Origin: Secundilactobacillus kimchicus JCM 15530
Lineage (GTDB): Bacteria; Bacillota; Bacilli; Lactobacillales; Lactobacillaceae
Direction of reading: 5' to 3'
Length of the DNA: 64,000 nucleotides
NCBI RefSeq assembly: GCF_001433995.1
Contig: NZ_AZCX01000003.1
Coordinates: 62,001-126,000, forward strand
Numbering within the stretch: position 1 is the stretch's first letter; each line of letters starts with the position of its first letter. Positions 1-64,000 of this stretch are shown here, piece by piece. Under the pieces are notes generated by a model that searched no databases, was not told the DNA's origin, and saw nothing but the letters and a program-made list of their open reading frames with translations. Both the position numbers and the translations under genes were made by a program.

Positions 1-705
1 TTGACTGCCGTTATGCTTAAACAGGAAGGAAAACGTCTCGTCACTCAATTCCATAATAATGGGGAACAACTCAATCCAAACTTACCCAAGTTTAAAGAGT
101 CAAACAAACCACAAAAGATCGAAAAACAAATTTTCAATTTACCAGCAGAATATCAAACATCCGCATTTATTATGGCTCGGGTCGCAATTGTGGCATTGCT
201 AAGTAATTGGGTATCTGGTCTTATGGGAAACATCATCAACGCCAACGTAATTTGCTTAATTTTAGGTGTTATTGCTCACCAAATCGGGTTTCTTGAAGAT
301 AATGCCCTAAATAAAGCGGGCGTCTTTAATTGGTTAATGTATGGACTGCTTGCTTACATTTTCGCTCAATTAAGTGTCACGACCCCCGCTGAAATGGGTA
401 CAATCATCTTCCAAATTATCGTTCTTATCTTCCTTGGTCTTGTCGGCATGTTCCTTGCTTCTCGCTTATTGGCAAAACCATTTGGCATGTCCTGGCAAAT
501 GGCCTATGCCTGCTCATTAACCTCTCTCTTTGGCTTTCCAGCCGATTATATCTTGACGTCTGAAGTTGCCCACACAGTTGCCGATTCGGACGATTCGGAA
601 GAATATTTACTTCAAAACATGATGCCTAAAATGTTGGTTGGCGGATTTGCCACGGTCTCTGTAGCTTCGGTTATTATTGCTTCCATTTTCTTGAAATTAT
701 TATAG
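1..705 (+). CDS. C-terminal part of a multi-pass membrane permease (partial)
   Basis: The reading frame is open at the left edge. The first ~55 residues are hydrophilic and look like a central cytoplasmic loop, so the true start is probably outside the window rather than the TTG at base 1. About five hydrophobic segments follow (roughly residues 57-75, 78-95, 107-122, 133-155 and 212-232), with an Asp/Glu-rich loop (DSDDSEEYL) before the last. This layout suits the second half of a secondary carrier. I do not recognise the family with confidence; ion-coupled carriers of the glutamate:Na+ symporter type are one possibility. It converges on the nucleoside hydrolase gene and ends at a shared terminator. 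Confidence 0.6.
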   Translation: MTAVMLKQEGKRLVTQFHNNGEQLNPNLPKFKESNKPQKIEKQIFNLPAEYQTSAFIMARVAIVALLSNWVSGLMGNIINANVICLILGVIAHQIGFLEDNALNKAGVFNWLMYGLLAYIFAQLSVTTPAEMGTIIFQIIVLIFLGLVGMFLASRLLAKPFGMSWQMAYACSLTSLFGFPADYILTSEVAHTVADSDDSEEYLLQNMMPKMLVGGFATVSVASVIIASIFLKLL

Positions 706-758
706 GGATTTAGAAAATGGATTCCGTCGTCTATATTCCTCAATCTTTCTCAACAAAA

Positions 759-807
759 TAGGTGTGGACCAGAATCTTACCACGATTCTGATCCACACCT
801 ATTTTTT
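759..807. terminator. Bidirectional intrinsic terminator
   Basis: A long stem formed by ATAGGTGTGGA..CAGAATC and GATTCTG..TCCACACCTAT is followed by TTTTTT on the + strand, with a T-rich flank on the - strand too. It lies between the convergent permease and nucleoside hydrolase genes and can serve both. Confidence 0.85.
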
Positions 808-846
808 GTCCCATTGAAAAGTTTAATTCACATTGATCACCATACT

Positions 847-1797
847 TTATGCATAGTTAAAAAATTCGAGAGTTTCATAAATCAACTTTCTAAAACGATC
901 TAAATCAATGTCGAATCCAACTTCAACATTCTTTTCTTTCTGCAAGACCTCATCATAATCAACAACCGTACTTCCTACCGAGATAGAATCGCTAGTATCA
1001 ATCTCTACATGCTTGTTCAACATCGTAAACAATGATGGATCAATTACATAGGCCATGGCACAGGGATCGTGCATATGAATGCCTTCGACATGTCCCTCTT
1101 CAGCTAGGAAAGGTTGAGTCGTGGTTAGACTAAAGAAGTGCAACAAACCAGCCATAACGTCAGCCACAGGATTCCCAATTTTAGCAATGTAATCGACGTC
1201 GTCGTCATACAACTGCGCTTTTAATGTAACATCTAGTCCAAACATTTTTACCGGAACGCCTGAATCCATTACAACTTGTGCAGCTTCCGGATCTACGTAA
1301 ATATTAAACTCAGCCTGAGGGGTAATATTACCTCCAAAGCATGCACCTCCCATAAATGAAATTGCTTCAATTTTCGATTTCAATTCTGGATGTGAGAGCA
1401 AAAATATCGCCATATTAGTCATCGGTCCCGTTACAACAAACGTCACCTTTTCCTCGCTATTTCGTAGAATATCGGCCATCAATTCATTAGCGGATATTTT
1501 TAAAGGAGGCATTGTAGGTTGCGGCAATTCGGCGCCATCTAATCCGGTTTCTCCGTGGACATCATTAGCAATGATTAAATCCCTTAATATTGGTTTTGCA
1601 GCCCCCATTGCAACTGGTACATCCTCACGATGTGCCAATGACAATAACTTTCTAGCATTAACAAATGTTTTTTCTGGTAATTGGTTACCCGCTGAAGTAG
1701 TGACTGCTTGCAAGTCAATTCTATTTGAAGCTAAGGCCATCAACAATGCTAACGCATCGTCATGTCCCGGATCACAATCTAAAATTACTTTCTTCAT
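847..1797 (-). CDS. Inosine/uridine-preferring nucleoside hydrolase family protein
   Basis: Hydrolyses the N-glycosidic bond of ribonucleosides to give ribose and a free base; cytosolic. The N-terminal calcium-binding motif DCDPGHDD (residues 7-14) is the family hallmark, TGPMTN lies near residue 120, and the 316-residue length is normal. Its ATG directly follows the TAG of the upstream MFS gene with no spacer; its ribosome site (GGGAG) lies inside that gene, so the two are translationally coupled. The preceding operator links it to the LacI-type regulator at 6.5 kb. The exact nucleoside (purine, pyrimidine or a modified one such as queuosine) cannot be read from the sequence. Confidence 0.88.
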   Translation of the reverse strand: MKKVILDCDPGHDDALALLMALASNRIDLQAVTTSAGNQLPEKTFVNARKLLSLAHREDVPVAMGAAKPILRDLIIANDVHGETGLDGAELPQPTMPPLKISANELMADILRNSEEKVTFVVTGPMTNMAIFLLSHPELKSKIEAISFMGGACFGGNITPQAEFNIYVDPEAAQVVMDSGVPVKMFGLDVTLKAQLYDDDVDYIAKIGNPVADVMAGLLHFFSLTTTQPFLAEEGHVEGIHMHDPCAMAYVIDPSLFTMLNKHVEIDTSDSISVGSTVVDYDEVLQKEKNVEVGFDIDLDRFRKLIYETLEFFNYA

Positions 1798-3237
1798 CTA
1801 ATTAACACTCCCGTTTTTCTTTTCATTATTGACCCTTGAGTAAATCACTTTATGAAATACCAGATAAATAACCAATGCTGCTAAAACAACGATACCCCCA
1901 ACAATAAATACGTTGGCATACGTAGAGGCACTACCTGCACTAATACCTGCCACACTTCCTCCAGACATAAATCCAGACGACATCATGCCACTAAACACTG
2001 CAACTCCAATGGATCCAGTAATCGCCTGAACTAAGTCATTTATGCCTAATACTCGCCCAGACTCCTCTGCTGGAACAGTTAGTGTGGCACTATCAACAAT
2101 CGGCGAGTAGAAAAATGAAGTTCCAAAGTAATAGATACATGGCGCCACCGCTAACGCCCAAACTTTACCCATCGGGATAAAGAACGCGACGGCTATTAAT
2201 CCAAGACCCATCATTGACAATGCAATAGTAATTGACACCGTTCGCCCTAATTTTTTTAGAATTGGTCCGGCAAATCCCAAAATAGCCGCTAATAAGATAG
2301 ACCAAATGAGTAACTGTGAAATTTCGGCGGAAGAGATATGATAAACATTCAATCCAATGGCGTTGACACCCGCGTTAATTGTGTAACTAAAGAAGTACCC
2401 AACGAAGATAACTACCATAACGGCAATAAAAGCTGGATTCTTAAAAAAAGCTGGTGTGATGAATGGATCTTTGGCTTTATTAATATAAATAACAAAAATA
2501 ATCAACGTCACTACTGAGGCAACTGCCCAAAAAATTGTATTGTCGGTGAAGTACATTGTGACCGCTGCTGCAAAAGCGCCAATTAACGTGAATCCAATGA
2601 CGTCGACACGAGCACCTTTAGCACGCAGATCTGGCAAACTTCTATTCAAAGCTGGGATAAACAACAAGGTAACAATCGGGGCTGCAAACAACCAGCGCCA
2701 ATCGATTGTTTCAACAAGTCCTGCTAGACCAACACCCAGCGCTGCTGAAAAGCGAAACACAGCCACAAAAATCTGATAATAAAGCACTCGACTAGCCTTA
2801 GAAACGTACTTAGAAACAAGGACTAAAAATACTGAGCCAGCTACCTGACCACCCGCTGATTGTAAAACCCGGGCAATTACAACAGCCCATATATTTATTG
2901 GCCCTAATACCAAGCCAATCACAGACCCTGCTACAAACATGAGGATACCTAGCATGGTCATCTTTTTTAGTGAAACGAAATCCCCCAAAGACCCATAAAT
3001 AACACTAATCACACCTAGAACAATTCCCGGGATTGAAGTAATCAACGAAGCTTGGCCTGGTACTCCAAGCTGTTTGCCGATGTTCACAAAAATCATACCA
3101 AACGCCTGTTGTTCCAAAATTCCAAGCGTGAATATGATTAATATGAGGGGAATAGCACGTTTTGCCATCTTGTTCATTTTTTCGTATTCCGGAGTTCCCT
3201 CTTCTGGGACAGGAATACCATTTACTTTTTCGTCCAT
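1798..3237 (-). CDS. MFS transporter, probable nucleoside or related carrier
   Basis: A 479-residue major facilitator protein with 12-14 predicted membrane segments, a short acidic N-terminus (MDEKVNGIPVPEEG) and a basic C-terminus. The loop between segments 2 and 3 carries the degenerate motif GDFVSLKKM, as in DHA-type carriers. It is first in a two-gene operon with the nucleoside hydrolase (zero-base spacing), so uptake of a nucleoside or export of a base is the obvious inference; a drug-efflux role is the alternative. A perfect 16-bp palindrome lies about 35 bp upstream of its start, identical to one in front of the LacI-type gene, so it probably belongs to the same regulon as the ECF importer. 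Confidence 0.75.
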   Translation of the reverse strand: MDEKVNGIPVPEEGTPEYEKMNKMAKRAIPLILIIFTLGILEQQAFGMIFVNIGKQLGVPGQASLITSIPGIVLGVISVIYGSLGDFVSLKKMTMLGILMFVAGSVIGLVLGPINIWAVVIARVLQSAGGQVAGSVFLVLVSKYVSKASRVLYYQIFVAVFRFSAALGVGLAGLVETIDWRWLFAAPIVTLLFIPALNRSLPDLRAKGARVDVIGFTLIGAFAAAVTMYFTDNTIFWAVASVVTLIIFVIYINKAKDPFITPAFFKNPAFIAVMVVIFVGYFFSYTINAGVNAIGLNVYHISSAEISQLLIWSILLAAILGFAGPILKKLGRTVSITIALSMMGLGLIAVAFFIPMGKVWALAVAPCIYYFGTSFFYSPIVDSATLTVPAEESGRVLGINDLVQAITGSIGVAVFSGMMSSGFMSGGSVAGISAGSASTYANVFIVGGIVVLAALVIYLVFHKVIYSRVNNEKKNGSVN

Positions 3238-3269
3238 TACTTACTAACCACACTTTCCTATGTTTTAAA

Positions 3270-3285
3270 AATAAAACGTTTTATT
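3270..3285. promoter_or_regulatory. Operator, copy 1 (LacI-type palindrome)
   Basis: The perfect palindrome AATAAAACGTTTTATT has the central CG typical of LacI-family operators. The same 16 bases occur at 6422-6437. Beyond the palindrome both copies continue AA(A/T)TGCTT, so similarity extends over about 24 bp. It sits upstream of the MFS-nucleoside hydrolase pair. Confidence 0.8.
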
Positions 3286-3298
3286 AAATGCTTAAAAA

Positions 3299-4111
3299 TT
3301 ACTGAACTCGTTTCTTTAATTCTTCAATAAACTCACTAATGGAAAGAATTGTTGTTTCCCAACCTAATTTTTGAGCGAGATCTGTGATTGGCGGCGGTGT
3401 TACAAATGCTTCTTTTAGTACTTGTGGATTTGAGAAAACTTCCTTAGGTGCCCCATCTAATAAAATATGCCCATTTGCCATAACCACAATCCGGTCAAAA
3501 TTTTCGGTAACAAATCTCATATCATGAGAAACAACAATGCATATTTTCTGCTGAGTTTTCAAATACTCAAGAATCTTTGCCAACCGGTATTTCCCTGACT
3601 TGTCCTGACCACCTGTCGGCTCGTCCATAATCACAACGTTTGGATCCATAGCTAAAACTGCCCCGATTGCACAAAATTTTTTCTCACTGTCTGTTAAATT
3701 TAGAGGATGCTCAGCCAGCTCCTCCTGCATTCCTACTAATTCACTTACAAACCGTATTCTTTTCTGAATTTCCTTCTTGGGTATACCGAGATGACTAGGG
3801 CCAAAAACTAGTTCTTTCTTGACAGTGTCTAAAAACAATTGATCATTAGGATTTTGAAAAACATAGCCCACTTTGGAGGCCCATTCAGCTGTCGTCTTGT
3901 TCTCAACATTCACATTATCAATTAAAACTCGCCCAGTATCAGGGGTAAGAATCCCATTTAAATGCTTTGTTAGCGTTGTTTTCCCAGTACCATTTTGACC
4001 AATTATTGCTACTCTTTCGCCACTGGAGAAAGACAGCGAGATATCATGTAACACTGAAGTAGCACTATCTTTATAAGAATAGCTCAAATTCTCAATTTTA
4101 ACGGTAACCAT
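3299..4111 (-). CDS. ECF transporter ATPase, EcfA2-type, with degenerate signature motif
   Basis: One of two ATPases of an energy-coupling-factor vitamin/nutrient importer. Walker A (GQNGTGKTT), Q-loop (VFQNPNDQ), Walker B (VVIMDEPTGGQD) and the switch histidine (VVSHD) are intact, but the LSGGQ signature is replaced by LTDSEKK. The partner EcfA1 has a good LSGGQ but lacks the switch histidine, so the two proteins together should form one competent and one dead ATP site. ATG at 4111 is chosen because AAAGGAGG lies six bases upstream; a TTG six bases earlier is less well placed. It overlaps the end of ecfA1. It is last in the ecfS-ecfT-ecfA1-ecfA2 operon. Confidence 0.88.
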   Translation of the reverse strand: MVTVKIENLSYSYKDSATSVLHDISLSFSSGERVAIIGQNGTGKTTLTKHLNGILTPDTGRVLIDNVNVENKTTAEWASKVGYVFQNPNDQLFLDTVKKELVFGPSHLGIPKKEIQKRIRFVSELVGMQEELAEHPLNLTDSEKKFCAIGAVLAMDPNVVIMDEPTGGQDKSGKYRLAKILEYLKTQQKICIVVSHDMRFVTENFDRIVVMANGHILLDGAPKEVFSNPQVLKEAFVTPPPITDLAQKLGWETTILSISEFIEELKKRVQ

Positions 4112-4964
4112 TTTCAACCTCCTTTATTTTTTCAAGAATGATGTCTTGATTAAATTCTGGAGAATCTAAAATACCAATTTTAGTTAACTCTTGAGTCAAT
4201 TGATAGTTTAATGGCGTACTGATATTCAGTTTTTCCAAATCTTCCCGTGCAAATATTGCTTGTGGTTTATCAACTCCCATCTGGAGTCCATTATCCAATA
4301 ACAAAATTCGATCTGCATACATAGAAAGTCTTTCCGTCTCAGTATCCGTCATAACAACGGTAACCCCTTCATCATTCAGTTGCTTAATAATAGTGAAAAT
4401 CTCTTCCGAACCAATGGGATCTAACTGGGTGGTACATTCATCCAACACTAGAATACTGGGATTTAAAATGTACGTACTTCCAAATGCAACACGCTGTATC
4501 TGTCCTCCTGAGAGCGTTAAGGGATCTCGATCTAACAGCGACTCGATTCGCATTTTTTTTGCAACTGCTGCAACTCTATCAAGCATTTCGCTTCTTGGAA
4601 TACCATGATTACCCAAACCATACGCCAGTTCTTCAGCAACCGTTGACGTTGTATAAGATAATTGGTTGAACGGATTTTGGAATACTAGTCCGATTTCTAA
4701 GGATAATTCAGCAACTGTCTGCTTAGTAGTTTCTTGGCCATTTACCAATACTTGACCCTTTGTAGTACCCAAAAAATATTGTGGTATTAGCCCCACCAAA
4801 CTGTCACAGAGAGTCGACTTTCCAGCCCCGTTAGCACCAACGATACAGAAGAATTCACCTTCTTTGACTGTGAAATTCATACTTGAGATAGCTGGCTTCT
4901 TGGTCTGCGGATAGCTAAAACTGAAGTTATTAACTGAAATTACGTCCTTACTCGACACTTTCAT
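4098..4964 (-). CDS. ECF transporter ATPase, EcfA1-type, lacking the switch histidine
   Basis: A 288-residue ABC ATPase. Walker A (GANGAGKST), Q-loop (VFQNPFNQ), signature LTLSGGQIQR and Walker B (ILVLDECTTQLDP) are intact. The H-loop position reads VVMTDTETE, with Asp instead of His, which is unusual. Its ATG overlaps the ecfT stop codon (ATGA, 4961-4964) and its 3' end overlaps ecfA2, so the energy-coupling module is translated as a unit. The product should sit on the cytoplasmic face with EcfA2, binding EcfT coupling helices. Confident as an ECF-type ATPase because of its neighbours. Confidence 0.88.
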   Translation of the reverse strand: MKVSSKDVISVNNFSFSYPQTKKPAISSMNFTVKEGEFFCIVGANGAGKSTLCDSLVGLIPQYFLGTTKGQVLVNGQETTKQTVAELSLEIGLVFQNPFNQLSYTTSTVAEELAYGLGNHGIPRSEMLDRVAAVAKKMRIESLLDRDPLTLSGGQIQRVAFGSTYILNPSILVLDECTTQLDPIGSEEIFTIIKQLNDEGVTVVMTDTETERLSMYADRILLLDNGLQMGVDKPQAIFAREDLEKLNISTPLNYQLTQELTKIGILDSPEFNQDIILEKIKEVENGYR

Positions 4965-5722
4965 CTTCTCACCTTTAAATATATTGAGAACGCCGTTACA
5001 ATAATTAAAAATAAAAGCATCCCAATCCTGAATAATTTATCCAATTTGGTATCAACTACTTGGATATAGGAGGTTTTCGAAACGTTCTTTAAATCAAACC
5101 CTCGTAATTCAAGTGCCATTCCGCGCTCCTGCGTATCAATAAGGGATGATAATATGACTGGTCCCATTAACGGAATAAAAACTTTAATTCGAGTTAACAG
5201 CGAACCACCAGTTTGAACGCCACGAGCCTCTTGAGCTTCCTTTATTACTTGCAACTGTCGTTTCATCTGAGGAACTACATTTAGACTAGCTAAAATCAAG
5301 TATCCGCCTTTGTCACTCAAGGAACTTTTAATCAAAGCCGCCGCCAATTCGCCTGAATAAATCGTTTTATTAAATAAGTAAAACGAACCCATGAATACCA
5401 GCAGCGTTACCAATAGCTTACCACCATACATTAACCCCTCTAATCCTAGCTTAGCAAAACCTAAATTAGCGACATATGTATGATTTTGTGGACTATATAG
5501 ACCTTGAATAATAAATAGCATAACCGCAATTGGAATACCAAAACTTATCATCGTTTGCAAAAACTTTTTAATAATGTTCGCCTGCCAAGCCATTACTATA
5601 ACCACCAGTAACAAGAATAAGCCTAATAACATACCTGGTGATACGATAGTGGCTATTCCAAATACAGGAATCATCAATAACTTAGTCTTAGGATTCAAAC
5701 GTCTAACCCAATTATCAGTCAA
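4961..5722 (-). CDS. ECF transporter transmembrane coupling protein EcfT
   Basis: A 253-residue membrane protein with about five hydrophobic segments in the N-terminal two thirds and the two coupling motifs expected of EcfT: EARG (about residue 168) and ELRG (about residue 205). These contact the two ATPases. It lies 14 bp downstream of the S-component gene and overlaps ecfA1. Because S, T and both A genes are together, this is a dedicated (group I) ECF importer rather than a shared module. Confidence 0.88.
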   Translation of the reverse strand: MTDNWVRRLNPKTKLLMIPVFGIATIVSPGMLLGLFLLLVVIVMAWQANIIKKFLQTMISFGIPIAVMLFIIQGLYSPQNHTYVANLGFAKLGLEGLMYGGKLLVTLLVFMGSFYLFNKTIYSGELAAALIKSSLSDKGGYLILASLNVVPQMKRQLQVIKEAQEARGVQTGGSLLTRIKVFIPLMGPVILSSLIDTQERGMALELRGFDLKNVSKTSYIQVVDTKLDKLFRIGMLLFLIIVTAFSIYLKVRR

Positions 5723-5736
5723 ATGAATCTTCCCCT

Positions 5737-6345
5737 TTATCTATCAGATCTTAAGTTTGGTGAATATTGATTTAAGAAGTGGCTTGGAATCTTATTGATA
5801 ATTGTATAAGCAATAATAAACACAATTGCTTTATCTAACAAATTTTCAATCATGGCCGTCGACATTACTGATAAAAAAATCTTTTTGGTTGTTGCTAACA
5901 GCGCAATCGTCGCTAAGGAAGTACTGTTCACGCCCGATGCTCCCCCGTAAACGTATACCGTAATGAGAGATGCTGCAATAGTATTGACTAGCGAACAGGT
6001 TAGCCAAATTATGACAACACCTAATTTTGACTTAAAAAGACCCATTTTCACTAAATAGCCTGTCACTACACCGCAAAGGAAACTAACAAAAGCGTACGGA
6101 AGATAGATCGGATTCGCAACAACAGACAAAAATAAATTGGTCAACAAACCACACAAGCCGGCCATCCACGGGCCTGATAAACACGCCACTAAAATTGTGC
6201 CGATCATATCTAAGAACAATGGTAACTTAAGCGTTGAACAAAGCGTCCCTCCCAATAAGTTGATTCCAACTGCTATTGGGATCAGTACCAATACTTTTGT
6301 ACTGATCAAGGACCCAGAATTAACTCGCCTGCCCTGCCGTTTCAT
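5737..6345 (-). CDS. ECF transporter substrate-binding S component, substrate unknown
   Basis: A 202-residue, very hydrophobic protein with about six predicted membrane segments and a basic N-terminus, first in the ecf operon. AGGAGGG at 6350-6356 fixes the start. S components capture the substrate at the membrane and dock on EcfT. I do not recognise a vitamin-specific signature. Linkage to a nucleoside hydrolase through a common operator makes a nucleoside the best guess; queuosine or another modified nucleoside is conceivable because hydrolase-family enzymes can act in queuosine salvage. A strong promoter and a cre-like site precede it. Confidence 0.8.
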   Translation of the reverse strand: MKRQGRRVNSGSLISTKVLVLIPIAVGINLLGGTLCSTLKLPLFLDMIGTILVACLSGPWMAGLCGLLTNLFLSVVANPIYLPYAFVSFLCGVVTGYLVKMGLFKSKLGVVIIWLTCSLVNTIAASLITVYVYGGASGVNSTSLATIALLATTKKIFLSVMSTAMIENLLDKAIVFIIAYTIINKIPSHFLNQYSPNLRSDR

Positions 6346-6364
6346 ATTTCCCTCCTAAATCAGA

Positions 6365-6380
6365 TTGTAAGCACTTACAA
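6365..6380. promoter_or_regulatory. cre-like palindrome (possible CcpA site)
   Basis: TTGTAAGCACTTACAA has 7-bp arms and matches the catabolite-response consensus except for one base in the central CG. It lies just downstream of the -10 box of the ecf operon, a position where CcpA binding would block transcription. By-eye call only. Confidence 0.45.
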
Positions 6381-6385
6381 GTGTT

Positions 6386-6414
6386 AATATATATCAAGCA
6401 AAATTCTATGTCAA
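6386..6414 (-). promoter_or_regulatory. Promoter of the ecfS-T-A1-A2 operon
   Basis: On the minus strand: TTGACA (6409-6414), a 17-base spacer and TATATT (6386-6391), close to the sigma-A consensus. The LacI-type operator starts eight bases upstream of the -35 box. Confidence 0.82.
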
Positions 6415-6421
6415 CGAAAAA

Positions 6422-6437
6422 AATAAAACGTTTTATT
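6422..6437. promoter_or_regulatory. Operator, copy 2, in the divergent ecfS/lacI-type intergenic region
   Basis: Identical to the palindrome at 3270-3285. It lies between the ecf promoter and the regulator gene, overlapping the likely -35 region of the latter (a TATAGT -10 at 6453-6458), so both repression of the importer and autoregulation are expected. Confidence 0.8.
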
Positions 6438-6523
6438 AATTGCTTGATGTGCTATAGTTATTTTACGGGTAAAACATCCCGTTCTTCCAAAACATTCTAT
6501 TTTTACAATTGAGGGAATCTATT

Positions 6524-7534
6524 TTGAAAAAGACAACCATAAAAGACGTAGCCAAAGCCTCCGGCATGTCAATTGCCACCGTGTCTCAAATTTTAAATTC
6601 ACGAGGCCACTTCACCCATAAAACCATTGAAAAAGTTAGACAAATTGCAGAAAGTCTTGGCTACATTCCTGATAAAAATGCAAAACAACTTCGCACAGGA
6701 TCATCAATCCTAATCACGGTTATTTTGCCCAATCTTACAAACCCCTTCTTCAGTGCCTTGGTACAGAGCATGCAAGAATACCTAGAAAAGTCTCATTTTG
6801 ATAATATCGACCTTACATTTCAAACATCTTCATTTCTAAAAATTGACGAAACCATCGATAATCTTATTCAGCGTGGAACCGACGGCTTAATTATAACTGA
6901 ACCTTTACCAAATCCTATCCGGACGAACGATCTTTTAAAACGTCACCATATCCCATATGTCGTACTTGATCGAAATTCTGACTATAACTTAACTGATTCA
7001 GTTAGTACAAATGAATTTGAAGGGGGGAAATTGGCCGCAAAATACTTTCAGTCACTAGGCCATCAGCACGTTGGAATCATTACACCCAACTACACCTCTC
7101 CAAGTATTAACGCCCGTATTGACGGCTTTCTTAGCTTATGGTCAGCAAATTCCACCGACAGACCTCAAAAATTTATTACAGATTTTACCAAAGATGGCGG
7201 ACGTGAAATTTCACCGTACATTGCTCAAAGCGACATAACGGGTGTTTTTAGCTTAAACGACGATGTAGCCATTGGCCTAATTCGCGGATTAGCAGATCAA
7301 GGGGTAAGTGTTCCGCAAGATCTATCAATAATCGGTTTTGATAACATTGAATACGCTAGCTATACGGTTCCTTCTCTAACTACTATTGCTCAACCAGTAC
7401 CTGAAATGGGAAGCAAAGCTATTTCTATACTAATTGAACGCCTAAATAATGAACAATCAGATCAAGCATCTGAGTTTAACAGTGTTATTTTTGAAAATGA
7501 ATTGATAATTCGTGATTCTACCCAGAAAGCCTAA
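6524..7534 (+). CDS. LacI/GalR-family transcriptional regulator of the ECF/nucleoside hydrolase regulon
   Basis: The N-terminal helix-turn-helix and hinge (TTIKDVAKASGMSIATVSQ, about residues 3-21) are classic LacI family; the rest is a periplasmic-binding-protein-like effector domain with the usual late motif GFDNIEYA. The start chosen is the TTG at 6524, because the ribosome site GAGGGA (6511-6516) is eight bases upstream of it; the in-frame TTG at 6509 overlaps that site. This gives 336 residues, normal for the family. It is divergent from the ecf operon, and the two matching operators predict it controls the ecf genes, the MFS carrier and the nucleoside hydrolase. The effector is probably a nucleoside or breakdown product. 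Confidence 0.88.
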   Translation: MKKTTIKDVAKASGMSIATVSQILNSRGHFTHKTIEKVRQIAESLGYIPDKNAKQLRTGSSILITVILPNLTNPFFSALVQSMQEYLEKSHFDNIDLTFQTSSFLKIDETIDNLIQRGTDGLIITEPLPNPIRTNDLLKRHHIPYVVLDRNSDYNLTDSVSTNEFEGGKLAAKYFQSLGHQHVGIITPNYTSPSINARIDGFLSLWSANSTDRPQKFITDFTKDGGREISPYIAQSDITGVFSLNDDVAIGLIRGLADQGVSVPQDLSIIGFDNIEYASYTVPSLTTIAQPVPEMGSKAISILIERLNNEQSDQASEFNSVIFENELIIRDSTQKA

Positions 7535-7700
7535 TGACTAATGAAGTTCCGACTTTCTCAAAAGTACTTGGTTTCCGAATTATCTTTCAGAGCCTTATCA
7601 ACTTCGCTGTTTATTCTCTTCAGATTACAATTTCACAAACTTGCAGACTAAATTGAATAATCATCTTTTGAGATTCTTAACAGGAACTTAAAATTTTATA

Positions 7701-7737
7701 AAAGGTGTGTCAGCACAAAGTCGCTGGCACACCTTTT
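7701..7737. terminator. Bidirectional intrinsic terminator
   Basis: AAAGGTGTG.CAGC and GCTG.CACACCTTT form a stem followed by TTT on the + strand and preceded by A/T-rich sequence that gives a U-run on the other strand. Shared by the LacI-type gene and the convergent SDR gene. Confidence 0.85.
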
Positions 7738-7746
7738 ATCGTCTAT

Positions 7747-8481
7747 TTATAATTGTTGTTCTATTGGTCTAAGCAGGATTTCATTAATTCCAACATTTTC
7801 TGGTTGATCAATCGCGTAGGCCACTGCGTTAGCCACGTCTTCAGCACGAATCCCCATGGTTTGTTCCTGTTTCTTGGTCTTTAACTGCTGCACAGGATCA
7901 CTAATACTGCTGAATAACTCAGTATCGACCACTCCTGGCGAGATCATAGTGGTCCGGATTTTGTTGTTAACTTGCTCTTGTCGCAGTCCATCCATAATAG
8001 CCTGGATTGCGTACTTTGTACCCGCATAAACCGCCGTGCCAGGATGGACAATATGTCCAGCGACTGAGTCAGTTGTAATGACATGACCGTGGCCCTGTTT
8101 AATCATGGTTGGTAATGCTGCAGCAATGCCATACAAGACACCTTTAATATTGGTATCAATCATTTTTTCCCATTCGTCTACTTTCAGCTCTTCCAACTGA
8201 GAGATTGGCATAACCCCTGCATTGTTATATAAAACATCAATTTGACCAAACGTTGACTCACCAAGGTTAACTAATGCTGCTACATCATCTTTATTAGTAA
8301 CATCAGTTTTCTTATAAATAACTTGTCCTTGTTGGTAAGCACCTGCCAATTCTTCTAAACGTTCTTCTCGTCTTGCACCTAAAACTAGACGTGCTCCTTC
8401 GCTTGCTAGCTTCTTAGCGGTAGCTAACCCAATACCACTTGAAGCACCTGTAATGACAACAACTTTATCTTTGATAGCCAT
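7747..8481 (-). CDS. Short-chain dehydrogenase/reductase (SDR), copy 1
   Basis: A 244-residue classical SDR: cofactor motif TGASSGIG (about residues 11-18), NNAG (about 88) and active-site YAGTK with an upstream Ser. Arg residues after the second strand (GARREERL) favour NADPH. It is about as long as, and visibly very similar to, the SDR at 36050-36784, so the two are paralogues. The substrate is unknown; this branch contains many broad carbonyl reductases. It is a single-gene unit with ribosome site GGAGGAG. Confidence 0.85.
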   Translation of the reverse strand: MAIKDKVVVITGASSGIGLATAKKLASEGARLVLGARREERLEELAGAYQQGQVIYKKTDVTNKDDVAALVNLGESTFGQIDVLYNNAGVMPISQLEELKVDEWEKMIDTNIKGVLYGIAAALPTMIKQGHGHVITTDSVAGHIVHPGTAVYAGTKYAIQAIMDGLRQEQVNNKIRTTMISPGVVDTELFSSISDPVQQLKTKKQEQTMGIRAEDVANAVAYAIDQPENVGINEILLRPIEQQL

Positions 8482-8710
8482 GTTATCTCCTCCAGTTGGT
8501 TGGTTGATGTTAATATTAGCACATCTTATACCCAGTTTGAAATTTAGGATAAATTATAAATAAGTGTTTTAAAGTCTCATAGATATTGACCTCAACACCC
8601 GCGTTAAAAATTACAAACCGCCCCGAGTAACTTACTTTGAACGTACCAATAACATAATCAGACATAAAAAATCAAACAACGTTTTTTCGTTACTGCCACT
8701 TCGCCATCCA

Positions 8711-9628
8711 TTATTCTGTTTCACCATAATAATCACCAAGCTCATAAGTGATAACCGGCTTGACATAAATTCCTTTTTTAGCAACTAAACTCGTTAGTTT
8801 TTGCCCATTAATTAACGTTATTACCCGTGTACCAACTCGGGCAGCAGCGACAGCATCGCGTGTAAAATCTGAATTGGTGACAAAAATCCCAAACTCAGCA
8901 TTATATTTATCCATTGCCCCGCGGAATTTATCAATTTCTGGAGATGGTACCATTCCCGTCCATCGTTTGGCTTGAATCGCAACACGCGCCGTTCTAAAAT
9001 CATCTGTTGTCAGATAACCAAAGCCATCAAGTCCACCGTCACCTGTAAGTTTTGTACCGATATTGTCGTCTAGTTCTACGCCCATTTCTTTAACTAAGAG
9101 TCGCGCAAATAATTCAAACTTTGCTGGGCTAAATTTGTCAATAGCCGTTAATAAGTCATCTCGCCACTGATCACCTGGATCAACGTCTTGCAGCGTTATC
9201 TCTGGATCTTTTTTAGGTTTTGGCTGTTCTACCGTCTTCGCAACATTTGTTTCATGTCGTTTTTTCCAACCAGCGTCCGCTTTAACCATAATATCTTTAT
9301 CAATATCAAGTTTTTCTAGATCGAACTGTCTGCCTAATTTTGTCAATTCAACTTGCCCCGTTACCGGCCGAATAAGAAATCCCGCAAAAATAAGGTTTGT
9401 CACGCTAAAGTTGAACGCATAGTTAAAAGGGATATATTCTTGTCCATTACGACTCATCTTTTTATAAGTCATATAGGATTCAGGAATTTCGAGGCTATTT
9501 TCCATCAATTCCTGCTTAACCTCTCTTGTAGAGGCATGCCCACCTAATTTTCGTAAAGATCTGATAATTTCAGGCATCACCACTCGTTGCTGTTTACTAC
9601 TGGATAATTTTTCAAAATTTTTTGTCAT
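8711..9628 (-). CDS. Mrr-like restriction endonuclease
   Basis: The N-terminal ~95 residues resemble the winged-helix Mrr_N domain. The C-terminal half carries a PD-(D/E)xK nuclease core of the Mrr_cat type: FARLLVKEMG, then GDGGLDGFG (about residues 195-205) and the catalytic IQAKRW (about 220). Such enzymes usually cut methylated foreign DNA (type IV) or act as stand-alone nucleases. The ATG at 9628 is preferred over the GTG at 9637 because AGGCGG lies eight bases ahead of it. It adjoins the type I restriction locus, forming a defence island. Confidence 0.82.
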   Translation of the reverse strand: MTKNFEKLSSSKQQRVVMPEIIRSLRKLGGHASTREVKQELMENSLEIPESYMTYKKMSRNGQEYIPFNYAFNFSVTNLIFAGFLIRPVTGQVELTKLGRQFDLEKLDIDKDIMVKADAGWKKRHETNVAKTVEQPKPKKDPEITLQDVDPGDQWRDDLLTAIDKFSPAKFELFARLLVKEMGVELDDNIGTKLTGDGGLDGFGYLTTDDFRTARVAIQAKRWTGMVPSPEIDKFRGAMDKYNAEFGIFVTNSDFTRDAVAAARVGTRVITLINGQKLTSLVAKKGIYVKPVITYELGDYYGETE

Positions 9629-9698
9629 ACTTAGCACCGCCTAATTTCTATCTTCGATAATTGTACCTTATTTGTCTGGATGGTAAATAATATTTTTC

Positions 9699-10247
9699 TT
9701 ATGGTGGTTCCTCTAAGTGGATTTTTCGTGGTAATTGCTTACGTTGATTGGAAGCGATCAATGTATCAATACCGTTAAAGAGATCTCCGATTTTTTTCTG
9801 CTCTTGTAACGCGGGTAAATGGATATTCTGCTTTAAAAATTGGGGTAGGTCTAGTGCATTCAACATTCTGGCACTGGATGTAGAACGCTGAAGAATTTTG
9901 CCCATAACTCTTTCGCTGTGAAAATACCTTTTACTAAAAGAAATATCCACTTTTTTCTTAAACTGAAATACATCAAAAACATGTGAAACAATTCCGGGTC
10001 GGTAATCATTAACCACAAATCTACCGGATTTATATTCTTTTGACGAATGTCCTTCAAATATCATTTCACCCAGGTGAATGATATTATACGTTTTCAAATA
10101 CTCATCAGTTGAAGAATCTGAAATTTGCGCATCTCTCATAGATGCTCCAACTAGCCCCGCACTTCGATCAAATTGAAGGTCACAATTCCTTGCTTTCAAT
10201 TTCTGAATAATTTCTTTAAACTGTCGCTGTTCCCAAGGATGACCCTG
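9699..10247 (-). pseudogene. Silent HsdS target-recognition cassette 1 (no start codon)
   Basis: Reading from about 10247 on the minus strand, the frame starts at GHPWEQRQFKEI, matching the DPWEQRKL boundary of the expressed hsdS, and runs through one target-recognition domain to TLIASNQRK, the conserved central repeat, before diverging to a stop. There is no start codon with a ribosome site at the boundary; the first ATG (10199) lies inside the domain. It is therefore a storage cassette that could be swapped into hsdS by recombination at the repeats. It has the same orientation as hsdS. Confidence 0.8.
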
Positions 10248-10280
10248 TTTTGGTGGTTTAATTTTGATACAATTTCTGCT

Positions 10281-10787
10281 GTCGTTTGGGAACAGCGTAA
10301 GTTGAAAGATGTTGTCGTTTCTTTCGACGATAGACGAATCCCATTGAAGAGTACAGCTAGATCTAAGGGAAGGTTTCCATATTACGGAGCGACGGGTGTC
10401 ATAGATTATGTAGCTGATTTTCTCTTAGATGGTGAGTACGTCCTGTTGGCAGAAGATGGTGCTAATATCATTTCAAGGTCAAAGCCCGTTACTTATCTAA
10501 CTTCTGGAAAGTTTTGGGTCAATAACCACGCACATGTTTTTCAAATGAAGAGTGGTTCAAACATTTTTTTGAAAGAGATGCTAGAAAAATTGGACTATGT
10601 CAAATATAACTCAGGGACTGCCCAGCCTAAATTAAATGCGGACGTAGTTGCGAAATTATCGGTTAATGTAGCGAATTCAAATGAGCAATTTGCGATTTCG
10701 CAACTATTTAAATCTTTTTCGCAATCGATCGCTTCCAATCAACGACAGCAAAAAAGGCCCCCACCGCGTTTCCGGGAGACCTTATAA
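10281..10787 (+). pseudogene. Silent HsdS target-recognition cassette 2 (inverted)
   Basis: On the plus strand, opposite to hsdS, the frame enters at WEQRKLKDV (about 10288), contains a single target-recognition domain (SKGRFPYYGATGVIDYV is typical of such domains) and leaves at SIASNQR before running into terminator sequence. Upstream codons look like junk and no ribosome site is visible. It is head-to-head with cassette 1. Inverted repeats shared with hsdS at both boundaries (10286-10301 and 10728-10744) would let an inversion replace one half of the expressed specificity gene with this one. Confidence 0.82.
10751..10784 (-). terminator. Terminator of the recombinase gene
   Basis: On the minus strand AAGGTCTCC and GGGGGCCTT pair (two G-U pairs) and are followed by TTTTTT. 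It lies just past the recombinase stop codon, inside the tail of silent cassette 2. Confidence 0.7.
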
Positions 10788-10800
10788 GTTCTCTGTTATA

Positions 10801-11706
10801 TCAAATCAGACTAGCCAAATGCTTCATGATCTTGTCGTTATCCTGATTCTCCAATTCTTGAATGATGTGAAGATATGTCTGCTGGGTTGTCGTCATATCA
10901 GCATGACCCAGTCTTCTCGCTACCGAAGCGATACTCACACCAGCATACAGTAGAAGCGATGCGTGCGTATGTCGCAAACCATGAACCGAAATAACTGGTA
11001 TTTCAGCTTTCTGGCATAGCCGTGCCAAATAATGATTAACCGTATCGTTATACACTTTACTTTCCACAAAGATCGGCTTATCATCTGGCAAATCTTTAGT
11101 CAACTGAGAAAATTGGATCACAGTCTGCCAATCCAACTGAACTTTACGCATAGATGACTTATTTTTCGTTGGGGCGAAACCGCTCCTGGCAGCCTTATAA
11201 TCCCAGCTTTTCGACACATTCAAATACTGGTGAGCAAAGTCAAAATCCTTTGGTGTGAGCGCTAAGGCCTCAGCAAATCTTAAGCCAGTCTTTGCAATCA
11301 ACAAAAGAAAATAATCCCAATTGACGCCCTCATCCAGAACTAACACATCCAACAGACTCTGCATTTCGTGTTGATTTAAGAACTTGGACTTATGTTTGCG
11401 TCGCTGTACACCCTTGATTATAGCTTTACGGGTTGGATCTCTATCTAGCAAATCCTCTTCAAGCGCATCAATTAATGCACTCTTGATATGACGATGGAAA
11501 TCCATGACCGTTTAACGCTCATGATCATTTAATAACTGCTGATATGAAAGCCTTGTTAAATCGCCTAAATACAGTTTTGGCGCTAACTTAACGAGCTGCC
11601 TGTGAGTCATTTGGTACTTCTGATACGTTACCGCTCTCACTGCATCCAATTTGTACAACCTCATCCATTGATAAAAATATTGATGTAGTTTCATCTCTTG
11701 TGTCAT
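10801..11706 (-). pseudogene. HsdS-shuffling tyrosine recombinase interrupted by an in-frame stop
   Basis: The first part (11706-11512, start fixed by GGAGGTG before ATG 11706) is an N-terminal core-binding domain. It ends ...LLNDHER then TAA. Two codons (ACG GTC) later, in the same frame, ATG 11505 opens the second part, the full catalytic domain: Arg in TGLRFAEAL, HGLRHTHASLL, LGHAD and the nucleophile in QQTYLHI. Since both parts share one frame, a single C-to-T change (CAA to TAA) explains the break. Such recombinases invert hsdS segments. It is either dead, read through at low level, or restarted at 11505 as a 234-residue catalytic fragment. A recombinase gene beside hsdS plus silent cassettes is the normal layout of a phase-variable type I system. 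Confidence 0.78.
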
Positions 11707-11723
11707 TGCGACACCTCCATATA

Positions 11724-11752
11724 AAAAGTAGGCAATCAAAAATTGCCTACCT
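11724..11752 (-). terminator. Terminator after hsdS
   Basis: GTAGGCAAT and ATTGCCTAC pair around a short loop and are followed by TTTTTAT on the minus strand. It closes the hsdR-M-S transcript just before the recombinase ribosome site. Confidence 0.75.
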
Positions 11753-11840
11753 ATATTCATACAGAAAGAAGATTTAGATGCTCGTATTTTGACTTACCAT
11801 ATCGCTCAACGGCAGCGTAACCCGCCCAAAATTCAATAGT

Positions 11841-13046
11841 TTAAACAAATAAATTTTGAAGTAGCCATTTTTTTAGTTGTTTGAGCTGATCAAGCTTACG
11901 TTGATTGGAAGCGATGAGTAAATCTATAGTTTCCAAAGACCCTCCAATTTTTGCTTGTTCAATTCGCTTAGGTACAGTTAAACGATAAGGGATAATGTGT
12001 TTATTGTTAATCTGCGGGATAGTTGAGGTATCGGCAATCTTGTAAAGACCAACTACATATATACTGGAATACAAAAATTTTGCGTCAATGTCAATTGGCT
12101 CTAGAGCCATCATGTTGGTGTCCATATATGCAGGACGAGTTAATATACGCACCTTATTATTTAGTATTGCCGCACCTCTTTTGGGGAAAATAACTGAATT
12201 GGCTGGTACTAGATCGACTCTTGAATCTTCAATTACTAAAAGCCTTGATTCTCTTTGATAACGCTGCGAATTGTTCAAGTCATCCACTTTGATATAAGGA
12301 ATTAATGCATAAGAATTAAAAATCATCTGCGATGGCGCATTCCCTGAATAAATAGATACCAGTTGACCCAACTTACGCTGTTCCCAAGGGTCAGTGAAAC
12401 CTTTGAATCGCCACTCTTGATCGAAAATTTTCTGAAGTAGTAATTTTTTTAAAGTCTTTAGCTGATCAAGCTTACGTTGATTGGAAGCGATTGAGGATCC
12501 GAGCAATTTAAATAGTTGCCCGATTTGCACCTGTTCACTCGACTTAGGAAAGTCGATTTGTAACGCGAGAACTTTTTTTGCTGAAATATTATACCGCGAA
12601 ATACCTTGAGCCAATTTGACGATTTCACGACGGAAATACGGAGATCTAAAATATACCCCATAATACAATGCAGCAGCGTCAGTTGGCGAGAACGGGCGAA
12701 AGCCAAAACAGAAACTATTCAAGTATACGTCCGGTATTGTTTTCATCCACACTGAAGACATGCCAACCTCATTTGGCGTTTCGCTTGAGACCGTGAAAAA
12801 TACATCTCCATATTGAACTGTAGTTTGTTTTAAGTCAATCTCAACGGCATCGAGACTTCTGCCACTTGTAAAGGGATTGGCATACACATTTCTATATGTT
12901 ACATACCGCGCCGTCCCGTGTCCAAAATCATCTTTGTTTTTTCCTGACAGTCCAGAAAAATGTGTACCAAGTTCAGACAGCTTACGCTGTTCCCAAGGGT
13001 CATTAAATCCCTTGAATCTCACATTCGGTATTTTTTTGTCAATCAT
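11841..13046 (-). CDS. hsdS: Type I restriction system specificity subunit HsdS
   Basis: A 401-residue protein of two half-repeats. Each begins RFKGF(N/T)DPWEQRKL and ends SIASNQRKLDQLK..KK.LLQ (or LIASNQRK), with a different target-recognition domain between: about residues 20-180 and 230-380. It decides the bipartite DNA target for methylation and cleavage. It overlaps hsdM by ATGA (13043-13046). Two further recognition domains are stored nearby at 9699-10787, so up to four half-specificities are available. Confidence 0.93.
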   Translation of the reverse strand: MIDKKIPNVRFKGFNDPWEQRKLSELGTHFSGLSGKNKDDFGHGTARYVTYRNVYANPFTSGRSLDAVEIDLKQTTVQYGDVFFTVSSETPNEVGMSSVWMKTIPDVYLNSFCFGFRPFSPTDAAALYYGVYFRSPYFRREIVKLAQGISRYNISAKKVLALQIDFPKSSEQVQIGQLFKLLGSSIASNQRKLDQLKTLKKLLLQKIFDQEWRFKGFTDPWEQRKLGQLVSIYSGNAPSQMIFNSYALIPYIKVDDLNNSQRYQRESRLLVIEDSRVDLVPANSVIFPKRGAAILNNKVRILTRPAYMDTNMMALEPIDIDAKFLYSSIYVVGLYKIADTSTIPQINNKHIIPYRLTVPKRIEQAKIGGSLETIDLLIASNQRKLDQLKQLKKWLLQNLFV

Positions 13047-14638
13047 TTATTAAACAGCTCCTTAATCTTCGTAAGCTGCTCTTGAGCGTCAGGATTTTGA
13101 CCCACTAAGTCATTCAACATCCCAGTAAATTCCTTTTCTAGCTTGGAAATTTCCTCATCAGTACTCGCAATATCGGCCACTAGCTTATCAACATCAACCG
13201 GTGGTTCTTCTTCGAAAGTGTCAACATACCGAGGAATATTTAAGTTAAATTCGTTGTCTTGAATTTCTTGATAACTGGCATCATGAGCGTATTTTTCAAC
13301 GTTCTTTCGCTTAAGATAAGTATTCACAATTTTATCAATTTGGACGTCAGTCAAATTGTTTTGATTTTTCCCTTTTTCAAACTCGTTTGAGGCGTCAATA
13401 AACATAATGTCTTTGTTTTCGCGATTTTTCTTAAAGACAAGTATGCAAGTTGGGATAGAGGTCCCAAAGAACAGGTTAGCGGGCAGGCCAATGACAGCAT
13501 CCAATACATTATCATTCTCAATCATGTATTGGCGGATTTTACCCTCTGCGGCTCCCCTAAACAACACACCATGTGGTAACACTACCGCCATGGTGCCATC
13601 TTCATTCAAATGGTAAAGCATATGTTGAACAAAAGCGAAGTCGGCCTTTGATTTCGGTGCGGTTTTTCCGTACTTTCTGAATCGCTCGTCCTCTAACTTG
13701 CCGTCTGGATTCCAATTGGCCGAGTACGGTGGGTTTGCAACAACTGCATCAAAACTTTGCCCTTCAAAGTGGTCATCTTCAAGGGTATCCCCATTGTAGA
13801 CATCAAAGCGGCTGTAGTTCACCCCATGCATCAGGAGATTCATTCGTGCCAAATTATAGGTCGTTCCGTTAAGTTCCTGACCATAATAGTCACCAATTTT
13901 CGCGTAGTTGCCGACTCGAAGCAACAGTGACCCAGACCCCATAGTGGGATCGTAAACCGATTTTAGCTGTTTTTTCCCGCTAGTCACAATTCTTGACAGA
14001 ATTCGAGACACTTGCTGAGGCGTATAAAATTCCCCGGCTTTTTTTCCTGCAGTTGCGGCGAATTGACTAATCAAATATTCATATGCGTCGCCTAAAACAT
14101 CAATCTCCATGTCGTCTACACCAAAAGAAATATCGGCCAGATTCAACATGACTTTTGCCATCAATTCACTACGCTGCGCTACCGTATTACCGAGGCGATT
14201 CGACGATAAATCCATGTCATCAAACAAACCCTTAAAATCTGGTTCGGATTCTCTACCAATTGTAGAATTTTGGACTTCATGCACAGCCGTTTGAAGCGTC
14301 TCTATATCAAACTTGCCAGCCTGAATGGCTTCGATAAGCGATGTAAAAAGGTATCTGGGTTCGATAAAGAAGCCGAGAGTATTCGTGACCTCTTCTCTCA
14401 AGGCCTCCTTCATATCTTCATCCGCATACGCTTCGACAAACGTCAGACCATCATTTTCTAAAAGTTGCTTTGTGTATCCTTCGGTTCTGGCGGATAAGAA
14501 GCGGTAGAAAATTAAGCCCAACATATAATTTCGATACTCACTAGCATCCATATTCCCGCGTAGATCATTAGCTGCAGCCCAAAGGCTCTTTTGTAAATCA
14601 GCCTGTTGTTCAGCCTGCGTGATATGTGTTTCTGACAT
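13043..14638 (-). CDS. hsdM: Type I restriction system methyltransferase HsdM
   Basis: A 531-residue N6-adenine methyltransferase. The N-terminal HsdM_N helical domain (about 1-150) precedes the SAM-binding motif DPTMGSGSLLL (about residue 230) and the catalytic NPPY (302-305). With HsdS it methylates host DNA; with HsdR it forms the restriction complex. It follows hsdR by 20 bp and overlaps hsdS. It looks intact. Confidence 0.95.
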   Translation of the reverse strand: MSETHITQAEQQADLQKSLWAAANDLRGNMDASEYRNYMLGLIFYRFLSARTEGYTKQLLENDGLTFVEAYADEDMKEALREEVTNTLGFFIEPRYLFTSLIEAIQAGKFDIETLQTAVHEVQNSTIGRESEPDFKGLFDDMDLSSNRLGNTVAQRSELMAKVMLNLADISFGVDDMEIDVLGDAYEYLISQFAATAGKKAGEFYTPQQVSRILSRIVTSGKKQLKSVYDPTMGSGSLLLRVGNYAKIGDYYGQELNGTTYNLARMNLLMHGVNYSRFDVYNGDTLEDDHFEGQSFDAVVANPPYSANWNPDGKLEDERFRKYGKTAPKSKADFAFVQHMLYHLNEDGTMAVVLPHGVLFRGAAEGKIRQYMIENDNVLDAVIGLPANLFFGTSIPTCILVFKKNRENKDIMFIDASNEFEKGKNQNNLTDVQIDKIVNTYLKRKNVEKYAHDASYQEIQDNEFNLNIPRYVDTFEEEPPVDVDKLVADIASTDEEISKLEKEFTGMLNDLVGQNPDAQEQLTKIKELFNK

Positions 14639-14658
14639 TAGATAATTCCCCTTTTGAA

Positions 14659-17550
14659 TTAAGACATGACAAACTTGCGCAGGGTCTCTTTTACAAAGTT
14701 AGTAACCCGCTGTTTAATACTAATTTGTTGCTTAAATCCATATCCGATTTCGTTTAATTCCTTTGTCAATTCTCTAGAGTTCGTAGAACCGTAAAACTCA
14801 TAATTATCAATTTGTTTCTGAACAACCGCCTCAGGTAGTTTAGTTTCTTCTGAGAATTCAGAAACTGATTCTTCTCGTTTATTTGCCAAATAACGACTTA
14901 GTTCACTGGAAACGTTGTCGTTAGGCTCAAGTTTAGGTATGATTTCATCCAAAAATTCATTAATCAAATTAGCCTTTAGTCGAAGATCCGGGTTATCTGC
15001 GTTCTCAAGCAAGTGCTTAATCTTATGCACGTCAGCTTGCTGGTTAGCAGCATTCTCTAGATCAATCGCCTTCACTAGATTAGAAATATATTGAACGTCA
15101 ATTTGATCCGATGCCAGCAACTCAATCTCAAAATCAATATCGTTCAAAAAAGAGACTTTCTCCCCTTTTTCTGGCGTATTTCTCTTCAGGTCTTCGTAAG
15201 CTACCGAGTATTTACTCCGATAACGTTGCATATCACCATCTGTGAAGTCTTCAAGGTTGGCCCATTCAAAATCGTCGTAAACGCGAATCCTATTATGAAC
15301 CCTCAGCACCTCTCTAAAGGCTAACACAAAGTCCTTAAGCGCTTCATCACCGATATTATGAAGTTTATCGACGGACTCCGGAGTTGGTGCAACCTGGTGC
15401 AGATCGTGAATTGCATTTTCAAGCTGAGATAACAGGTCTTCATAAGTCGGAACAAAAAAGTACTTCGAAGACCCTGCTGAAAATAATTTAACTGCATCAT
15501 CGGTTTGCTTTTTGATGTTCCGATAGGTCACAATATTGCCTGATGGTTTCGACTGTTGTTCCACTCTATTTGTCCGCGAAAACGCTTGTATTAAACCGTG
15601 CCACTTCAATTTTTTATCTGAATACAGCGTTGAAAGTTTCGGCGAGTCAAAGCCGGTAAGAAACATATTAACCACAATCAGGATGTCAATATTGTCTTTT
15701 GGCGTACGGTCGTTATGGGCCTTCATTCGCTTTGAAACATCAGCAAAATACCCCTTAAAATCATCGGTACTAAAAGAGGTCCCATACATAGCATTATAAT
15801 CATCAATGACACGGTCCAAGCCATGTCTTGAAGTTAACTCATCCACTTGATCTGGGTGTTCATCCCCAGTCTGCTTCTCACGTACACCATTTTCATTTGC
15901 CGCCCAAGTAAAAATAGAGGTAACGTTAAAATTGTTATTTTTATCCAACTCTTTAAACGTATGATAGTACTTCAAGGCCATACTCGTATCAGGCACAGTC
16001 AAGATGGCATTGTAGCGCCTGTGATCAGTAATTTGGTCGTGATTTAACATAATATGTTGCACGATCATTTTCAGGCGGTCTTCGTTCTCAAACGCTTCCT
16101 TAACTTTAATACCTGAAACTTCGTCGCTCCCATCTAAGAACACGTCATGTCCCTTGATAGTGTTGAGATATTGGATACTGAACCCTAAAACATTGTGGTC
16201 GCGAATAGCATCCTTGATCAAATATTTATGAAGACACTTCCCATATAGGGTTTCAGTCGTTCTGCCATCAGGTCCGACATTTTCTGCAAAAATAGGGGTC
16301 CCAGTAAAGCCAAAGTGTTGTGCGTTTTGAAACCATTTGTTGACATTTTTGCGCATTTCACCAAATTGACTTCTATGAGCTTCATCCTCAATAAAAACCA
16401 CGTGTTTATCATGAAATGATTCCAAGAGTTTTTTGTACCGATCGCCAGATATCGCATTATTAAGCTTTTGAATTGTGGTCACAATTAGCGAATTATCTTT
16501 GCTACCTAATTGTTCAACTAGTTTTCGGGTGCTTTTCGTTCTATCGAGGGCGGGTTCGGAGGAACTACTATTAGGCAAATATGAATTAAAGTTTTTTGCG
16601 GTCTGAATATCTAGGTCTGAACGATCAATTAAAAAGATGACCTTTTCAGCATTTGTTTTTTGAGCAATTAACCGGCTGGCTTTAAATGACGTGATCGTTT
16701 TACCGGAACCAGTCGTATGCCAAATATACCCATTCTCATGAGGATTTTCTTTCGCCTGCAGCAGTATGGCTTCAGTTGCGTAGACCTGATAAGGACGCAT
16801 AATCAGCATTCTAGACTGATCGTTATCAAAAATCGTATAGTCAGCAATTAAACTGTGGAAACGTTTTAGATCGAAAAAAGACGATGTGAATGCGTCTATA
16901 TCATTAAGCCATTCGTTGTTTTGATTCGTCCAATAGAACATGAAATTGGCATTTAATTTTCCATCCCCATTTGCAAAATAACGGGTTTCATCTCCATTGG
17001 AAACCACGAAAATTTGCACAAATCGAAACAGTTGTCGATACGATTCATCTCTATACCGAATAATTTGATTAAAGGCCTCGCCAAAATCTGTCCCACGTCG
17101 CTTAAGTTCAATCTGAGCGATAGGAAGTCCATTAACTAGGACCGTCACGTCGTAACGGTTCGTATACTTGGCATTGATCGTAATTTGATGGGCAACCTCG
17201 TACGTGTTATGGGAAAAATCTACGCCATCGAAGAACTCTAGATATAGTTCGCTGTTGTCATCTCTAGTTATGACAATTTTACCGTATGGTTGCACATCTG
17301 AACCACGCAAAAGTTGGGCGATCTCAAACAACGACTTTGAACCTACTAATTCGTTCAAAACGCGCTCAAATTCAACATCGCTCAATTTTTGACCTTTTAG
17401 ATTATCTACGTTTCTTTCGTTCAAAATTTCTCGAAAATGATTCAAAACAGCGGCTTCGTCGGCAAGCTTAATATTTTTGTAGCCAACGCTTTGAAGTTTT
17501 CTCATGAATTGTTCTTCAAGCGCAGCCTCAGATTGGAAATCACTAGACAT
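14659..17550 (-). CDS. hsdR: Type I restriction system endonuclease/translocase HsdR
   Basis: A 963-residue protein with the N-terminal PD-(D/E)xK nuclease (IAQIELKRRGTDFG near residue 150), then the SF2 translocase: Walker A HTTGSGKT (near 280), DEAH box EDEAHRSQFGEM (near 390), VNMFLTGFDSP and the arginine-finger region QAFSRTNRV. It pumps DNA through the complex and cuts unmodified DNA far from the target. First gene of hsdR-hsdM-hsdS; no stop or frameshift is visible, so restriction should work with the current hsdS. Confidence 0.95.
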   Translation of the reverse strand: MSSDFQSEAALEEQFMRKLQSVGYKNIKLADEAAVLNHFREILNERNVDNLKGQKLSDVEFERVLNELVGSKSLFEIAQLLRGSDVQPYGKIVITRDDNSELYLEFFDGVDFSHNTYEVAHQITINAKYTNRYDVTVLVNGLPIAQIELKRRGTDFGEAFNQIIRYRDESYRQLFRFVQIFVVSNGDETRYFANGDGKLNANFMFYWTNQNNEWLNDIDAFTSSFFDLKRFHSLIADYTIFDNDQSRMLIMRPYQVYATEAILLQAKENPHENGYIWHTTGSGKTITSFKASRLIAQKTNAEKVIFLIDRSDLDIQTAKNFNSYLPNSSSSEPALDRTKSTRKLVEQLGSKDNSLIVTTIQKLNNAISGDRYKKLLESFHDKHVVFIEDEAHRSQFGEMRKNVNKWFQNAQHFGFTGTPIFAENVGPDGRTTETLYGKCLHKYLIKDAIRDHNVLGFSIQYLNTIKGHDVFLDGSDEVSGIKVKEAFENEDRLKMIVQHIMLNHDQITDHRRYNAILTVPDTSMALKYYHTFKELDKNNNFNVTSIFTWAANENGVREKQTGDEHPDQVDELTSRHGLDRVIDDYNAMYGTSFSTDDFKGYFADVSKRMKAHNDRTPKDNIDILIVVNMFLTGFDSPKLSTLYSDKKLKWHGLIQAFSRTNRVEQQSKPSGNIVTYRNIKKQTDDAVKLFSAGSSKYFFVPTYEDLLSQLENAIHDLHQVAPTPESVDKLHNIGDEALKDFVLAFREVLRVHNRIRVYDDFEWANLEDFTDGDMQRYRSKYSVAYEDLKRNTPEKGEKVSFLNDIDFEIELLASDQIDVQYISNLVKAIDLENAANQQADVHKIKHLLENADNPDLRLKANLINEFLDEIIPKLEPNDNVSSELSRYLANKREESVSEFSEETKLPEAVVQKQIDNYEFYGSTNSRELTKELNEIGYGFKQQISIKQRVTNFVKETLRKFVMS

Positions 17551-17700
17551 AAAAATCCCCCAAATACGTACGTAATCACCAACTATTATAACTTAAATCA
17601 TCACGATATCTGAATTTTTCTCAAAACAAGCGTAAGTTTTGTAACTTTCTGGAATATGCTATAGTCAAATAACAATCTAACATTTTGAAAGGAAGAGAAT

Positions 17701-17901
17701 ATGTCTAACTTATTTTTACAAAATCCTCTCAATGAGAGATCCTTATTCGAACCACCATTAACAATTCTACATAATTGGTTCATCGCATTACCCAACATCA
17801 TTATTTTAACCTTTATTTTTGCACTTTTTTATAATGCTATCGACTACTTTAAGAAGCCTTCACACAAAAAGCACCACTCGCTCAATAAAAACGGTTGCTA
17901 A
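17701..17901 (+). CDS. Small membrane ORF, possibly the 5' part of a frameshifted gene
   Basis: ATG 17701 has a good ribosome site (GAAAGGAAGAG). The 66-residue product has one membrane segment (about residues 30-48, FIALPNIIILTFIFALF) and a basic His/Lys-rich tail ending at TAA 17899. The next ORF, one base out of frame, continues with a basic stretch and more membrane segments. Joining the two near the run of five A at 17887-17891 would give a plausible ~245-residue membrane protein. No family is recognised. Confidence 0.45.
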   Translation: MSNLFLQNPLNERSLFEPPLTILHNWFIALPNIIILTFIFALFYNAIDYFKKPSHKKHHSLNKNGC

Positions 17902-17926
17902 GGGGTTTGAGAAGGATTTTCTCACT

Positions 17927-18430
17927 TTGCCTTCAAAAATTAACTCTCTCTTCCTCTATCTCGCTTTTCATCCAATTTCTGGGTCATTAATTTTTCTCAT
18001 CGTTAATGCCTTCATTGCTGACAATGTCGACCCTTCTATTTGGTCATTTTTATTCTCAACCTTCATCCTTTCATTCTTTAGCGCCACGTCGGTCTATTCT
18101 CAACACCCTGACAAAGAATCTTATCTTGTAAAGGTTAAAAGCACCTATTTATGGACAAATATCATTGGATCAGTTTTAACTCTCGCAGCTTTTTTAGTCC
18201 CCTATGTCACCGATCACCAAGAGGTTTTAAAAAAGTTACTTAAAGCCACCGACGAGCTTTCAAGTGTAGATAGCTACCAATTCCCGCTGGCCCTAGTAAT
18301 TGTCTTTCTTTTCTTATTTCTTCCTCAATACTTAACTTTGTGTCTATCCTTCAATTTTTCTTGTGGTTTTTTCATCGGAAAGATCAGGCTTCGAAATTTA
18401 CACGCAGAACGAAACCTTAACTCACATTAG
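17927..18430 (+). CDS. Hypothetical membrane protein (or 3' part of a frameshifted gene)
   Basis: The frame is open from 17819, but that part shadows the preceding ORF. A TTG at 17927 with a weak upstream GAAGG is a possible own start. The product has about four hydrophobic segments (around YLAFHPISGSLIFLIVNAF, WSFLFSTFILSFFSATSV, IIGSVLTLAAFLVPYV and LALVIVFLFLFLPQY). Unknown function. It may be a genuine second gene or the rest of the 17701 gene after a one-base shift. Confidence 0.45.
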   Translation: MPSKINSLFLYLAFHPISGSLIFLIVNAFIADNVDPSIWSFLFSTFILSFFSATSVYSQHPDKESYLVKVKSTYLWTNIIGSVLTLAAFLVPYVTDHQEVLKKLLKATDELSSVDSYQFPLALVIVFLFLFLPQYLTLCLSFNFSCGFFIGKIRLRNLHAERNLNSH

Positions 18431-18469
18431 CCCCCACTAAGTGTGTAATGATTATCCGTGAGCCACAAT

Positions 18470-18582
18470 AAAATCCCTTCCGATAAGAGACTTAACTCAT
18501 CCAGTGATTACCTTAAAAGTAGAACAGCAATCAACCTATTATTTAATGAGTTATATTCTCTTAATGAAAGGGATTCTATTTT
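18470..18582. repeat. Imperfect ~32-bp inverted repeat with 45-base loop
   Basis: The arm 18470-18500 (AAAATCCCTTCC..TAAGAGA..TAACTCAT) is mirrored at 18546-18582 (ATGAGTTA..TCTCTTA..GAAAGGGATT..ATTTT) with a few mismatches. It lies between two convergent genes. It could be a long-loop terminator or a remnant of a small non-autonomous mobile element. Confidence 0.6.
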
Positions 18583-18595
18583 TGCATCCTTTTTA

Positions 18596-19366
18596 CTAAT
18601 GAAACCTCATCCCCCCATCCACCTGCAACGACTGCCCAGTCACATACCCCGCAGCGTCCGACACAAACCAAGCCACAACCTCAGCCACATCCGCCGGTGT
18701 CGCCTCGCGGCCAATCGCAATCTCCGTCAGGCAATCGGCCTGCTGCTCAGGAATCGTCTTCCCCTTAATCGTAGCGGTCTTTTTATCAATCGCATCACGC
18801 ATCTTCGTTCGCACGATGCCGGGGTTGTAGGCATTCACGGTAATCTTGTCGGCGGCCAATTCCTTAGCAGCCGATTGGGTCAGCCCACGAATCGCAAACT
18901 TCGACGCCGAGTAAGCACTCTGGAGCGCTGAGGCCTCGTAGCCGGCTAACGACGCAGCATTGACGATGCGTCCGCCGTGCCCCTGCTTTTTAAACTGCTC
19001 GGCAGCCGCTTGAATGCCCCAGTAGGTGCCTTTCAAATTCACATCTAGCAAACGTTCCACGTCCGCTGGGTCCGAGTCCACAAACGAATCAATAAAGGCC
19101 ACACCCGCGTTATTGATGTAGGCCCCGAGTTCGCCAAACTGGTCAACCGCCTTCTGGACTAACGTAAAGACGGCGTCGCGATCCGCCACATCCAGCACAA
19201 ATGCTTCCGCTTCGTGGCCTTCACCGCGTAAGTCTCCAGCTACCTTTGCTGCCGTCTCCGCATTAATATCAGCCACCGCAATGGCGAAACCAGCCGCTGC
19301 CAAGCGGTGTGCGATACCTTCACCGATGCCTTGGCCCGCGCCCGTTACAATCGCTACTTTTGTCAT
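18596..19366 (-). CDS. butA: (S)-acetoin-forming diacetyl reductase / butanediol dehydrogenase type SDR
   Basis: A 256-residue SDR that reduces diacetyl to acetoin (and often acetoin to 2,3-butanediol) with NADH. Cofactor motif TGAGQGIG, an Asp after strand 2 (VADIN) for NAD preference, NNAG, and active-site YSASK after SLAGYEASALQ. The ending QSLQVDGGM is typical of this subgroup. It lies 12 bp after luxS, with ribosome site GGGGGA, so it is probably the last gene of the Met T-box operon. Its base composition is richer in G+C than the restriction locus beside it. Confidence 0.87.
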   Translation of the reverse strand: MTKVAIVTGAGQGIGEGIAHRLAAAGFAIAVADINAETAAKVAGDLRGEGHEAEAFVLDVADRDAVFTLVQKAVDQFGELGAYINNAGVAFIDSFVDSDPADVERLLDVNLKGTYWGIQAAAEQFKKQGHGGRIVNAASLAGYEASALQSAYSASKFAIRGLTQSAAKELAADKITVNAYNPGIVRTKMRDAIDKKTATIKGKTIPEQQADCLTEIAIGREATPADVAEVVAWFVSDAAGYVTGQSLQVDGGMRFH

Positions 19367-19378
19367 TTGCCAGTCCCC

Positions 19379-19852
19379 CTAGATCACGTTGCGATTAAAA
19401 GCGTCGTCACTGATGCCTTCGTCGAGAATCTTCTTAGCCCATTCTTTGGCCGAGAACAACGAATGGTCGCGGTAGTTGCCACAGCTATAAACGTCGACGC
19501 CGGGCACGTCTTCCCACTTCGTCACCGTAGCGATTTCCTCAAGCGCACCCTTCAGCGCCTTAGCCACTTCGGTTGTCGAGTGCTCGCCCCAGGTAATCAA
19601 ATGAAAGCCAGTGCGACAGCCAAATGGTGAGCAGTCAATGACACCGGCCAATCGGTCGCGTAATAACCCTGCCAGCAAGTGTTCAATCGTGTGGAGCCCC
19701 GCCGTTGGAATGGCGTTGGCGTTTGGCTGAACCAATCGTAAGTCGTAGTTGCTGATTGTATCGCCCTTGCCACCGTTTTCTTCCGTAATTAATCGAACGT
19801 ATGGGGCCTTTACCTTTGTGTGATCTAACGTAAAGCTTTCAACTTTTGCCAT
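19379..19852 (-). CDS. luxS: S-ribosylhomocysteine lyase LuxS
   Basis: Splits S-ribosylhomocysteine to homocysteine and the AI-2 precursor DPD; part of the activated methyl cycle. The metal site HTIEH, the CGxRTGFH-like segment (FGCRTGFH, with the catalytic-region Cys) and SCGNYRDH are all present. ATG 19852 is chosen (157 residues, the normal size); a GTG four codons earlier abuts the AGGAG ribosome site and is unlikely. It follows metQ closely, so homocysteine recycling is co-regulated with methionine uptake. Confidence 0.96.
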
Positions 19853-19869
19853 TTTTAACTGCACTCCTT

Positions 19870-20730
19870 TTAATTATCGAAATATGATAGTGGTTTTGAA
19901 ACTTCAATCTTAGTGCCGTAGTACTTATCCTTGATATACTTTTGAATACTTGGCTCGTGGTAGAGTTTAACGAGCTTTTTATAGTTCTTGTTGTTCTTAT
20001 TCTTGGCAGCTGTCGCCAAAATATTGATGTTATCTTTGGTACTTTGGTCCACATTTTCGTGGAAGATGGAATCCGTCAACACGTGGAGGTCCCCCTCGAG
20101 CGCCACGGTATTAGAAATCAACACGGCATCCACGTCGTTAATGATCCGTGGGCCGGTTGTATCGTCAATTTGTTTAAACTTGAGATGCTTGGGGTTACTT
20201 TTAATATCCTTGATGGTTCCCAAAATGCCGAAGTCCTTATTCAACGTGATCAAACCGGCCTTTTGGAGTAGCAATAATCCCCGCGCTGCTTGTGACGGGT
20301 TATCCGCAATCGCAATCGTGGCCCCGTTTGGAATTTGCTTCACCGACTTCACCTTTTTCGAATACAGACCCAATGGCTCCAAGTAAGTCGTCCCCAAAGC
20401 AGCCAGCTTCTGTTTCGGATTCTGTTGGTTATACGTCAGATAGTATGACCAAGACTGAAACGCATTAACATCGACGTTTCCTGCAGAGGTGGCCTTATTC
20501 AGTTGCACACCATCGGTAATTTGTTTCACGTTGATCTTCAAACCGGCCTTCTTCGCTTCATCGGACTTCGCAATATGTTGCCAAATATCATAATCCGACC
20601 CTTGTGAACCAATGGTAATCGTACTCGACTGCCCACTTGCTTTACTCTGGCTCGTCACCGCATGAATCCCAAATCCAGCGGCAATCACAACCACCACAAT
20701 GCCAATTAACCATAACGCACTCTTCTTCAT
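19870..20730 (-). CDS. metQ: Methionine ABC transporter substrate-binding protein MetQ
   Basis: A 286-residue NlpA/MetQ-family protein that captures methionine outside the cell. The start is ATG 20730 (ribosome site GAGGAGTG); upstream in-frame codons belong to the end of metI. The N-terminal hydrophobic segment [20 protein letters not shown] has no lipobox Cys, so it is probably held by an uncleaved anchor rather than lipidated. Motifs [12 protein letters not shown] and VDVNAFQSW are typical. Confidence 0.93.
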
Positions 20731-20743
20731 TACATACACTCCT

Positions 20744-21415
20744 CTAATGATGATCCACTTTTTTAGCAATCCAATCACCGATAATTTGAACGGCAAAAAC
20801 CATAATTAAAATAATAATCATCGCAACAAACGTAATATCGTTTTCAAACCGGGCGTAACCAATACTGATGGCAATGTCGCCTAATCCGCCGGACCCAATA
20901 GCACCGGCCATCGTCGTTAATCCAATTAAGCTGATGACGGTCACAATCGAGACCCGGACAATGTCGCCCAGCCCTTCCTTGAGATAAACCCGAAAGATGA
21001 TGGCCATGGGACTGGAACCCATTGATTCTGCTGCTTCAACGACGCCTCGATCCACATCAAGCAAGGCGTTTTGAACCTGCCGCGCATAGAAGGGAAAGAT
21101 TCCAAAAATCAGGGGAACCAGAGCCGCGGTCGTGCCAACTGTTGTGCCAATCAGAAAATTGGTCAGTGGGGAAATGACGGCTAACAAAATGATAAATGGA
21201 ATTGACCGTAATAGATTCACCACTTTATCTAATACCGAGTAGGTCAACCGATCTTCCAGTAGGCCGCCGGGTTGCGTGACGACCAATAAAACGCCAAATA
21301 ATAAGCCTAAAACCGCTGAAATAAGTGCTGAAAAAAACGTCATATAGATGGTTTCCCAGGTTGCTTGCAAAAACTCTGCTTTCATTTGTAAAACGTTTGG
21401 AATTAAAGCCGCCAC
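20744..21415 (-). CDS. metI: Methionine ABC transporter permease MetI
   Basis: A 223-residue permease with five to six membrane segments and the EAA loop (VVEAAESMGSSPMAII) that docks on MetN. It starts at a GTG sharing its G with the metN stop (TAGTG at 21413-21417), so translation is coupled. Downstream metQ starts 13 bp later. Confidence 0.94.
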   Translation of the reverse strand: MAALIPNVLQMKAEFLQATWETIYMTFFSALISAVLGLLFGVLLVVTQPGGLLEDRLTYSVLDKVVNLLRSIPFIILLAVISPLTNFLIGTTVGTTAALVPLIFGIFPFYARQVQNALLDVDRGVVEAAESMGSSPMAIIFRVYLKEGLGDIVRVSIVTVISLIGLTTMAGAIGSGGLGDIAISIGYARFENDITFVAMIIILIMVFAVQIIGDWIAKKVDHH

Positions 21416-22488
21416 TACAGCTCACCACCCTTCAAATTGGCATCCGTCAAGATCTGAGTCGTGACACCCCGGTCTTTCCATTGCGTCACTGCCGTGTTAA
21501 AGCCTTCAATATCACCGGTTAAAATGGCAATCATCACGCCGACGTTTTCGCCGTCTATCTGATCGATATTGGCAAATAAAATATTGACGTCAATGCCAAA
21601 TTCCTTGGAAAGCTTCGACAGCACGCCTTCCTTCGTCGACTGACCGACGAAGTTGAAGTACATCAACTCTTGATTACTTGCAAAGTTGGCAATCGAAACC
21701 GTTGAACCAATGCGCTCAATGGCTTCCTTAACGTTCGTGCTCGTTTCAACAAAATCTCGTGACAACGCCGTTTGCGGTTGGGTAAACACCCGTGATACGC
21801 GGCCGCGTTCAATGATGCGCCCAGCGTCCATCACCGCCACGTTATGGCAGATACTTTTAATCACTTGCATTTCATGCGTAATCAGGACGATGGTAACGCC
21901 TAACTCCGCGTTCAATCGCTTCAGCAAATTCAGGATCGACTTCGTCGTTTTGGGGTCCAAGGCACTCGTTGCTTCATCGGAAATCAATACCTCAGGGTCA
22001 CTGGCTAATGCACGGGCAATCGCCACCCGCTGCTTTTGCCCACCCGAGAGTTGACTAGGGTAGGTATCGGCATACTCTGCTAACCCCACGAGTTTTAAAA
22101 GACGGGCTGCTTTGGCACGGCGATCAGCTTTACTCATCCGGCTCCCCAGTAACGGATATTCCACATTGCCCAGCACCGTGCGCGCTGCCATCAGATTAAA
22201 ATGTTGAAAGATCATGCTGACTTTTTTGCGGGCTTGTCGAAGTTCGACGGGCTTGAGTGTTTGCAAGTCCTGACCACTAACCGTCACCGAACCCGTTGTT
22301 GGCTTTTGCAACAAGTTGATCACCCGCACCAAAGTACTCTTCCCAGCACCCGAATACCCAATGATCCCGTAGATATCGCCTTTTTCAACCGTTAAATCAA
22401 CGTCTTGAACAGCTGCCACCGTCTGATCATGGGTCTTAAATGTCACCGAAATGTCTTTGAGGTCAATAATGTTTGTGGCCGTTGCCAT
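21415..22488 (-). CDS. metN: Methionine ABC transporter ATP-binding protein MetN
   Basis: A 357-residue ATPase: Walker A GYSGAGKST, signature LSGGQKQR, Walker B VLISDEATSALDP, switch LITHEM. The C-terminal ~80 residues form the NIL (ACT-like) domain that senses intracellular methionine and inhibits transport. Its ATG overlaps the stop of the preceding fRMsr gene (TAATG). Part of the Met T-box operon. Confidence 0.95.
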   Translation of the reverse strand: MATATNIIDLKDISVTFKTHDQTVAAVQDVDLTVEKGDIYGIIGYSGAGKSTLVRVINLLQKPTTGSVTVSGQDLQTLKPVELRQARKKVSMIFQHFNLMAARTVLGNVEYPLLGSRMSKADRRAKAARLLKLVGLAEYADTYPSQLSGGQKQRVAIARALASDPEVLISDEATSALDPKTTKSILNLLKRLNAELGVTIVLITHEMQVIKSICHNVAVMDAGRIIERGRVSRVFTQPQTALSRDFVETSTNVKEAIERIGSTVSIANFASNQELMYFNFVGQSTKEGVLSKLSKEFGIDVNILFANIDQIDGENVGVMIAILTGDIEGFNTAVTQWKDRGVTTQILTDANLKGGEL

Positions 22489-22967
22489 TACGCAATAACT
22501 CCCTTCTCAGCCGGAACGCCGAACACAATGGGCGCAATCTGGCTTAAATAATGGTCATCTACCTCATCAAAGGTATTAAACTTCGGACTATCCAAATCAA
22601 GAACGCCAAAGAATTGACCGTCTTGAAAAATCGGCACGACAATCTCTGAATTCGAGGCGCTATCACAAGCGATATGCCCTTTGAATTGGTGAACATCCGG
22701 GACAATCTCAGATTGTTTCGTCTCGGCGACCGTCCCACAAACACCAGCACCAACTGCAATGTGCATGCACGCTGGCTTCCCCTGAAACGGTCCTAGAATC
22801 AGCTCATCGTTTTGATAGCGGTAAAAACTCGTACCGTTCAAATCAGGTAATTCGCTGAAAATTAGTGAAGCCAAGTTGCTCATGTTAGCAACCAAATCAA
22901 ACTCGCCTGTCAGTAATCCCTTTGCCTGTTGAATCAGCAGTTCGTATCGCTCTGTCTTTTGACTCAT
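22488..22967 (-). CDS. msrC: Free methionine-(R)-sulfoxide reductase (GAF domain)
   Basis: Reduces free methionine-R-sulfoxide to methionine. The 159-residue protein is a single GAF domain keeping the three cysteines of the family: PACMHI, GVCGTV and HIACDS. ATG 22967 with ribosome site GGAGGG is chosen; the in-frame codons upstream run into the T-box terminator. First gene of the methionine operon, which fits a methionine repair role. I assign the symbol by function; fRMsr is the common abbreviation. Confidence 0.9.
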   Translation of the reverse strand: MSQKTERYELLIQQAKGLLTGEFDLVANMSNLASLIFSELPDLNGTSFYRYQNDELILGPFQGKPACMHIAVGAGVCGTVAETKQSEIVPDVHQFKGHIACDSASNSEIVVPIFQDGQFFGVLDLDSPKFNTFDEVDDHYLSQIAPIVFGVPAEKGVIA

Positions 22968-22980
22968 TCCAATCCCTCCA

Positions 22981-23289
22981 AATAAAAAACGCCCCTCGTC
23001 CCTCCATTTCTGGAATAAGGACGAAAGAGCGTTTCGCGTTACCACCTTAGATTTAAATAACCCTCACAGGTTATGACTCAGCGGGTACGTGGCAAAAGCC
23101 AGATACCCCGACTCTGTAACGGGAGTGCCCGCCACCGCTTCGCTGATGCTCGGCTGTGGAAACGATTGATCAGACCATATTCGGCGGCTCATCAACGTTG
23201 CCTTGCACCACATTGGCAACTCTCTTAGGAAGACTGACCGCTTACTCATCTGTTGTTTTTGATTGATTTGATTAGATTCATTGGTGATT
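22981..23289 (-). promoter_or_regulatory. Methionine T-box leader
   Basis: On the minus strand the T-box sequence AAGGTGGTAACGCG (23035-23048) is followed by a terminator whose stem (ACGCTCTTTCGTCC with GGGACGAGGGGCGT) ends in TTTTTT. In Stem I the AGTA motif (near 23245) faces GAA, and the specifier AUG at 23176-23178 follows in the pattern GAA-U-AUG-G. Uncharged tRNA-Met should stabilise the antiterminator and switch on msrC-metN-metI-metQ-luxS-butA. Confidence 0.92.
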
Positions 23290-23318
23290 ATTATGAGACT
23301 TTGATTAGTATCTGTCAA
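23290..23318 (-). promoter_or_regulatory. Promoter of the methionine T-box operon
   Basis: TTGACA (23313-23318), 17-base spacer, CATAAT (23290-23295) on the minus strand, immediately ahead of the T-box leader. Confidence 0.85.
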
Positions 23319-23387
23319 CAGTGAAATTTAAAAAGGCTATAGCGTTAAAAATCACGACTTTATCATCATTTAAATTCAAATACCCGC

Positions 23388-23435
23388 TTGACAATATGTC
23401 GTTTCGACCTATACTGTAATAGGTCGAAACGACAT
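23388..23435 (+). promoter_or_regulatory. padR-type promoter with a perfect 17+17 bp operator
   Basis: TTGACA (23388-23393), 16-base spacer and TATACT (23410-23415). The arms 23396-23412 (ATGTCGTTTCGACCTAT) and 23419-23435 are perfect inverted repeats around a six-base loop and cover spacer, -10 and start region. A dimeric PadR repressor binding here would block its own operon. Confidence 0.88.
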
Positions 23436-23461
23436 GTTCAAAAAAAGGAGGCACTCACCAA

Positions 23462-24040
23462 ATGTACGAACTCTTAGTCCTCGGCGCCCTAATGGTCCAC
23501 GATAGAACGGGCTATAAACTGCGTCAAATTCTGGAAGGAAACTTGGACACCCGACGAAAAATTTCTAATGGCGTCATGTATCCTGTCCTACATAAACTCG
23601 AACAGGACGGCTATATCACCTTGTCCAAACTCCGAGTTGAGGGCCGGGAACAAAAACTCGCCAGCATCACCGACGCTGGTCGAGCCTACTTTGAAAAGTT
23701 AATGCACCAACCAATTCCAAATGACGCCAAGCGTGAAGCTACCTATCGCTTTAAAATCCGGGCCATGGGCCGGGAAACAGTTGGCTTTCAGCGGGCGGTT
23801 CTGACTGATTATCAAGCCATCATATTACAGGATTTAAAGGACTACCAAACCGTTACGGACCATCTGCTGTCCCAAAAAGATAACCCAGAACGGCAAGTCG
23901 ATATCGGCTGGAACCTGCGGGCATTTGATCTCGCACAGGCCATCAATCACGCCAAGCTCACCTGGGTCAACGAACAACTTGCCGCCCTCGACGGACTCGC
24001 GGACGACGACCACTTCACTACCTTACCAATTACAGAATAG
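23462..24040 (+). CDS. PadR-family transcriptional regulator
   Basis: A 192-residue protein: N-terminal PadR winged helix (YELLVLGALMVHDRTGYKL..., with NGVMYPVLHKLEQDGYI as recognition/wing region, about residues 1-80) and a C-terminal helical dimerisation domain of the Vir_C type. The ribosome site AAGGAGG precedes ATG 23462. It lies 10 bp ahead of a DHA2 efflux pump and behind a strong palindromic operator, so the likely role is an inducible repressor of the pump. Confidence 0.9.
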   Translation: MYELLVLGALMVHDRTGYKLRQILEGNLDTRRKISNGVMYPVLHKLEQDGYITLSKLRVEGREQKLASITDAGRAYFEKLMHQPIPNDAKREATYRFKIRAMGRETVGFQRAVLTDYQAIILQDLKDYQTVTDHLLSQKDNPERQVDIGWNLRAFDLAQAINHAKLTWVNEQLAALDGLADDDHFTTLPITE

Positions 24041-24050
24041 AGGTCACTTC

Positions 24051-25610
24051 ATGGAAAATAACTATAAAAAATGGCTCGCCCTCGTGGCGATGTCATTGGG
24101 CACCTTCATGGGCTTGCTCGACGTCACCGTTGTCAATGTCGCCCTGCCCGCCCTCGCAAAACACTTCAACGAAACCTTCACCAACCTCCAATGGGTGTTG
24201 AACATCTACACCTTAGTTCTGGCCATCAGTCTGCTGATTGTCTCAAAATTGGGTGATATGTTTGGCCGCAAGAAGATTTTTCTGCTCTCCATTGTCATTT
24301 TCGTGATTGCATCCGCCATTAATGGCCTTGCGCCAAATGCCATGGCCCTGTATATCGGGCGGGGCATTCAAGCCATCGGTGGTGCCGGCATGAACTCGCT
24401 GGCCATGGCACTGGTGGCCACGAACTTCCAAGGTAAAGAACGCGGCGTGGCATTAGGAATTCTCGGCTCCGTGATTGGAATTTCCACCGCTTCAGGTCCA
24501 CTGATTGGCGGCTACTTGGTCGAAACCTTCGGCTGGTCATCCATTTTCTACATCAACGTGCCCATTGGCATTATCGCCATCCTACTCACGTTAGCCTATG
24601 TCAAAGAAACGCCAAGCTACGGCGCTAAAGAACGGGTCGATTTTGGGGGAATGGTGCTCTCTGCCCTCACGCTATTTTCGCTGATCTACGGGTTGATTCA
24701 AAAGGAAGGCCACGCTAACTGGGGCTGGACCAACATGAACATTCTGAGTTGGCTTATCGCCGCCGTGATCAGCTTCATTGCCTTTATCTGGGTCGAATCC
24801 CGCGTCAAACAACCAATGATCGACCTCGCCATGTTCAAGAGCCGCCACTTGATTGGAACGCTGACCGTCGCCGTCGCATTAGGGATCAGTCTCTATTCAT
24901 TTAATGCGTTCTTAACCGTTTTGATGCAAAATTACTTGGGCTACACTGCCTTTCAAACCGGGCTCCGGCAACTCACTATTAGTATCTGGTCACTCATTCT
25001 TGGGCCCGTCACTGGTGCATTAGGCAACCGGTTCGCTAAGAATAAATTGATTGGGTATAGCTTGTTCATTGGTGCCATCGGCTTTGTCGTGTTCATGAAC
25101 GCCATGGTCACTCACCTCAGTTTCAACCAGATGTGGCCGGCCATGATCCTGATGGGCATTACCAACGGGATGGTCAATCCACTGTTGAACAGTGCTGGTC
25201 TAGAAGGTGTTGCCCTCAAAGAAATGGGCCTCACAAGTGGTCTCATCAACGTCTTCCGTCAAATTGGTACCACCCTTGGCGTCGTTGGGCTTGGATTGGT
25301 ACAATCAAACCGGTACGAAAGCTACCTAAATACTCACATGACCGATATTGCCGCAATGCCCGCCAGCGTGGCGAAGACCCTCACTAAGGTACTGGTCGAC
25401 GCTGGTCCATTTGCGGGTCACGGCATCGCTTTCTCGACGCGAATGAGCCACACGCCGTTTGCGGCCGGCCTACAGACGGTCGTCTTGGCAGCGTATAGCG
25501 CCGCAATGCGCAACATCACGTTAGTTGCTGCCGTCGTGTTGGTGATTGCCGGGATTGCTGCACTGACGTTGATGCACGGGCGGCAGCGTAGTGTGGATGC
25601 CACACAATGA
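24051..25610 (+). CDS. DHA2-family (EmrB/QacA-like) multidrug efflux transporter
   Basis: A 519-residue, 14-segment MFS protein. Motifs include LDVTVVNVALP in segment 1 (a DHA2 hallmark, with the membrane Asp), KLGDMFGRKKIF after segment 2, and motif C (GPLIGGYLVETFGW) in segment 5. ATG 24051 with GAGGTC upstream is chosen; longer in-frame sequence overlaps padR. It exports drugs or toxic compounds by proton antiport. Co-transcribed with the PadR regulator. Confidence 0.92.
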   Translation: MENNYKKWLALVAMSLGTFMGLLDVTVVNVALPALAKHFNETFTNLQWVLNIYTLVLAISLLIVSKLGDMFGRKKIFLLSIVIFVIASAINGLAPNAMALYIGRGIQAIGGAGMNSLAMALVATNFQGKERGVALGILGSVIGISTASGPLIGGYLVETFGWSSIFYINVPIGIIAILLTLAYVKETPSYGAKERVDFGGMVLSALTLFSLIYGLIQKEGHANWGWTNMNILSWLIAAVISFIAFIWVESRVKQPMIDLAMFKSRHLIGTLTVAVALGISLYSFNAFLTVLMQNYLGYTAFQTGLRQLTISIWSLILGPVTGALGNRFAKNKLIGYSLFIGAIGFVVFMNAMVTHLSFNQMWPAMILMGITNGMVNPLLNSAGLEGVALKEMGLTSGLINVFRQIGTTLGVVGLGLVQSNRYESYLNTHMTDIAAMPASVAKTLTKVLVDAGPFAGHGIAFSTRMSHTPFAAGLQTVVLAAYSAAMRNITLVAAVVLVIAGIAALTLMHGRQRSVDATQ

Positions 25611-25682
25611 TAGCCGCTTAGCGCCAACCGCGGCATTCTAGTATTTTCCTAAAACGAAGCAGTTTCTTTCATTGCTCTCAAC

Positions 25683-25737
25683 AATAGCGAACCCCGCCAA
25701 AATCCTTCTAGGACCTTTGGCGGGGTTCGCTATTTTA
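25683..25737. terminator. Bidirectional intrinsic terminator
   Basis: AATAGCGAACCCCGCCAAA pairs perfectly with TTTGGCGGGGTTCGCTATT, with T-runs on both strands, between the convergent efflux pump and hyuA-like genes. Confidence 0.9.
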
Positions 25738-25786
25738 GTTTAACCATAATATCTGCATTTACAACATTAAATGACGGTCATCAAAA

Positions 25787-27343
25787 TTATGACAAATCAC
25801 CCACAATTTTAACTCGAACTTTTGTTGAGCCATCCGCATTATAAGCGATTGGAATCTCCTCGACTTCAACCAATTCCAATGTATTGGCATCCGCCCCAGC
25901 TTCCTTGGCTAAGTCGGCTGCTTGTCTCTGAGCATCATTGAGTGACTCTTCCCGGTTTTGCTCAGAATAAACGTAGATTTGTTCAATCTGGCCGCTAATT
26001 TGAGCAATCGAAGCCCCAATGGCATTTGCGACCGAACCAAGCTGATCCTTCACCGCTTTTGAAACACCCGCCAGTTTCTCGGGCACAATAATCGACCCGC
26101 CGCCGACCAGCACAATTGACGCATCGTTAGCGTTAGTTTTCATCTTATCAACAGCATCTTCGACCATGCGCTTAATCTCTTCCATGGCCTTTTCAGCTAC
26201 TCCAAGATCGACTTTTTTGGCGACTCGTTCAGGATTACCGACAGTGCTCATACCAAGTCGTACAGCGACATCGGTAGCCGTCAAAGTATCGCCACCAAAC
26301 GTGATGGCTTCCTCCACAATTTTATAACCCACACTTTTCGGACCGACTGACACTGAACCATCATCGTTGACGGTCACAATACTCCCACCGCCTAAACCAA
26401 TGGAAATCACATCCGGCATCCGAAAGTTTGTGGTAATCCCGCCGACTTCAATCGCCAGAGATGATTCACGAGGAAAGCCATTTTGTAAAACTCCTAAGTC
26501 GGTCGTCGTTCCACCGACATCAACCACAATGGCATTTCTAATTTCTGCCAGGTAGGCCGCCCCACGAATACTGTTTGTCGGGCCACTACCGATGGTCAAA
26601 ATTGGATAACGACGAGCAAATTCTGAAGACATCAATGTCCCATCATTTTGACAAAGGTATAACCGAGCATTAACGACACCCTCGTTCTCCAAAGCCTTCT
26701 TAAAACCATCAACCGTATTCTGGATAACTTTTGCAAGACTGGCATTCAAAATCGTCGCATTTTCACGCTCAATTAACCCCAATGACCCAATTTTGGACGA
26801 TAGACTAACCGGGACGTCTTCTCCTAACATTTGCTTCGCCAGTTTACCGACAACTTCTTCTTGTTCGTCGTTCACCGAAGAAAACACACCTGTGATTGCA
26901 ACTGATTCGACTTTACCTTTCCAATCACTCAAAATATTAACAATCTGCTTTTTATCAATTTCATTCAGCACTCTACCATCTGTCTCAAAGCCACCATCAA
27001 CAATGGCTGTATAACCACCTAGCGCCTCAACCATATCCTCCGGCCAAGCCGTGTACGGCGGCACGGAAGCCGTTGCGGGATAGCCGACCCGCAGCACACC
27101 AACCTTTGCCAAATGCTTCCGTTCAACGATGGCATTCGTACACTGGGTAGTGCCTAACATTGCTTGGGTAATTTCTGACGGACTAATATGGGCTAACTGG
27201 AGCACTTTTGTCAACGCATTGAAAATTCCTGATTCGATATTTTGGGTCGTATGCGCCTTAACCGACGCAATGACTTGCAACCGATCGTTTAAAATAATGG
27301 CATCTGTATTCGTACCACCAACGTCTATCCCTAACCGATACAT
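25787..27343 (-). CDS. Hydantoinase/oxoprolinase (HyuA) family protein
   Basis: A 518-residue ATP-dependent amidohydrolase-family protein. The N-terminal phosphate-binding motif GIDVGGTNTDAI (residues 4-15) and the second motif VVDVGGTTTDLG (about 275) are the sugar-kinase-like signature of the HyuA family, followed by VSIGLGGGS. No HyuB partner lies nearby; instead it starts one base after the DUF917 gene. The likely reaction is ring opening of a hydantoin-like or oxoproline-like compound; the true substrate is unknown. Confidence 0.87.
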   Translation of the reverse strand: MYRLGIDVGGTNTDAIILNDRLQVIASVKAHTTQNIESGIFNALTKVLQLAHISPSEITQAMLGTTQCTNAIVERKHLAKVGVLRVGYPATASVPPYTAWPEDMVEALGGYTAIVDGGFETDGRVLNEIDKKQIVNILSDWKGKVESVAITGVFSSVNDEQEEVVGKLAKQMLGEDVPVSLSSKIGSLGLIERENATILNASLAKVIQNTVDGFKKALENEGVVNARLYLCQNDGTLMSSEFARRYPILTIGSGPTNSIRGAAYLAEIRNAIVVDVGGTTTDLGVLQNGFPRESSLAIEVGGITTNFRMPDVISIGLGGGSIVTVNDDGSVSVGPKSVGYKIVEEAITFGGDTLTATDVAVRLGMSTVGNPERVAKKVDLGVAEKAMEEIKRMVEDAVDKMKTNANDASIVLVGGGSIIVPEKLAGVSKAVKDQLGSVANAIGASIAQISGQIEQIYVYSEQNREESLNDAQRQAADLAKEAGADANTLELVEVEEIPIAYNADGSTKVRVKIVGDLS

Positions 27344-28432
27344 TTAAACTTCCTCCTTTTGCAAATCCTCAACTGGCTTGAAGTCCATGTCGTAGCCAAA
27401 GTAACGTGGCCCAGTCGTTTCAATTCCCTTTTTAGTTCGCCAAAGCGGATTGGCTTTAGTAGCCAAGACGCGGACCCGTTTCCCATATTTTAAATTTTCC
27501 GTCGTCACAGGGACCAACGTTTCCGTATCTACCAGGATAATGAGGTCAGGCGTAACCGCCGATAAACGGTCATCGACCTTGGCAATTTTATTTTCATTTT
27601 GAAAATCAATTTCGCAGCGAGATCCTTTGTTCTGGTCTAATCCATCAATCTGAATCGTTCCGAAGTTAAAGCCATTTTTAGTCGTTCTAATGACATCAAC
27701 AATCTTTCCTTGAAACAGGTGGAAGCCATCCGTTTCACGCAATAACGCTTCATAAGGATCTTCTTTGCTGCCAGAAGCCTGTTCGATCATCTGGCCGACA
27801 ACTTCACATTGTGACACAATGCCGTGAACGCCCCACTGTTTCAGGTTGGCGCCCGTGCAGGGGTACAACGCTACAGCAGCCTGGCCGCCCATTTCAGTCG
27901 TCTCAGCTCTTAAAATGGTTTCTGCCCACTTATCTGTCACCGTTTCCGTCACTGAAATATTGCCTTTTTCGTCGGTAATCACCAGTGGCGAAATATTAAT
28001 TCCACCGAGGTGAAGCGTCGTCATCTGCAATTCCGGGAAAGCGCGACCCATCGTATCACAGTCAACTAGCGGAATACCGAGTTGGGCCGCAACCACCAGC
28101 GGAATCATTGAGTTTACACCACCTGCTTCGATTGGAAAAACACCCGTAAACTGCTTTCCGATATACTGACTAATCTTTTCGAAAGCGTGCCGATATTCAT
28201 TTCCGTTCGGAATCTTCTCAGCAAGAACCGTCGGCGCACCCATCCCAGCAACTGAAATGAAAAGGTCTTCCTCTTCGATTTCATCGGTTGAAACCAATTT
28301 GACTGGACCAAATTTTTCGACCGCTGCAATTGCCATCATTTTGCCAACATAGGGGTTGCCACCTCCACCAGCACCAAAAAACGAAGCACCTAACGCAATA
28401 TTTTCAATTTCTTCTCGGCCAATTAATCGCAT
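27344..28432 (-). CDS. DUF917 / S-methyl-thiohydantoin-desulfurase-like protein
   Basis: A 362-residue protein with the family start (IENIALGASFFGAGGGGNPYVG), a central VDCDTMGRAFPELQM, and a C-terminal beta domain (about 270-360). The family is commonly encoded next to HyuA-type proteins. As I recall, Pfam now names it after S-methyl thiohydantoin desulfurase, which would suit a thiohydantoin or hydantoin substrate. It is the middle gene of permease-DUF917-HyuA. Function is inferred from family and context only. Confidence 0.82.
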   Translation of the reverse strand: MRLIGREEIENIALGASFFGAGGGGNPYVGKMMAIAAVEKFGPVKLVSTDEIEEEDLFISVAGMGAPTVLAEKIPNGNEYRHAFEKISQYIGKQFTGVFPIEAGGVNSMIPLVVAAQLGIPLVDCDTMGRAFPELQMTTLHLGGINISPLVITDEKGNISVTETVTDKWAETILRAETTEMGGQAAVALYPCTGANLKQWGVHGIVSQCEVVGQMIEQASGSKEDPYEALLRETDGFHLFQGKIVDVIRTTKNGFNFGTIQIDGLDQNKGSRCEIDFQNENKIAKVDDRLSAVTPDLIILVDTETLVPVTTENLKYGKRVRVLATKANPLWRTKKGIETTGPRYFGYDMDFKPVEDLQKEEV

Positions 28433-28447
28433 TTTAGAAACACCCCT

Positions 28448-29716
28448 TTAATTTTTTTTAACAGCATTGTCGTTCTGTCTTACTGTCACTTTTTCGCCGA
28501 CCCAATAGACCACAAATGATAAAACAATTCCGACTAGTGGATTATTTGGTATTTGCGGTCCCTTTGGGAAGAAGGCCAAAATGACTGGCAGGCAACCAAC
28601 CACAGCCCCAACTAACCAGGCGAAAAAGCCGAGCCAGTTAACGCCTTCTGTTGCGTGCCACAAATGCTTATCACCATGGTTAATCAGCCAGTATGATGCG
28701 CACATAACCCCGGCAACTGGCGGAATTGTTGCCGATAAAACGTTCATAATTGGGGTGAAGTAATTTAAAATACCACCAATTGCGAGCATCGTGCCAACTA
28801 ACCCAATTGCCCAAATCGTGACTTTACGATATTTCGGTGAAATGTTGAAAACGTTGATGATCGCGATACCGCCTGAGTACGCGTTAATCACGTTGACCTT
28901 CCAAGTCGCAAGCACAAGGGCAAGACTACCAACCAGTGGCGACCCCACTTTAGCAAAGACCCCGTTAATGTCTGAACTCTTAAAGACGATGGTTAATACA
29001 GCGCCAACACCAATCATCAGGACCCCGGCGGGAATGACCCCGAATATTGCGGCCTTAACGACATCCGAACGCTTAACAGAAAACTGTGAATAATCTCCGG
29101 CAATGACTGCGCCTAACGCAAAGCCACCGACAGTTGAGGCCAGTCCGTTTGTAAAACTCATTGTCGTCGCTGGATGGTAGTGATTAATCGCTGCTAACCC
29201 ACCATGGTCCATCGCGAAGTACAAGCCATAAAGGACAACAATGACTAAGTACGGAACTGCTATGTACGCTAGAATACGGATCAATTTAACACCGTAAATA
29301 GCCGTGAAAATCATGATGATCCCCCAGACTAATGATGAGAGCCAAATTGGAAAACTGATGCCAAAGCCACCTAATAAACTGGAAAAAGCTTGGCCTGCCA
29401 CGTTAGCCTGAATACCGAACCACCCTAAGCAAGCAATCGCCAGTAGAATTGAGATCACTTTTGACGAGCCAACCTTGCCAAAAACTTGCTCAGCGACCTT
29501 AACGGTTGGTTTACCTTGATCTGAACTCTGCATCCCTTGAAAGATCATAATCAGCACGATCAAAGCATATCCAAGAAGTGCCGTCCAAAGCGTCTGGCTT
29601 AATCCCATCCCAGTCACAAGGCTGCCACCTAACAGTAAACTCGGAATTGAGACGAGCGCGCCAGCCCAGATAAAGCCCAATCCCCACCATTTTTGATTTC
29701 GTTCATTATTCTCCAT
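28448..29716 (-). CDS. NCS1-family (CodB-like) nucleobase/hydantoin permease
   Basis: A 422-residue, 12-segment permease. The segment-1 helix WWGLGFIWAGALVSIPSLLLGG and GWFGIQANVAGQAF are typical of the cytosine/purine/allantoin NCS1 family, as is SYWLINHG near residue 345. First gene of a three-gene operon with DUF917 and HyuA-like enzymes (16-bp spacing), so a cyclic ureide (hydantoin, allantoin or thiohydantoin) is a better guess than cytosine; no cytosine deaminase is present here. Confidence 0.88.
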   Translation of the reverse strand: MENNERNQKWWGLGFIWAGALVSIPSLLLGGSLVTGMGLSQTLWTALLGYALIVLIMIFQGMQSSDQGKPTVKVAEQVFGKVGSSKVISILLAIACLGWFGIQANVAGQAFSSLLGGFGISFPIWLSSLVWGIIMIFTAIYGVKLIRILAYIAVPYLVIVVLYGLYFAMDHGGLAAINHYHPATTMSFTNGLASTVGGFALGAVIAGDYSQFSVKRSDVVKAAIFGVIPAGVLMIGVGAVLTIVFKSSDINGVFAKVGSPLVGSLALVLATWKVNVINAYSGGIAIINVFNISPKYRKVTIWAIGLVGTMLAIGGILNYFTPIMNVLSATIPPVAGVMCASYWLINHGDKHLWHATEGVNWLGFFAWLVGAVVGCLPVILAFFPKGPQIPNNPLVGIVLSFVVYWVGEKVTVRQNDNAVKKN

Positions 29717-29891
29717 GAATGAACCTCCTTAATTAGAAAACGATGTGATAATTATACATTCTCTAATAAATAATAAGTATCATAAACTTGGAGAACCCTC
29801 AAAAACACCGATTTTCTCTAATCTAAATTTAACTTAAATCCTGTATTTTCTAATCGTATACTAATATTCTCATTTTTTAATATTCCATACA

Positions 29892-29932
29892 AAAAATAGC
29901 CTCTGCAAATTGCAAAGGCTACTTCTCATAAA
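29892..29932 (-). terminator. Terminator after the Gat-type EIIC gene
   Basis: AGTAGCCTTTGCAA and TTGCAGAGGCTAT form a stem followed by TTTTTT on the minus strand. Nineteen bases of it (29892-29910) recur in the same orientation at 35351-35369. Confidence 0.85.
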
Positions 29933-29945
29933 AAAAGCACTTATT

Positions 29946-31328
29946 TTATTTAGCGACACTGCCCGCTTCTTCAAGTACTTCTTCTTTAACATTCTCCTCT
30001 TGCACAATCTTTTTACGATTGTAAAGCATCAGTGCAAGGGTGATCAGGATAATCAAAGCAGGTCCCACGATACTTGCGTGAACTGTTCCTTCGTAAACAA
30101 GCCAAGCTAACGGACTAGCAGCGAAGTCAATACTTGCTACGGATGACGTCCCGGCTGGAATCAATGATCCTTGAACAATTTTAACTGCTGAGGTAAAGAT
30201 TCCCGCCAGCGCGGTTGCTGATAACACACCGAGAACCATCGTTACCAACCCAACAATAAATGTCCGCAATACGTTTCCTTTAGTGTATGGTAATACTAAT
30301 GGGAAAATGTAAATCAAACCGGACAGACTTGCCAGCGGCAAGAATTCGTTACCCGGAATAATCACTGAAAGGAACAAAATCGTTGGCACAAGTAGCAGTG
30401 AACATACAAGGGTAACAGGGTGACCAATGACCAGTGCAGGTGTCATCCCGATATTGAACGTCCGACCTTTAAAACGACGGCTAATAAGTTCTTGTGAACG
30501 GGTTGAAATCGGTTTCAATCCTTCGATAAACAAACTTGTAATACGAGGAATCAAGACCATAACGGCACTTAAGATAATACTCAACTGCAACGTTTTATCC
30601 ACAGGATAACGGGCAAGAATACCTAACAGAATACCGATGATGACCCCGAGAAAAATTGGGTCTCCAAGAATCCCGAAACGTTTTTGAAGTTTTTCAGCAT
30701 CAAGGTCAACCTTATTTAGACCTGGAATCTTTTCAATAACCCAATTAACAGCCCAAGCAAACGGAATAAAGGCTACACAGAAAGCTTGGGGGATAGAAAT
30801 GCCTTGCAAATCTTTCCCGTAAAACTTTTCAACCATTTTCTGTGACCGGTCAGCACCGACCATGGTCACCACAAAAGTAACAATGGCGGCAAATGCACCC
30901 CACCAGAAACTCTTGGTAGCGATTGAGACAATTGATCCAATAAAGGCAAAGTGCCAGTAGTTCCACAAGTCAATGTTGACCGTTTTAGTTGTCTTAGTGA
31001 GCAACATGATCACGTTAATTGCTAAACCCAACGGAATAATAATTGCGCCTACTTCGGTACCAAAGGCAACGGTCGAAGCCGCTGGCCACCCAATATCCAA
31101 AGTGTGGAGGTGTAAGTGGTAGATATTGACCATTGAATTAACGGCCGGTCCAAGGTTGTCTGCCAGAAGTTGAGTGATAACACTCAAGCCAACAAACCCG
31201 ACACCAACTGATAAACCTGACTTCAGAGACTTTCCTAAGCCCATGCCTAATAGTAATCCAAAAATTAAAAAGATAATAGGCATCATAACGCTTGCACCAA
31301 GTGACATGATGTAATTAATAACAGCCAT
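29946..31328 (-). CDS. PTS EIIC component, galactitol (Gat) family, without EIIA/EIIB partners
   Basis: A 460-residue integral membrane protein with about 10-12 hydrophobic segments, the Gat-family N-terminus (LGASVMMPIIFLIFGLLLGMGLGKSL region), FGTEVGAIIIPLG and the FNIGMTPALVIGHP motif. It lies in one operon with kdgK and eda, 54 bp after eda. No EIIA or EIIB gene lies nearby. Either the partners are elsewhere or this carrier brings in an unphosphorylated sugar acid for KdgK. The tail after residue 440 is hydrophilic and Glu/Lys-rich. Confidence 0.87.
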   Translation of the reverse strand: MAVINYIMSLGASVMMPIIFLIFGLLLGMGLGKSLKSGLSVGVGFVGLSVITQLLADNLGPAVNSMVNIYHLHLHTLDIGWPAASTVAFGTEVGAIIIPLGLAINVIMLLTKTTKTVNIDLWNYWHFAFIGSIVSIATKSFWWGAFAAIVTFVVTMVGADRSQKMVEKFYGKDLQGISIPQAFCVAFIPFAWAVNWVIEKIPGLNKVDLDAEKLQKRFGILGDPIFLGVIIGILLGILARYPVDKTLQLSIILSAVMVLIPRITSLFIEGLKPISTRSQELISRRFKGRTFNIGMTPALVIGHPVTLVCSLLLVPTILFLSVIIPGNEFLPLASLSGLIYIFPLVLPYTKGNVLRTFIVGLVTMVLGVLSATALAGIFTSAVKIVQGSLIPAGTSSVASIDFAASPLAWLVYEGTVHASIVGPALIILITLALMLYNRKKIVQEENVKEEVLEEAGSVAK

Positions 31329-31382
31329 TGTTTCTCCCCCTAACAGGTTGCTGAAAGAATTATTCTTGCAGCGTCCTAATTA

Positions 31383-32033
31383 TTATTTTGTAGAAGATTT
31401 GATCCGCTTGAATTCATTGATGTATTCCTCGGCGTTTTTAGTAACGCCATCAAAATCATCGTTTTGTGCTGGCTTAGTCAACCCACCACCTGCACCAACA
31501 ACGACAGCACCAGCTTCAAACCACGCCGCCATATTTTCAACATTCACGCCACCTGAAGGCATCACGTTTAAGTACGGGAATGGCCCCTTGTAATCCTTGA
31601 TTGCACTTGGTCCAGCCATAGCGCCTGGGAACATTTTGACGACTTCGCAACCGTACTTAAGTGCGGTTTGAGCTTCAGTAGGCGTGTAAGTACCAGGTAC
31701 ATAAGGCACTTGATAGAGGTTACATAAGAAAGCAACATCGACATCGAACGTCGGACTGACGATAAATTCAGCCCCCGCAATAATTGCTAACCGGGCCGAA
31801 GTAGCGTCCAAAACGGTGCCCGCCCCGACAACAACCTTAGTCCCTTTATATTTCTCAACAAGTTCTGAGATCACGGTGTCTGCGTGAGGTACGCTGTAAG
31901 TTAACTCAAGTCCGGTAACACCACCTTCAATAATGGCATCGGCTAACTTCACCGCTTTTTCTGGCGTTTCAGCGCGGACAACTGCAATAACACCTGTATC
32001 AATCGTTTTTTGAAGTGATTCGGCTCTCTTCAT
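31383..32033 (-). CDS. eda: 2-dehydro-3-deoxy-phosphogluconate (KDPG) aldolase
   Basis: Cleaves KDPG to pyruvate and glyceraldehyde-3-phosphate. Class I TIM-barrel motifs: VIAVVRAETPEKA, GLELTYSVP (catalytic Glu), VGAGTVLD, the Schiff-base Lys in VVKMFPG and the phosphate-binding MPSGGVN. The ATG at 32033 is chosen (216 residues, normal size); a GTG four codons upstream abuts the AAAGG ribosome site. It follows kdgK by 28 bp, completing the kinase-aldolase pair. Confidence 0.93.
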   Translation of the reverse strand: MKRAESLQKTIDTGVIAVVRAETPEKAVKLADAIIEGGVTGLELTYSVPHADTVISELVEKYKGTKVVVGAGTVLDATSARLAIIAGAEFIVSPTFDVDVAFLCNLYQVPYVPGTYTPTEAQTALKYGCEVVKMFPGAMAGPSAIKDYKGPFPYLNVMPSGGVNVENMAAWFEAGAVVVGAGGGLTKPAQNDDFDGVTKNAEEYINEFKRIKSSTK

Positions 32034-32061
32034 AAATATGTTCACCTTTCTTTTTTAAAAC

Positions 32062-33006
32062 CTAGTTCATAAAGTTATTAAGTTCTTCTGGCGTCGGGTA
32101 GCCGTCGTTATCGCCCGGACTCATCACCGCTAATGCGCCGACAGCACACCCTCGCTTAACCGTGTCGTCCAGTGACAACCCTTCCAGAAGACCTGTAATA
32201 AGTCCCACTGCAAATCCGTCCCCTGCACCGACCGTATCGACAACCTTGTCGACCTTGAAGCCTTCGACCACTCGTCCGGGTTGATTTTTTTGCCTGATAT
32301 AAGCCCCTTTCGGACCAACTTTGACAATGACGGCTTTCGTTTGATTACCTTGATTCAGATAGAAGTTAGCAATTGTTTCGGGATCATCTGAATTAACTAG
32401 GATCTTTCCTTCGTTGACCCCTGGCACAACAATTGTTGCCATCTTCGCCAATTCATTTGTGACTTCAACCATTCGCTCCTGACTGGCCCATAAAGCTGGT
32501 CGCAAATTCGGATCGAACGTTATCAGTTTCCCCTTCTCTTGAAGTCTTTTCCCCAACTCCTTGAGAACCTCTAGATCACCATCTGAAATAGCTGCAAAAA
32601 TACCAGATAAATGAGCAATTTTAATCTCATCAAGATTGATTTCGTCTAGATCTTTCATCCGATAGTGCGCTGCAGCTGAGTTCTTTCGGTAATAGAAAGT
32701 CGATGGATCACCGTGGCTTACCCGTTCTTTCAAGTAAAATCCCGTCCAAAACTCCGGATTTTTTTTCACGTACTTGGCGTCAACGCCGGTATTCCCCATG
32801 GCCTTGATTAAGAATTCTCCAAATGGATCATCCCCCACTGCGGTAACGTATGCTGCTGAGTGTCTCAAGCGGCTAACACCAATAGCCACATTCAACTCAG
32901 CGCCAGCGGCAAACTTGCTAAACTTCTTAGCATCAACCAATGACTGGTCGACATCTTCGGATGCAAACACAGCCATCGGTTCGCCAATGGTTAAAAATTC
33001 AGCCAT
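32062..33006 (-). CDS. kdgK: 2-dehydro-3-deoxygluconokinase
   Basis: A PfkB-family sugar kinase that phosphorylates 2-keto-3-deoxygluconate. PfkB signatures: GAELNVAIGVSRL near the N-terminus and DTVGAGDGFAVGLITG near the C-terminus with the catalytic Asp. ATG 33006 with GAGGGGAAAG upstream gives 314 residues; the seven extra residues of the longer frame are not needed. First gene of kdgK-eda-EIIC; the preceding kduD ends at its own terminator, so this operon needs its own promoter in 33028-33270. Confidence 0.92.
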   Translation of the reverse strand: MAEFLTIGEPMAVFASEDVDQSLVDAKKFSKFAAGAELNVAIGVSRLRHSAAYVTAVGDDPFGEFLIKAMGNTGVDAKYVKKNPEFWTGFYLKERVSHGDPSTFYYRKNSAAAHYRMKDLDEINLDEIKIAHLSGIFAAISDGDLEVLKELGKRLQEKGKLITFDPNLRPALWASQERMVEVTNELAKMATIVVPGVNEGKILVNSDDPETIANFYLNQGNQTKAVIVKVGPKGAYIRQKNQPGRVVEGFKVDKVVDTVGAGDGFAVGLITGLLEGLSLDDTVKRGCAVGALAVMSPGDNDGYPTPEELNNFMN

Positions 33007-33271
33007 GCTACTTTCCCCTCGTTTCATATAGTCAGTTCCGACAAAGTTCGTAGAAGCGGTCTAATGGGTTACCCAAAATTAACAAGTGAGCAATCTGTAT
33101 GTTTGAACGTTATTCTGGACTGTCCCATTTTGTCTGTGAATTTCAGTCGGATTAATTGATATCTATCCAATCCCATTATTTCGGCAATATTGCGACACCT
33201 TCAAATCATTGTCGCCCCGCGTGATTAGGTTTACGGGACAGGTTAATTTGAACGTAATTCACAATCTATTT

Positions 33272-33308
33272 CAAAATAAAAACAGAGCTTTTTCACAATG
33301 CTCTGTAT
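33272..33308 (-). terminator. Terminator after kduD
   Basis: CAGAGC..AGCTCTG hairpin followed by TTTTTATTTTG on the minus strand, just downstream of the kduD stop codon. The 33028-33271 stretch beyond it holds no ORF and presumably the kdgK promoter, which I could not fix. Confidence 0.75.
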
Positions 33309-33317
33309 TCAACTTAA

Positions 33318-34133
33318 CTATCTAACCAAATAACCACCATCAACAGGAATAACGGCCCCGTTAATGTAGTTAGAGGCGTTACTTGCAAGGTAGACTGCAA
33401 TCCCCATTAATTCGTATGGTTCGCCCCAGTGACCAGCAGCGATCCGACCCAAAATTTCGTCGTTCCGTGATTTATCGGCACGAATCGGGGCGGTGTTAGC
33501 GGTTTGAATGTACCCTGGTGCGATAGCGTTAACTTGAACATTGTGGACGGCCATTTCACTAGCAAACGCCTTAGTTAACCCGGCAACACCATGTTTAGCG
33601 GCAGTGTACGAAGGAATGAACTTACCACCTTGGAATGACAACATTGAACCAATGTTGATAATTTTCCCTGACTTTTGCTTGGCAAATTCCTTTGATGCAG
33701 CCAATGATAAGTGGTAAACAGCAGACAAGTTGATTGCAATAACCTTGTCCCAGTCAGAATCCTTGGATTCAAGCAATGGGTTACGCTTGATCATACCAGC
33801 GTTGTTAACCAAGATATCGATGTGCCCGAAAAGTTGCATTGCTTGCGCAACAACCTTGTCAGCAATCCCGTCTTCAGTTAAGTCAACGTCTGCAAATTCA
33901 ACTTTACGTCCGCGCGCTTCGATCATTTCACGAGTGGTGTCCCAGCCCTCTGTACCGAATGTTGGGATAAAAATATCAGCACCCGCTTCAGCGAGCGCAA
34001 CTGCGTAACCTTGACCTAATCCAGTATTTCCACCCGTCACAATTGCAACTTTCCCATCGAGTTTAAACCAATCCATCTTAAATTGATTCAGGGACTCTGC
34101 ATTGTGCTTAATTTCTTCTTGTGATTGTGCCAT
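33318..34133 (-). CDS. kduD: 2-dehydro-3-deoxy-D-gluconate 5-dehydrogenase / 2-deoxy-D-gluconate 3-dehydrogenase (KduD)
   Basis: A 271-residue SDR interconverting keto-deoxy sugar acids with NAD(H). Motifs: TGGNTGLGQG, NNAGMIKR, active-site YTAAK after the catalytic Ser in GSMLSFQGG, and NAIAPGYIQT. ATG 34133 with GGAGG upstream is chosen; the longer frame (to 34208) runs through the promoter/operator region and is not coding. It provides 2-keto-3-deoxygluconate for kdgK. Confidence 0.92.
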   Translation of the reverse strand: MAQSQEEIKHNAESLNQFKMDWFKLDGKVAIVTGGNTGLGQGYAVALAEAGADIFIPTFGTEGWDTTREMIEARGRKVEFADVDLTEDGIADKVVAQAMQLFGHIDILVNNAGMIKRNPLLESKDSDWDKVIAINLSAVYHLSLAASKEFAKQKSGKIINIGSMLSFQGGKFIPSYTAAKHGVAGLTKAFASEMAVHNVQVNAIAPGYIQTANTAPIRADKSRNDEILGRIAAGHWGEPYELMGIAVYLASNASNYINGAVIPVDGGYLVR

Positions 34134-34167
34134 TCCAGTAACCTCCATTTTTGTTGTTTCTTTATTT

Positions 34168-34180
34168 GAAACATCGTTTC
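34168..34180. promoter_or_regulatory. KdgR/IclR-type operator before kduD
   Basis: GAAACATCGTTTC is a perfect GAAAC-N3-GTTTC palindrome, within TTTGAAACATCGTTTCTC. It resembles the KdgR box of enterobacteria, and an IclR-family gene lies directly upstream. A related half-site (TTTGAAAC) lies just upstream of that regulator at about 35040. Confidence 0.7.
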
Positions 34181-34196
34181 TCTTTTTGACACTCAT

Positions 34197-34225
34197 AATA
34201 TAATTCATCGCACAAAAAAAAGCAA
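34197..34225 (-). promoter_or_regulatory. kduD promoter overlapping the regulator's terminator
   Basis: TTGCTT (34220-34225), 17-base spacer, TATATT (34197-34202) on the minus strand. The -35 box lies in the 3' arm and U-run of the iclR-type terminator (34210-34245), an economical overlap. Confidence 0.6.
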
Positions 34226-34245
34226 GTGCGTTTTCGCACTTGCCT
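34210..34245 (-). terminator. Terminator of the IclR-family gene
   Basis: GGCAAGTGCG and CGCACTTGC pair around AAAA and are followed by eight T on the minus strand. Confidence 0.9.
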
Positions 34246-34257
34246 TACAAATAATGA

Positions 34258-35016
34258 TTAAAGCGCTTTCTCAATCTCTTGCTGCGTCTGCTTTGCCAGA
34301 ACCAAATATTTTTCACGATTTTTTTCTGTCATTCGATACTTGGGTGCCGTTATGCTGAATGCGCCAACCAGTTTACCGTTCTTGCAAAGCGAAAATCCAA
34401 GACAAAAAACTTCAGGTTCATTCTCTTCATTATCCACCGAAAACCCACGCTGCTTGGTCTTATCAACTTCTTTTAACAGATCGTCTGGCGACGTAATCGT
34501 GTTAGGCCCAACATGTCGAAACTCAGTCTCATGAATATAGTGTTGTAACTGTTCAGAAGTCCATGTTGCTAGCATCGCTTTACCCATCGACGATGAATAG
34601 AGGTTCATTTTCCCGCCAACCTGTGACTTTAACTTGATACTCCGATTCTTGCTTTCCATCTTAGCCAGCAAAACCACTGAGTTATTCCCCTCAACACCAA
34701 GGTTTATCGTTTCGTCCGTGGCATCTCGTAATTTTGTTAGCGCTGGTTTTGCGTACTGGAGCAAATTAAAATCACTAGACGCTTTTTCAGCATACGCGAT
34801 AAAGTCAGTGCCTAAATAGTACTTTTTTTCATCACCCATTTTTCTCATCAGTCCAAGTGACACCATCGTATTAAGCAACTTTAAAGCCGTTGGTTTCCCA
34901 ATTCCCGTATTGGCGCTAATTTCTTTTAATTCTGGGGCTTCTTCCGTCGTAATCATATAATCCAAAATTTGCTTCGCCTTGATCAAAGAAGACCCATATA
35001 GTTTCTGTTCACTCAT
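34258..35016 (-). CDS. IclR-family regulator, probable KdgR-type control of the KDG genes
   Basis: A 252-residue protein: N-terminal winged helix (SSLIKAKQILDYM...GKPTALKLLNTMVSLGLM, residues 10-60) and a C-terminal GAF-like effector domain (about 75-250; SSSMGKAMLA and GFSVDNEENEPEVFCLG are typical). It lies upstream of kduD and its likely operator, in the same direction. The inferred effector is 2-keto-3-deoxygluconate or a close relative. Confidence 0.87.
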   Translation of the reverse strand: MSEQKLYGSSLIKAKQILDYMITTEEAPELKEISANTGIGKPTALKLLNTMVSLGLMRKMGDEKKYYLGTDFIAYAEKASSDFNLLQYAKPALTKLRDATDETINLGVEGNNSVVLLAKMESKNRSIKLKSQVGGKMNLYSSSMGKAMLATWTSEQLQHYIHETEFRHVGPNTITSPDDLLKEVDKTKQRGFSVDNEENEPEVFCLGFSLCKNGKLVGAFSITAPKYRMTEKNREKYLVLAKQTQQEIEKAL

Positions 35017-35465
35017 TCAAAAACCCCTGTTCATTTCCATATTTGAAACTTTCGGTATTAATCATATCTCATCTATCGCAAAATGAAAAGAACCTTGAAT
35101 TTTTTCATTGCTCTAGGCGACCAGAAGTTGATGACGACATTCTAATGAATCCAAGAATGCCTACGCTCTAAAAACTCAGCCCAGTGCTTAAGAATATCTC
35201 CTTCACTCCAAACCCACAGTCTCTTTTATTGGAAGGGGATAAAAACCGTTGGAATCCATCAGCGACTTCGTTTAACGTAAACCTTTACTACTTCCCCTAA
35301 ATTCTAACACCCTCTCCAACAAGACTTTCAGAGGGGTACTCTATTTTACTAAAAATAGCCTCTGCAAATCATAAAGCCCATTTATTCACCAACCGCGGAT
35401 TCTAAGTCTATCCATTTGTGTACGCGGACCACGTACGCTATAATACCCGTGAAGAGGTGATTTGA
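35017..35465. other. Intergenic stretch with remnants
   Basis: This 449-bp gap holds no intact gene. It contains a weak terminator-like hairpin (ACCCTCT..AGAGGGGT near 35310-35337), a 19-bp copy (35351-35369) of part of the terminator at 29892, the 10-mer CCAACCGCGG (35389-35398; also at 25624-25633), and a short minus-strand frame (about 35205-35140) reading DILKHWAEFLERRHSWIH before a stop, perhaps the end of a lost gene. Confidence 0.5.
35416..35444 (+). promoter_or_regulatory. Promoter/operator of the toxin-antitoxin operon
   Basis: TTGTGT (35416-35421), 17-base spacer, perfect TATAAT (35439-35444). An inverted repeat GTACG-N7-CGTAC (35420-35436) lies in the spacer, where the antitoxin complex could bind. 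Confidence 0.78.
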
Positions 35466-35729
35466 ATGGAAAATTACACACCCACTAACGCAAGGAAAAA
35501 CTTTTATCAGATTTTAAAAGACATTAATCAGCAAAACAAACCCGTCACTATCACACCCGCAAACGGAAACGAGGACGAGGCTGCAATCATCATTTCAAAA
35601 AAAGATTGGGATTCAATTGCCGAAACTCTGTATCTTGAAAATACCGGCACTTTAGCAAAAGTCCACAAACGCGAAGATGACAATAGCGGTTTCTCGAACG
35701 TTGACGATATCGATTGGGATTCGCTATGA
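35466..35729 (+). CDS. Antitoxin of the Phd/YefM family
   Basis: An 87-residue acidic protein. The N-terminus YTPTNARKNFYQILKDINQQNKPVTIT is the Phd/YefM DNA-binding fold, and IIISKKDWDSIAETLYLENTG is the typical middle; the acidic C-terminus (DDNSGFSNVDDIDWDSL) should wrap the toxin. Its stop overlaps the toxin start. Ribosome site GAAGAGGTG. It neutralises the toxin and represses the operon. Confidence 0.92.
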   Translation: MENYTPTNARKNFYQILKDINQQNKPVTITPANGNEDEAAIIISKKDWDSIAETLYLENTGTLAKVHKREDDNSGFSNVDDIDWDSL

Positions 35730-35992
35730 TTCCGTACGAAGTTGAGATAAAAAACTCCGCTAAAGGTGACTTAAAGAAACTAAAACAGTCTAACTTGAAG
35801 GATCAGTTTTTAAAAACAATCGCCATTTTAAAGCATGATCCTTTTCAACCTACACAATCTTTCGAAAAGCTACAACCGCCTAGTAGTCAGCTTTACTCAA
35901 GAAGACTGAATGCTCAGCACCGCGTCGTTTATCGTGTGGACATAACGCTTAGAAAAGTTTATATTTACTCAGCTTGGAGTCATTATGAGTAA
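35726..35992 (+). CDS. Toxin of the YoeB/Txe (RelE superfamily) mRNA interferase type
   Basis: An 88-residue basic protein read from ATG 35726, overlapping the antitoxin stop (ATGA). SAKGDLKKLKQSNLKDQF, FEKLQPPSSQLYSRRLNAQHRVVYRV and the end IYSAWSHYE match the Txe/YoeB fold, including the LYSRRLNAQHRVVY core and the terminal His-Tyr. It should cleave mRNA on ribosomes when free. Confidence 0.92.
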   Translation: MIPYEVEIKNSAKGDLKKLKQSNLKDQFLKTIAILKHDPFQPTQSFEKLQPPSSQLYSRRLNAQHRVVYRVDITLRKVYIYSAWSHYE

Positions 35993-35996
35993 ACAA

Positions 35997-36029
35997 ATAA
36001 ACGTCGGGGGAAATCCCCCGACGTTTATT
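35997..36029. terminator. Bidirectional terminator after the toxin gene
   Basis: AAACGTCGGGGG and CCCCCGACGTTT form a 12-bp perfect stem around AAAT, with T-rich flanks on both strands; shared with the convergent SDR gene. Confidence 0.88.
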
Positions 36030-36049
36030 TAGTTTACTTTAATTTCCTG

Positions 36050-36784
36050 CTAATGCTGTTGTGCTACCGGCCGCAACAAAATCTCATTAATCCCAACCGC
36101 CTCTGGTTGATCAATCGCATAGGCCACGGCATTGGCAACGTCTTCCGGCTGGATGCCCATTCCTTGCTCTTGTTTGCGCATCTCTTCGCGCCGGTCTGAC
36201 CCGCTGATGGTGCTGTACAACTCAGTGTTAACCACCCCTGGAGAAATCATTGTTGTCCGGATGTGATTTTCAACCTGTTCTTGTCGCAAGCCGTCCATAA
36301 TCGCTTGAATGGCGTATTTCGTCCCAGCATACACCGCTGTGCTTGGCCGAACAATGTGGCCCGCCACTGAGTCTGTGGTAATCACGTGACCACCCTTTTG
36401 GTTAATCATAATTGGTAGTACCGCCGCAATGCCGTATAGAACGCCCTTGATGTTGGTATCGATCATCTTTTCCCATTCCGAAACCTTTAGCTCGTCGAGC
36501 AATGACAACGGCATCAACCCGGCGTTGTTAAACATGACATCAACTCGGCCAAAAGTCTCTTGTGCCAAATTCACTAACTTGGTGACATCTTCTCGCACCG
36601 TAACATCCGTTTTCGCGTATAAAACCTGTCCGCTGTCAAATTCAGCAGCCAACTGCTTCAGCCGGTCTTCGCGACGAGCGCCCAATACTAACTTAACGCC
36701 CATACCGGCCAATTTTCTAGCTGTTGCCAATCCAATACCGCTTGACGCTCCTGTAATCACGACTACTTTATTTTGTACGGTCAT
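36050..36784 (-). CDS. Short-chain dehydrogenase/reductase (SDR), copy 2
   Basis: A 244-residue classical SDR closely similar along its full length to the protein at 7747-8481: TGASSGIGLATARKLA, GARREDRL, NNAGLMPLSLLDELKV, YAGTKYA and the C-terminus NEILLRP. ATG 36784 is chosen (ribosome site GAGGGCG); the longer frame adds 18 residues absent from the paralogue. Broad carbonyl reductase activity is likely; substrate unknown. Single-gene unit. Confidence 0.87.
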   Translation of the reverse strand: MTVQNKVVVITGASSGIGLATARKLAGMGVKLVLGARREDRLKQLAAEFDSGQVLYAKTDVTVREDVTKLVNLAQETFGRVDVMFNNAGLMPLSLLDELKVSEWEKMIDTNIKGVLYGIAAVLPIMINQKGGHVITTDSVAGHIVRPSTAVYAGTKYAIQAIMDGLRQEQVENHIRTTMISPGVVNTELYSTISGSDRREEMRKQEQGMGIQPEDVANAVAYAIDQPEAVGINEILLRPVAQQH

Positions 36785-37152
36785 GAAATCGCCCTCATTT
36801 CTTATTTTTAATTTTGCGAAATATCCTTTGAATATCACTTAATATACTTATGGTACCGCAACCTACTCACTTACAAGGCAAAAAAAAACCTAAATAACAA
36901 ATTAATTCAGTCACCTTTCAACCTAATCTGCGTAGCTAAAATCGAATTGACCGAAAACCATCGAGACGAACCGTCCACCGAAGCGGGTAAACTAACAGCT
37001 TATTGTTCAGTCCAGGATGCTTAACTTAAAACGGCGTGTGCCTTCAAAAGTTTTGAGGCTACACACTGTTTTTTGTAGTCAGTTTAGTTAGATCTGAACG
37101 ATAGCCGTCTTGGTCATTATGAAAGCATCAACCGCCGACCCAATTCGTCGCT
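36785..37152. other. Intergenic region with MFS terminator
   Basis: No ORF is credible here. A minus-strand terminator at about 37027-37074 (stem GTGTGTAGCCTC..GAAGGCACACGC, then CCGTTTT) serves the MFS gene. The rest (SDR promoter side, 36840-37020) shows nothing I can name. Confidence 0.6.
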
Positions 37153-38382
37153 TTATTTTTCAAAAGCATGATTAGCTTGAGCATGGGTCTCTTTTCTCAT
37201 CCCCCACATCACCGGCGCCAACAGCACCATATTCACGCCTTCAAGCACCGCCGTCATGACGAACACACCCGAATATCCGACCGCGTTAGCCACTACTGAT
37301 CCTAGCATCGGGCCAATCACACTTCCCATGGCTTGAAACGATTGGTTATAGCTAAAAATACGACCAAAGGCGGATTGGGGCACGTAACGGGTCATTAAAA
37401 CTTGGATGGCTGGCAGCATTGCGGCATCGGAAAAGCCTAACAAAGTGCGCCATAACCCAAGCTGCCAGACGTTTTGGGCAAAACTCATTGGAATAAAACA
37501 GATGATGGCAGCAGCCAATCCGCCCACCAGTACCTTTTCCGGACCGATATGATCGCTGACAATCCCAAGGATGGGTGACGCAATCAACGTGATAATACCC
37601 GGTAGTGATGAAATCCAGCCGCTAGTCATCGCAACCGATCCCTGGTTATGAAGCATTGACTTGATCAACAGACTGATAATGGGCGTAATTGACATATTAG
37701 CGGCCTGAATGACCAGCGTTGTGATAAACAACCCCCAAATCAACCTGGGATTGGCTAATTGTTTGAATACTTGCTTTGTTGGCGCCATCTTCTTAGCCGA
37801 GATGGGCTCGAAAACCTCGTGAACAAACAGCAACGTCATGAGAAAGACCACCAGCATCATCGCCCCGGTCACGAAAAATGAGCTCCGGTAGCCAAAGACG
37901 CTGGCCAAGGCCCCGCCAGCAAGTGGTCCTAACAAGGTCCCCACCACGTTACCCGTCGCTAGTGTGCCCAGCGCCTTGCCGCTTTTCTCGGTGGGAACGC
38001 TGGCGGCCATAATTGCGTTGGCATTGTTAATATAGCCCGAAAAGCACCCCTGAATCGCCCGCAAAACAATGAGGATCAAAATGTTAGGGGCCAGCCCGCA
38101 GGCGGTAATCGTAATCGTCATCCCAAGCGAGGCCCGTAGGCACATCAACTTCCGGCCATATTGATCAGCTAATTTACCCCAATAGGGTGACACAATGGCT
38201 TTCATCAAAAACGTAATGGCAAATGCAAACCCGCTAATCAAGTTAAGCTGAGCGGTTGTAAAATGCCCCATCGTCGCGATGTATAGTGGTAAAAACGGCA
38301 TCGTCATGGAAAACCCCATGCCCGTTATAAAGTTGCCGACCCACAGCACCATCAAATTGTGCTGCCACTTAATTGGCTTCAT
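37153..38382 (-). CDS. MFS transporter, 12-segment drug-efflux type
   Basis: A 409-residue DHA1-type carrier. Motif GKLADQYGRKLM follows segment 2, and motif C (LGPLAGGALASVFGYRSSF) is in segment 5, a mark of antiporters. The second half repeats the pattern (GIVSDHIGPEKV). Ribosome site GGAAGGGG. Substrate unknown; similar Gram-positive proteins export fluoroquinolones and other drugs. Transcribed alone, after the terminator of the BASS carrier. Confidence 0.87.
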   Translation of the reverse strand: MKPIKWQHNLMVLWVGNFITGMGFSMTMPFLPLYIATMGHFTTAQLNLISGFAFAITFLMKAIVSPYWGKLADQYGRKLMCLRASLGMTITITACGLAPNILILIVLRAIQGCFSGYINNANAIMAASVPTEKSGKALGTLATGNVVGTLLGPLAGGALASVFGYRSSFFVTGAMMLVVFLMTLLFVHEVFEPISAKKMAPTKQVFKQLANPRLIWGLFITTLVIQAANMSITPIISLLIKSMLHNQGSVAMTSGWISSLPGIITLIASPILGIVSDHIGPEKVLVGGLAAAIICFIPMSFAQNVWQLGLWRTLLGFSDAAMLPAIQVLMTRYVPQSAFGRIFSYNQSFQAMGSVIGPMLGSVVANAVGYSGVFVMTAVLEGVNMVLLAPVMWGMRKETHAQANHAFEK

Positions 38383-38404
38383 CCGTTCAGCCCCTTCCTA
38401 AAAA

Positions 38405-38446
38405 CTAAAAACCAGACCCATTCCCTGTCGGTAAACGGTCTGGCTT
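38405..38446 (-). terminator. Terminator of the ilvD-sufT-BASS operon
   Basis: AGCCAGACC and GGTCTGGTTTTTAG pair on the minus strand with a following T-run. Confidence 0.75.
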
Positions 38447-38471
38447 CATTTATCAATTGCCACTTAGCGAA

Positions 38472-39440
38472 CTAACGCCCGGCTGGAACCGGCTCGGCAA
38501 CGGTGGCTTTCTTTTCGCTTCGACCTCGCCAGTATGACGATAGAATCGAACCCGAAATGTTGTGCCATATACTGAAAATCGTCGAGGGAATCGCTGCAGC
38601 CGGCGTGAAATACTTCATCGCAAGAGTTGCTCCTAAACTTGAATCTTGCATCCCAACCTCAAAAGTAATGGCCTTACGCTGCGGGTCTTTCAACCGAATC
38701 AGCTTCGAGGATAAAAAGCCCAGTCCATATCCTGACAAATTATGAATCATCACAACAGGAATGACCATGGCCGTGGCAGCTGTGAATAACTCGGCGTGGT
38801 TAGCTGAAATAACGGCACCGATAATCAACAAAATGGCGACCTGAGAAACCAATGGAAGTGCCCGGGTGACCCTATCAACCGTCTTCTTAAACAATGTGTG
38901 AATCACAACCCCTAAAATAATGGGCACCAGCACAATCTTAACGGTGCTCAAGAATAGTGACTGTGTTGGGATTGCGACGTATTGGCCGGCATAAAATAAC
39001 AACAACCCTGGTAAGGCAATCGGTGCCAATAGGGTCGACAGCGTTTCGATCGAAACGTCTAACGCAACGTCACCGCCAGCTAAGTAGGCCATCACACTTG
39101 ATGAAGTCCCACTAGGACACGAGCCAACCAAGATTACCCCAGCGGCCGTTGCGCCCTTTAACTGGAAAACTTGGCACAGGATCCAAGCTAGTAGTGGCAT
39201 GATCACATAGTGGGCCACCGTCCCTAAAATAACCGGAACCGGTCGCTTGACGATGCGGGCAAAATCCGCCCCGCGTAACGTAAGCCCCATCCCAAACAGG
39301 ATAATGCCTAATAAGTACGAGGTGTTAGGAATGACCCACGCACTCGTCTGGGGTAAGACGTAATTAAACGCCGCCCAGATAACCACTAACACCGTAAACC
39401 ACCGACCGACCCAGCGGCCAAACTGTTCCACTTTTTCCAT
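38472..39440 (-). CDS. BASS-family transporter (PanS-like), possible 2-keto acid carrier
   Basis: A 322-residue, ~10-segment protein of the bile acid:sodium symporter family: SCPSGTSSSVMAYLAGGDVALDVSIE region and the later EVGMQDSSLGATLA are the two discontinuous-helix motifs. ATG 39440 is preferred over 39506, which overlaps the preceding gene. Bacterial relatives such as PanS move ketopantoate. Its position behind ilvD, whose products are 2-ketoisovalerate and 2-keto-3-methylvalerate, suggests a branched keto acid or ketopantoate substrate. That link is inference from context. Confidence 0.82.
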   Translation of the reverse strand: MEKVEQFGRWVGRWFTVLVVIWAAFNYVLPQTSAWVIPNTSYLLGIILFGMGLTLRGADFARIVKRPVPVILGTVAHYVIMPLLAWILCQVFQLKGATAAGVILVGSCPSGTSSSVMAYLAGGDVALDVSIETLSTLLAPIALPGLLLFYAGQYVAIPTQSLFLSTVKIVLVPIILGVVIHTLFKKTVDRVTRALPLVSQVAILLIIGAVISANHAELFTAATAMVIPVVMIHNLSGYGLGFLSSKLIRLKDPQRKAITFEVGMQDSSLGATLAMKYFTPAAAIPSTIFSIWHNISGSILSSYWRGRSEKKATVAEPVPAGR

Positions 39441-39474
39441 ATGTAGTCCGCCTTCTTTCATCATTTCTCTTAAC

Positions 39475-39819
39475 TTAACTATGGTAGCCAAGAGCCACTC
39501 GGGCAAACCGACTCATTTTAGCGGGTGACCAAGCGGGTTCCCAGACTAAGTTAATATCGACCCGATCCACCTCGGGTAGTTTTTCTAGAGCACTTTCAAT
39601 CATGTTTGTCAGAACCTGTGAAATGGGACACCCCATCGTCGTCAGGGTCATCGTGACCGTGACAACCCCATCGGTTAAGCTGAGTCCATATATCAGACCC
39701 AGATTCACTAAATCAATCCGAAGTTCGGGATCAATCACCGTTTGGAGGGCCTCAACCATCCGGGTCTTTAAATCCGCAACCGTGTCCGTTGTAGCCGTAC
39801 TTTCTTCGGCCATCATCAT
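39475..39819 (-). CDS. MIP18/SufT-like Fe-S cluster assembly factor
   Basis: A ~114-residue DUF59-family protein: VIDPELRIDLVNLGLIYGL and TLTTMGCPISQ (with the conserved Cys) are the core motifs. The family helps mature Fe-S proteins. It lies 29 bp after ilvD, itself an Fe-S enzyme, so a dedicated role in loading the IlvD cluster is attractive. GTG/ATG/ATG/ATG are tandem possible starts at 39822-39813; AAGGGA best fits 39819. Confidence 0.85.
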   Translation of the reverse strand: MMMAEESTATTDTVADLKTRMVEALQTVIDPELRIDLVNLGLIYGLSLTDGVVTVTMTLTTMGCPISQVLTNMIESALEKLPEVDRVDINLVWEPAWSPAKMSRFARVALGYHS

Positions 39820-39848
39820 CACCGTCCCTTAATTGAACCAACTAACCG

Positions 39849-41591
39849 TTAGTCTTCCTTACCGAACAACTCATCAGCCCCCAGCATCACACCCCCGGTA
39901 TTCGCTGATGTGACGAGGTACTGGTACCGGGCAAGGTAGCCGAACCGAACCTTCGGCTTGAATGGCGTTAACGTTTGACGCCGTTTAGCAAACTCTGCTT
40001 CTGAAACGGCCACGTCCAGCGTCCGATTCGTCAGGTCAATCGTAATTTGATCGCCATCTTGAATTAACGCGATTTCACCGCCGGAAGCAGCTTCAGGTGA
40101 GACATGGCCCACACAGATGCCATGGGTTGCGCCTGAGAAGCGGCCGTCTGTGATCAAAGCAACATCACGGCCTAATCCCCGGCCAATAATATCTGAGGTG
40201 GGATTCAACATTTCGGGCATTCCCGGCCCACCCTTTGGTCCTTCGTACCGAATAACGACCACGTCACCTGCTTTGACCGTCCCGTTATCAATTCCTTCAA
40301 CGGCATCATCATGTGAGTCAAAACAAACGGCTGTCCCAACAAACTTGTGAATGTCAGGATCAACGCCCGCTACCTTGATAACGGACCCTTCCTTCGCCAC
40401 ATTGCCGTATAGAACGGATAACCCGCCCTGTTCAGAATACGGATTATCCAACGGTCGAATAATCTCGGGATTTAAGGTGTGCGCACCGGCAACGTTCTCA
40501 CGAATTGTTTTGCCCGTCACCGTCGGCCGGTCCGGGTGTAAAGCACCCTTTTCAATTAGCTCATTCATAATAGCCGGGATCCCACCAGCCTGATGAACGT
40601 CCTCCATGTTCCAAGAAGACGATGGTGCGATCTTGGCCAAATGGGGCGTCCGCTTAGCGATCTCGTTAATATCTTGTTCGCTATAATCGATTCCCGCTTC
40701 ATGTGCAATGGCGAGACCATGGAGTACCGTATTAGTCGATCCGCCCATTGCCATATCAAGGGCAAACGCGTCATCAATGGCCTCTTTCGTAATAATGTCA
40801 CGGGGTTTCAAATCGGCCTCAACGTTGGCCATGACCCGTTTTGCGGCTGCCCGAACTAATTCCCGCCGCTGGTCAGAAACGGCCAAAGCTGTGCCGTTAA
40901 ATGGCAGGGCAACCCCTAGTGCTTCCATCAACGAATTCATCGAGTTCGCCGTATACATTCCGGCACACGACCCACAACTTGGACAGGCGTTACGTTCAAG
41001 TTCCATAAAGTCTTCCTTGGTCATTTTGCCATCTTTGAATGCCCCAACGGCTTCAAAAACGGATGACAAGTTGGCCGCCTTCCCGTTTGGATCGACCCCC
41101 GCTTTCATTGGCCCACCGGACACAAAGGCGCACGGAACGTTGGTTCGTAACGACGCCATCAACATCCCCGGTGTGATCTTGTCACAGTTAGGCATGTATA
41201 ACACCCCGTCAAACCAGTGGGCATTAATGACGGTCTCAGCGGAATCAGCAATGATTTCACGGCTAGGTAGGGAGTACCGCATCCCGATATGGCCCATCGC
41301 AATCCCATCGTCGACGCCAATCGTATTAAATTCAAAGGGAATTCCCCCCGCCTTACGGATTTCTTCTTTAGCAATATCTGCTAACTCTCGTAAGTGCACG
41401 TGCCCTGGCACAATTTCTATGTATGAGTTACAAATGGCAATGAAGGGTTTCTTCATATCTTCCGGGTCCTTGACCATCCCGGTGGCGTATAACAAACTTC
41501 GCCCTGGTGCCCGATCAACACCAACGGTGATCTCATCACTTCGCTTTTGCATGTCATCGCCACTGACGGTAAAATTCAGCGTATCGCTCAT
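39849..41591 (-). CDS. ilvD: Dihydroxy-acid dehydratase IlvD
   Basis: Converts 2,3-dihydroxy-isovalerate and -methylvalerate to the keto acids of valine and isoleucine. The cluster-ligating cysteines are seen in [11 protein letters not shown] and [19 protein letters not shown], with late motif GRFSGATHG. The 580 residues are longer than average only by a few. First gene of ilvD-sufT-BASS. Ribosome site AGGAGG. Its promoter/operator resembles that of ilvB. Confidence 0.96.
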
Positions 41592-41650
41592 TCAACAAGC
41601 CTCCTATAAGAAATTTTGAATCATCCATAATGCCGATTCAAATTACACAA

Positions 41651-41691
41651 ATATTATCATTAAATTCTAATTTGTCAACGGATTTTCTAAT
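41651..41691 (-). promoter_or_regulatory. ilvD promoter with TCTAAT direct-repeat operator
   Basis: Minus strand TTGACA (41673-41678), 16-base spacer, TAATAT (41651-41656). On the + strand TCTAAT occurs at 41666-41671 and 41686-41691, on either side of the -35 box, 20 bp apart. The ilvB promoter has the same arrangement. Confidence 0.8.
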
Positions 41692-41858
41692 ATAAGTAGC
41701 TGGGTTACAAAAACCTAGGGCTTCCCCCTATTTACCGACATCCTTTCAAATCGGATTTACAAGTGCTTATTTATCAACGTTTATAGTCGTTAATCTTTGT
41801 GAAACGATTAAATTATTCAGTTCCTTCTATATTAATTAGGAATATCGACGCCCTCATA

Positions 41859-41905
41859 AATATAACTATTTTCTCATTTACTTTTCATTTTTCGTCTGCT
41901 ATGCT
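41859..41905 (+). promoter_or_regulatory. Promoter of the Ile-rich leader (copy 1)
   Basis: TTTACT (41877-41882), 17-base spacer, TATGCT (41900-41905). The upstream AATATAACTATTTTCTCA block is nearly identical to the block before the second leader at 48.7 kb, suggesting a common regulator or a recent duplication. Confidence 0.75.
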
Positions 41906-41935
41906 TTCTCTATTCTTAAAGACGAGGCGACCAAA

Positions 41936-41998
41936 ATGAAAACACCCCAAAATGACAGTCAAATTATTATTTCAATTAACACCCTTATTGTTCATTAA
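41936..41998 (+). CDS. Ile-rich leader peptide (20 codons) for attenuation
   Basis: ATG 41936 has the ribosome site GAGG at 41924-41927. The peptide is MKTPQNDSQIIISINTLIVH: five Ile, one Leu and one Val, seven of them in the last twelve codons. It ends two bases before a set of competing hairpins. Slow reading of Ile codons would hold the ribosome over the first arm and favour read-through into the MHS transporter gene. Confidence 0.82.
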   Translation: MKTPQNDSQIIISINTLIVH

Positions 41999-42000
41999 CA

Positions 42001-42074
42001 GCGGGTGATTTTTGAATTCCCGCAATCGCGGGCATTTTGGGAAGCCAAGAGCCTATCAGGTTCTTGGCTTTTTT
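42001..42074 (+). promoter_or_regulatory. BCAA attenuator, copy 1 (competing hairpins plus terminator)
   Basis: GCGGG (42001-42005) and GCGGG (42028-42032) can each pair with CCCGC (42019-42023), so the two pairings exclude one another. The terminator stem GCCAAGAGCC/GGTTCTTGGC with TTTTTT ends at 42074. Placement right after the leader stop codon is the classical amino-acid attenuator design. Confidence 0.82.
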
Positions 42075-42125
42075 ATTTTCCGTTTCGGCTTTTTGAAGGA
42101 CCAATATATTAGGAAGGTGATTCAC

Positions 42126-43466
42126 ATGCAAGATACAGATGTCTCCACAGCTTCAGCAATGGCGCCGACGCTTGACGCCAATCCTAAGGGGTTAAGTCGC
42201 GACCCCGTTAAAACGGTGGTTTTTGCGTCCATGATTGGAACGGCCATTGAGTTTTACGACTTTTATGCCTATGGGACGGCCGCCGCGGCCTACTTCCCCC
42301 AGGTCTTTTTTCCGGAGGTAACCCCAACAATTGCCACACTGCTCAGTTTGTTGACCTTCGGCGTCGCCTTTGTCGCACGTCCACTGGGTTCCTTAGTCTT
42401 CGGCCACTTCGGCGATAAAATTGGCCGCAAAAATACGCTGATTGTCTCATTACTGTTAATGGGTTGTTCTACGGTCCTAATTGGCGTCCTACCGGGATAC
42501 GCCACGCTCGGGATCACCTCGGTCGTGCTCCTTTGTCTCTGTCGCTTTGTCCAAGGTGTCGGGCTTGGCGGCGAATGGTCCGGGGCTGCTCTGGTTGCCA
42601 CCGAAAATGCGCCAGCTAACCGGCGCGCGCTTTATGGCGCGTTTCCGGAACTGGGTGCGCCACTCGGTTTCTTCTTGAGTAACGGCCTCTTCTTCGTGCT
42701 TGAGATGACGTTGACGCCCGCCCAAATGATTAGTTTCGGTTGGCGGATTCCATTCATCGCCTCCTCGCTACTGGTATTTATCGGCTTTTGGGTTCGGGAA
42801 CGGATGCAGGAAACCCCAATGTTTCGTCTCGCCCAAAAACGTCAGACTGTCACTAAGTCACCGCTGAAAACCGTCTTCAAAACCAGTTGGCGACAGCTAA
42901 TTCAAGGCACGTTCATTGTTTCAGTTACATACACTCTGTTTTACACGCTGGCCACTTGGTCCTTAACCTATGCAACAACGACCCTGGGATTCTCCAATAA
43001 GGAATACCTACTGATGCTAATGGCCGCCATCATTGTTTTTGCCGTCATGATTGTTGTCGCTTCCCAATTTGCTGACGTTTTAGGCCGCCGGCGGGTTTTG
43101 ATTTCCGCCTCCTGCTTACTGTTGCTCTTTGCTTTCGCTTTCCCATACCTGCTACAAGGTCACCGGAACTTTGTTGGCGCTATGACCTTCCTAGTCGTCG
43201 GGTTCATCCTCATGGGAACGGCCTTTGGTCCGGTCGGCGCCGTCTTGCCAGAACTCTTCTCCACTAAGGTCCGATACTCCGGTGCTGGCATTTCCTACAA
43301 CGTCGCCGCCATTGTCGGGGCGGCCTTTGCACCGACCATCGCGACTTGGTTGTCAACGCACTGGGGGATTCAATCAGTGGGCGTCTATCTGGGAATTATG
43401 GCCGTTGCTTGCCTCATCTCTCTGTTGACGGTCAAGGAAACCAAAGAAGTTGATTTCACAAAATAA
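42126..43466 (+). CDS. MHS-family (metabolite:H+ symporter) MFS transporter, BCAA-regulated
   Basis: A 446-residue, 12-segment carrier of the ProP/ShiA/KgtP branch: IGTAIEFYDFYAYGTAAA in segment 1 is the branch hallmark, then GHFGDKIGRKNTL and RFVQGVGLGGEWSGAALVATE. ATG 42126 with AGGAAGGTG is chosen; the longer frame runs back through the terminator. Control by an Ile-rich leader attenuator predicts import of a branched-chain amino acid, or its keto or hydroxy acid, when isoleucine is short. No member of this branch known to me is a BCAA importer. Confidence 0.88.
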   Translation: MQDTDVSTASAMAPTLDANPKGLSRDPVKTVVFASMIGTAIEFYDFYAYGTAAAAYFPQVFFPEVTPTIATLLSLLTFGVAFVARPLGSLVFGHFGDKIGRKNTLIVSLLLMGCSTVLIGVLPGYATLGITSVVLLCLCRFVQGVGLGGEWSGAALVATENAPANRRALYGAFPELGAPLGFFLSNGLFFVLEMTLTPAQMISFGWRIPFIASSLLVFIGFWVRERMQETPMFRLAQKRQTVTKSPLKTVFKTSWRQLIQGTFIVSVTYTLFYTLATWSLTYATTTLGFSNKEYLLMLMAAIIVFAVMIVVASQFADVLGRRRVLISASCLLLLFAFAFPYLLQGHRNFVGAMTFLVVGFILMGTAFGPVGAVLPELFSTKVRYSGAGISYNVAAIVGAAFAPTIATWLSTHWGIQSVGVYLGIMAVACLISLLTVKETKEVDFTK

Positions 43467-43561
43467 TCACCAATGAGCCATTATTCTTTAGCAATCCATC
43501 CGAACCAACGGGATTGCAATGCCAGTCTAGCTTAAAATTAGAACTACTCAGACCAACTAAT

Positions 43562-43611
43562 AAGGGCGTCGTCAGCTTGAAACAATGATCAAGCTGGCGA
43601 CGCCCCTTTAT
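43562..43611. terminator. Bidirectional intrinsic terminator
   Basis: AAGGGCGTCGTCAGCTTGA pairs with TCAAGCTGGCGACGCCCCTT, between the convergent MHS and YlmA-like genes. Confidence 0.88.
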
Positions 43612-43642
43612 TGTCTGCCGATATATTCTGATTGATGACGGG

Positions 43643-44425
43643 CTACTGCGGATAAACCGCCAATCGATCCCCTCGCACGGTCACCGTTTGAATTGGCTTT
43701 TGGTAAAAAGCGGACAGATTATCCACCGTTAATACGCGTTGACGGGGACCAGAACGGACAATTTCACCCTGCCGTAATAAAAGCACGTGCTTGAAACACG
43801 GCAAGATTTCCTCTGTGTAATGAGACACTAACAAGAGGGCTGGCGCATTTGGCAGTTGCGCAATGGCGGCCACTCGTTGCAACAGCTCTTCTCTAGCGAA
43901 TAAGTCCAGGCCGTTGCATGGCTCGTCCAAAATCAGCAACTGTGGGTGCGCCATCATCGCCCTCGCAATCAGCACCAGTTGGCGTTCCCCCTGCGAGAGG
44001 ACCGCGTACGGCTTTCCTATCAACTTAGTACCACCCATTTGCGTTAAAATGGCCGTTGCCTCCTCGATGTCGGCCGCCGTCACCGGCTGGTAAATCCCAA
44101 TACTCGCAAACTTTCCCGATAAGACAATGCCCTCAACTCGGTCTCCCGGATGCAACTGATCCTGTAATGCCGTGCTCACCCAGCCAATTTTCGTTTTTAA
44201 TTTCGGAATACTGGTATGCCCAAAAACACCGCCTAGGACTTCTAAGCGGCCAGAGGTTGGCCAGAGATCACCCTGAATCATTTTAAGCATCGTTGTCTTT
44301 CCAGCACCATTTAGGCCTAGAATCGCCCAATTTTCACCAGTGTTGACCTCCCACGATAGGTGCTTAATAATCTGCCGATTCCCCCGCGTTACTGAGACGT
44401 CATCAAATTTTAAAACTCGTGCCAT
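43643..44425 (-). CDS. YlmA/ModF-like ABC ATPase
   Basis: A 260-residue stand-alone ATPase: Walker A GLNGAGKTT, signature LSQGERQ, Walker B LLILDEPCNGLD, switch LLVSHYTEE. The LSQGE variant and EPCNGLD are usual in the YlmA/ModF-type group. No permease gene is adjacent. Role unknown; it follows ilvC but is separated by a strong terminator, so it is likely a separate or weakly read-through unit. Confidence 0.82.
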   Translation of the reverse strand: MARVLKFDDVSVTRGNRQIIKHLSWEVNTGENWAILGLNGAGKTTMLKMIQGDLWPTSGRLEVLGGVFGHTSIPKLKTKIGWVSTALQDQLHPGDRVEGIVLSGKFASIGIYQPVTAADIEEATAILTQMGGTKLIGKPYAVLSQGERQLVLIARAMMAHPQLLILDEPCNGLDLFAREELLQRVAAIAQLPNAPALLLVSHYTEEILPCFKHVLLLRQGEIVRSGPRQRVLTVDNLSAFYQKPIQTVTVRGDRLAVYPQ

Positions 44426-44448
44426 GCTACGACCTCCTTGTCATTAGC

Positions 44449-44485
44449 TCAAAAAGAGCCGGATGAAGTCATCCCGCTCTTTTTG
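44449..44485 (-). terminator. Terminator of ilvB-ilvC
   Basis: AAAAAGAGC.GGATGA and TCATCC.GCTCTTTTT form a stem with A-run/T-run flanks, 35 bp past the ilvC stop. Confidence 0.87.
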
Positions 44486-44517
44486 GCAAACCGATTAAAG
44501 TTGAAACTGGTCGGCTC

Positions 44518-45600
<1,083 letters not shown>

Positions 45601-45634
45601 TTATAAGCCCCACCTCCCTTCAGTGAGTTCGTGA

Positions 45635-47329
45635 TTACATCCCAATCATATCGTCGTTTCGGTGACCAGGCGCAACCATCGGCCAAGCCTGCTCATCAAC
45701 CGGAATTTGAACGTTGATCAACATGGCTGCCGAATCTTCAAAAATGGCGGTCATTTGATCGGTCAGACTTGCCGCTGGCGATAGCTGACGGTACTGCAAC
45801 CCATACGCTGCCGCCAATTTTTCAAAATCAGGCTGCTGGTTAAACAGCGACTTAAAGCGGTGATGATCATAGAATTCGTCTTGCCACTGGCGAATCATCC
45901 CCAATGCATGATTGTTCATCAAAAAGATTTTGATGTTAAGATTCTCAGCAGAAATCACATCGAGTTCTTCACTAGTCATTTGGAAGCCCCCGTCCCCGAC
46001 GAACAGAACGGTTGGCTTGTCCGGTTGCCCAAAGTGCGCCCCAATCGTGGCAGGAAGACCATAACCCATGGTGCCTAACCCGCCCGAACTCACAATTTGA
46101 TTGGGTCGGCTAAACGGATAGGCCTGCGCGACCCACATCTGGTGTTGGCCGACGTCTGTCACGACGGTTGCATCCCCTGATGTCGCCTCACCGACCGCAG
46201 CGATCACTGCCAGTGGGTCAAATCCCGACTGCGCGGTCGCAGACGCTGCCCGGGTTGGATGAGTCTGTTTATTAGCTTGCGTCTTCGCCCGCCAAGCCGT
46301 TGTCTCTGGCCGGGGCGCCTGGCTCGCTAACATGATCTCAAGAGCAGCTTGCGCATCCGCTTGAACAGCGTACTCAGTATCAAACGTTTTATTGAGCTCC
46401 TTAGGGTCAATATCAATATGCATAATCGTCTTGTTGGCCGCATACCCATCGCGCTTAGGAATCAGCCGATCATCAAAGCGGGAACCAATGTTGACAATAA
46501 AATCCGTGTCAGCCAGTGCCATGTTCGCCGCGTAGGTTCCGTGCATCCCACCCATTCCCAAGAACAGCGGATCGGTCGTGGCGACGGTACCGAGGCCAAG
46601 TAACGTGGCCACGACTGGCAGTTGCCATTTATGTATAAAATCATTGAAGGCTTCAGTCGCATTAGCTGCCCCAACCCCGGCCCCGACAATAGCAATGGGG
46701 CGTTGGGCGTGGCTCAGTGCCGTTAACCCGGCCTGCAAGGTTGAAGTGTCGATTGGCGAACCAGCTGGCGACGTTGGCGAGTCAAGTACCCTTGAAAACT
46801 GGGTCGTTTCGTCTAAAACATCCTTAGGTAGTTCGATTAAAACTGGTCCCTTCCGCCCAGATTGGGCTAATTCAAAGGCCTGAGTAATTGTCGGTTGAAG
46901 ATCTGTAATATCCCTAACCTGGTAATTGGCTTTAACAATTGGCCTAGTAACCGCCATCACATTGAGTTCTTGAAAGGCTTCGGTACCTAGTGCCCCACGG
47001 CCAACTTGACCCGCAAACACCACCATGGGAACCGAGTCCATCATGGCATCCGCGATTCCAGTGACCGCATTACTCGCCCCGGGGCCACTAGTCACACATA
47101 AGACGCCCGTTTTTCCAGTTGTCTTGGCATAGCCTTCGGCCGCATGGGCCGCTCCCTGCTCGTGACGAACCAAGATCAACTCAAACTGCTGACCATACAT
47201 CGCGTCCATCAACGAAAGAATCGTCCCGCCAGGATACCCAAACAGGTGCGTCACATTTTGCTGTCTTAAGCTACTGACTAACACGTCATCCCCCGTCATT
47301 TGATCCGGTTTTGTCTGTACGTCGTTCAT
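45635..47329 (-). CDS. ilvB: Acetohydroxyacid synthase large (catalytic) subunit IlvB
   Basis: ThDP- and FAD-dependent condensation of pyruvate with pyruvate or 2-ketobutyrate. Catalytic Glu in RHEQGAAHAAEGYA, ThDP-binding GDGGFQMTSEELDV..., NNHALG and GMIRQWQDEFYD, whose Trp marks anabolic AHAS rather than catabolic AlsS. ATG 47329 abuts GAGG; alternative starts at 47359 (ATG) or TTG 47335 cannot be excluded. The usual downstream ilvN is missing; a decayed copy seems to lie at 48.9 kb, so the enzyme may be free of valine feedback. Confidence 0.95.
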   Translation of the reverse strand: MNDVQTKPDQMTGDDVLVSSLRQQNVTHLFGYPGGTILSLMDAMYGQQFELILVRHEQGAAHAAEGYAKTTGKTGVLCVTSGPGASNAVTGIADAMMDSVPMVVFAGQVGRGALGTEAFQELNVMAVTRPIVKANYQVRDITDLQPTITQAFELAQSGRKGPVLIELPKDVLDETTQFSRVLDSPTSPAGSPIDTSTLQAGLTALSHAQRPIAIVGAGVGAANATEAFNDFIHKWQLPVVATLLGLGTVATTDPLFLGMGGMHGTYAANMALADTDFIVNIGSRFDDRLIPKRDGYAANKTIMHIDIDPKELNKTFDTEYAVQADAQAALEIMLASQAPRPETTAWRAKTQANKQTHPTRAASATAQSGFDPLAVIAAVGEATSGDATVVTDVGQHQMWVAQAYPFSRPNQIVSSGGLGTMGYGLPATIGAHFGQPDKPTVLFVGDGGFQMTSEELDVISAENLNIKIFLMNNHALGMIRQWQDEFYDHHRFKSLFNQQPDFEKLAAAYGLQYRQLSPAASLTDQMTAIFEDSAAMLINVQIPVDEQAWPMVAPGHRNDDMIGM

Positions 47330-47416
47330 CCTCAAATCATCACATCCTTCGAAAAACACAAATTTTTAATTGCCGTAGCGAGTTTGTGAAAAGCTTGCCT
47401 CGTTGCGATGTGGTTC

Positions 47417-47457
47417 AGATTATCATACATTTTCTAATTGTCAACACATAATCTAAT
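47417..47457 (-). promoter_or_regulatory. ilvB promoter with TCTAAT direct-repeat operator
   Basis: Minus strand TTGACA (47439-47444), 16-base spacer, TAATCT (47417-47422). TCTAAT occurs on the + strand at 47433-47438 and 47452-47457, flanking the -35 box as in ilvD. The ATTATCAT segment at the -10 is also shared. Confidence 0.8.
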
Positions 47458-47654
47458 TGTTTTTTAATCAAACTCCGATCAATTTTTCGGTTTCTTCTAC
47501 TTGTGTCGTCGTCAAAAAATTCGCTAAAAAACTTTTTAAACCAAGCCCACTAACGACATCAGTCACGGCTAATTCGGACCAACCAGAATAATCAACCGTC
47601 ATAGCGAGCTCCAATATGACGTCAACAGTTTCTCATTGTTTTTTAAATTAACGG

Positions 47655-47682
47655 TTGTGTTTTCTCTTGATTGTGATATATT
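47655..47682 (+). promoter_or_regulatory. Promoter of the Val T-box transcript
   Basis: TTGTGT (47655-47660), 16-base spacer, TATATT (47677-47682), just ahead of T-box Stem I. The 47458-47654 stretch between this and the ilvB promoter holds no ORF. Confidence 0.65.
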
Positions 47683-47689
47683 GAACCTC

Positions 47690-47935
47690 AACGAAAAACA
47701 AAAGCAACTTGAAAAGAGTAACGACTAAGGTGCCCCCAGAGAATTCCGGAACGCTGAAACGGAACGCCAGCTTAGTTGCGAACGTAGCTTCAAGAGGTCT
47801 TGCTTTAAGGATGCCGCCTTTATCCGGTTCGATGTTTAACATCAGTGAGGCAGCCATTAGACTGCGAATAAAGGTGGTACCGCGTAAAAACGCCCTTTGA
47901 AGAGCAAAATCTTCAAAGGGCGTTTTATTTTGACG
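47690..47935 (+). promoter_or_regulatory. T-box leader with a GUA (valine) specifier
   Basis: The base stem CTTGAA/TTCAAG encloses an internal loop with AGTA on the 5' side and GAA-C-GTA-G on the 3' side; the specifier GUA is 47784-47786 by analogy with the Met T-box here (GAA-U-AUG-G). The T-box sequence AAGGTGGTACCGCG is at 47871-47884 and the terminator (CGCCCTTTGAAGA/TCTTCAAAGGGCG + TTTTATTTT) at 47890-47931. Valine starvation should induce the next gene. Confidence 0.88.
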
Positions 47936-47972
47936 TTTTTCGTATTTTTAATTCTCGAAAGGACTGATAGTC

Positions 47973-48662
47973 ATGTCATCTCACATTATTTTGGCGGCTG
48001 CAAATGCGCCAATGGCAAAGTTTTTCGAAACGCAGGGTTTTGATTCGCTCTACGTGAACCAAGAATCCGTGGCCAATCAATTATTAGCCACCACCGATGA
48101 ATCCTTAGCCGTCACGGAATACGTGCAATATCTTAAATGCCTGCGGGCAACGACCACCGTCAGGATGTTGGCTGACGCGGCTATTGGATCCGACCCGATT
48201 TCAACGACCATTAACCGAGTTAGCCATTGTGGTATGGATACCATCGTCATTAGTGATGACGACGAAAATCACCGGGCCCTAACGCTTGCCGACTTCTCGA
48301 ACCACATCCAAGCAGCGAGTAGCTGCATCGCCGGCCTCTCCAGCAGCTTAATGCTTAACCTAGGCCACCTTGAACAGTACGGGTACCAAGGACTAAGCGA
48401 ACGAATCAAGCTAACGAAGAACACCAACGTCACGGCCATCGTCGTCAGCCACGTTACCCCAGATGATCTCGGGGGGTTAGCCCCGCTTCTTGCCGAAAAT
48501 CACCAGATCGGCCTGGCCCTCGACCACCCGGATTTTAGCTATGGCATGGTTCAAGCCATGATGCCCGCGTTTATTTTAGATACTTATCATCCGAGTCTTG
48601 CGGCCAAGCAGTCTGTTCAAAATGCTGGTAATTCAGTTATCGCAAAGCTTTTTATGGGATAA
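47973..48662 (+). CDS. Degenerate isocitrate lyase/PEP mutase-superfamily protein under Val T-box control
   Basis: A 229-residue protein whose order of elements follows the ICL/PEPM TIM barrel: FFETQGFDSLYVN, then TDESLAVTEYVQYLKCL, then MLADAAIGSDPISTTINRVSHCGMDTIVISDDD, the place of the DxDTGYG...EDQ active site. The metal-binding DAD and the ED pair are altered (DAAIG, SDD), so classical lyase or mutase chemistry is doubtful, and it is shorter than the usual ~290 residues. Ribosome site GAAAGGA. Control by a valine T-box next to ilv genes suggests a role in BCAA metabolism, possibly with branched 2-keto acids. Function unknown. Confidence 0.6.
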   Translation: MSSHIILAAANAPMAKFFETQGFDSLYVNQESVANQLLATTDESLAVTEYVQYLKCLRATTTVRMLADAAIGSDPISTTINRVSHCGMDTIVISDDDENHRALTLADFSNHIQAASSCIAGLSSSLMLNLGHLEQYGYQGLSERIKLTKNTNVTAIVVSHVTPDDLGGLAPLLAENHQIGLALDHPDFSYGMVQAMMPAFILDTYHPSLAAKQSVQNAGNSVIAKLFMG

Positions 48663-48681
48663 TCCAAAATATTCCTACCAG

Positions 48682-48728
48682 AATATAATTATTTTATCAT
48701 TTACTTTTAATCTTATCATTGCTATGCT
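48682..48728 (+). promoter_or_regulatory. Promoter of the Ile/Val/Leu-rich leader (copy 2)
   Basis: TTTACT (48700-48705), 17-base spacer, TATGCT (48723-48728), preceded by AATATAATTATTTTATCA. It aligns base for base with the promoter at 41859-41905 over about 45 positions with few changes. Confidence 0.75.
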
Positions 48729-48771
48729 TCATGTTATCAAAACGAAATCACTTAAATCGAGGTAAACAACT

Positions 48772-48834
48772 ATGAACCAACACACCGTCTTAATTTTAAA
48801 GAGCTTATCTGTTGCTGTCGTGATTATTATTTAA
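48772..48834 (+). CDS. BCAA-rich leader peptide (20 codons), copy 2
   Basis: ATG 48772 has the ribosome site GAGG (48759-48762). The peptide MNQHTVLILKSLSVAVVIII has eleven Val/Leu/Ile residues out of twenty, ending in three Ile codons directly before TAA. It has the same length as the leader at 41936 and is followed by the same hairpin set, so it is a leader for transcription attenuation by BCAA supply. Confidence 0.88.
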   Translation: MNQHTVLILKSLSVAVVIII

Positions 48835-48837
48835 TCT

Positions 48838-48927
48838 GCGGGCAAGATTTGACGAGCCCGCAAACCTGCGGGCAGTGTTGGCGAGAGCCGGAAGCTGCTA
48901 ATTGTAGCTTCCGGCTCTTTATTTTTT
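48838..48927 (+). promoter_or_regulatory. BCAA attenuator, copy 2
   Basis: GCGGGC (48838-48843), GCCCGC (48856-48861) and GCGGGC (48868-48873) offer two exclusive pairings, followed by the terminator GAGCCGGAAGCT/AGCTTCCGGCTC with TTTATTTTTT to 48927. Same architecture as copy 1. Confidence 0.85.
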
Positions 48928-48946
48928 ACCAGAAAGGAGGGATTTT

Positions 48947-49210
48947 ATGACCACTATCATCACACTATTGTGCTTATCGTTTCTCTGGTTGCGGCTCACT
49001 CGGTTCAACAACCATCACAAACGCCACCAAACCACTAACTTAATGGTTTGTTGTCGACCTTATCGGTGGCGGACAAGACCAGCCAGCGTCGCGTTTGACC
49101 AAATTCGGGACTTCACTGGTAATCAGTGAATCCGTTGCTAACTGTTTCAATCGCAACGCCCACATAAGACTCAACTTCGCATTTTTGCGACACATAGCTG
49201 GTGGCGCAAC
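48947..49210 (+). pseudogene. ilvN: Probable decayed ilvN (AHAS regulatory subunit)
   Basis: A strong ribosome site (AAAGGAGG) and ATG 48947 follow the second attenuator, but the frame opened there gives only 60 residues. Pieces in different frames read like an IlvN ACT domain in order: TIVLIV (frame of 48949), LRLTRFNNHH (48947), LSTLSVAD (48949) and QDQPASRLT (48948). At least three shifts are needed. The missing ilvN between ilvB and ilvC and the BCAA leader in front support the reading. Multi-frame matching by eye can mislead, so confidence is moderate. Confidence 0.45.
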
Positions 49211-49397
49211 CAGCAGTCACTCGTTGATCAGGCGGGCCCACCTGTCAACCATCCATAATCCAATATTGGTGTTTTCACCATTCCCCAGTCCCGCTAATAC
49301 TTGATTGACCGCGGCTGGACACATATTCTTCATTAAGATTTTAATATTAATGAAGAAACTGGTTATTTTTGAACTGTTCAACCAAGAATAACCCACA
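49211..49397. other. Non-coding stretch after the decayed ilvN
   Basis: No convincing gene. It holds an inverted repeat CTTCATTAA..TTAATGAAG at about 49330-49357, and scattered short frames that look like decayed coding sequence. Confidence 0.45.
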
Positions 49398-49432
49398 TAA
49401 AAACGCCTAGAACAACCGTCCTAGGCGTTACA
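49398..49432 (-). terminator. Terminator of the glycerol-dehydrogenase-like gene
   Basis: AACGCCTAGGACGG..TTCTAGGCGTTTTTAT on the minus strand: a GC-containing stem with a five-T tail. Confidence 0.85.
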
Positions 49433-49440
49433 TATTACTA

Positions 49441-50541
49441 TTAAATGGCTACTTTCGCACTGACTTGCTCCACCGTTGCAATGGCCTCTCGAACCACTGC
49501 CGCGGTGACCGGCTTTTCCGTCGGCACAAAGTGCATCTGCGTGCTTGGGTCGGCCGCCGCTTCAGCTACCTTTTCAATGTCAGCTTCACTCGCATGACCC
49601 AAGTCAACCTCTGCTAAATTGGTTGGCAATCCAAGCGCCCGGTAAAATGGCAGCAGGTCCTTGATGTCATCTTCTTGGCCTTCAATGGCCAGCAACACCA
49701 AAATACCATAAGCCACCTTAGCACCATGCAAATGCGGTGCGGTCTCAGGGAAGATGGTTAGGGCATCATGGATGGCGTGAGCACCAGAGGCTCGGCCGTA
49801 ATCATCTCCCCAGCCGCCCACTGTGCCAGCCATCACAGTCACTGTTTCAGCGACTTGGCGCCAACGAGGTGTTAGCTTACCAGCTTTCATATCCTCAACG
49901 GCCCCAATGGCATTTTTCAACAAGACGTCCTTACAGTTGTTAGCCATCTGCTGGGAGATTGTCAGGGCTACCGTGTATTGATCTTCAGGTAACTGCTTAA
50001 AAATCAATTCTGACTCATAGAACTTCGCCAGCGTGTCGCCAATACCAGCCACGAAGTACTCGATTGGCGAATTCAAAATAACCTTGGGATTCAACAACAT
50101 CAAATTAGCGGTTTCCAAGTAAATCTCGTGATCCACGTGTTCGCCGGATTCCTTATAATGCACGGAAATCGCTGACCATGGCGAGCAGTTGCTCGCCAAC
50201 GTTGGAATTAAGACCAGATAACGATGCGTACCAGTCGTAACGCTCTTGGCAGTATCCAGCACCTTACCACCACCTAGGCCAATGACCATATCAACGTCAT
50301 TTTCATCCGCAATGGCTCGGACGCGAGCGATTTCTTCGTAAGAACACTCACCGCCAAACGGCACGTCCACGACATCAACATCCGCGGGCCAAGCTGGTAA
50401 GTATGGTTGGGCTGCGGCTAATGATTTCTGGCCGTGTAAAAATAACACGGTTTTCACCTTTAAGTCGGCCATGAACCCTGGTAATTGGTCGTAAGCCTCG
50501 TTGTCTGAAATGTAGCGCTGTGGTCCACTTTGTGAAATCAT
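49441..50541 (-). CDS. Iron-containing alcohol dehydrogenase family protein, GldA-like
   Basis: A 366-residue protein of the glycerol dehydrogenase branch: nucleotide-binding GLGGGKVLDTAKSV (about residue 90), PTLASNCSPWSAISV, and metal ligands expected in GIGDTLAKFYE, AHAIHDALT and HGAKVAYG. ATG 50541 is preferred (AAAGGAC upstream) over the longer 50571 start. Likely oxidises glycerol or a similar diol with NAD; the 50542-50779 gap before it holds its promoter and the terminator of the next gene. Confidence 0.87.
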   Translation of the reverse strand: MISQSGPQRYISDNEAYDQLPGFMADLKVKTVLFLHGQKSLAAAQPYLPAWPADVDVVDVPFGGECSYEEIARVRAIADENDVDMVIGLGGGKVLDTAKSVTTGTHRYLVLIPTLASNCSPWSAISVHYKESGEHVDHEIYLETANLMLLNPKVILNSPIEYFVAGIGDTLAKFYESELIFKQLPEDQYTVALTISQQMANNCKDVLLKNAIGAVEDMKAGKLTPRWRQVAETVTVMAGTVGGWGDDYGRASGAHAIHDALTIFPETAPHLHGAKVAYGILVLLAIEGQEDDIKDLLPFYRALGLPTNLAEVDLGHASEADIEKVAEAAADPSTQMHFVPTEKPVTAAVVREAIATVEQVSAKVAI

Positions 50542-50730
50542 TGTCGTCAGTCCTTTGTGTTGCCCGGTCATGTGCCGGGCTTATTTATGTAGTAAGCCGC
50601 AACTCTCTGTCTGCGTGCTAACGGAAATTTATTATCGGCTTTATAAAATGAAAAGTCAAGGATGATTTTAATTCTATTTTAATAAAAACTCAAATCTGGT
50701 ATTTTCTATTTTGACTCTGGTCACCCGATT

Positions 50731-50765
50731 AAAAAAATCGTCCCCATAGAGACGATCTTTGTGTA
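50731..50765 (-). terminator. Terminator of the surface protein gene
   Basis: AAAGATCGTCTC..GGGACGATTTTTTT on the minus strand, with a seven-T tail. Confidence 0.85.
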
Positions 50766-50779
50766 ATCTGTTCACTCGT

Positions 50780-52180
50780 TTAATTTAAACCCTGTGTGTA
50801 CTTGGCAAAGCCATAATAATTCAGAGCGTCCCCGTGAGGAAGTTGTGATGCTGGGGTCAGTAAGAATTGTTTAAAGCTGTTGTCCCCTTTATTCAATTCA
50901 AATTTTTTGTAGATTCGGTAATCACCAGACTTAGCTGGATCGTTAACTTCAAAATAAACTCTGAATGGATCTACGTGACCATTAACCGTAGCGGTGAACC
51001 CGATCATGCCGGAATATTTAGCCACCCATTTCCCATTTTCATAGGCATAGTCGGTGAAATAGTTACCATGTAATGAGCGAAATTCCGTAATTCCTTTTAC
51101 TCGTAAAGCAGCCGCTTCAGGCGTTTCTTTGTTCAGCCTTTCAGCATCAATGTCCGAAACGTTCATTCCATTCACTGTCTGCACCTGATTGAAGCCCCGA
51201 CTAAACATGTCAGCCGTTTTGACGTAATACACTTGAGTTCCAACCGCAATTTCAGTAAAATCACCGACAGTCCCGAGATCCTTATAGGCGCCGTCAAAAA
51301 GCGACATACTGGTATCTGGTAAAATGGCACTTTGGTCGTTCGGGTACAAATACTTTGGTCCCATAACCTGAACATAGTTAGAGGCATTGCTTGATCCCGG
51401 CACTTGATACAAGTCATGTTTGGCTCGCTCTAATACAGTCGTAGCGGGAATACCTGTAGCCCAATACCCCCCTGAGGTAACACCATCTTCATTTGTCGCT
51501 GGTGCCTCGAAGGCTTGCACCATTGGGATTTTCACGCTCCCCCCGGCGCTATCGAGTACTGACAGATCGACAATTCTATATTTATAATCGGTTCCCCAGT
51601 GGCTCATAAAGTTCCGAATAGTCGCAACCTGACTGTCAGTCAATTTAGGTGCGTACTGTTGAAAAGTAGCGGAAGAAATTGAGCGATAGGTATCGATTGG
51701 GGCAATTTTAGTCGGATCATAATCTTTAATTGGTGTGTTTTCATAGGTTGCTGCAAATGGAATTGATGAATAGTAAATTCCTTTGCTTGAGTTTGCATAG
51801 CCGCCACTAATGACGTCGTTTCCAACAGCAAACGCCCCAGCAGTCACATACCCGCGCCAAACATACCCCGACACAGTCTTAGCACCATACTGAGTTGAGA
51901 CGCGGTAATAAATCGCACCACGCATCTTCACACTTTTGGAAACTTTCCACGTATGGCCAGGATAATTCTTCATATTATGAACTCGGTACTGGTGGTGTGC
52001 GGACCACAAGTACGCTGTGGTCTTTTGAGCTTTCTGATGATACGGTTTCGCTGGTGAATAGTTCTTCGTCTTTGTCCAATAATAGTACGCTGCATGGCCA
52101 GTCTCAGGCTGGGTGGCAAACCCAGCAATGCCGATTGCTGCACCAAGCGCGGTTGCTAAGGCAATTTTTCGTAGATTCAT
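50780..52180 (-). CDS. Secreted cell-surface protein, unknown function
   Basis: A 466-residue protein with a clear signal peptide: basic MNLRK, hydrophobic ALATALGAAIGIAGFA and a likely cut at GHA-AYYYW (about residues 30-31). The segment about 38-112 (TAYLWSAHHQYRVHNMKNY...WKVSKSVKMRGAIYYRVS...YVWRGYVTAG) is an SH3-like/GW-type module seen in surface proteins of lactobacilli, likely binding wall polymers. The rest (about 115-466) is rich in Tyr, Asp and Ser with no recognised enzyme motif or LPXTG. A role in adhesion or wall interaction is inferred. Confidence 0.8.
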   Translation of the reverse strand: MNLRKIALATALGAAIGIAGFATQPETGHAAYYYWTKTKNYSPAKPYHQKAQKTTAYLWSAHHQYRVHNMKNYPGHTWKVSKSVKMRGAIYYRVSTQYGAKTVSGYVWRGYVTAGAFAVGNDVISGGYANSSKGIYYSSIPFAATYENTPIKDYDPTKIAPIDTYRSISSATFQQYAPKLTDSQVATIRNFMSHWGTDYKYRIVDLSVLDSAGGSVKIPMVQAFEAPATNEDGVTSGGYWATGIPATTVLERAKHDLYQVPGSSNASNYVQVMGPKYLYPNDQSAILPDTSMSLFDGAYKDLGTVGDFTEIAVGTQVYYVKTADMFSRGFNQVQTVNGMNVSDIDAERLNKETPEAAALRVKGITEFRSLHGNYFTDYAYENGKWVAKYSGMIGFTATVNGHVDPFRVYFEVNDPAKSGDYRIYKKFELNKGDNSFKQFLLTPASQLPHGDALNYYGFAKYTQGLN

Positions 52181-52324
52181 TAGAATCCCCCCCTTGGCGA
52201 ATAGTATAGCATAAACACAAACAGCGCCTGTTACAGTCTAATTTTGAGATTTTTTAGGTTTGACTTATTAGTCTTTAGGGTTACTATTAAGTTGTACACA
52301 ATTTAAATGTTGGAGGTTTTGCAA

Positions 52325-52882
52325 ATGACCCAAAAATACATTGCCGAAATTGTCCCCCTAAATGCCACCAAAATCGGAACAGCCGCTCATGGTACGGCTG
52401 AATTCACCGAAACGGCCGACAGCTTGGACATTAAGATTGAAATGTTCGATACCCCCGCTAACACTGAGCACTGGGAGCATTTTCACGGTTTTCCTGGCGG
52501 ACAAGACGCCGCCATTGCGACTGAAGCCCAAGATGTCAACGGCGACGGTTTTGTGGATTTACCCGAGACTGAAGCCGTTTCCGGAACCACGATGGTCCCG
52601 TTTGATGGCGCCCCACACGAGATGAACATTCCAAACGACAACTATCCCGTATCAGACGCCAACGGCCACTTCGCCTATGAAAAGCACGTGCCGCTGGATG
52701 CCTTAAAGGCTCAGTTTAAGCAAGTGTTTGGCACCGACGATCTCGAACTGGATAAGCGCGTGGTCTACATCCATGGCGTTGAGGACAGCCTCAACTTACC
52801 CGATACCGTGGCTGGCGCAGTGGGCCACTACGACCAACACGTCACCCTGCCAATTGCGGTGGGAAAAGTCAAGAAGGCCTAA
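52325..52882 (+). CDS. CHRD-like / SOD-like hypothetical protein with a calcium-loop motif
   Basis: A 185-residue acidic protein. EHWEHFHGFPGGQDA recalls CHRD and Cu/Zn-SOD-like folds. DVNGDGFVDLPE fits the EF-hand/dockerin calcium loop D-x-N-x-D-G-x-x-D-x-x-E exactly. Further His residues (KHVPL, YIHGVED, GHYDQHVTLP) could bind metal. There is no signal peptide, so it should be cytosolic. ATG 52325 (ribosome site TTGGAGG) is preferred over 52307. A TTGACT / TACTAT promoter with 16-base spacer lies at about 52260-52287. Function unknown. Confidence 0.72.
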   Translation: MTQKYIAEIVPLNATKIGTAAHGTAEFTETADSLDIKIEMFDTPANTEHWEHFHGFPGGQDAAIATEAQDVNGDGFVDLPETEAVSGTTMVPFDGAPHEMNIPNDNYPVSDANGHFAYEKHVPLDALKAQFKQVFGTDDLELDKRVVYIHGVEDSLNLPDTVAGAVGHYDQHVTLPIAVGKVKKA

Positions 52883-52885
52883 CAC

Positions 52886-52924
52886 AAAAGCAGAATTCCG
52901 TCAGCCGGAATTCTGCTTTTTTTA
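52886..52924. terminator. Terminator between convergent genes
   Basis: AAAAGCAGAATTCCG..CGGAATTCTGCTTTTTTT: perfect stem with T-runs on both strands; overlaps the last codon of the downstream minus-strand gene. Confidence 0.88.
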
Positions 52925-53206
52925 ACTGTAATCATCAAACCAATCATCATTTTCGCCGTTGGTTCGGGTGTTATCAATCACATGCATTTCCTCTTCCTCG
53001 TCGAGGGCTTCTTGCTCATCACGGCGGGAAGTTGGTGGTGCCGGTTGCTGATAACGGCAAATGGCAAGTAATCCCCATGCAACTAATCCGAGACCGCCAA
53101 AGCCGACAATGGGCTGCCAAAAGTTGTACCGGATGCTCCACTGAATACCTTTAACAACAAACAGTACCGTTCCAATTACCGAAAACCATTTCCAAGATCG
53201 TGCCAT
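52922..53206 (-). CDS. Small membrane protein, unknown function
   Basis: A 94-residue protein with two membrane segments (about 9-23 WFSVIGTVLFVVKGI and 33-50 GFGGLGLVAWGLLAIC), then a hydrophilic acidic tail (DEQEALDEEEEMHVI...NDDWFDDYS). It is 65 bp downstream of the K+ channel gene on the same strand and may be co-transcribed. No family recognised. Confidence 0.6.
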   Translation of the reverse strand: MARSWKWFSVIGTVLFVVKGIQWSIRYNFWQPIVGFGGLGLVAWGLLAICRYQQPAPPTSRRDEQEALDEEEEMHVIDNTRTNGENDDWFDDYS

Positions 53207-53270
53207 ATCCTCATCCTATCGTTTAAAGGTCTCACGAAAATGTTTCACGTGAAACAATAACTCGGTCAAA

Positions 53271-54113
53271 CTAAGATTTTGCGATGGGGCCCGGCTTGTC
53301 TTGCCGGACTTCAGCCACGGGCAATCGCAACAGTTCCTCACGCTTCGCCTTAAATTCTTCTGCAGTAATTAAGCCATCGTCCAGCAGTGCCTTGTACTCC
53401 CGAATTAACTGCGGTGTCTCAACTTCATTCAGTCGGCGTTCAATATGCCGCAACGTCATCAATAGTTCTTGGCGCATCGCTTGCGTGTCATCCTTGGCAA
53501 AGTAAGCCGTCAAGGAGCTGGTCAACATCCCAATAAACGCGACGCCGACCAGCATCAGTGCGGCAGCTGCAATCCGACCGAGTAACGTATGTGGTGAAAT
53601 ATCACCATACCCAACCGTTGAGGCCGTGGTAATGGCCCACCACATTGAGTTAGGCCAGCTAATTCCTTCCGAATACGAGTAAATCGTTGCGGAAATCAAT
53701 AAGAGGGCAAAGGTAATCCATACGAGGTAAATCAAACCGTTCGTTCGCAGTAATCGCTTAAGGCCAAGTTGGGTCTTGCCAGTGAACCCAATCAATCGTA
53801 GTAGTCGCGCCAACCGTGCTAATTGGGCAACCCGACCAATCCGAAAGAAATTAAAGACCGCGTTGAATGGCAAAATCGCCAACAGATCAAAAAGGTGGGT
53901 CTTAAAGAACCCCCACTTATCTTTGGCAATGAATAACCGCGCAAAATAGTCAATCGTAAACACAACCAAGATGAGGTCGTCCACAGCCATCCAGAGACCA
54001 CGATCAATATCGATTGCCCCAATAAAATCAAAAATGACCAATCCAATGGAAAAGAGGGCTAAAAAGACGATGAGCAACTCATAAAGCGTCTGCCACCTCT
54101 GATTTGCTTTCAT
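53271..54113 (-). CDS. Voltage-gated-type potassium channel with SHOCT-like tail
   Basis: A 280-residue six-segment channel. Segment 4 has regularly spaced arginines (RIGRVAQLARLARLLRL, about residue 90), as in voltage sensors. The pore helix and filter read TTASTVGYGD (about 163-172). The C-terminus has a coiled segment and a SHOCT-like motif (IREYKALLDDGLITAEEFKAKREELL, broken here: LLDDGLITAEEFK). It should pass K+ to set membrane potential. The next upstream gene (lplA) ends one base away. Confidence 0.9.
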   Translation of the reverse strand: MKANQRWQTLYELLIVFLALFSIGLVIFDFIGAIDIDRGLWMAVDDLILVVFTIDYFARLFIAKDKWGFFKTHLFDLLAILPFNAVFNFFRIGRVAQLARLARLLRLIGFTGKTQLGLKRLLRTNGLIYLVWITFALLLISATIYSYSEGISWPNSMWWAITTASTVGYGDISPHTLLGRIAAAALMLVGVAFIGMLTSSLTAYFAKDDTQAMRQELLMTLRHIERRLNEVETPQLIREYKALLDDGLITAEEFKAKREELLRLPVAEVRQDKPGPIAKS

Positions 54114-54114
54114 A

Positions 54115-55176
54115 TCATCGTTTCTCCACCACGTCGTACTTCTCCGGATTCAGCAACATGGCCGCAAAGTCCGCCGGCAATAGCCAAGGGATCACCATCC
54201 CAAAGCCACTGTTTTCAAAGGCTTCCTTGAGCGCTTCTGATTCCATTTTGGTGCCAATCAGTCCCGCTTCCTTGCTTGAGATATCTTGCACCCCGGTAAA
54301 GAAATCACCGTAAACGGTAAAGTGGGCGAGTTGACCATCCGCTACATCATAGTTAAACGCCACCGTGCCCCGCTTAAAATGATGACTGACATACCGGTCA
54401 AAGTGAGCGCGTGAGCCGTAATTCCAGTCGTCGTTACCATACCGATCCGCCACCAACTGATCAATGGCAGCCCAATCAGTGTCGCTTAGTTGCACGGTTG
54501 GAATGGCCGTCACCGTCGAAACGTTAAAGATCGTCTTCAGCCACCGGTCGATGAAATCTTGCGCTTGTAACGCCTTTTTAGTCGCTGGTAACGCTTGTTT
54601 AATGTCCATGATGCGACTCGCCACTGAGGACAAGCCCTTGGACGCGTATTTCGAACGCAACGGCGTTAAAACTTTCCCCGCCGTCTCGGTGTCCACGTCA
54701 AAAAGAACAGTCCCCCCAAGTGAAAACCGATTTTTCTGCTGAAAGGCCGCCATTCCAGATATTTTCTTACCTTTAATGGTCACGTCATTTCTACCTGAGA
54801 CGCCCACGTCGTCAATTCCGAGATCGGTCAATGTCGTGACTAACGGCTTCGCATAGTGCTTAAAGTCTAACCAGTAGTGTTGGTCCTGCGGTTCTACCAC
54901 GTGAAACATATACACTAGATTACCAAGATCAGTATAAACGGCACCGCCACCAGCTGCTCGGCGCATTAGCTTGATGTGGTGAGCACGTAAATAGTCTAAG
55001 TCCACTTCAACATAGGCGTCTTGATACTTACCAATCACGACAGCCGGTTCGTTGCGAGCCATAAACAGGGTGTTTTCACTAAACGGATTGGTCTGCATCA
55101 GGTAGGTGCTAACGGCTTCAACGGTGGCCACGTCCGTCACTGGTTGGCCGTTTCGGGTGAGATCTAACAATTTCAT
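54115..55176 (-). CDS. lplA: Lipoate-protein ligase A
   Basis: Activates free lipoate with ATP and attaches it to E2/GcvH lysines. RRAAGGGAVYTDLGNLVYMF (about residue 70) is the lipoate-binding loop, GRNDVTIKGKKISGMA contains the catalytic Lys, and the C-terminal accessory domain (about 255-353) is present, so it is a full-length bacterial LplA. ATG 55176 with GGAGG is chosen over a 27-base longer frame. Confidence 0.93.
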   Translation of the reverse strand: MKLLDLTRNGQPVTDVATVEAVSTYLMQTNPFSENTLFMARNEPAVVIGKYQDAYVEVDLDYLRAHHIKLMRRAAGGGAVYTDLGNLVYMFHVVEPQDQHYWLDFKHYAKPLVTTLTDLGIDDVGVSGRNDVTIKGKKISGMAAFQQKNRFSLGGTVLFDVDTETAGKVLTPLRSKYASKGLSSVASRIMDIKQALPATKKALQAQDFIDRWLKTIFNVSTVTAIPTVQLSDTDWAAIDQLVADRYGNDDWNYGSRAHFDRYVSHHFKRGTVAFNYDVADGQLAHFTVYGDFFTGVQDISSKEAGLIGTKMESEALKEAFENSGFGMVIPWLLPADFAAMLLNPEKYDVVEKR

Positions 55177-55242
55177 GGCGATTCCTCCAGTTTTGTCTAC
55201 CAAAAGTATAGCTCAACTCGCCATAAAATGCGCTGGTTACTA

Positions 55243-56463
55243 TTAACCTCGCCGTGGTTTTAAGGTCGCCAATCCCTGCTCGCGAATTGCAAACCAAAGT
55301 GGTCCCCAGGCGTTAGTCGTCCGCTTCACTGGTTTGCCTGCCGCAATTCGTTTCATCTGTAATTCATAGTAACTTAATCCAATTAACGACCCCACCTTCT
55401 TGTCCAACCGTGGAAAGCCCGTGGACAAGTGGTCCAACTGAATCGCGGCGAACGTTCCGGCTTGTGCTTGATTAGGTAAATCAGGAACCAGTGCCAGAGC
55501 CCGCGCCATTCCAACCATTTCAGCTTCATGGTTGGCAACCGCCTTCGTCATTCCGGCAATACTAGAAAAGCCTCCGGTCACCATGATTGGCGTCTCAATG
55601 CCCGCTTTCGCTTTGGCGGCAAAGTCCACGAAGAAGGCCCCCTTATTCGTCGTAGCTTGCATAACCGGCGATTCGTAATTGCCGCCTGAGATTTCGATTA
55701 AGTCCACCCCGAGATCGGCCATTGCATGGATGACCTCGATGGAATCTTCCTCGCTAAACCCGCCAGAAACATAGTCGGACGAATTAATTTTCAGCGCAAT
55801 CGGGAACTGGGCCCCGACCCGAGCCCGCATCGCTTGGTAAATCTCCTTTAGAATTCGCATCCGGTTTTCCAGTGAACCCCCGTATTCATCCGTCCGTCGG
55901 TTCGCTAACGGCGATAAGAACTGGTTCAGCAAATAACCGTGGGCCGCATGAATCTCAACACCACCAAATCCAGCTCGTTGAACGACGTCAGCAGCGACCG
56001 CAAATCGATTAACAATCGCTTTAATTTCCGCCTTCGTTAAAGCCCGTGGCGGGTTAAAGCCAAATGCGTTGGGTCCCGTCAATGGCACAGCGCTAGGCGC
56101 CACGGGCTGTTTGCTGACCGTTTTGGGCGCTTGGCGACCAGGATGGTTAAGCTGTACCCAGGTCTGAGCACCGTTCTTTTGACCGGCGGCGGCCCACGCC
56201 TTTAGCCGATCCAGATTTCGATCATCTTCAATCACCACATTTCCCAGTTCACCACGAGCGTTAGCATCCACCATCACATTCCCCGTAATGAGCAAGCCAG
56301 TACCGCCTTCCGCCCACTTACCGTATAAGTTAACGAGTTCTTGAGTCGGTCGATACTGCGCATCACCCATCGTTTCCGACATCGCGGGTTTGTAAATGCG
56401 GTTTTTGATGGTCACACCGTTTTTTAGCGTTAATGGGGTAAATAATACTGATTGAGTCATCAT
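55243..56463 (-). CDS. NADH:flavin oxidoreductase, old yellow enzyme family
   Basis: A 406-residue FMN TIM barrel: TWVQLNHPGRQAP, FGGVEIHAAHGYLLNQFLSP (catalytic His pair), NRRTDEYGGSLENRMR, and MVTGGFSS phosphate-binding region. It reduces activated C=C bonds or nitro compounds. It lies behind the ArsR gene with matching operator-like sequences before each, so it is probably repressed by it and induced by an electrophile. Confidence 0.92.
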   Translation of the reverse strand: MMTQSVLFTPLTLKNGVTIKNRIYKPAMSETMGDAQYRPTQELVNLYGKWAEGGTGLLITGNVMVDANARGELGNVVIEDDRNLDRLKAWAAAGQKNGAQTWVQLNHPGRQAPKTVSKQPVAPSAVPLTGPNAFGFNPPRALTKAEIKAIVNRFAVAADVVQRAGFGGVEIHAAHGYLLNQFLSPLANRRTDEYGGSLENRMRILKEIYQAMRARVGAQFPIALKINSSDYVSGGFSEEDSIEVIHAMADLGVDLIEISGGNYESPVMQATTNKGAFFVDFAAKAKAGIETPIMVTGGFSSIAGMTKAVANHEAEMVGMARALALVPDLPNQAQAGTFAAIQLDHLSTGFPRLDKKVGSLIGLSYYELQMKRIAAGKPVKRTTNAWGPLWFAIREQGLATLKPRRG

Positions 56464-56490
56464 AAAGTCCTCCGTTTATTGGTTTAATAA

Positions 56491-56510
56491 TTTAAACATT
56501 TAATGCTAAA
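56491..56510. promoter_or_regulatory. Putative ArsR-type operator before the OYE gene
   Basis: TTTAAACATTTAATGCTAAA resembles, on the other strand, TTTAAACACTTAAACGCTAAA at 56872-56892 before the ArsR gene. Two matching sites in the two regulatory gaps suggest one regulator. Confidence 0.6.
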
Positions 56511-56520
56511 AAATAAAGCC

Positions 56521-56844
56521 TTACTTGGCCTTATTTCTGCCGATCTCAATATCTTCTTCAAGGGATGCCACTAGGTCTTTCATCAAAGCTAATGCATCGT
56601 CCATATGACTGGTGTAATACCGCTCAGTTCCCTTTTTAGTAACGGTCACTAAGCCCGCATCCAATAGTAACTTCAGATGGTGAGAGACTGCTGGACGTGA
56701 TAGCTTTAGCTGGTCCGTAATTTCGTTGACGGTCATCTGACGACCTCGACACAGCATCACAATAATCTGTTGCCGATTTTCATCGGTCATCATGTTAAAG
56801 GCTGGTTCGCCTTTCTTAAAAATTGCCATCGTTCGTTCTGCCAA
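56521..56844 (-). CDS. ArsR-family transcriptional regulator
   Basis: A 107-residue winged-helix protein: NEITDQLKLSRPAVSHHLKLLLDAGLV is the helix-turn-helix and TVTKKGTERYY the wing. No metal-binding CxC motif, only one Cys (MLCRG), so a redox or electrophile signal is possible. The TTG start at 56844 is chosen because GGAGGT (56851-56856) is six bases away; ATG 56829 would be too far. It is just upstream of the OYE gene. Confidence 0.88.
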   Translation of the reverse strand: MAERTMAIFKKGEPAFNMMTDENRQQIIVMLCRGRQMTVNEITDQLKLSRPAVSHHLKLLLDAGLVTVTKKGTERYYTSHMDDALALMKDLVASLEEDIEIGRNKAK

Positions 56845-56871
56845 TGGGCCACCTCCAAACTGTTTTCAGCA

Positions 56872-56892
56872 TTTAGCGTTTAAGTGTTTAAA
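56872..56892. promoter_or_regulatory. Putative ArsR-type operator before its own gene
   Basis: TTTAGCGTTTAAGTGTTTAAA, the reverse complement of a close match to the site at 56491-56510. Consistent with autoregulation. Confidence 0.6.
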
Positions 56893-56937
56893 CGTATTAA
56901 AACACGGTTCAAATCATTCGTCAACCCATCATCAATC

Positions 56938-57249
56938 TTAATCTTCTTGATCCCAATGTCGGTGCTGATTAATCGCCATTTTTTCCATGACCAGCGCATT
57001 TGGATCAACATCTAGCTTCATACACATAAAGTACGCATACGCTAAAACGTCTGCAATCTCCATTTTGAGAGCCTGCAAATCAGCGGCGTCTTTGGCGCCA
57101 TCCTCAGCGTCCCGCCACAAGAAATGTTCACTCACTTCCGCCGCTTCAATCGACAGTGCCCGTGATAACGCAGGAAGGGTGTGGTACTTTTGCCACCCTC
57201 GATCGTCGCGAAATGCCCGTAATACTTTTTCGACGTCTTGATAGTCCAT
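56938..57249 (-). CDS. MazG-like nucleotide pyrophosphohydrolase
   Basis: A 103-residue all-alpha protein of the MazG/RS21-C6 group: LSRALSIEAAEVSEHFLW supplies the ExxE pair and KMEIADVLAYAYFMCMKL the ExxD pair that bind Mg. Such proteins hydrolyse non-canonical or excess dNTPs. Ribosome site GGAGG. Single gene; it diverges from the GDPD gene across a ~120-bp gap. Confidence 0.88.
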   Translation of the reverse strand: MDYQDVEKVLRAFRDDRGWQKYHTLPALSRALSIEAAEVSEHFLWRDAEDGAKDAADLQALKMEIADVLAYAYFMCMKLDVDPNALVMEKMAINQHRHWDQED

Positions 57250-57372
57250 GATAACCTCCAGTCGTTTGCCAATTCAGCGGATTTAACCGCTTCTTCAAGT
57301 GTATCATGGTAATCTCGCTCATGGTTTGTGGCATAATAGATTTACTATCTAAAATTCTTGGAGGCGTCCGAC

Positions 57373-59178
57373 ATGTCCACAAAGCGGTTACTTCGACAAT
57401 CTTTTGGCAGCTTCTTTAAAAATTGGGGCGCGTATCTAACCCTCATCATCGTCATGAACCTGGTGCTTAACCTCGCTATCGTCCCACTAATGCGATGGAT
57501 TACCAAGGTTATCTTACTCCTCAATCACATTCCCTATATTTCCTATACCAACGTCGGCTGGCTAGTCACCCAGCGACCGGTGGCAACCTTGGAACTATTG
57601 GTCCTTGCACTCGTCATCCTGGCACTGGTGTTTTGGCAGTTCAGCTTTATGCTATTAGGGATTGAAGGCATCTGCCATAACCACGATCGACGCCTAACTC
57701 GCGTCACCTTAAAGGCTCTAAAATCACTGGGGCATCTGCGATTTAGTAGTTTTTTGCTATTCATCCCATACTTTGTGATCGTCCTGCCTTTTTCTAACCT
57801 ATTTTTAGTCTCGCCGCTCTTAGCTAAAGTGCAGATTCCCACTTTTATTCTCGAAGATCTAGCGAACAATCCAGGTTATGCAGCCCTCATTTTCATTGGG
57901 GGTCTGATAGTAACCTATTTAGCAATCCGGTTCGTCCAAGTCTTACCTTTGATGATTCTTAACCGCCAACGAAGTTTTCAGGCCGCAAGATCCAGCTGGC
58001 ACTTTACTCGACATCACACATGGGCTTACTTCTGGCGGTCCGGGGTTATCGGTTTAAGCGGCGTTGTGGCGACGCTCAGTATGTCAATCGGCCTGTACCT
58101 TCTTCAACTTCAACTAGATAAAGGGCAAAATATCGTCGCGTTTACCGGTGCCGTTGTGAATATGGCCATTCTCTCCATCTGGACGCAACTCGTGGCGGCT
58201 GCCGTCCTGGTTGTCTTTATTTTAATGCTCCTCCACGGCCTCGAACAACAGGTGCCGCTTGATTCGAATGAACCACGCTTAAACACGGCGCTATCACGCT
58301 CTAAGGGCGTCCGTTGGCTCGCCTTTAGCCTCATCCTGGTGTTCATGGCAGGCCAAGTCACTTACAACGTGATGTACCTTCAAGGCGCCATGCTATCACG
58401 GCCTCTTGCAATCTCCCACCGTGGTGTTGACGATGAGAATGGCGTCCAAAATACCATCCCGGCGCTCGTTAAAACGAGTCGTGAAAAGCCCGCTTACGTT
58501 GAAATGGACATCCACGAAACCAAGGATCACCAGTTTGTGGTCATGCACGATGAAAACTTAAAGGCCCTCACCGGCGTCAATAAGGCGCCCTATCAACTCA
58601 CTTTAAAGCAGCTCACTCACCTTACCGCACGGGAGAACGGCCACCATGCGCGGGTCCCAAGCTTTGATGCTTACCTGGCGGCTGCCGAAAAACACCATCA
58701 GCGGTTATTAGTTGAAATCAAAACGACGCCGCACGATAGCAAAGACATGTTGACCCGGTTTATTAATCGCTATGAAGACCGTCTATTGGCAGATCACGAT
58801 CGGATTCACTCCCTTGATTATCACGTGATAAGTGGCTTAAAAAAGCACGCACCTAAGTTGTATGTCAGTTACATTTTACCGTACAACTTGACGTTCCCGC
58901 GGACCAAGGCTAACGCCTACACTATGGAGGAAACCACGCTGGATGACAACTTTGTCAACCAAGCGCATGCCGAGAACCAAGCGGTCTTCGCCTGGACAGT
59001 CGACGATGAAGATGACATGCAGAGCATGATTTTTCTCAACGTAGACGGCATCATTACCGATAATTTGAGTGACTTGCAAGAAACGATCAAAGAAAACTTT
59101 GATCACCCTAGCTATGCCAGTCGCCTGTTAATTTACGCTTCCCAACTGGAAAATGATAATTCCGAACAGGGAAACTAA
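57373..59178 (+). CDS. Membrane-anchored glycerophosphodiester phosphodiesterase
   Basis: A 601-residue protein in two parts. Residues ~1-335 hold about eight membrane segments of the GDPD-associated membrane domain. Residues ~340-590 form the catalytic barrel: ISHRGVDDENGVQNT, EMDIHETKDHQFVVMHD and RLLVEIKT supply the HRG, ExD and HD motifs. It hydrolyses glycerophosphodiesters, perhaps from lipids or lipoteichoic acid, outside the cell. ATG 57373 (TTGGAGGCG upstream) is preferred over 57358. Confidence 0.92.
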   Translation: MSTKRLLRQSFGSFFKNWGAYLTLIIVMNLVLNLAIVPLMRWITKVILLLNHIPYISYTNVGWLVTQRPVATLELLVLALVILALVFWQFSFMLLGIEGICHNHDRRLTRVTLKALKSLGHLRFSSFLLFIPYFVIVLPFSNLFLVSPLLAKVQIPTFILEDLANNPGYAALIFIGGLIVTYLAIRFVQVLPLMILNRQRSFQAARSSWHFTRHHTWAYFWRSGVIGLSGVVATLSMSIGLYLLQLQLDKGQNIVAFTGAVVNMAILSIWTQLVAAAVLVVFILMLLHGLEQQVPLDSNEPRLNTALSRSKGVRWLAFSLILVFMAGQVTYNVMYLQGAMLSRPLAISHRGVDDENGVQNTIPALVKTSREKPAYVEMDIHETKDHQFVVMHDENLKALTGVNKAPYQLTLKQLTHLTARENGHHARVPSFDAYLAAAEKHHQRLLVEIKTTPHDSKDMLTRFINRYEDRLLADHDRIHSLDYHVISGLKKHAPKLYVSYILPYNLTFPRTKANAYTMEETTLDDNFVNQAHAENQAVFAWTVDDEDDMQSMIFLNVDGIITDNLSDLQETIKENFDHPSYASRLLIYASQLENDNSEQGN

Positions 59179-59193
59179 TTCGCCATTGACGTC

Positions 59194-59229
59194 AAAAAAG
59201 CTCAGTCCATAATTGAGACTGAGCTTTTC
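59194..59229 (+). terminator. Terminator of the GDPD gene
   Basis: AAAAAGCTCAGTC and GACTGAGCTTTTCT form a stem with T-rich tail. Confidence 0.87.
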
Positions 59230-59413
59230 TATTTCTCTAAGCCGCTTACCCGCCAATGGACCAATTTCCGTTTTACACGACAGTTCCAAGCCTGCTTCCC
59301 TTTTTACGACGAGGTTTTCTGACTAACCACATTAAAAACACTAACTGTCCCGTGATCTGCCTTGTTTTGCTTCATAACCATGCTAAAATGGATTCATTAG
59401 GAGGTGCCCCACC

Positions 59414-60082
59414 ATCAAAAATACATTAAAACAGCGTTGGATAGGCCTGTTATTCGGCTTATTTTTTAATGCCTTTGGAAACGCACTATCCGTCGCTGGT
59501 CACATGGGAAGCGGTGTCTGGACTGCTTCAGCCGTCAATATCAGCGGCTGGGTGGGTTGGCCCCTTGGGACGTTGCTATTTATCATTGGTACGATTAATG
59601 CCATTACAAACCAGTTTCTCATCCGCCGTCTCGATATCATCCGCTTTGTCGGCGAGATGTGTTTTATCGTTTTCTTCAGTACCATCGTTCAATTCTTTAC
59701 CCGGTGGTTTGCCGCAATTGGCATCGGCGATCTCCCCGTCGTGGTGCGGACTTTTGTCAGTGCGTTAGGCATTTTTCTCTTCTGTATTGGTATTTCACTC
59801 TATCAGCGCGCAAATATCGTCATGCACCCCAACGATGATACGACTAACATTTTACGATTTCTGTACGTTCACGGAAATGCCACGGCCTCACAACTCATCG
59901 ACTTTATGCCCCCAATCATTGCCATTGCGATCGTTTTTTTCAATACCGGTCAAATCGACTCGGTTAACATTGCAACCTTATTTTCGATCTTAGGAAACGG
60001 TTTTATGATTGCTTGGTCAGACGAACATATCTGGCCAACTTTGAAGCATAATTTCCGATCAAACATCGTGGAGGATTCATAA
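59414..60082 (+). CDS. YczE-like integral membrane protein, apparent ATC start codon
   Basis: Five to six membrane segments; VAGHMGSGVWTASAVNIS and GTLLFIIGTINAITNQFL resemble the YczE/YitT-type group. The first ATG in frame (59504) would cut off a well-formed first helix (KQRWIGLLFGLFFNAFGNAL). A perfect AGGAGG (59399-59404) lies nine bases before an ATC at 59414 in the same frame, and no ATG, GTG or TTG lies between. The simplest reading is a non-standard ATC start, or a mutated ATG giving weak expression. Function unknown. Confidence 0.7.
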   Translation: MKNTLKQRWIGLLFGLFFNAFGNALSVAGHMGSGVWTASAVNISGWVGWPLGTLLFIIGTINAITNQFLIRRLDIIRFVGEMCFIVFFSTIVQFFTRWFAAIGIGDLPVVVRTFVSALGIFLFCIGISLYQRANIVMHPNDDTTNILRFLYVHGNATASQLIDFMPPIIAIAIVFFNTGQIDSVNIATLFSILGNGFMIAWSDEHIWPTLKHNFRSNIVEDS

Positions 60083-60351
60083 TGTTCGACCTGTTTCTTT
60101 CTTTTTGGGGCGACCTCGTGACTTTAACGAGCCCGGCTGATTTTCAAGGCTTTTGGGCTAAAAAAAACGTTCCGACTTGGTTAAAGGTTCTGTTGTTACT
60201 GCCGTGGTACCTCCTCAACGTGGTTGCACTACTCATCAGTCTATTATTATTATTTTCAAACCTCTGGTACTTCGGTCTTTTAGGCCTCCTACTAACCGCC
60301 TTCATCACCCTGATTTCCGTTAATTCAACGCGTATCATTTGTCCATGCTAG
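60082..60351 (+). CDS. Small membrane protein, unknown function
   Basis: An 89-residue protein whose ATG overlaps the stop of the YczE-like gene (TAATG), so it is translationally coupled. Two hydrophobic segments (VLLLLPWYLLNVVALLISLL and YFGLLGLLLTAFITLIS, about 37-75) follow an amphipathic N-terminus. Not recognised; likely works with its upstream neighbour. Confidence 0.65.
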   Translation: MFDLFLSFWGDLVTLTSPADFQGFWAKKNVPTWLKVLLLLPWYLLNVVALLISLLLLFSNLWYFGLLGLLLTAFITLISVNSTRIICPC

Positions 60352-60371
60352 CCGGACAAAATAACTAACGC

Positions 60372-60414
60372 TAAAAACCCGCTTATCTCCTCAATTGAGA
60401 TAATCGGGTTTTTA
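60372..60414. terminator. Bidirectional intrinsic terminator
   Basis: AAAAACCCG.TTATCTC and GAGATAA.CGGGTTTTT form a long stem with A/T tails, between convergent genes. Confidence 0.88.
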
Positions 60415-60433
60415 AGCCAGTCTCGAAAAATCA

Positions 60434-61348
60434 TTAAACCGGTTTTGACTTGACGCGCGTTAACGGCTTAGACGAAAAAGCCTGTAAAAATGCGGTGGCC
60501 AGCACCAATAACCCACCCATTACTTCCGGCAACCCGAAAGCCGTGTGCAACACAACCACCGTAATCAACGTCGCCGAAAGGGGTTCAAACGAACTCAGCA
60601 TGCCCGTCGTGGCAGGTTGTAAATATTGCAAACTATCGAGATACAGGAGATAGGCAAACATGGTTCCAATAACCCCTACGAACACAACGCCACCCCAGCC
60701 AACCGCGTTAAGTGGCGGTACCGGACTCGTGGCGATGTGGGGCATAAAAATGAGACTCCCGAGCAACATCGCCCATCCGGTGACTAATTTTGCATCAAAA
60801 TGGCGCAATAACTGAATCGGAATCAAGGTGTACAACGCCTGACTAACGCCGGCTAAAACACCCCAAAAGACGGCTAATGGCGCCAATTGCAGACTCGTTA
60901 AGTGGCCCTTAGTCACCATTAGGTAAACGCCGAATAACGCAATCAGTGCGCAGATAAAGTCAATTCGCCGCGGCCATTGTCGGTGAATGACCGCTAAGGC
61001 TCCAATGATAAATAATGGCCCGGTGAATTGCAAAATTGTCGCTGTAGCAGCATTGCCGTAATTCACGGCTGAAAAATATGTAAACTGTGAGGGCACCATC
61101 CCACAAAGGGCAAAGGCCAACAGTTGGCCTGCCGAGCGCCGGTGACGCCAGATACTAAACAGCTGACCCGGGTTCGTCACACCACTCCAAATCAGCAGCA
61201 AAACCCCGGCAATGGCCAACCGCATGCCCACTAGCCAACTGGGCGTCACGCCTTGATGGGTAAATAGATATTGGGCAAATGCCCCCGAGGCACCCCAGCA
61301 AATACAGCCGCTAATGGCCAGCCAGACGCCTTTCGTTTTTGCGGCCAT
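60434..61348 (-). CDS. EamA (DMT superfamily) transporter
   Basis: A ten-segment protein of two EamA repeats (about residues 10-140 and 150-295); SGCICWGASGAFAQYLF opens the first and FWGVLAGVSQALYTLIP the second, with SSFEPLSATLITVV near the end as usual. ATG 61348 is chosen for its spacing from GGAGG. Such proteins export amino acids or other metabolites; substrate unknown. Confidence 0.88.
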   Translation of the reverse strand: MAAKTKGVWLAISGCICWGASGAFAQYLFTHQGVTPSWLVGMRLAIAGVLLLIWSGVTNPGQLFSIWRHRRSAGQLLAFALCGMVPSQFTYFSAVNYGNAATATILQFTGPLFIIGALAVIHRQWPRRIDFICALIALFGVYLMVTKGHLTSLQLAPLAVFWGVLAGVSQALYTLIPIQLLRHFDAKLVTGWAMLLGSLIFMPHIATSPVPPLNAVGWGGVVFVGVIGTMFAYLLYLDSLQYLQPATTGMLSSFEPLSATLITVVVLHTAFGLPEVMGGLLVLATAFLQAFSSKPLTRVKSKPV

Positions 61349-61479
61349 CACACCACCTCCAATTGTTTAATCACTATCTTACAACATCTCATAAGATTAA
61401 ACAGAAAATAATGTGGTTCGGTTTACCCCGCTCGAAAAATGCTTTACCCTAGAACCAAACAAACTAGGAGGCGTAGTAT

Positions 61480-62319
61480 ATGACAATTCCAACCGTGACA
61501 CTCAATGATGGTCACAAAATGCCAGCCATCGGATTAGGCACCTACCAAATTCGTGGTGGCGCTGGTCTCGATCAAATTCTAGCTGCTATTCAGGACGGTT
61601 ACCGCTCGCTAGACAGTGCAACGAACTACGATAATGAGGGGATTGTGGGCAAAGCCATCCGCCGCTCTGGCGTCCCCCGTAGCGATTTCTTCGTCAGCTC
61701 GAAGTTGCCTGGCAAGTACCACCGCTACGACGACGCGCTTAAGGCAATCGAGGAGTCGCTAGCCCGAATGGGATTAGATTACTTTGATCTCTTTTTAATT
61801 CACTGGCCACTGCCCAAACGCGACCACTACGTTGAAGCCTGGCAAGCTTTAATTACCGCCCAAAAACTGGGCCTGATTCGGGCCATTGGGGTCTCAAACT
61901 TTGAACCTGACCACTTAGATCGCCTCATTAACGAAACCGGTGTTACCCCCGCTGTGAACCAGATTGAGATTCACCCTTACTGGATTAACACCGACCGGTT
62001 GCTGGCCAATAAAGACCGGGGCATCGTGACTGAAGCCTGGAGCCCCCTCGGTCGTGGTAGCGCAGCGCTGACAGAACCCGCAATTCTAGAACTCGCCAAG
62101 AAATATGGCAAGAACGCTGGTCAGATTATCCTGAGGTGGCATACGCAACGCGGCGTGGTGCCATTACCAAAATCCAGCAGTCTCCAACATCAGCGCGACA
62201 ATCTCGATATTTTCGATTTCCGGTTAACCCCTGAAGAAATTCGAATCATTGACGGGTTAAATAAACCAGATGGCCGCGTCGACGGTCAGGATCCAAACGA
62301 ATACGAAGAATTTGAGTAA
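61480..62319 (+). CDS. Aldo/keto reductase
   Basis: A 279-residue NADPH-dependent (alpha/beta)8 reductase: catalytic Asp/Tyr in DSATNYDNEG, Lys in VSSKLPG, LIHWPLP, IGVSNFEPDHL and the cofactor site LPKSSSLQHQRDN. Similar enzymes in lactobacilli reduce aldehydes and keto esters. Ribosome site AGGAGGCG. Single-gene unit ending in a strong terminator. Confidence 0.93.
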   Translation: MTIPTVTLNDGHKMPAIGLGTYQIRGGAGLDQILAAIQDGYRSLDSATNYDNEGIVGKAIRRSGVPRSDFFVSSKLPGKYHRYDDALKAIEESLARMGLDYFDLFLIHWPLPKRDHYVEAWQALITAQKLGLIRAIGVSNFEPDHLDRLINETGVTPAVNQIEIHPYWINTDRLLANKDRGIVTEAWSPLGRGSAALTEPAILELAKKYGKNAGQIILRWHTQRGVVPLPKSSSLQHQRDNLDIFDFRLTPEEIRIIDGLNKPDGRVDGQDPNEYEEFE

Positions 62320-62333
62320 TCATCAGTTCAACT

Positions 62334-62367
62334 AGCGCTTGTCGATCATTAACGACAGGCGCTTTTT
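62334..62367 (+). terminator. Terminator of the aldo/keto reductase gene
   Basis: AGCGCTTGTCG and CGACAGGCGCT form a stem (one mismatch-tolerant position) followed by TTTTT. Confidence 0.88.
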
Positions 62368-62452
62368 ATGGTTTGCATCGGCGTCTAGTTAAGTGTGTTT
62401 TTTGCATATTATTAGTTTAACTGGTATCGGTTTCATTTTCGAGGGTAAATGT

Positions 62453-62482
62453 TTGACGCTACCGTAGCGCTTATGGTTTAAT
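62453..62482 (+). promoter_or_regulatory. Promoter with dyad in its spacer, before the esterase
   Basis: TTGACG (62453-62458), 18-base spacer, TTTAAT (62477-62482). The palindrome CGCTACCGTAGCG (62457-62469) lies within the spacer. A slightly long spacer with a central dyad recalls MerR-controlled promoters, but no MerR gene is nearby. Confidence 0.55.
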
Positions 62483-62539
62483 TCCTGTTGATTAATCAAT
62501 AGGAGTTAGCTCATTACTTTACTTTTGGGGGAATCATAA

Positions 62540-63367
62540 ATGACAAACATAAATGTTGAACGGGACGTCCAATATGACGGCACCTATGATCTGACACTGG
62601 ATATTTATCAGGATATTGACACCATTTCAGACGACCGAAAAGCCATTATCATCATTCATGGTGGCGGTTGGTGGCTCGGTTACAAAGAAGAGGAAGTCAA
62701 CTGGGCCAACGAATTTGCAAAACAGGGCTACATCGTCTTTGTGCCCAATTATCGCTTGGCACCAGATTATCTGTACCCCGCTCCCGTTGAAGACATGCTA
62801 ACGGTTTACGACTGGATTAAGACCTCAGATTACCACTTTGACCGGACCAAAATTGGGGCCGCCGGGATGTCGTCCGGTGGTAACTTAGCCATTGAACTGG
62901 GTATGCAAACGGGCATCCCGATTGCCTCATGGTCCGGCATTATCGACTTAGATCACTGGATTGAAACTCATCCGGACGTCGTTGCTTCAAACAAAAACGC
63001 CCCAATCCCTGGCACCCCAGTGGACCAAATCAACCAGACGGGGAGTAACGATCCCTATTACAAGTGGTTCGTCCTAAACTACGTCAATGGCGACAACGCC
63101 CTGTTACAAAAGGCCTCGTTGCTCAACCGGGTTGACGCTAAAGCTGGGCCCATGTATCTCGCCAATTCCTTAGATGAATTATCACCAAATGATGCAGTCC
63201 AACGATTACAAGCCGAGTTAATTAAAAACAACATCCCGTCCGTCGTCCAATTCGTCACGGGACACGGCCACGGTGAAGCCTACATGGCCATTGCCCAAGA
63301 GCCAACCTTAGCTTTCTTTGAGACGTATTTGGGCCAAAATCCAAGAGCGCACCACGCTAAACTATGA
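62540..63367 (+). CDS. Alpha/beta hydrolase (esterase/lipase-like)
   Basis: A 275-residue hydrolase of the hormone-sensitive-lipase/acetylesterase type: oxyanion motif HGGGWW (about 38-43), nucleophile elbow GMSSGGN (about 113-119), acid in SLDELSPND and base His in GHGHGEAY. No signal peptide. The ribosome site is GGGGG, 8 bases before ATG 62540. Likely a carboxylesterase; substrate unknown. Confidence 0.88.
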   Translation: MTNINVERDVQYDGTYDLTLDIYQDIDTISDDRKAIIIIHGGGWWLGYKEEEVNWANEFAKQGYIVFVPNYRLAPDYLYPAPVEDMLTVYDWIKTSDYHFDRTKIGAAGMSSGGNLAIELGMQTGIPIASWSGIIDLDHWIETHPDVVASNKNAPIPGTPVDQINQTGSNDPYYKWFVLNYVNGDNALLQKASLLNRVDAKAGPMYLANSLDELSPNDAVQRLQAELIKNNIPSVVQFVTGHGHGEAYMAIAQEPTLAFFETYLGQNPRAHHAKL

Positions 63368-63377
63368 CAACTAACAA

Positions 63378-63436
63378 ACAAAAAGCAGAAGTCAACTTGA
63401 CGGAAAAACCGATCAAGTTAACTTCTGCTTTTATTT
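63378..63436. terminator. Bidirectional intrinsic terminator
   Basis: AAAAGCAGAAGT.AACTTGA pairs with TCAAGTTAACTTCTGCTTTT; T-runs flank both sides; convergent genes. Confidence 0.87.
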
Positions 63437-63468
63437 GAATTGATAGGTAAGTTAGATACCCACCACGT

Positions 63469-64000
63469 TTACTTTAAATTCCAAGTATACGTGTCATTGT
63501 TATGTTGCTGGGCCTGAGCATTCAGCCCAACAGAGTGAGCAGCATTAATTATTGGACCGGCGACAGCCAGGGTTGCCCCCGTCCCCAAGACGGCTACTCG
63601 GCGCGCTTCATCGGCCAGGCGTTGGCCAGCATTCACAGCTTTGTGAATAGCAAACGTCAACCCAGCTAGTGGGTAGGTCACAATCCCAACAAACGGAATC
63701 ATACCTGCTAAAGCCAGACCTGTTTCGACTGCAAAGAACAGCCCTTCAGTGATTGCGTGAGCAACAAAGGTTCCAGCTTGGAGACCGCCATTCAGAGCAA
63801 TACTGCCAGTCGTCGCAACCGTCCCCGCCAGTGAGCCCACCGCTTGACGCTGTGCTTCACCGGCTAAGGCCGCGTCGGTTGGCGAGCCGGTAACGTTAGC
63901 GTTACTTGTTCGAAGCCCGACATTCATACCATTAACGACAGTCCCTCCCACATTGGCTAAAACAGCTGGTGCTTGGACAATTGTCCGTCGAGCGCTCCCC
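63469..64000 (-). CDS. Hypothetical Ala/Gly-rich membrane-associated protein (partial at right edge)
   Basis: The frame stays open on the minus strand to the window edge; GTG 63951 is only an internal candidate start. At least 176 residues are visible, rich in Ala, Gly and Val, with hydrophobic stretches (about AVETGLALAGMIPFVGIVTY and TGATLAVAGPIINAA) and a polar tail with Gln/Asn/His (NAQAQQHNNDTYTWNLK). No family recognised. It may be a surface, phage-like or bacteriocin-related protein, but nothing here proves that. Confidence 0.55.
   Translation of the reverse strand, partial: GSARRTIVQAPAVLANVGGTVVNGMNVGLRTSNANVTGSPTDAALAGEAQRQAVGSLAGTVATTGSIALNGGLQAGTFVAHAITEGLFFAVETGLALAGMIPFVGIVTYPLAGLTFAIHKAVNAGQRLADEARRVAVLGTGATLAVAGPIINAAHSVGLNAQAQQHNNDTYTWNLK

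Follow-up and report, generated by a model that had tools for sequence, protein, structure and literature searches.

Candidate isoleucine-codon leader-peptide attenuators of an MHS-type transporter and of branched-chain amino acid genes in Lactobacillaceae

The ilv and trp attenuators of Escherichia coli follow a strand logic of 1:2, 2:3 and 3:4 pairings, and T-boxes are common tRNA sensors in the bacterial group considered here. Among leader-peptide systems for branched-chain amino acids (BCAA), the available portions of the relevant papers describe the ilv-leu attenuator of Staphylococcus aureus, in which a Leu-rich peptide of 26 aa precedes the ilv operon (PMC5794164), BCAA leader attenuators in Listeria monocytogenes, with further ones predicted in Lactococcus lactis, Streptococcus and Corynebacterium (PMC5794164, PMC6123439), the E. 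coli ilv attenuator (PMC6123439), and, in Actinobacteria, ilvB leaders and a LEU element, the genes named being ilvB and leuA (PMC1262725). His leader peptides before hisS paralogs of bacilli are likewise reported in the portion available of PMC2965389. Gram-positive bacteria are already known to control BCAA genes by peptide attenuation, so that the kind of regulation discussed below is a known one; the particular RNA family and its targets were not found in the literature searched.

The window, a stretch of 64,000 nucleotides from Secundilactobacillus kimchicus JCM 15530, contains two such elements on the forward strand, and the shared design that the original prediction ascribed to them is real: in both loci a promoter and a 20-residue leader ORF rich in Ile, Val and Leu are followed by a GCGGG/CCCGC/GCGGG block, with an intrinsic terminator behind it. 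In copy 1 the promoter (TTTACT at 41877-41882, a 17-nt spacer and TATGCT at 41900-41905) lies within a conserved block, TCATTTACTTTTCATTTT, which is kept 5' of the MHS gene across the genus, even at copies where no leader was found. The leader ORF, MKTPQNDSQIIISINTLIVH followed by a stop codon (41936-41998), contains segment 1 (CCCCAAAATG, 41945-41954), the partner of segment D in helix P1. Segment A (GCGGG, 42001-42005) stands immediately 3' of the leader stop codon, and is followed by segment B (CCCGC, 42019-42023), which can partner A or C, segment C (GCGGG, 42028-42032), and segment D (CATTTTGGG, 42033-42041), which can partner either the leader start (P1) or the 5' arm of the terminator. 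The antiterminator strands are 42030-42040 and 42045-42054, the terminator with its T tail occupies 42039-42073, and the predicted target is an MHS-type MFS transporter of 446 aa (42126-43466).

Copy 2 repeats this arrangement with a promoter (TTTACT at 48700-48705, a 17-nt spacer and TATGCT at 48723-48728), a leader ORF, MNQHTVLILKSLSVAVVIII with its stop codon (48772-48834), a segment 1 (CCAACAC, 48777-48783) that forms P1 with GTGTTGG at 48875-48881, an A/B/C block at 48837-48873 (TGCGGGC at 48837-48843, GCCCGC at 48856-48861 and TGCGGGC at 48867-48873), antiterminator strands GCAGTGTTGGC (48872-48882) and GCCGGAAGCTGC (48887-48898), and a terminator with its T tail (48883-48919). The promoters, which had been called near-identical, share 86% identity over the 48 nt of their blocks, and the leaders are BCAA-rich as proposed, with 7 (copy 1) and 11 (copy 2) of 20 residues being Ile, Leu or Val. 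A consensus scan listed both terminators and neither promoter, because TTTACT/TATGCT falls below its threshold. Relative to dinucleotide shuffles the folds have z-scores of -6.1 (copy 1) and -7.0 (copy 2), with none of the 200 shuffles of either RNA folding as well. When the genome was searched with a model (R1), whose E-values are biased by its training on both copies, hits being accepted to E 1, these two copies alone came up. A tandem-repeat artefact was discarded, there being no such repeat within 41500-49500.

All parts of copy 2 are present, yet it has no recognisable target gene in this genome. Downstream of its terminator lie a strong Shine-Dalgarno string (GAAAGGAGGG) and an ORF of 60 aa (together 48932-49129, the ORF at 48947-49129), which the original prediction took for an ilvN remnant under attenuator control. 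This assignment is unsupported and was abandoned: a comparison of the ORF with Pfam and NCBIfam at E 0.001 gave no family, the region 48930-49470 has no counterpart among 1,784 ORFs (150 aa or longer) of the compared loci and the window, and ilvN (TIGR00119) was not found in the genome at E 0.001 in a search that was positive in 13 of 14 control genomes. Whether copy 2 has lost its target and now does nothing is a side question compatible with the attenuator reading, and the probability of such a loss falls just short of even. In its favour, no downstream target is recognised, and S. collinoides and S. similis have a different neighbourhood 3' of the PEP-mutase-like gene; against it, every part of the element is intact, and copy 2 scores 101.5 bits with a covariance model that was itself trained on it. 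For the PEP-mutase-like protein no close solved structure was found.

Very probably the two elements act as ribosome-mediated (leader-peptide) transcription attenuators and respond to charged tRNA-Ile, as well as to the charged tRNAs for Val and Leu. This reading is based on the conserved leader ORFs, the mutually exclusive and covarying pairings, the terminators and the BCAA-related targets. In RNA free of ribosomes, or after rapid completion of the leader, the leader start would pair with D (P1) and B with C, whereupon the terminator would fold and transcription would end. When isoleucine is scarce, a ribosome pausing at the Ile codons would block P1 and leave A free to pair with B; C and D could then pair with the 5' arm of the terminator, forming the antiterminator, and RNA polymerase would read into the MHS gene. 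The order of these events, the role of isoleucine as the chief signal and that of A:B in sensing ribosomes at the stop codon are what we infer from this arrangement. The terminators are on average more stable than the antiterminators (-19.8 versus -9.6), so a kinetic switch has to be assumed.

As an alternative, initiation at the leader (general translation or ribosome supply) might set the switch in place of stalling at Ile codons, the short ORF still being translated. P1 spans codons 2-8, and a ribosome there would therefore block it at any speed. The clearest effect in ribosome-mask folding is that of a ribosome being present or absent, not of stall versus stop: when the ribosome sits on the leader and pairings that span it are disallowed, the predicted antiterminator probability rises by more than 0.1 above that of free RNA in 31 of 34 leaders and falls below it in none, whereas under the same rule stall and stop are alike (11 up, 9 down, p 0.18). 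If pairings across the ribosome are permitted, the value for stall lies more than 0.1 above that for stop in 19 of the 34 and below it in 7 (p 0.007); copy 1 shows no switch under this rule (0.03 versus 0.01), and copy 2 is the one for which the modelling lends the predicted switch cleaner support. Nevertheless, control by initiation appears improbable given the composition of the leaders. In-frame Ile makes up one third of the codons in these 34 leaders (set A3), while the other residues drift; the Ile fraction is 0.33 in frame and drops to 0.04 and 0.01 in the two alternative frames, and that of Ile, Leu and Val together is 0.48 versus 0.37 and 0.03. Leaders before other targets are also rich in Ile and Val, and two of those targets, BrnQ and IlvD, are BCAA genes. 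An SD-like string lies 5' of 26 of the 34 leaders.

Further support for attenuation by the leader peptide comes from the covariation of the helices, which was followed in A3 and in a second set, A4, of 57 rows collected with a model that contained neither P1 nor the antiterminator. The six A4 rows weakest by E-value, some of them partial second matches, were omitted, as was one more with no terminator aligned for the P1 and antiterminator permutations (n=50); one of these 50 elements, L137, recurs in A3 under the handle L016. In A3, P1 formed with its own partners has -11.0 kcal/mol versus -6.8 with partners from other genus groups, and in A4 (n=50) -13.2 versus -8.5 with partners from other target classes, 0 of 2000 permutations being as good in either set and 0 of 4000 when one element per genus group is retained. 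The antiterminator, initially drawn from seven of the same 34 A3 sequences on which it was counted, is paired in 86.4% of cells (0 of 500 shuffles as high) with two-sided changes in 6 of 8 pairs (3 of 500 shuffles as many); 0 of 2000 permutations are as good in A3 and in A4, and 7 of 4000 when each genus group is cut down to a single element. B:C and the terminator are 94.9% paired with two-sided changes in 15 of 19 pairs (0 of 500 for both), and for A:B and B:C 0 of 2000 permutations are as good in both sets, B:C having been part of the model that gathered A4 and A:B not. Three PTS-group elements have a P1 no better than chance partners (-7.5 versus -8.7), and two ApbE elements such an antiterminator (-13.6 versus -13.9). 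As judged from these alignments, the covariation of P1, the antiterminator, A:B, B:C and the terminator, later-found elements included, strongly supports a predicted attenuator. ATT codons arise readily in AT-rich DNA and terminators are common, which might suggest mere terminators of an upstream transcript beside chance AT-rich ORFs; this is very unlikely given the promoter-like sequence immediately 5' of each leader, the five covarying helices whose order is kept over many genera, and the 34 of 34 open frames versus 9.5 expected under shuffling, a contrast that is inflated by the choice of ORFs.

A T-box or metabolite riboswitch beside an incidental ORF would be in keeping with the one T-box of the window (47702-47900) and with how common these sensors are in the group, but it is scarcely credible either: that T-box lies in front of the gene at 47973, and with Rfam hits accepted to E 1 no family was found at either leader. 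The T-box model matching only there, a T-box at the two leaders was rejected. Rfam at gathering score gave no match in the window, and the sole match in seven of the compared loci was a tRNA of L151 that lies apart from the element. Among other regulators, codY (TIGR02787) was not found in the genome, and the BCARR box AAAAANNCTWTTATT does not occur, even with 2 mismatches allowed, anywhere in 34829-60399, a range that takes in both promoters. The available part of PMC5712122 reports that no codY was observed in Lactobacillus.

In a sample of 397 Lactobacillaceae genomes, 74 contain the element according to the covariance model. The 95 matches, counted so as to take in copy 1 and four other loci and with families verified on examples, precede MHS (45), BrnQ, a BCAA carrier (13), IlvD (11), a hydratase-like gene (11) and others; PTS-group and ApbE elements were also among those compared. 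Distances in the underlying table run to the earliest possible start codon; in that table L132 and L137 are duplicate entries for a single element, L168 is a likely false match, L112, L166 and L168 gave no downstream ORF, and the element position in L106 was misjudged. Within the genus, 3 of 9 MHS copies are without the element. Similar Ile-rich leaders, counted by eye from hand-chosen ORFs with ATG starts, occur at 31 of 37 MHS loci outside Bifidobacterium. With R1, 8 of 395 genomes were positive across the order, 7 of them Lactobacillaceae, and among 398 across the class its own genome alone; Sporolactobacillus carries the element, though the class-wide search did not pick it up.

The transporter has TIGR00883 as its best family, nearly full-length and just below the curated cut-off (413.1 versus 443.45 bits), for which reason "MHS-type" is used as a label; the shikimate transporter model PRK09952 yields 288 bits against a cut-off of 538. 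The solved structures found near it are distant MFS proteins only (best E 2.4e-11, a phosphate transporter), and hence no substrate is deduced from them. Plasmid relatives of 60-80% identity number 47 records, 29 of them from Lactiplantibacillus. The Bifidobacterium relative (62-68% identity) sits 5' of ilvC in 42 of 43 loci and has its own Ile-codon leader in 42 of 43, apparently unrelated to the lactobacillus element; this adjacency and separate leader tie MHS to BCAA metabolism.

Taken as a whole, the original prediction is partly supported. Comparison of related genomes speaks well for BCAA leader-peptide attenuation, the leader ORFs and hairpins being conserved in relatives with covariation, so that the prediction withstands the refutation test that it had set itself on this point; control of the MHS transporter holds up in many species, and its proposed BCAA link is strengthened by the Bifidobacterium loci. 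The contrast drawn with T-boxes is half right, since the window itself also holds one. We tentatively propose, leaning somewhat to the doubtful side, that one RNA family might be the chief isoleucine sensor of CodY-less Lactobacillaceae, joining BrnQ, IlvD and MHS in one regulon; that its three-strand toggle behind the stop codon might tell a stalled ribosome from a finishing one; and that MHS might be a new class of BCAA-pathway transporter (for 2-oxo/2-hydroxy acids or BCAA), having come under Ile-codon attenuators on two independent occasions, once in lactobacilli and once in bifidobacteria. A conserved attenuator family would give codY-less lactobacilli an isoleucine sensor and a regulon for both uptake and synthesis, and would offer reporters for food bacteria and transporter discovery via the leader peptide, while an orphan transporter family that lactobacilli and bifidobacteria have in common becomes a testable candidate for BCAA-pathway transport.

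As far as the available portions of the sources describe them, S. aureus ilv-leu, one of the closest systems, likewise has a Gram-positive BCAA-rich leader peptide with a terminator and antiterminator before BCAA genes; the present family is set apart, at the level of description, by its Ile-rich leaders, its A/B/C block and its position before transporters and ilvD. The Listeria, Lactococcus, Streptococcus and Corynebacterium leaders share the BCAA-rich peptide and attenuation of BCAA genes but, again at the level of description, have biosynthetic targets. The His leaders of bacilli are similarly a case of Firmicutes relying on leader-peptide attenuation where T-boxes serve in others, and differ in their His codons and aminoacyl-tRNA synthetase-type genes. 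The actinobacterial ilvB leaders and LEU element have runs of BCAA codons before BCAA genes, as do the Bifidobacterium leaders reported here, the genes named in the available text being ilvB and leuA, not Bifidobacterium MHS-ilvC. With the E. coli ilv and trp attenuators the present elements share the leader peptide and the strand logic, but they take strand 1 from the beginning of the leader ORF itself and have an extra three-strand block between strands 1 and 2.

Both loci of the original prediction, copies 1 and 2, were recovered as it described them. Their leader ORFs span 41936-41998 (copy 1) and 48772-48834 (copy 2); each copy has a promoter-like sequence with a 17-nt spacer, and the GCGGG/CCCGC/GCGGG block (segments A, B and C) lies 3' of the leader stop codon. 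When the stretches chosen were folded, the terminators proved to be strong (-21.8 kcal/mol in copy 1 and -24.9 kcal/mol in copy 2), and both RNAs folded far better than shuffled sequences.

An alignment of 34 elements, namely 31 named loci, the two copies and the relative locus L016, reveals four pairings besides the terminator. Leader codons 2-8 pair with segment D, behind C (P1); A:B and B:C are alternative pairings of the A/B/C block; and the antiterminator joins the end of C and D to the 5' arm of the terminator. The antiterminator competes with P1 for D, with the terminator for its 5' arm, and with B:C for the end of C. The Sporolactobacillus elements display joint changes in the leader start, D and the terminator arm. 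These pairings recurred in elements gathered later by a model containing neither P1 nor the antiterminator, apart from P1 in the PTS group and the antiterminator in the ApbE pair. In the IIISII leaders, the Ser codon AGC within the Ile run could, by eye, pair with a GCUG behind segment A to form a further leader hairpin, a candidate seen in the BrnQ, hydratase, Loigolactobacillus, Agrilactobacillus and Liquorilactobacillus elements.

The RNA was also folded as it would stand before synthesis of the terminator 3' arm, with the ribosome footprint masked. For copy 2 the antiterminator probability was 0.77-0.98 at most ribosome positions; it fell once to 0.33, and it was 0.04-0.17 when the ribosome occupied the final three codons, of which the stop is one. 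For copy 1, folding that permitted pairing across the ribosome kept it low once the first codons were passed; with such pairing forbidden it was 0.97, as against 0.00 in free RNA. On the strength of these folding results for the two copies, the choice between P1 and the antiterminator is held to be the main switch of the predicted mechanism. The A/B/C toggle is conserved, and its role in the switch is putative.

The region upstream of copy 1 was matched within the genus in a first DNA search, and the loci so found carry Ile-rich leaders of diverged sequence preceding the MHS transporter (42126..43466, + strand, in the window). A protein scan of named genomes yielded 505 related stretches, the best 80 of which derive mainly from Secundilactobacillus, Loigolactobacillus, Agrilactobacillus, Liquorilactobacillus, Paucilactobacillus, Lentilactobacillus, Sporolactobacillus and Bifidobacterium. 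Among these 80, the leader and hairpin block precede 31 of the 37 non-Bifidobacterium MHS genes; in three of the other six loci (L028, L030, L077) the contig offers fewer than 330 nt upstream of the gene, and on reading L047, L048 and L076 no leader with a hairpin block was found upstream. Within the genus there are nine MHS copies in 7 of 15 genomes, six of them preceded by the element. The Secundilactobacillus MHS copies of L047, L048 and L006, of about 66-68% identity, retain the promoter block, and the leader element was not found before them.

Across the family, the covariance model R1 gave 95 matches in 74 of 397 genomes, some of which, at E-values of 1e-4 to 1e-3, may be due to chance. 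When the matches were grouped through BLAST clustering of the ORF that follows each, 45 precede MHS (40 clustered, copy 1 and the four genus loci of the first DNA search), 13 BrnQ, 11 IlvD, 11 a 2-keto-4-pentenoate-hydratase-like gene, four a PTS_EIIC_2-like protein, two an ApbE-like protein and two a lactate/malate-dehydrogenase-like protein, for which 2-hydroxyisocaproate dehydrogenase would be a guess. Three targets occur once each (L135, L150, L158), and the remainder comprise copy 2, with no target, two matches at contig ends and one that is probably false. In HMM checks of example proteins, the NCBIfam cut-off was exceeded by BrnQ (two proteins) and IlvD (one protein and that of the window); the ApbE, PTS_EIIC_2 and dehydrogenase examples lay above the Pfam cut-off and above no NCBIfam cut-off, and the hydratase-like example gave a family match below cut-off only.

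A T-box (47702-47900, + strand; 75.1 bits, under the gathering score of 93), whose specifier, by eye, could be GUA (Val), stands upstream of a 229-aa protein that is weakly PEP-mutase-like (47973-48662, + strand; PF13714, below cut-off). S. collinoides possesses both a T-box (L023 15583-15782, 64.3 bits) and the PEP-mutase-like gene, and in S. similis GGTGGTACCGCG occurs upstream of a similar gene. After the terminator of copy 2 lies a strong Shine-Dalgarno string (48932-48941); in relatives such a string, often GGAGGTGA, lies at most 55 nt after the terminator and often far from a gene start. It is present in 24 of 39 MHS loci versus 3.0 expected from a mononucleotide shuffle, and in 11 of 20 other loci, in some of which it coincides with the gene start. 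Possible roles for the string are to stabilise the mRNA made by read-through or to begin a tiny second ORF. The promoter block TCATTTACTTTTMATTTT has seven genome sites at up to two mismatches, versus none for the reversed control, including 50645-50662 (- strand) and G000:C42:67972-67989; one site is upstream of a glycerol-dehydrogenase-like gene (49441-50541). The block is a possible shared operator.

As to the function of the transporter, ilv genes occur in the fetched flanks, some cut by contig ends, of 9 of the 37 non-Bifidobacterium MHS loci. In 42 of 43 Bifidobacterium loci, MHS has ilvC downstream of it, no more than 600 nt away and in the same orientation, and DNA coding for R-I-I lies within 500 nt upstream of MHS, likewise in 42 of 43. 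On conceptual translation the latter gives short ORFs with ATT Ile codons (loci L051-L101), mostly ending in PSSLAD or similar, after which GC-rich hairpins with T tails are seen by eye. This leader does not visibly resemble that of the lactobacilli, and looks like a candidate separate attenuator family. The strongest argument for placing MHS in branched-chain amino acid metabolism is that related transporters are preceded by two Ile-codon leaders that appear unrelated to each other.

No Rfam family matched the elements of the window and seven relative loci, and within the open-access literature searched we found no report of the lactobacillar leader family or its MHS target, nor of a leader before the bifidobacterial MHS-ilvC. 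Peptide attenuation of branched-chain amino acid synthesis is itself known or predicted in several Gram-positive bacteria, according to PMC5794164 and PMC6123439.
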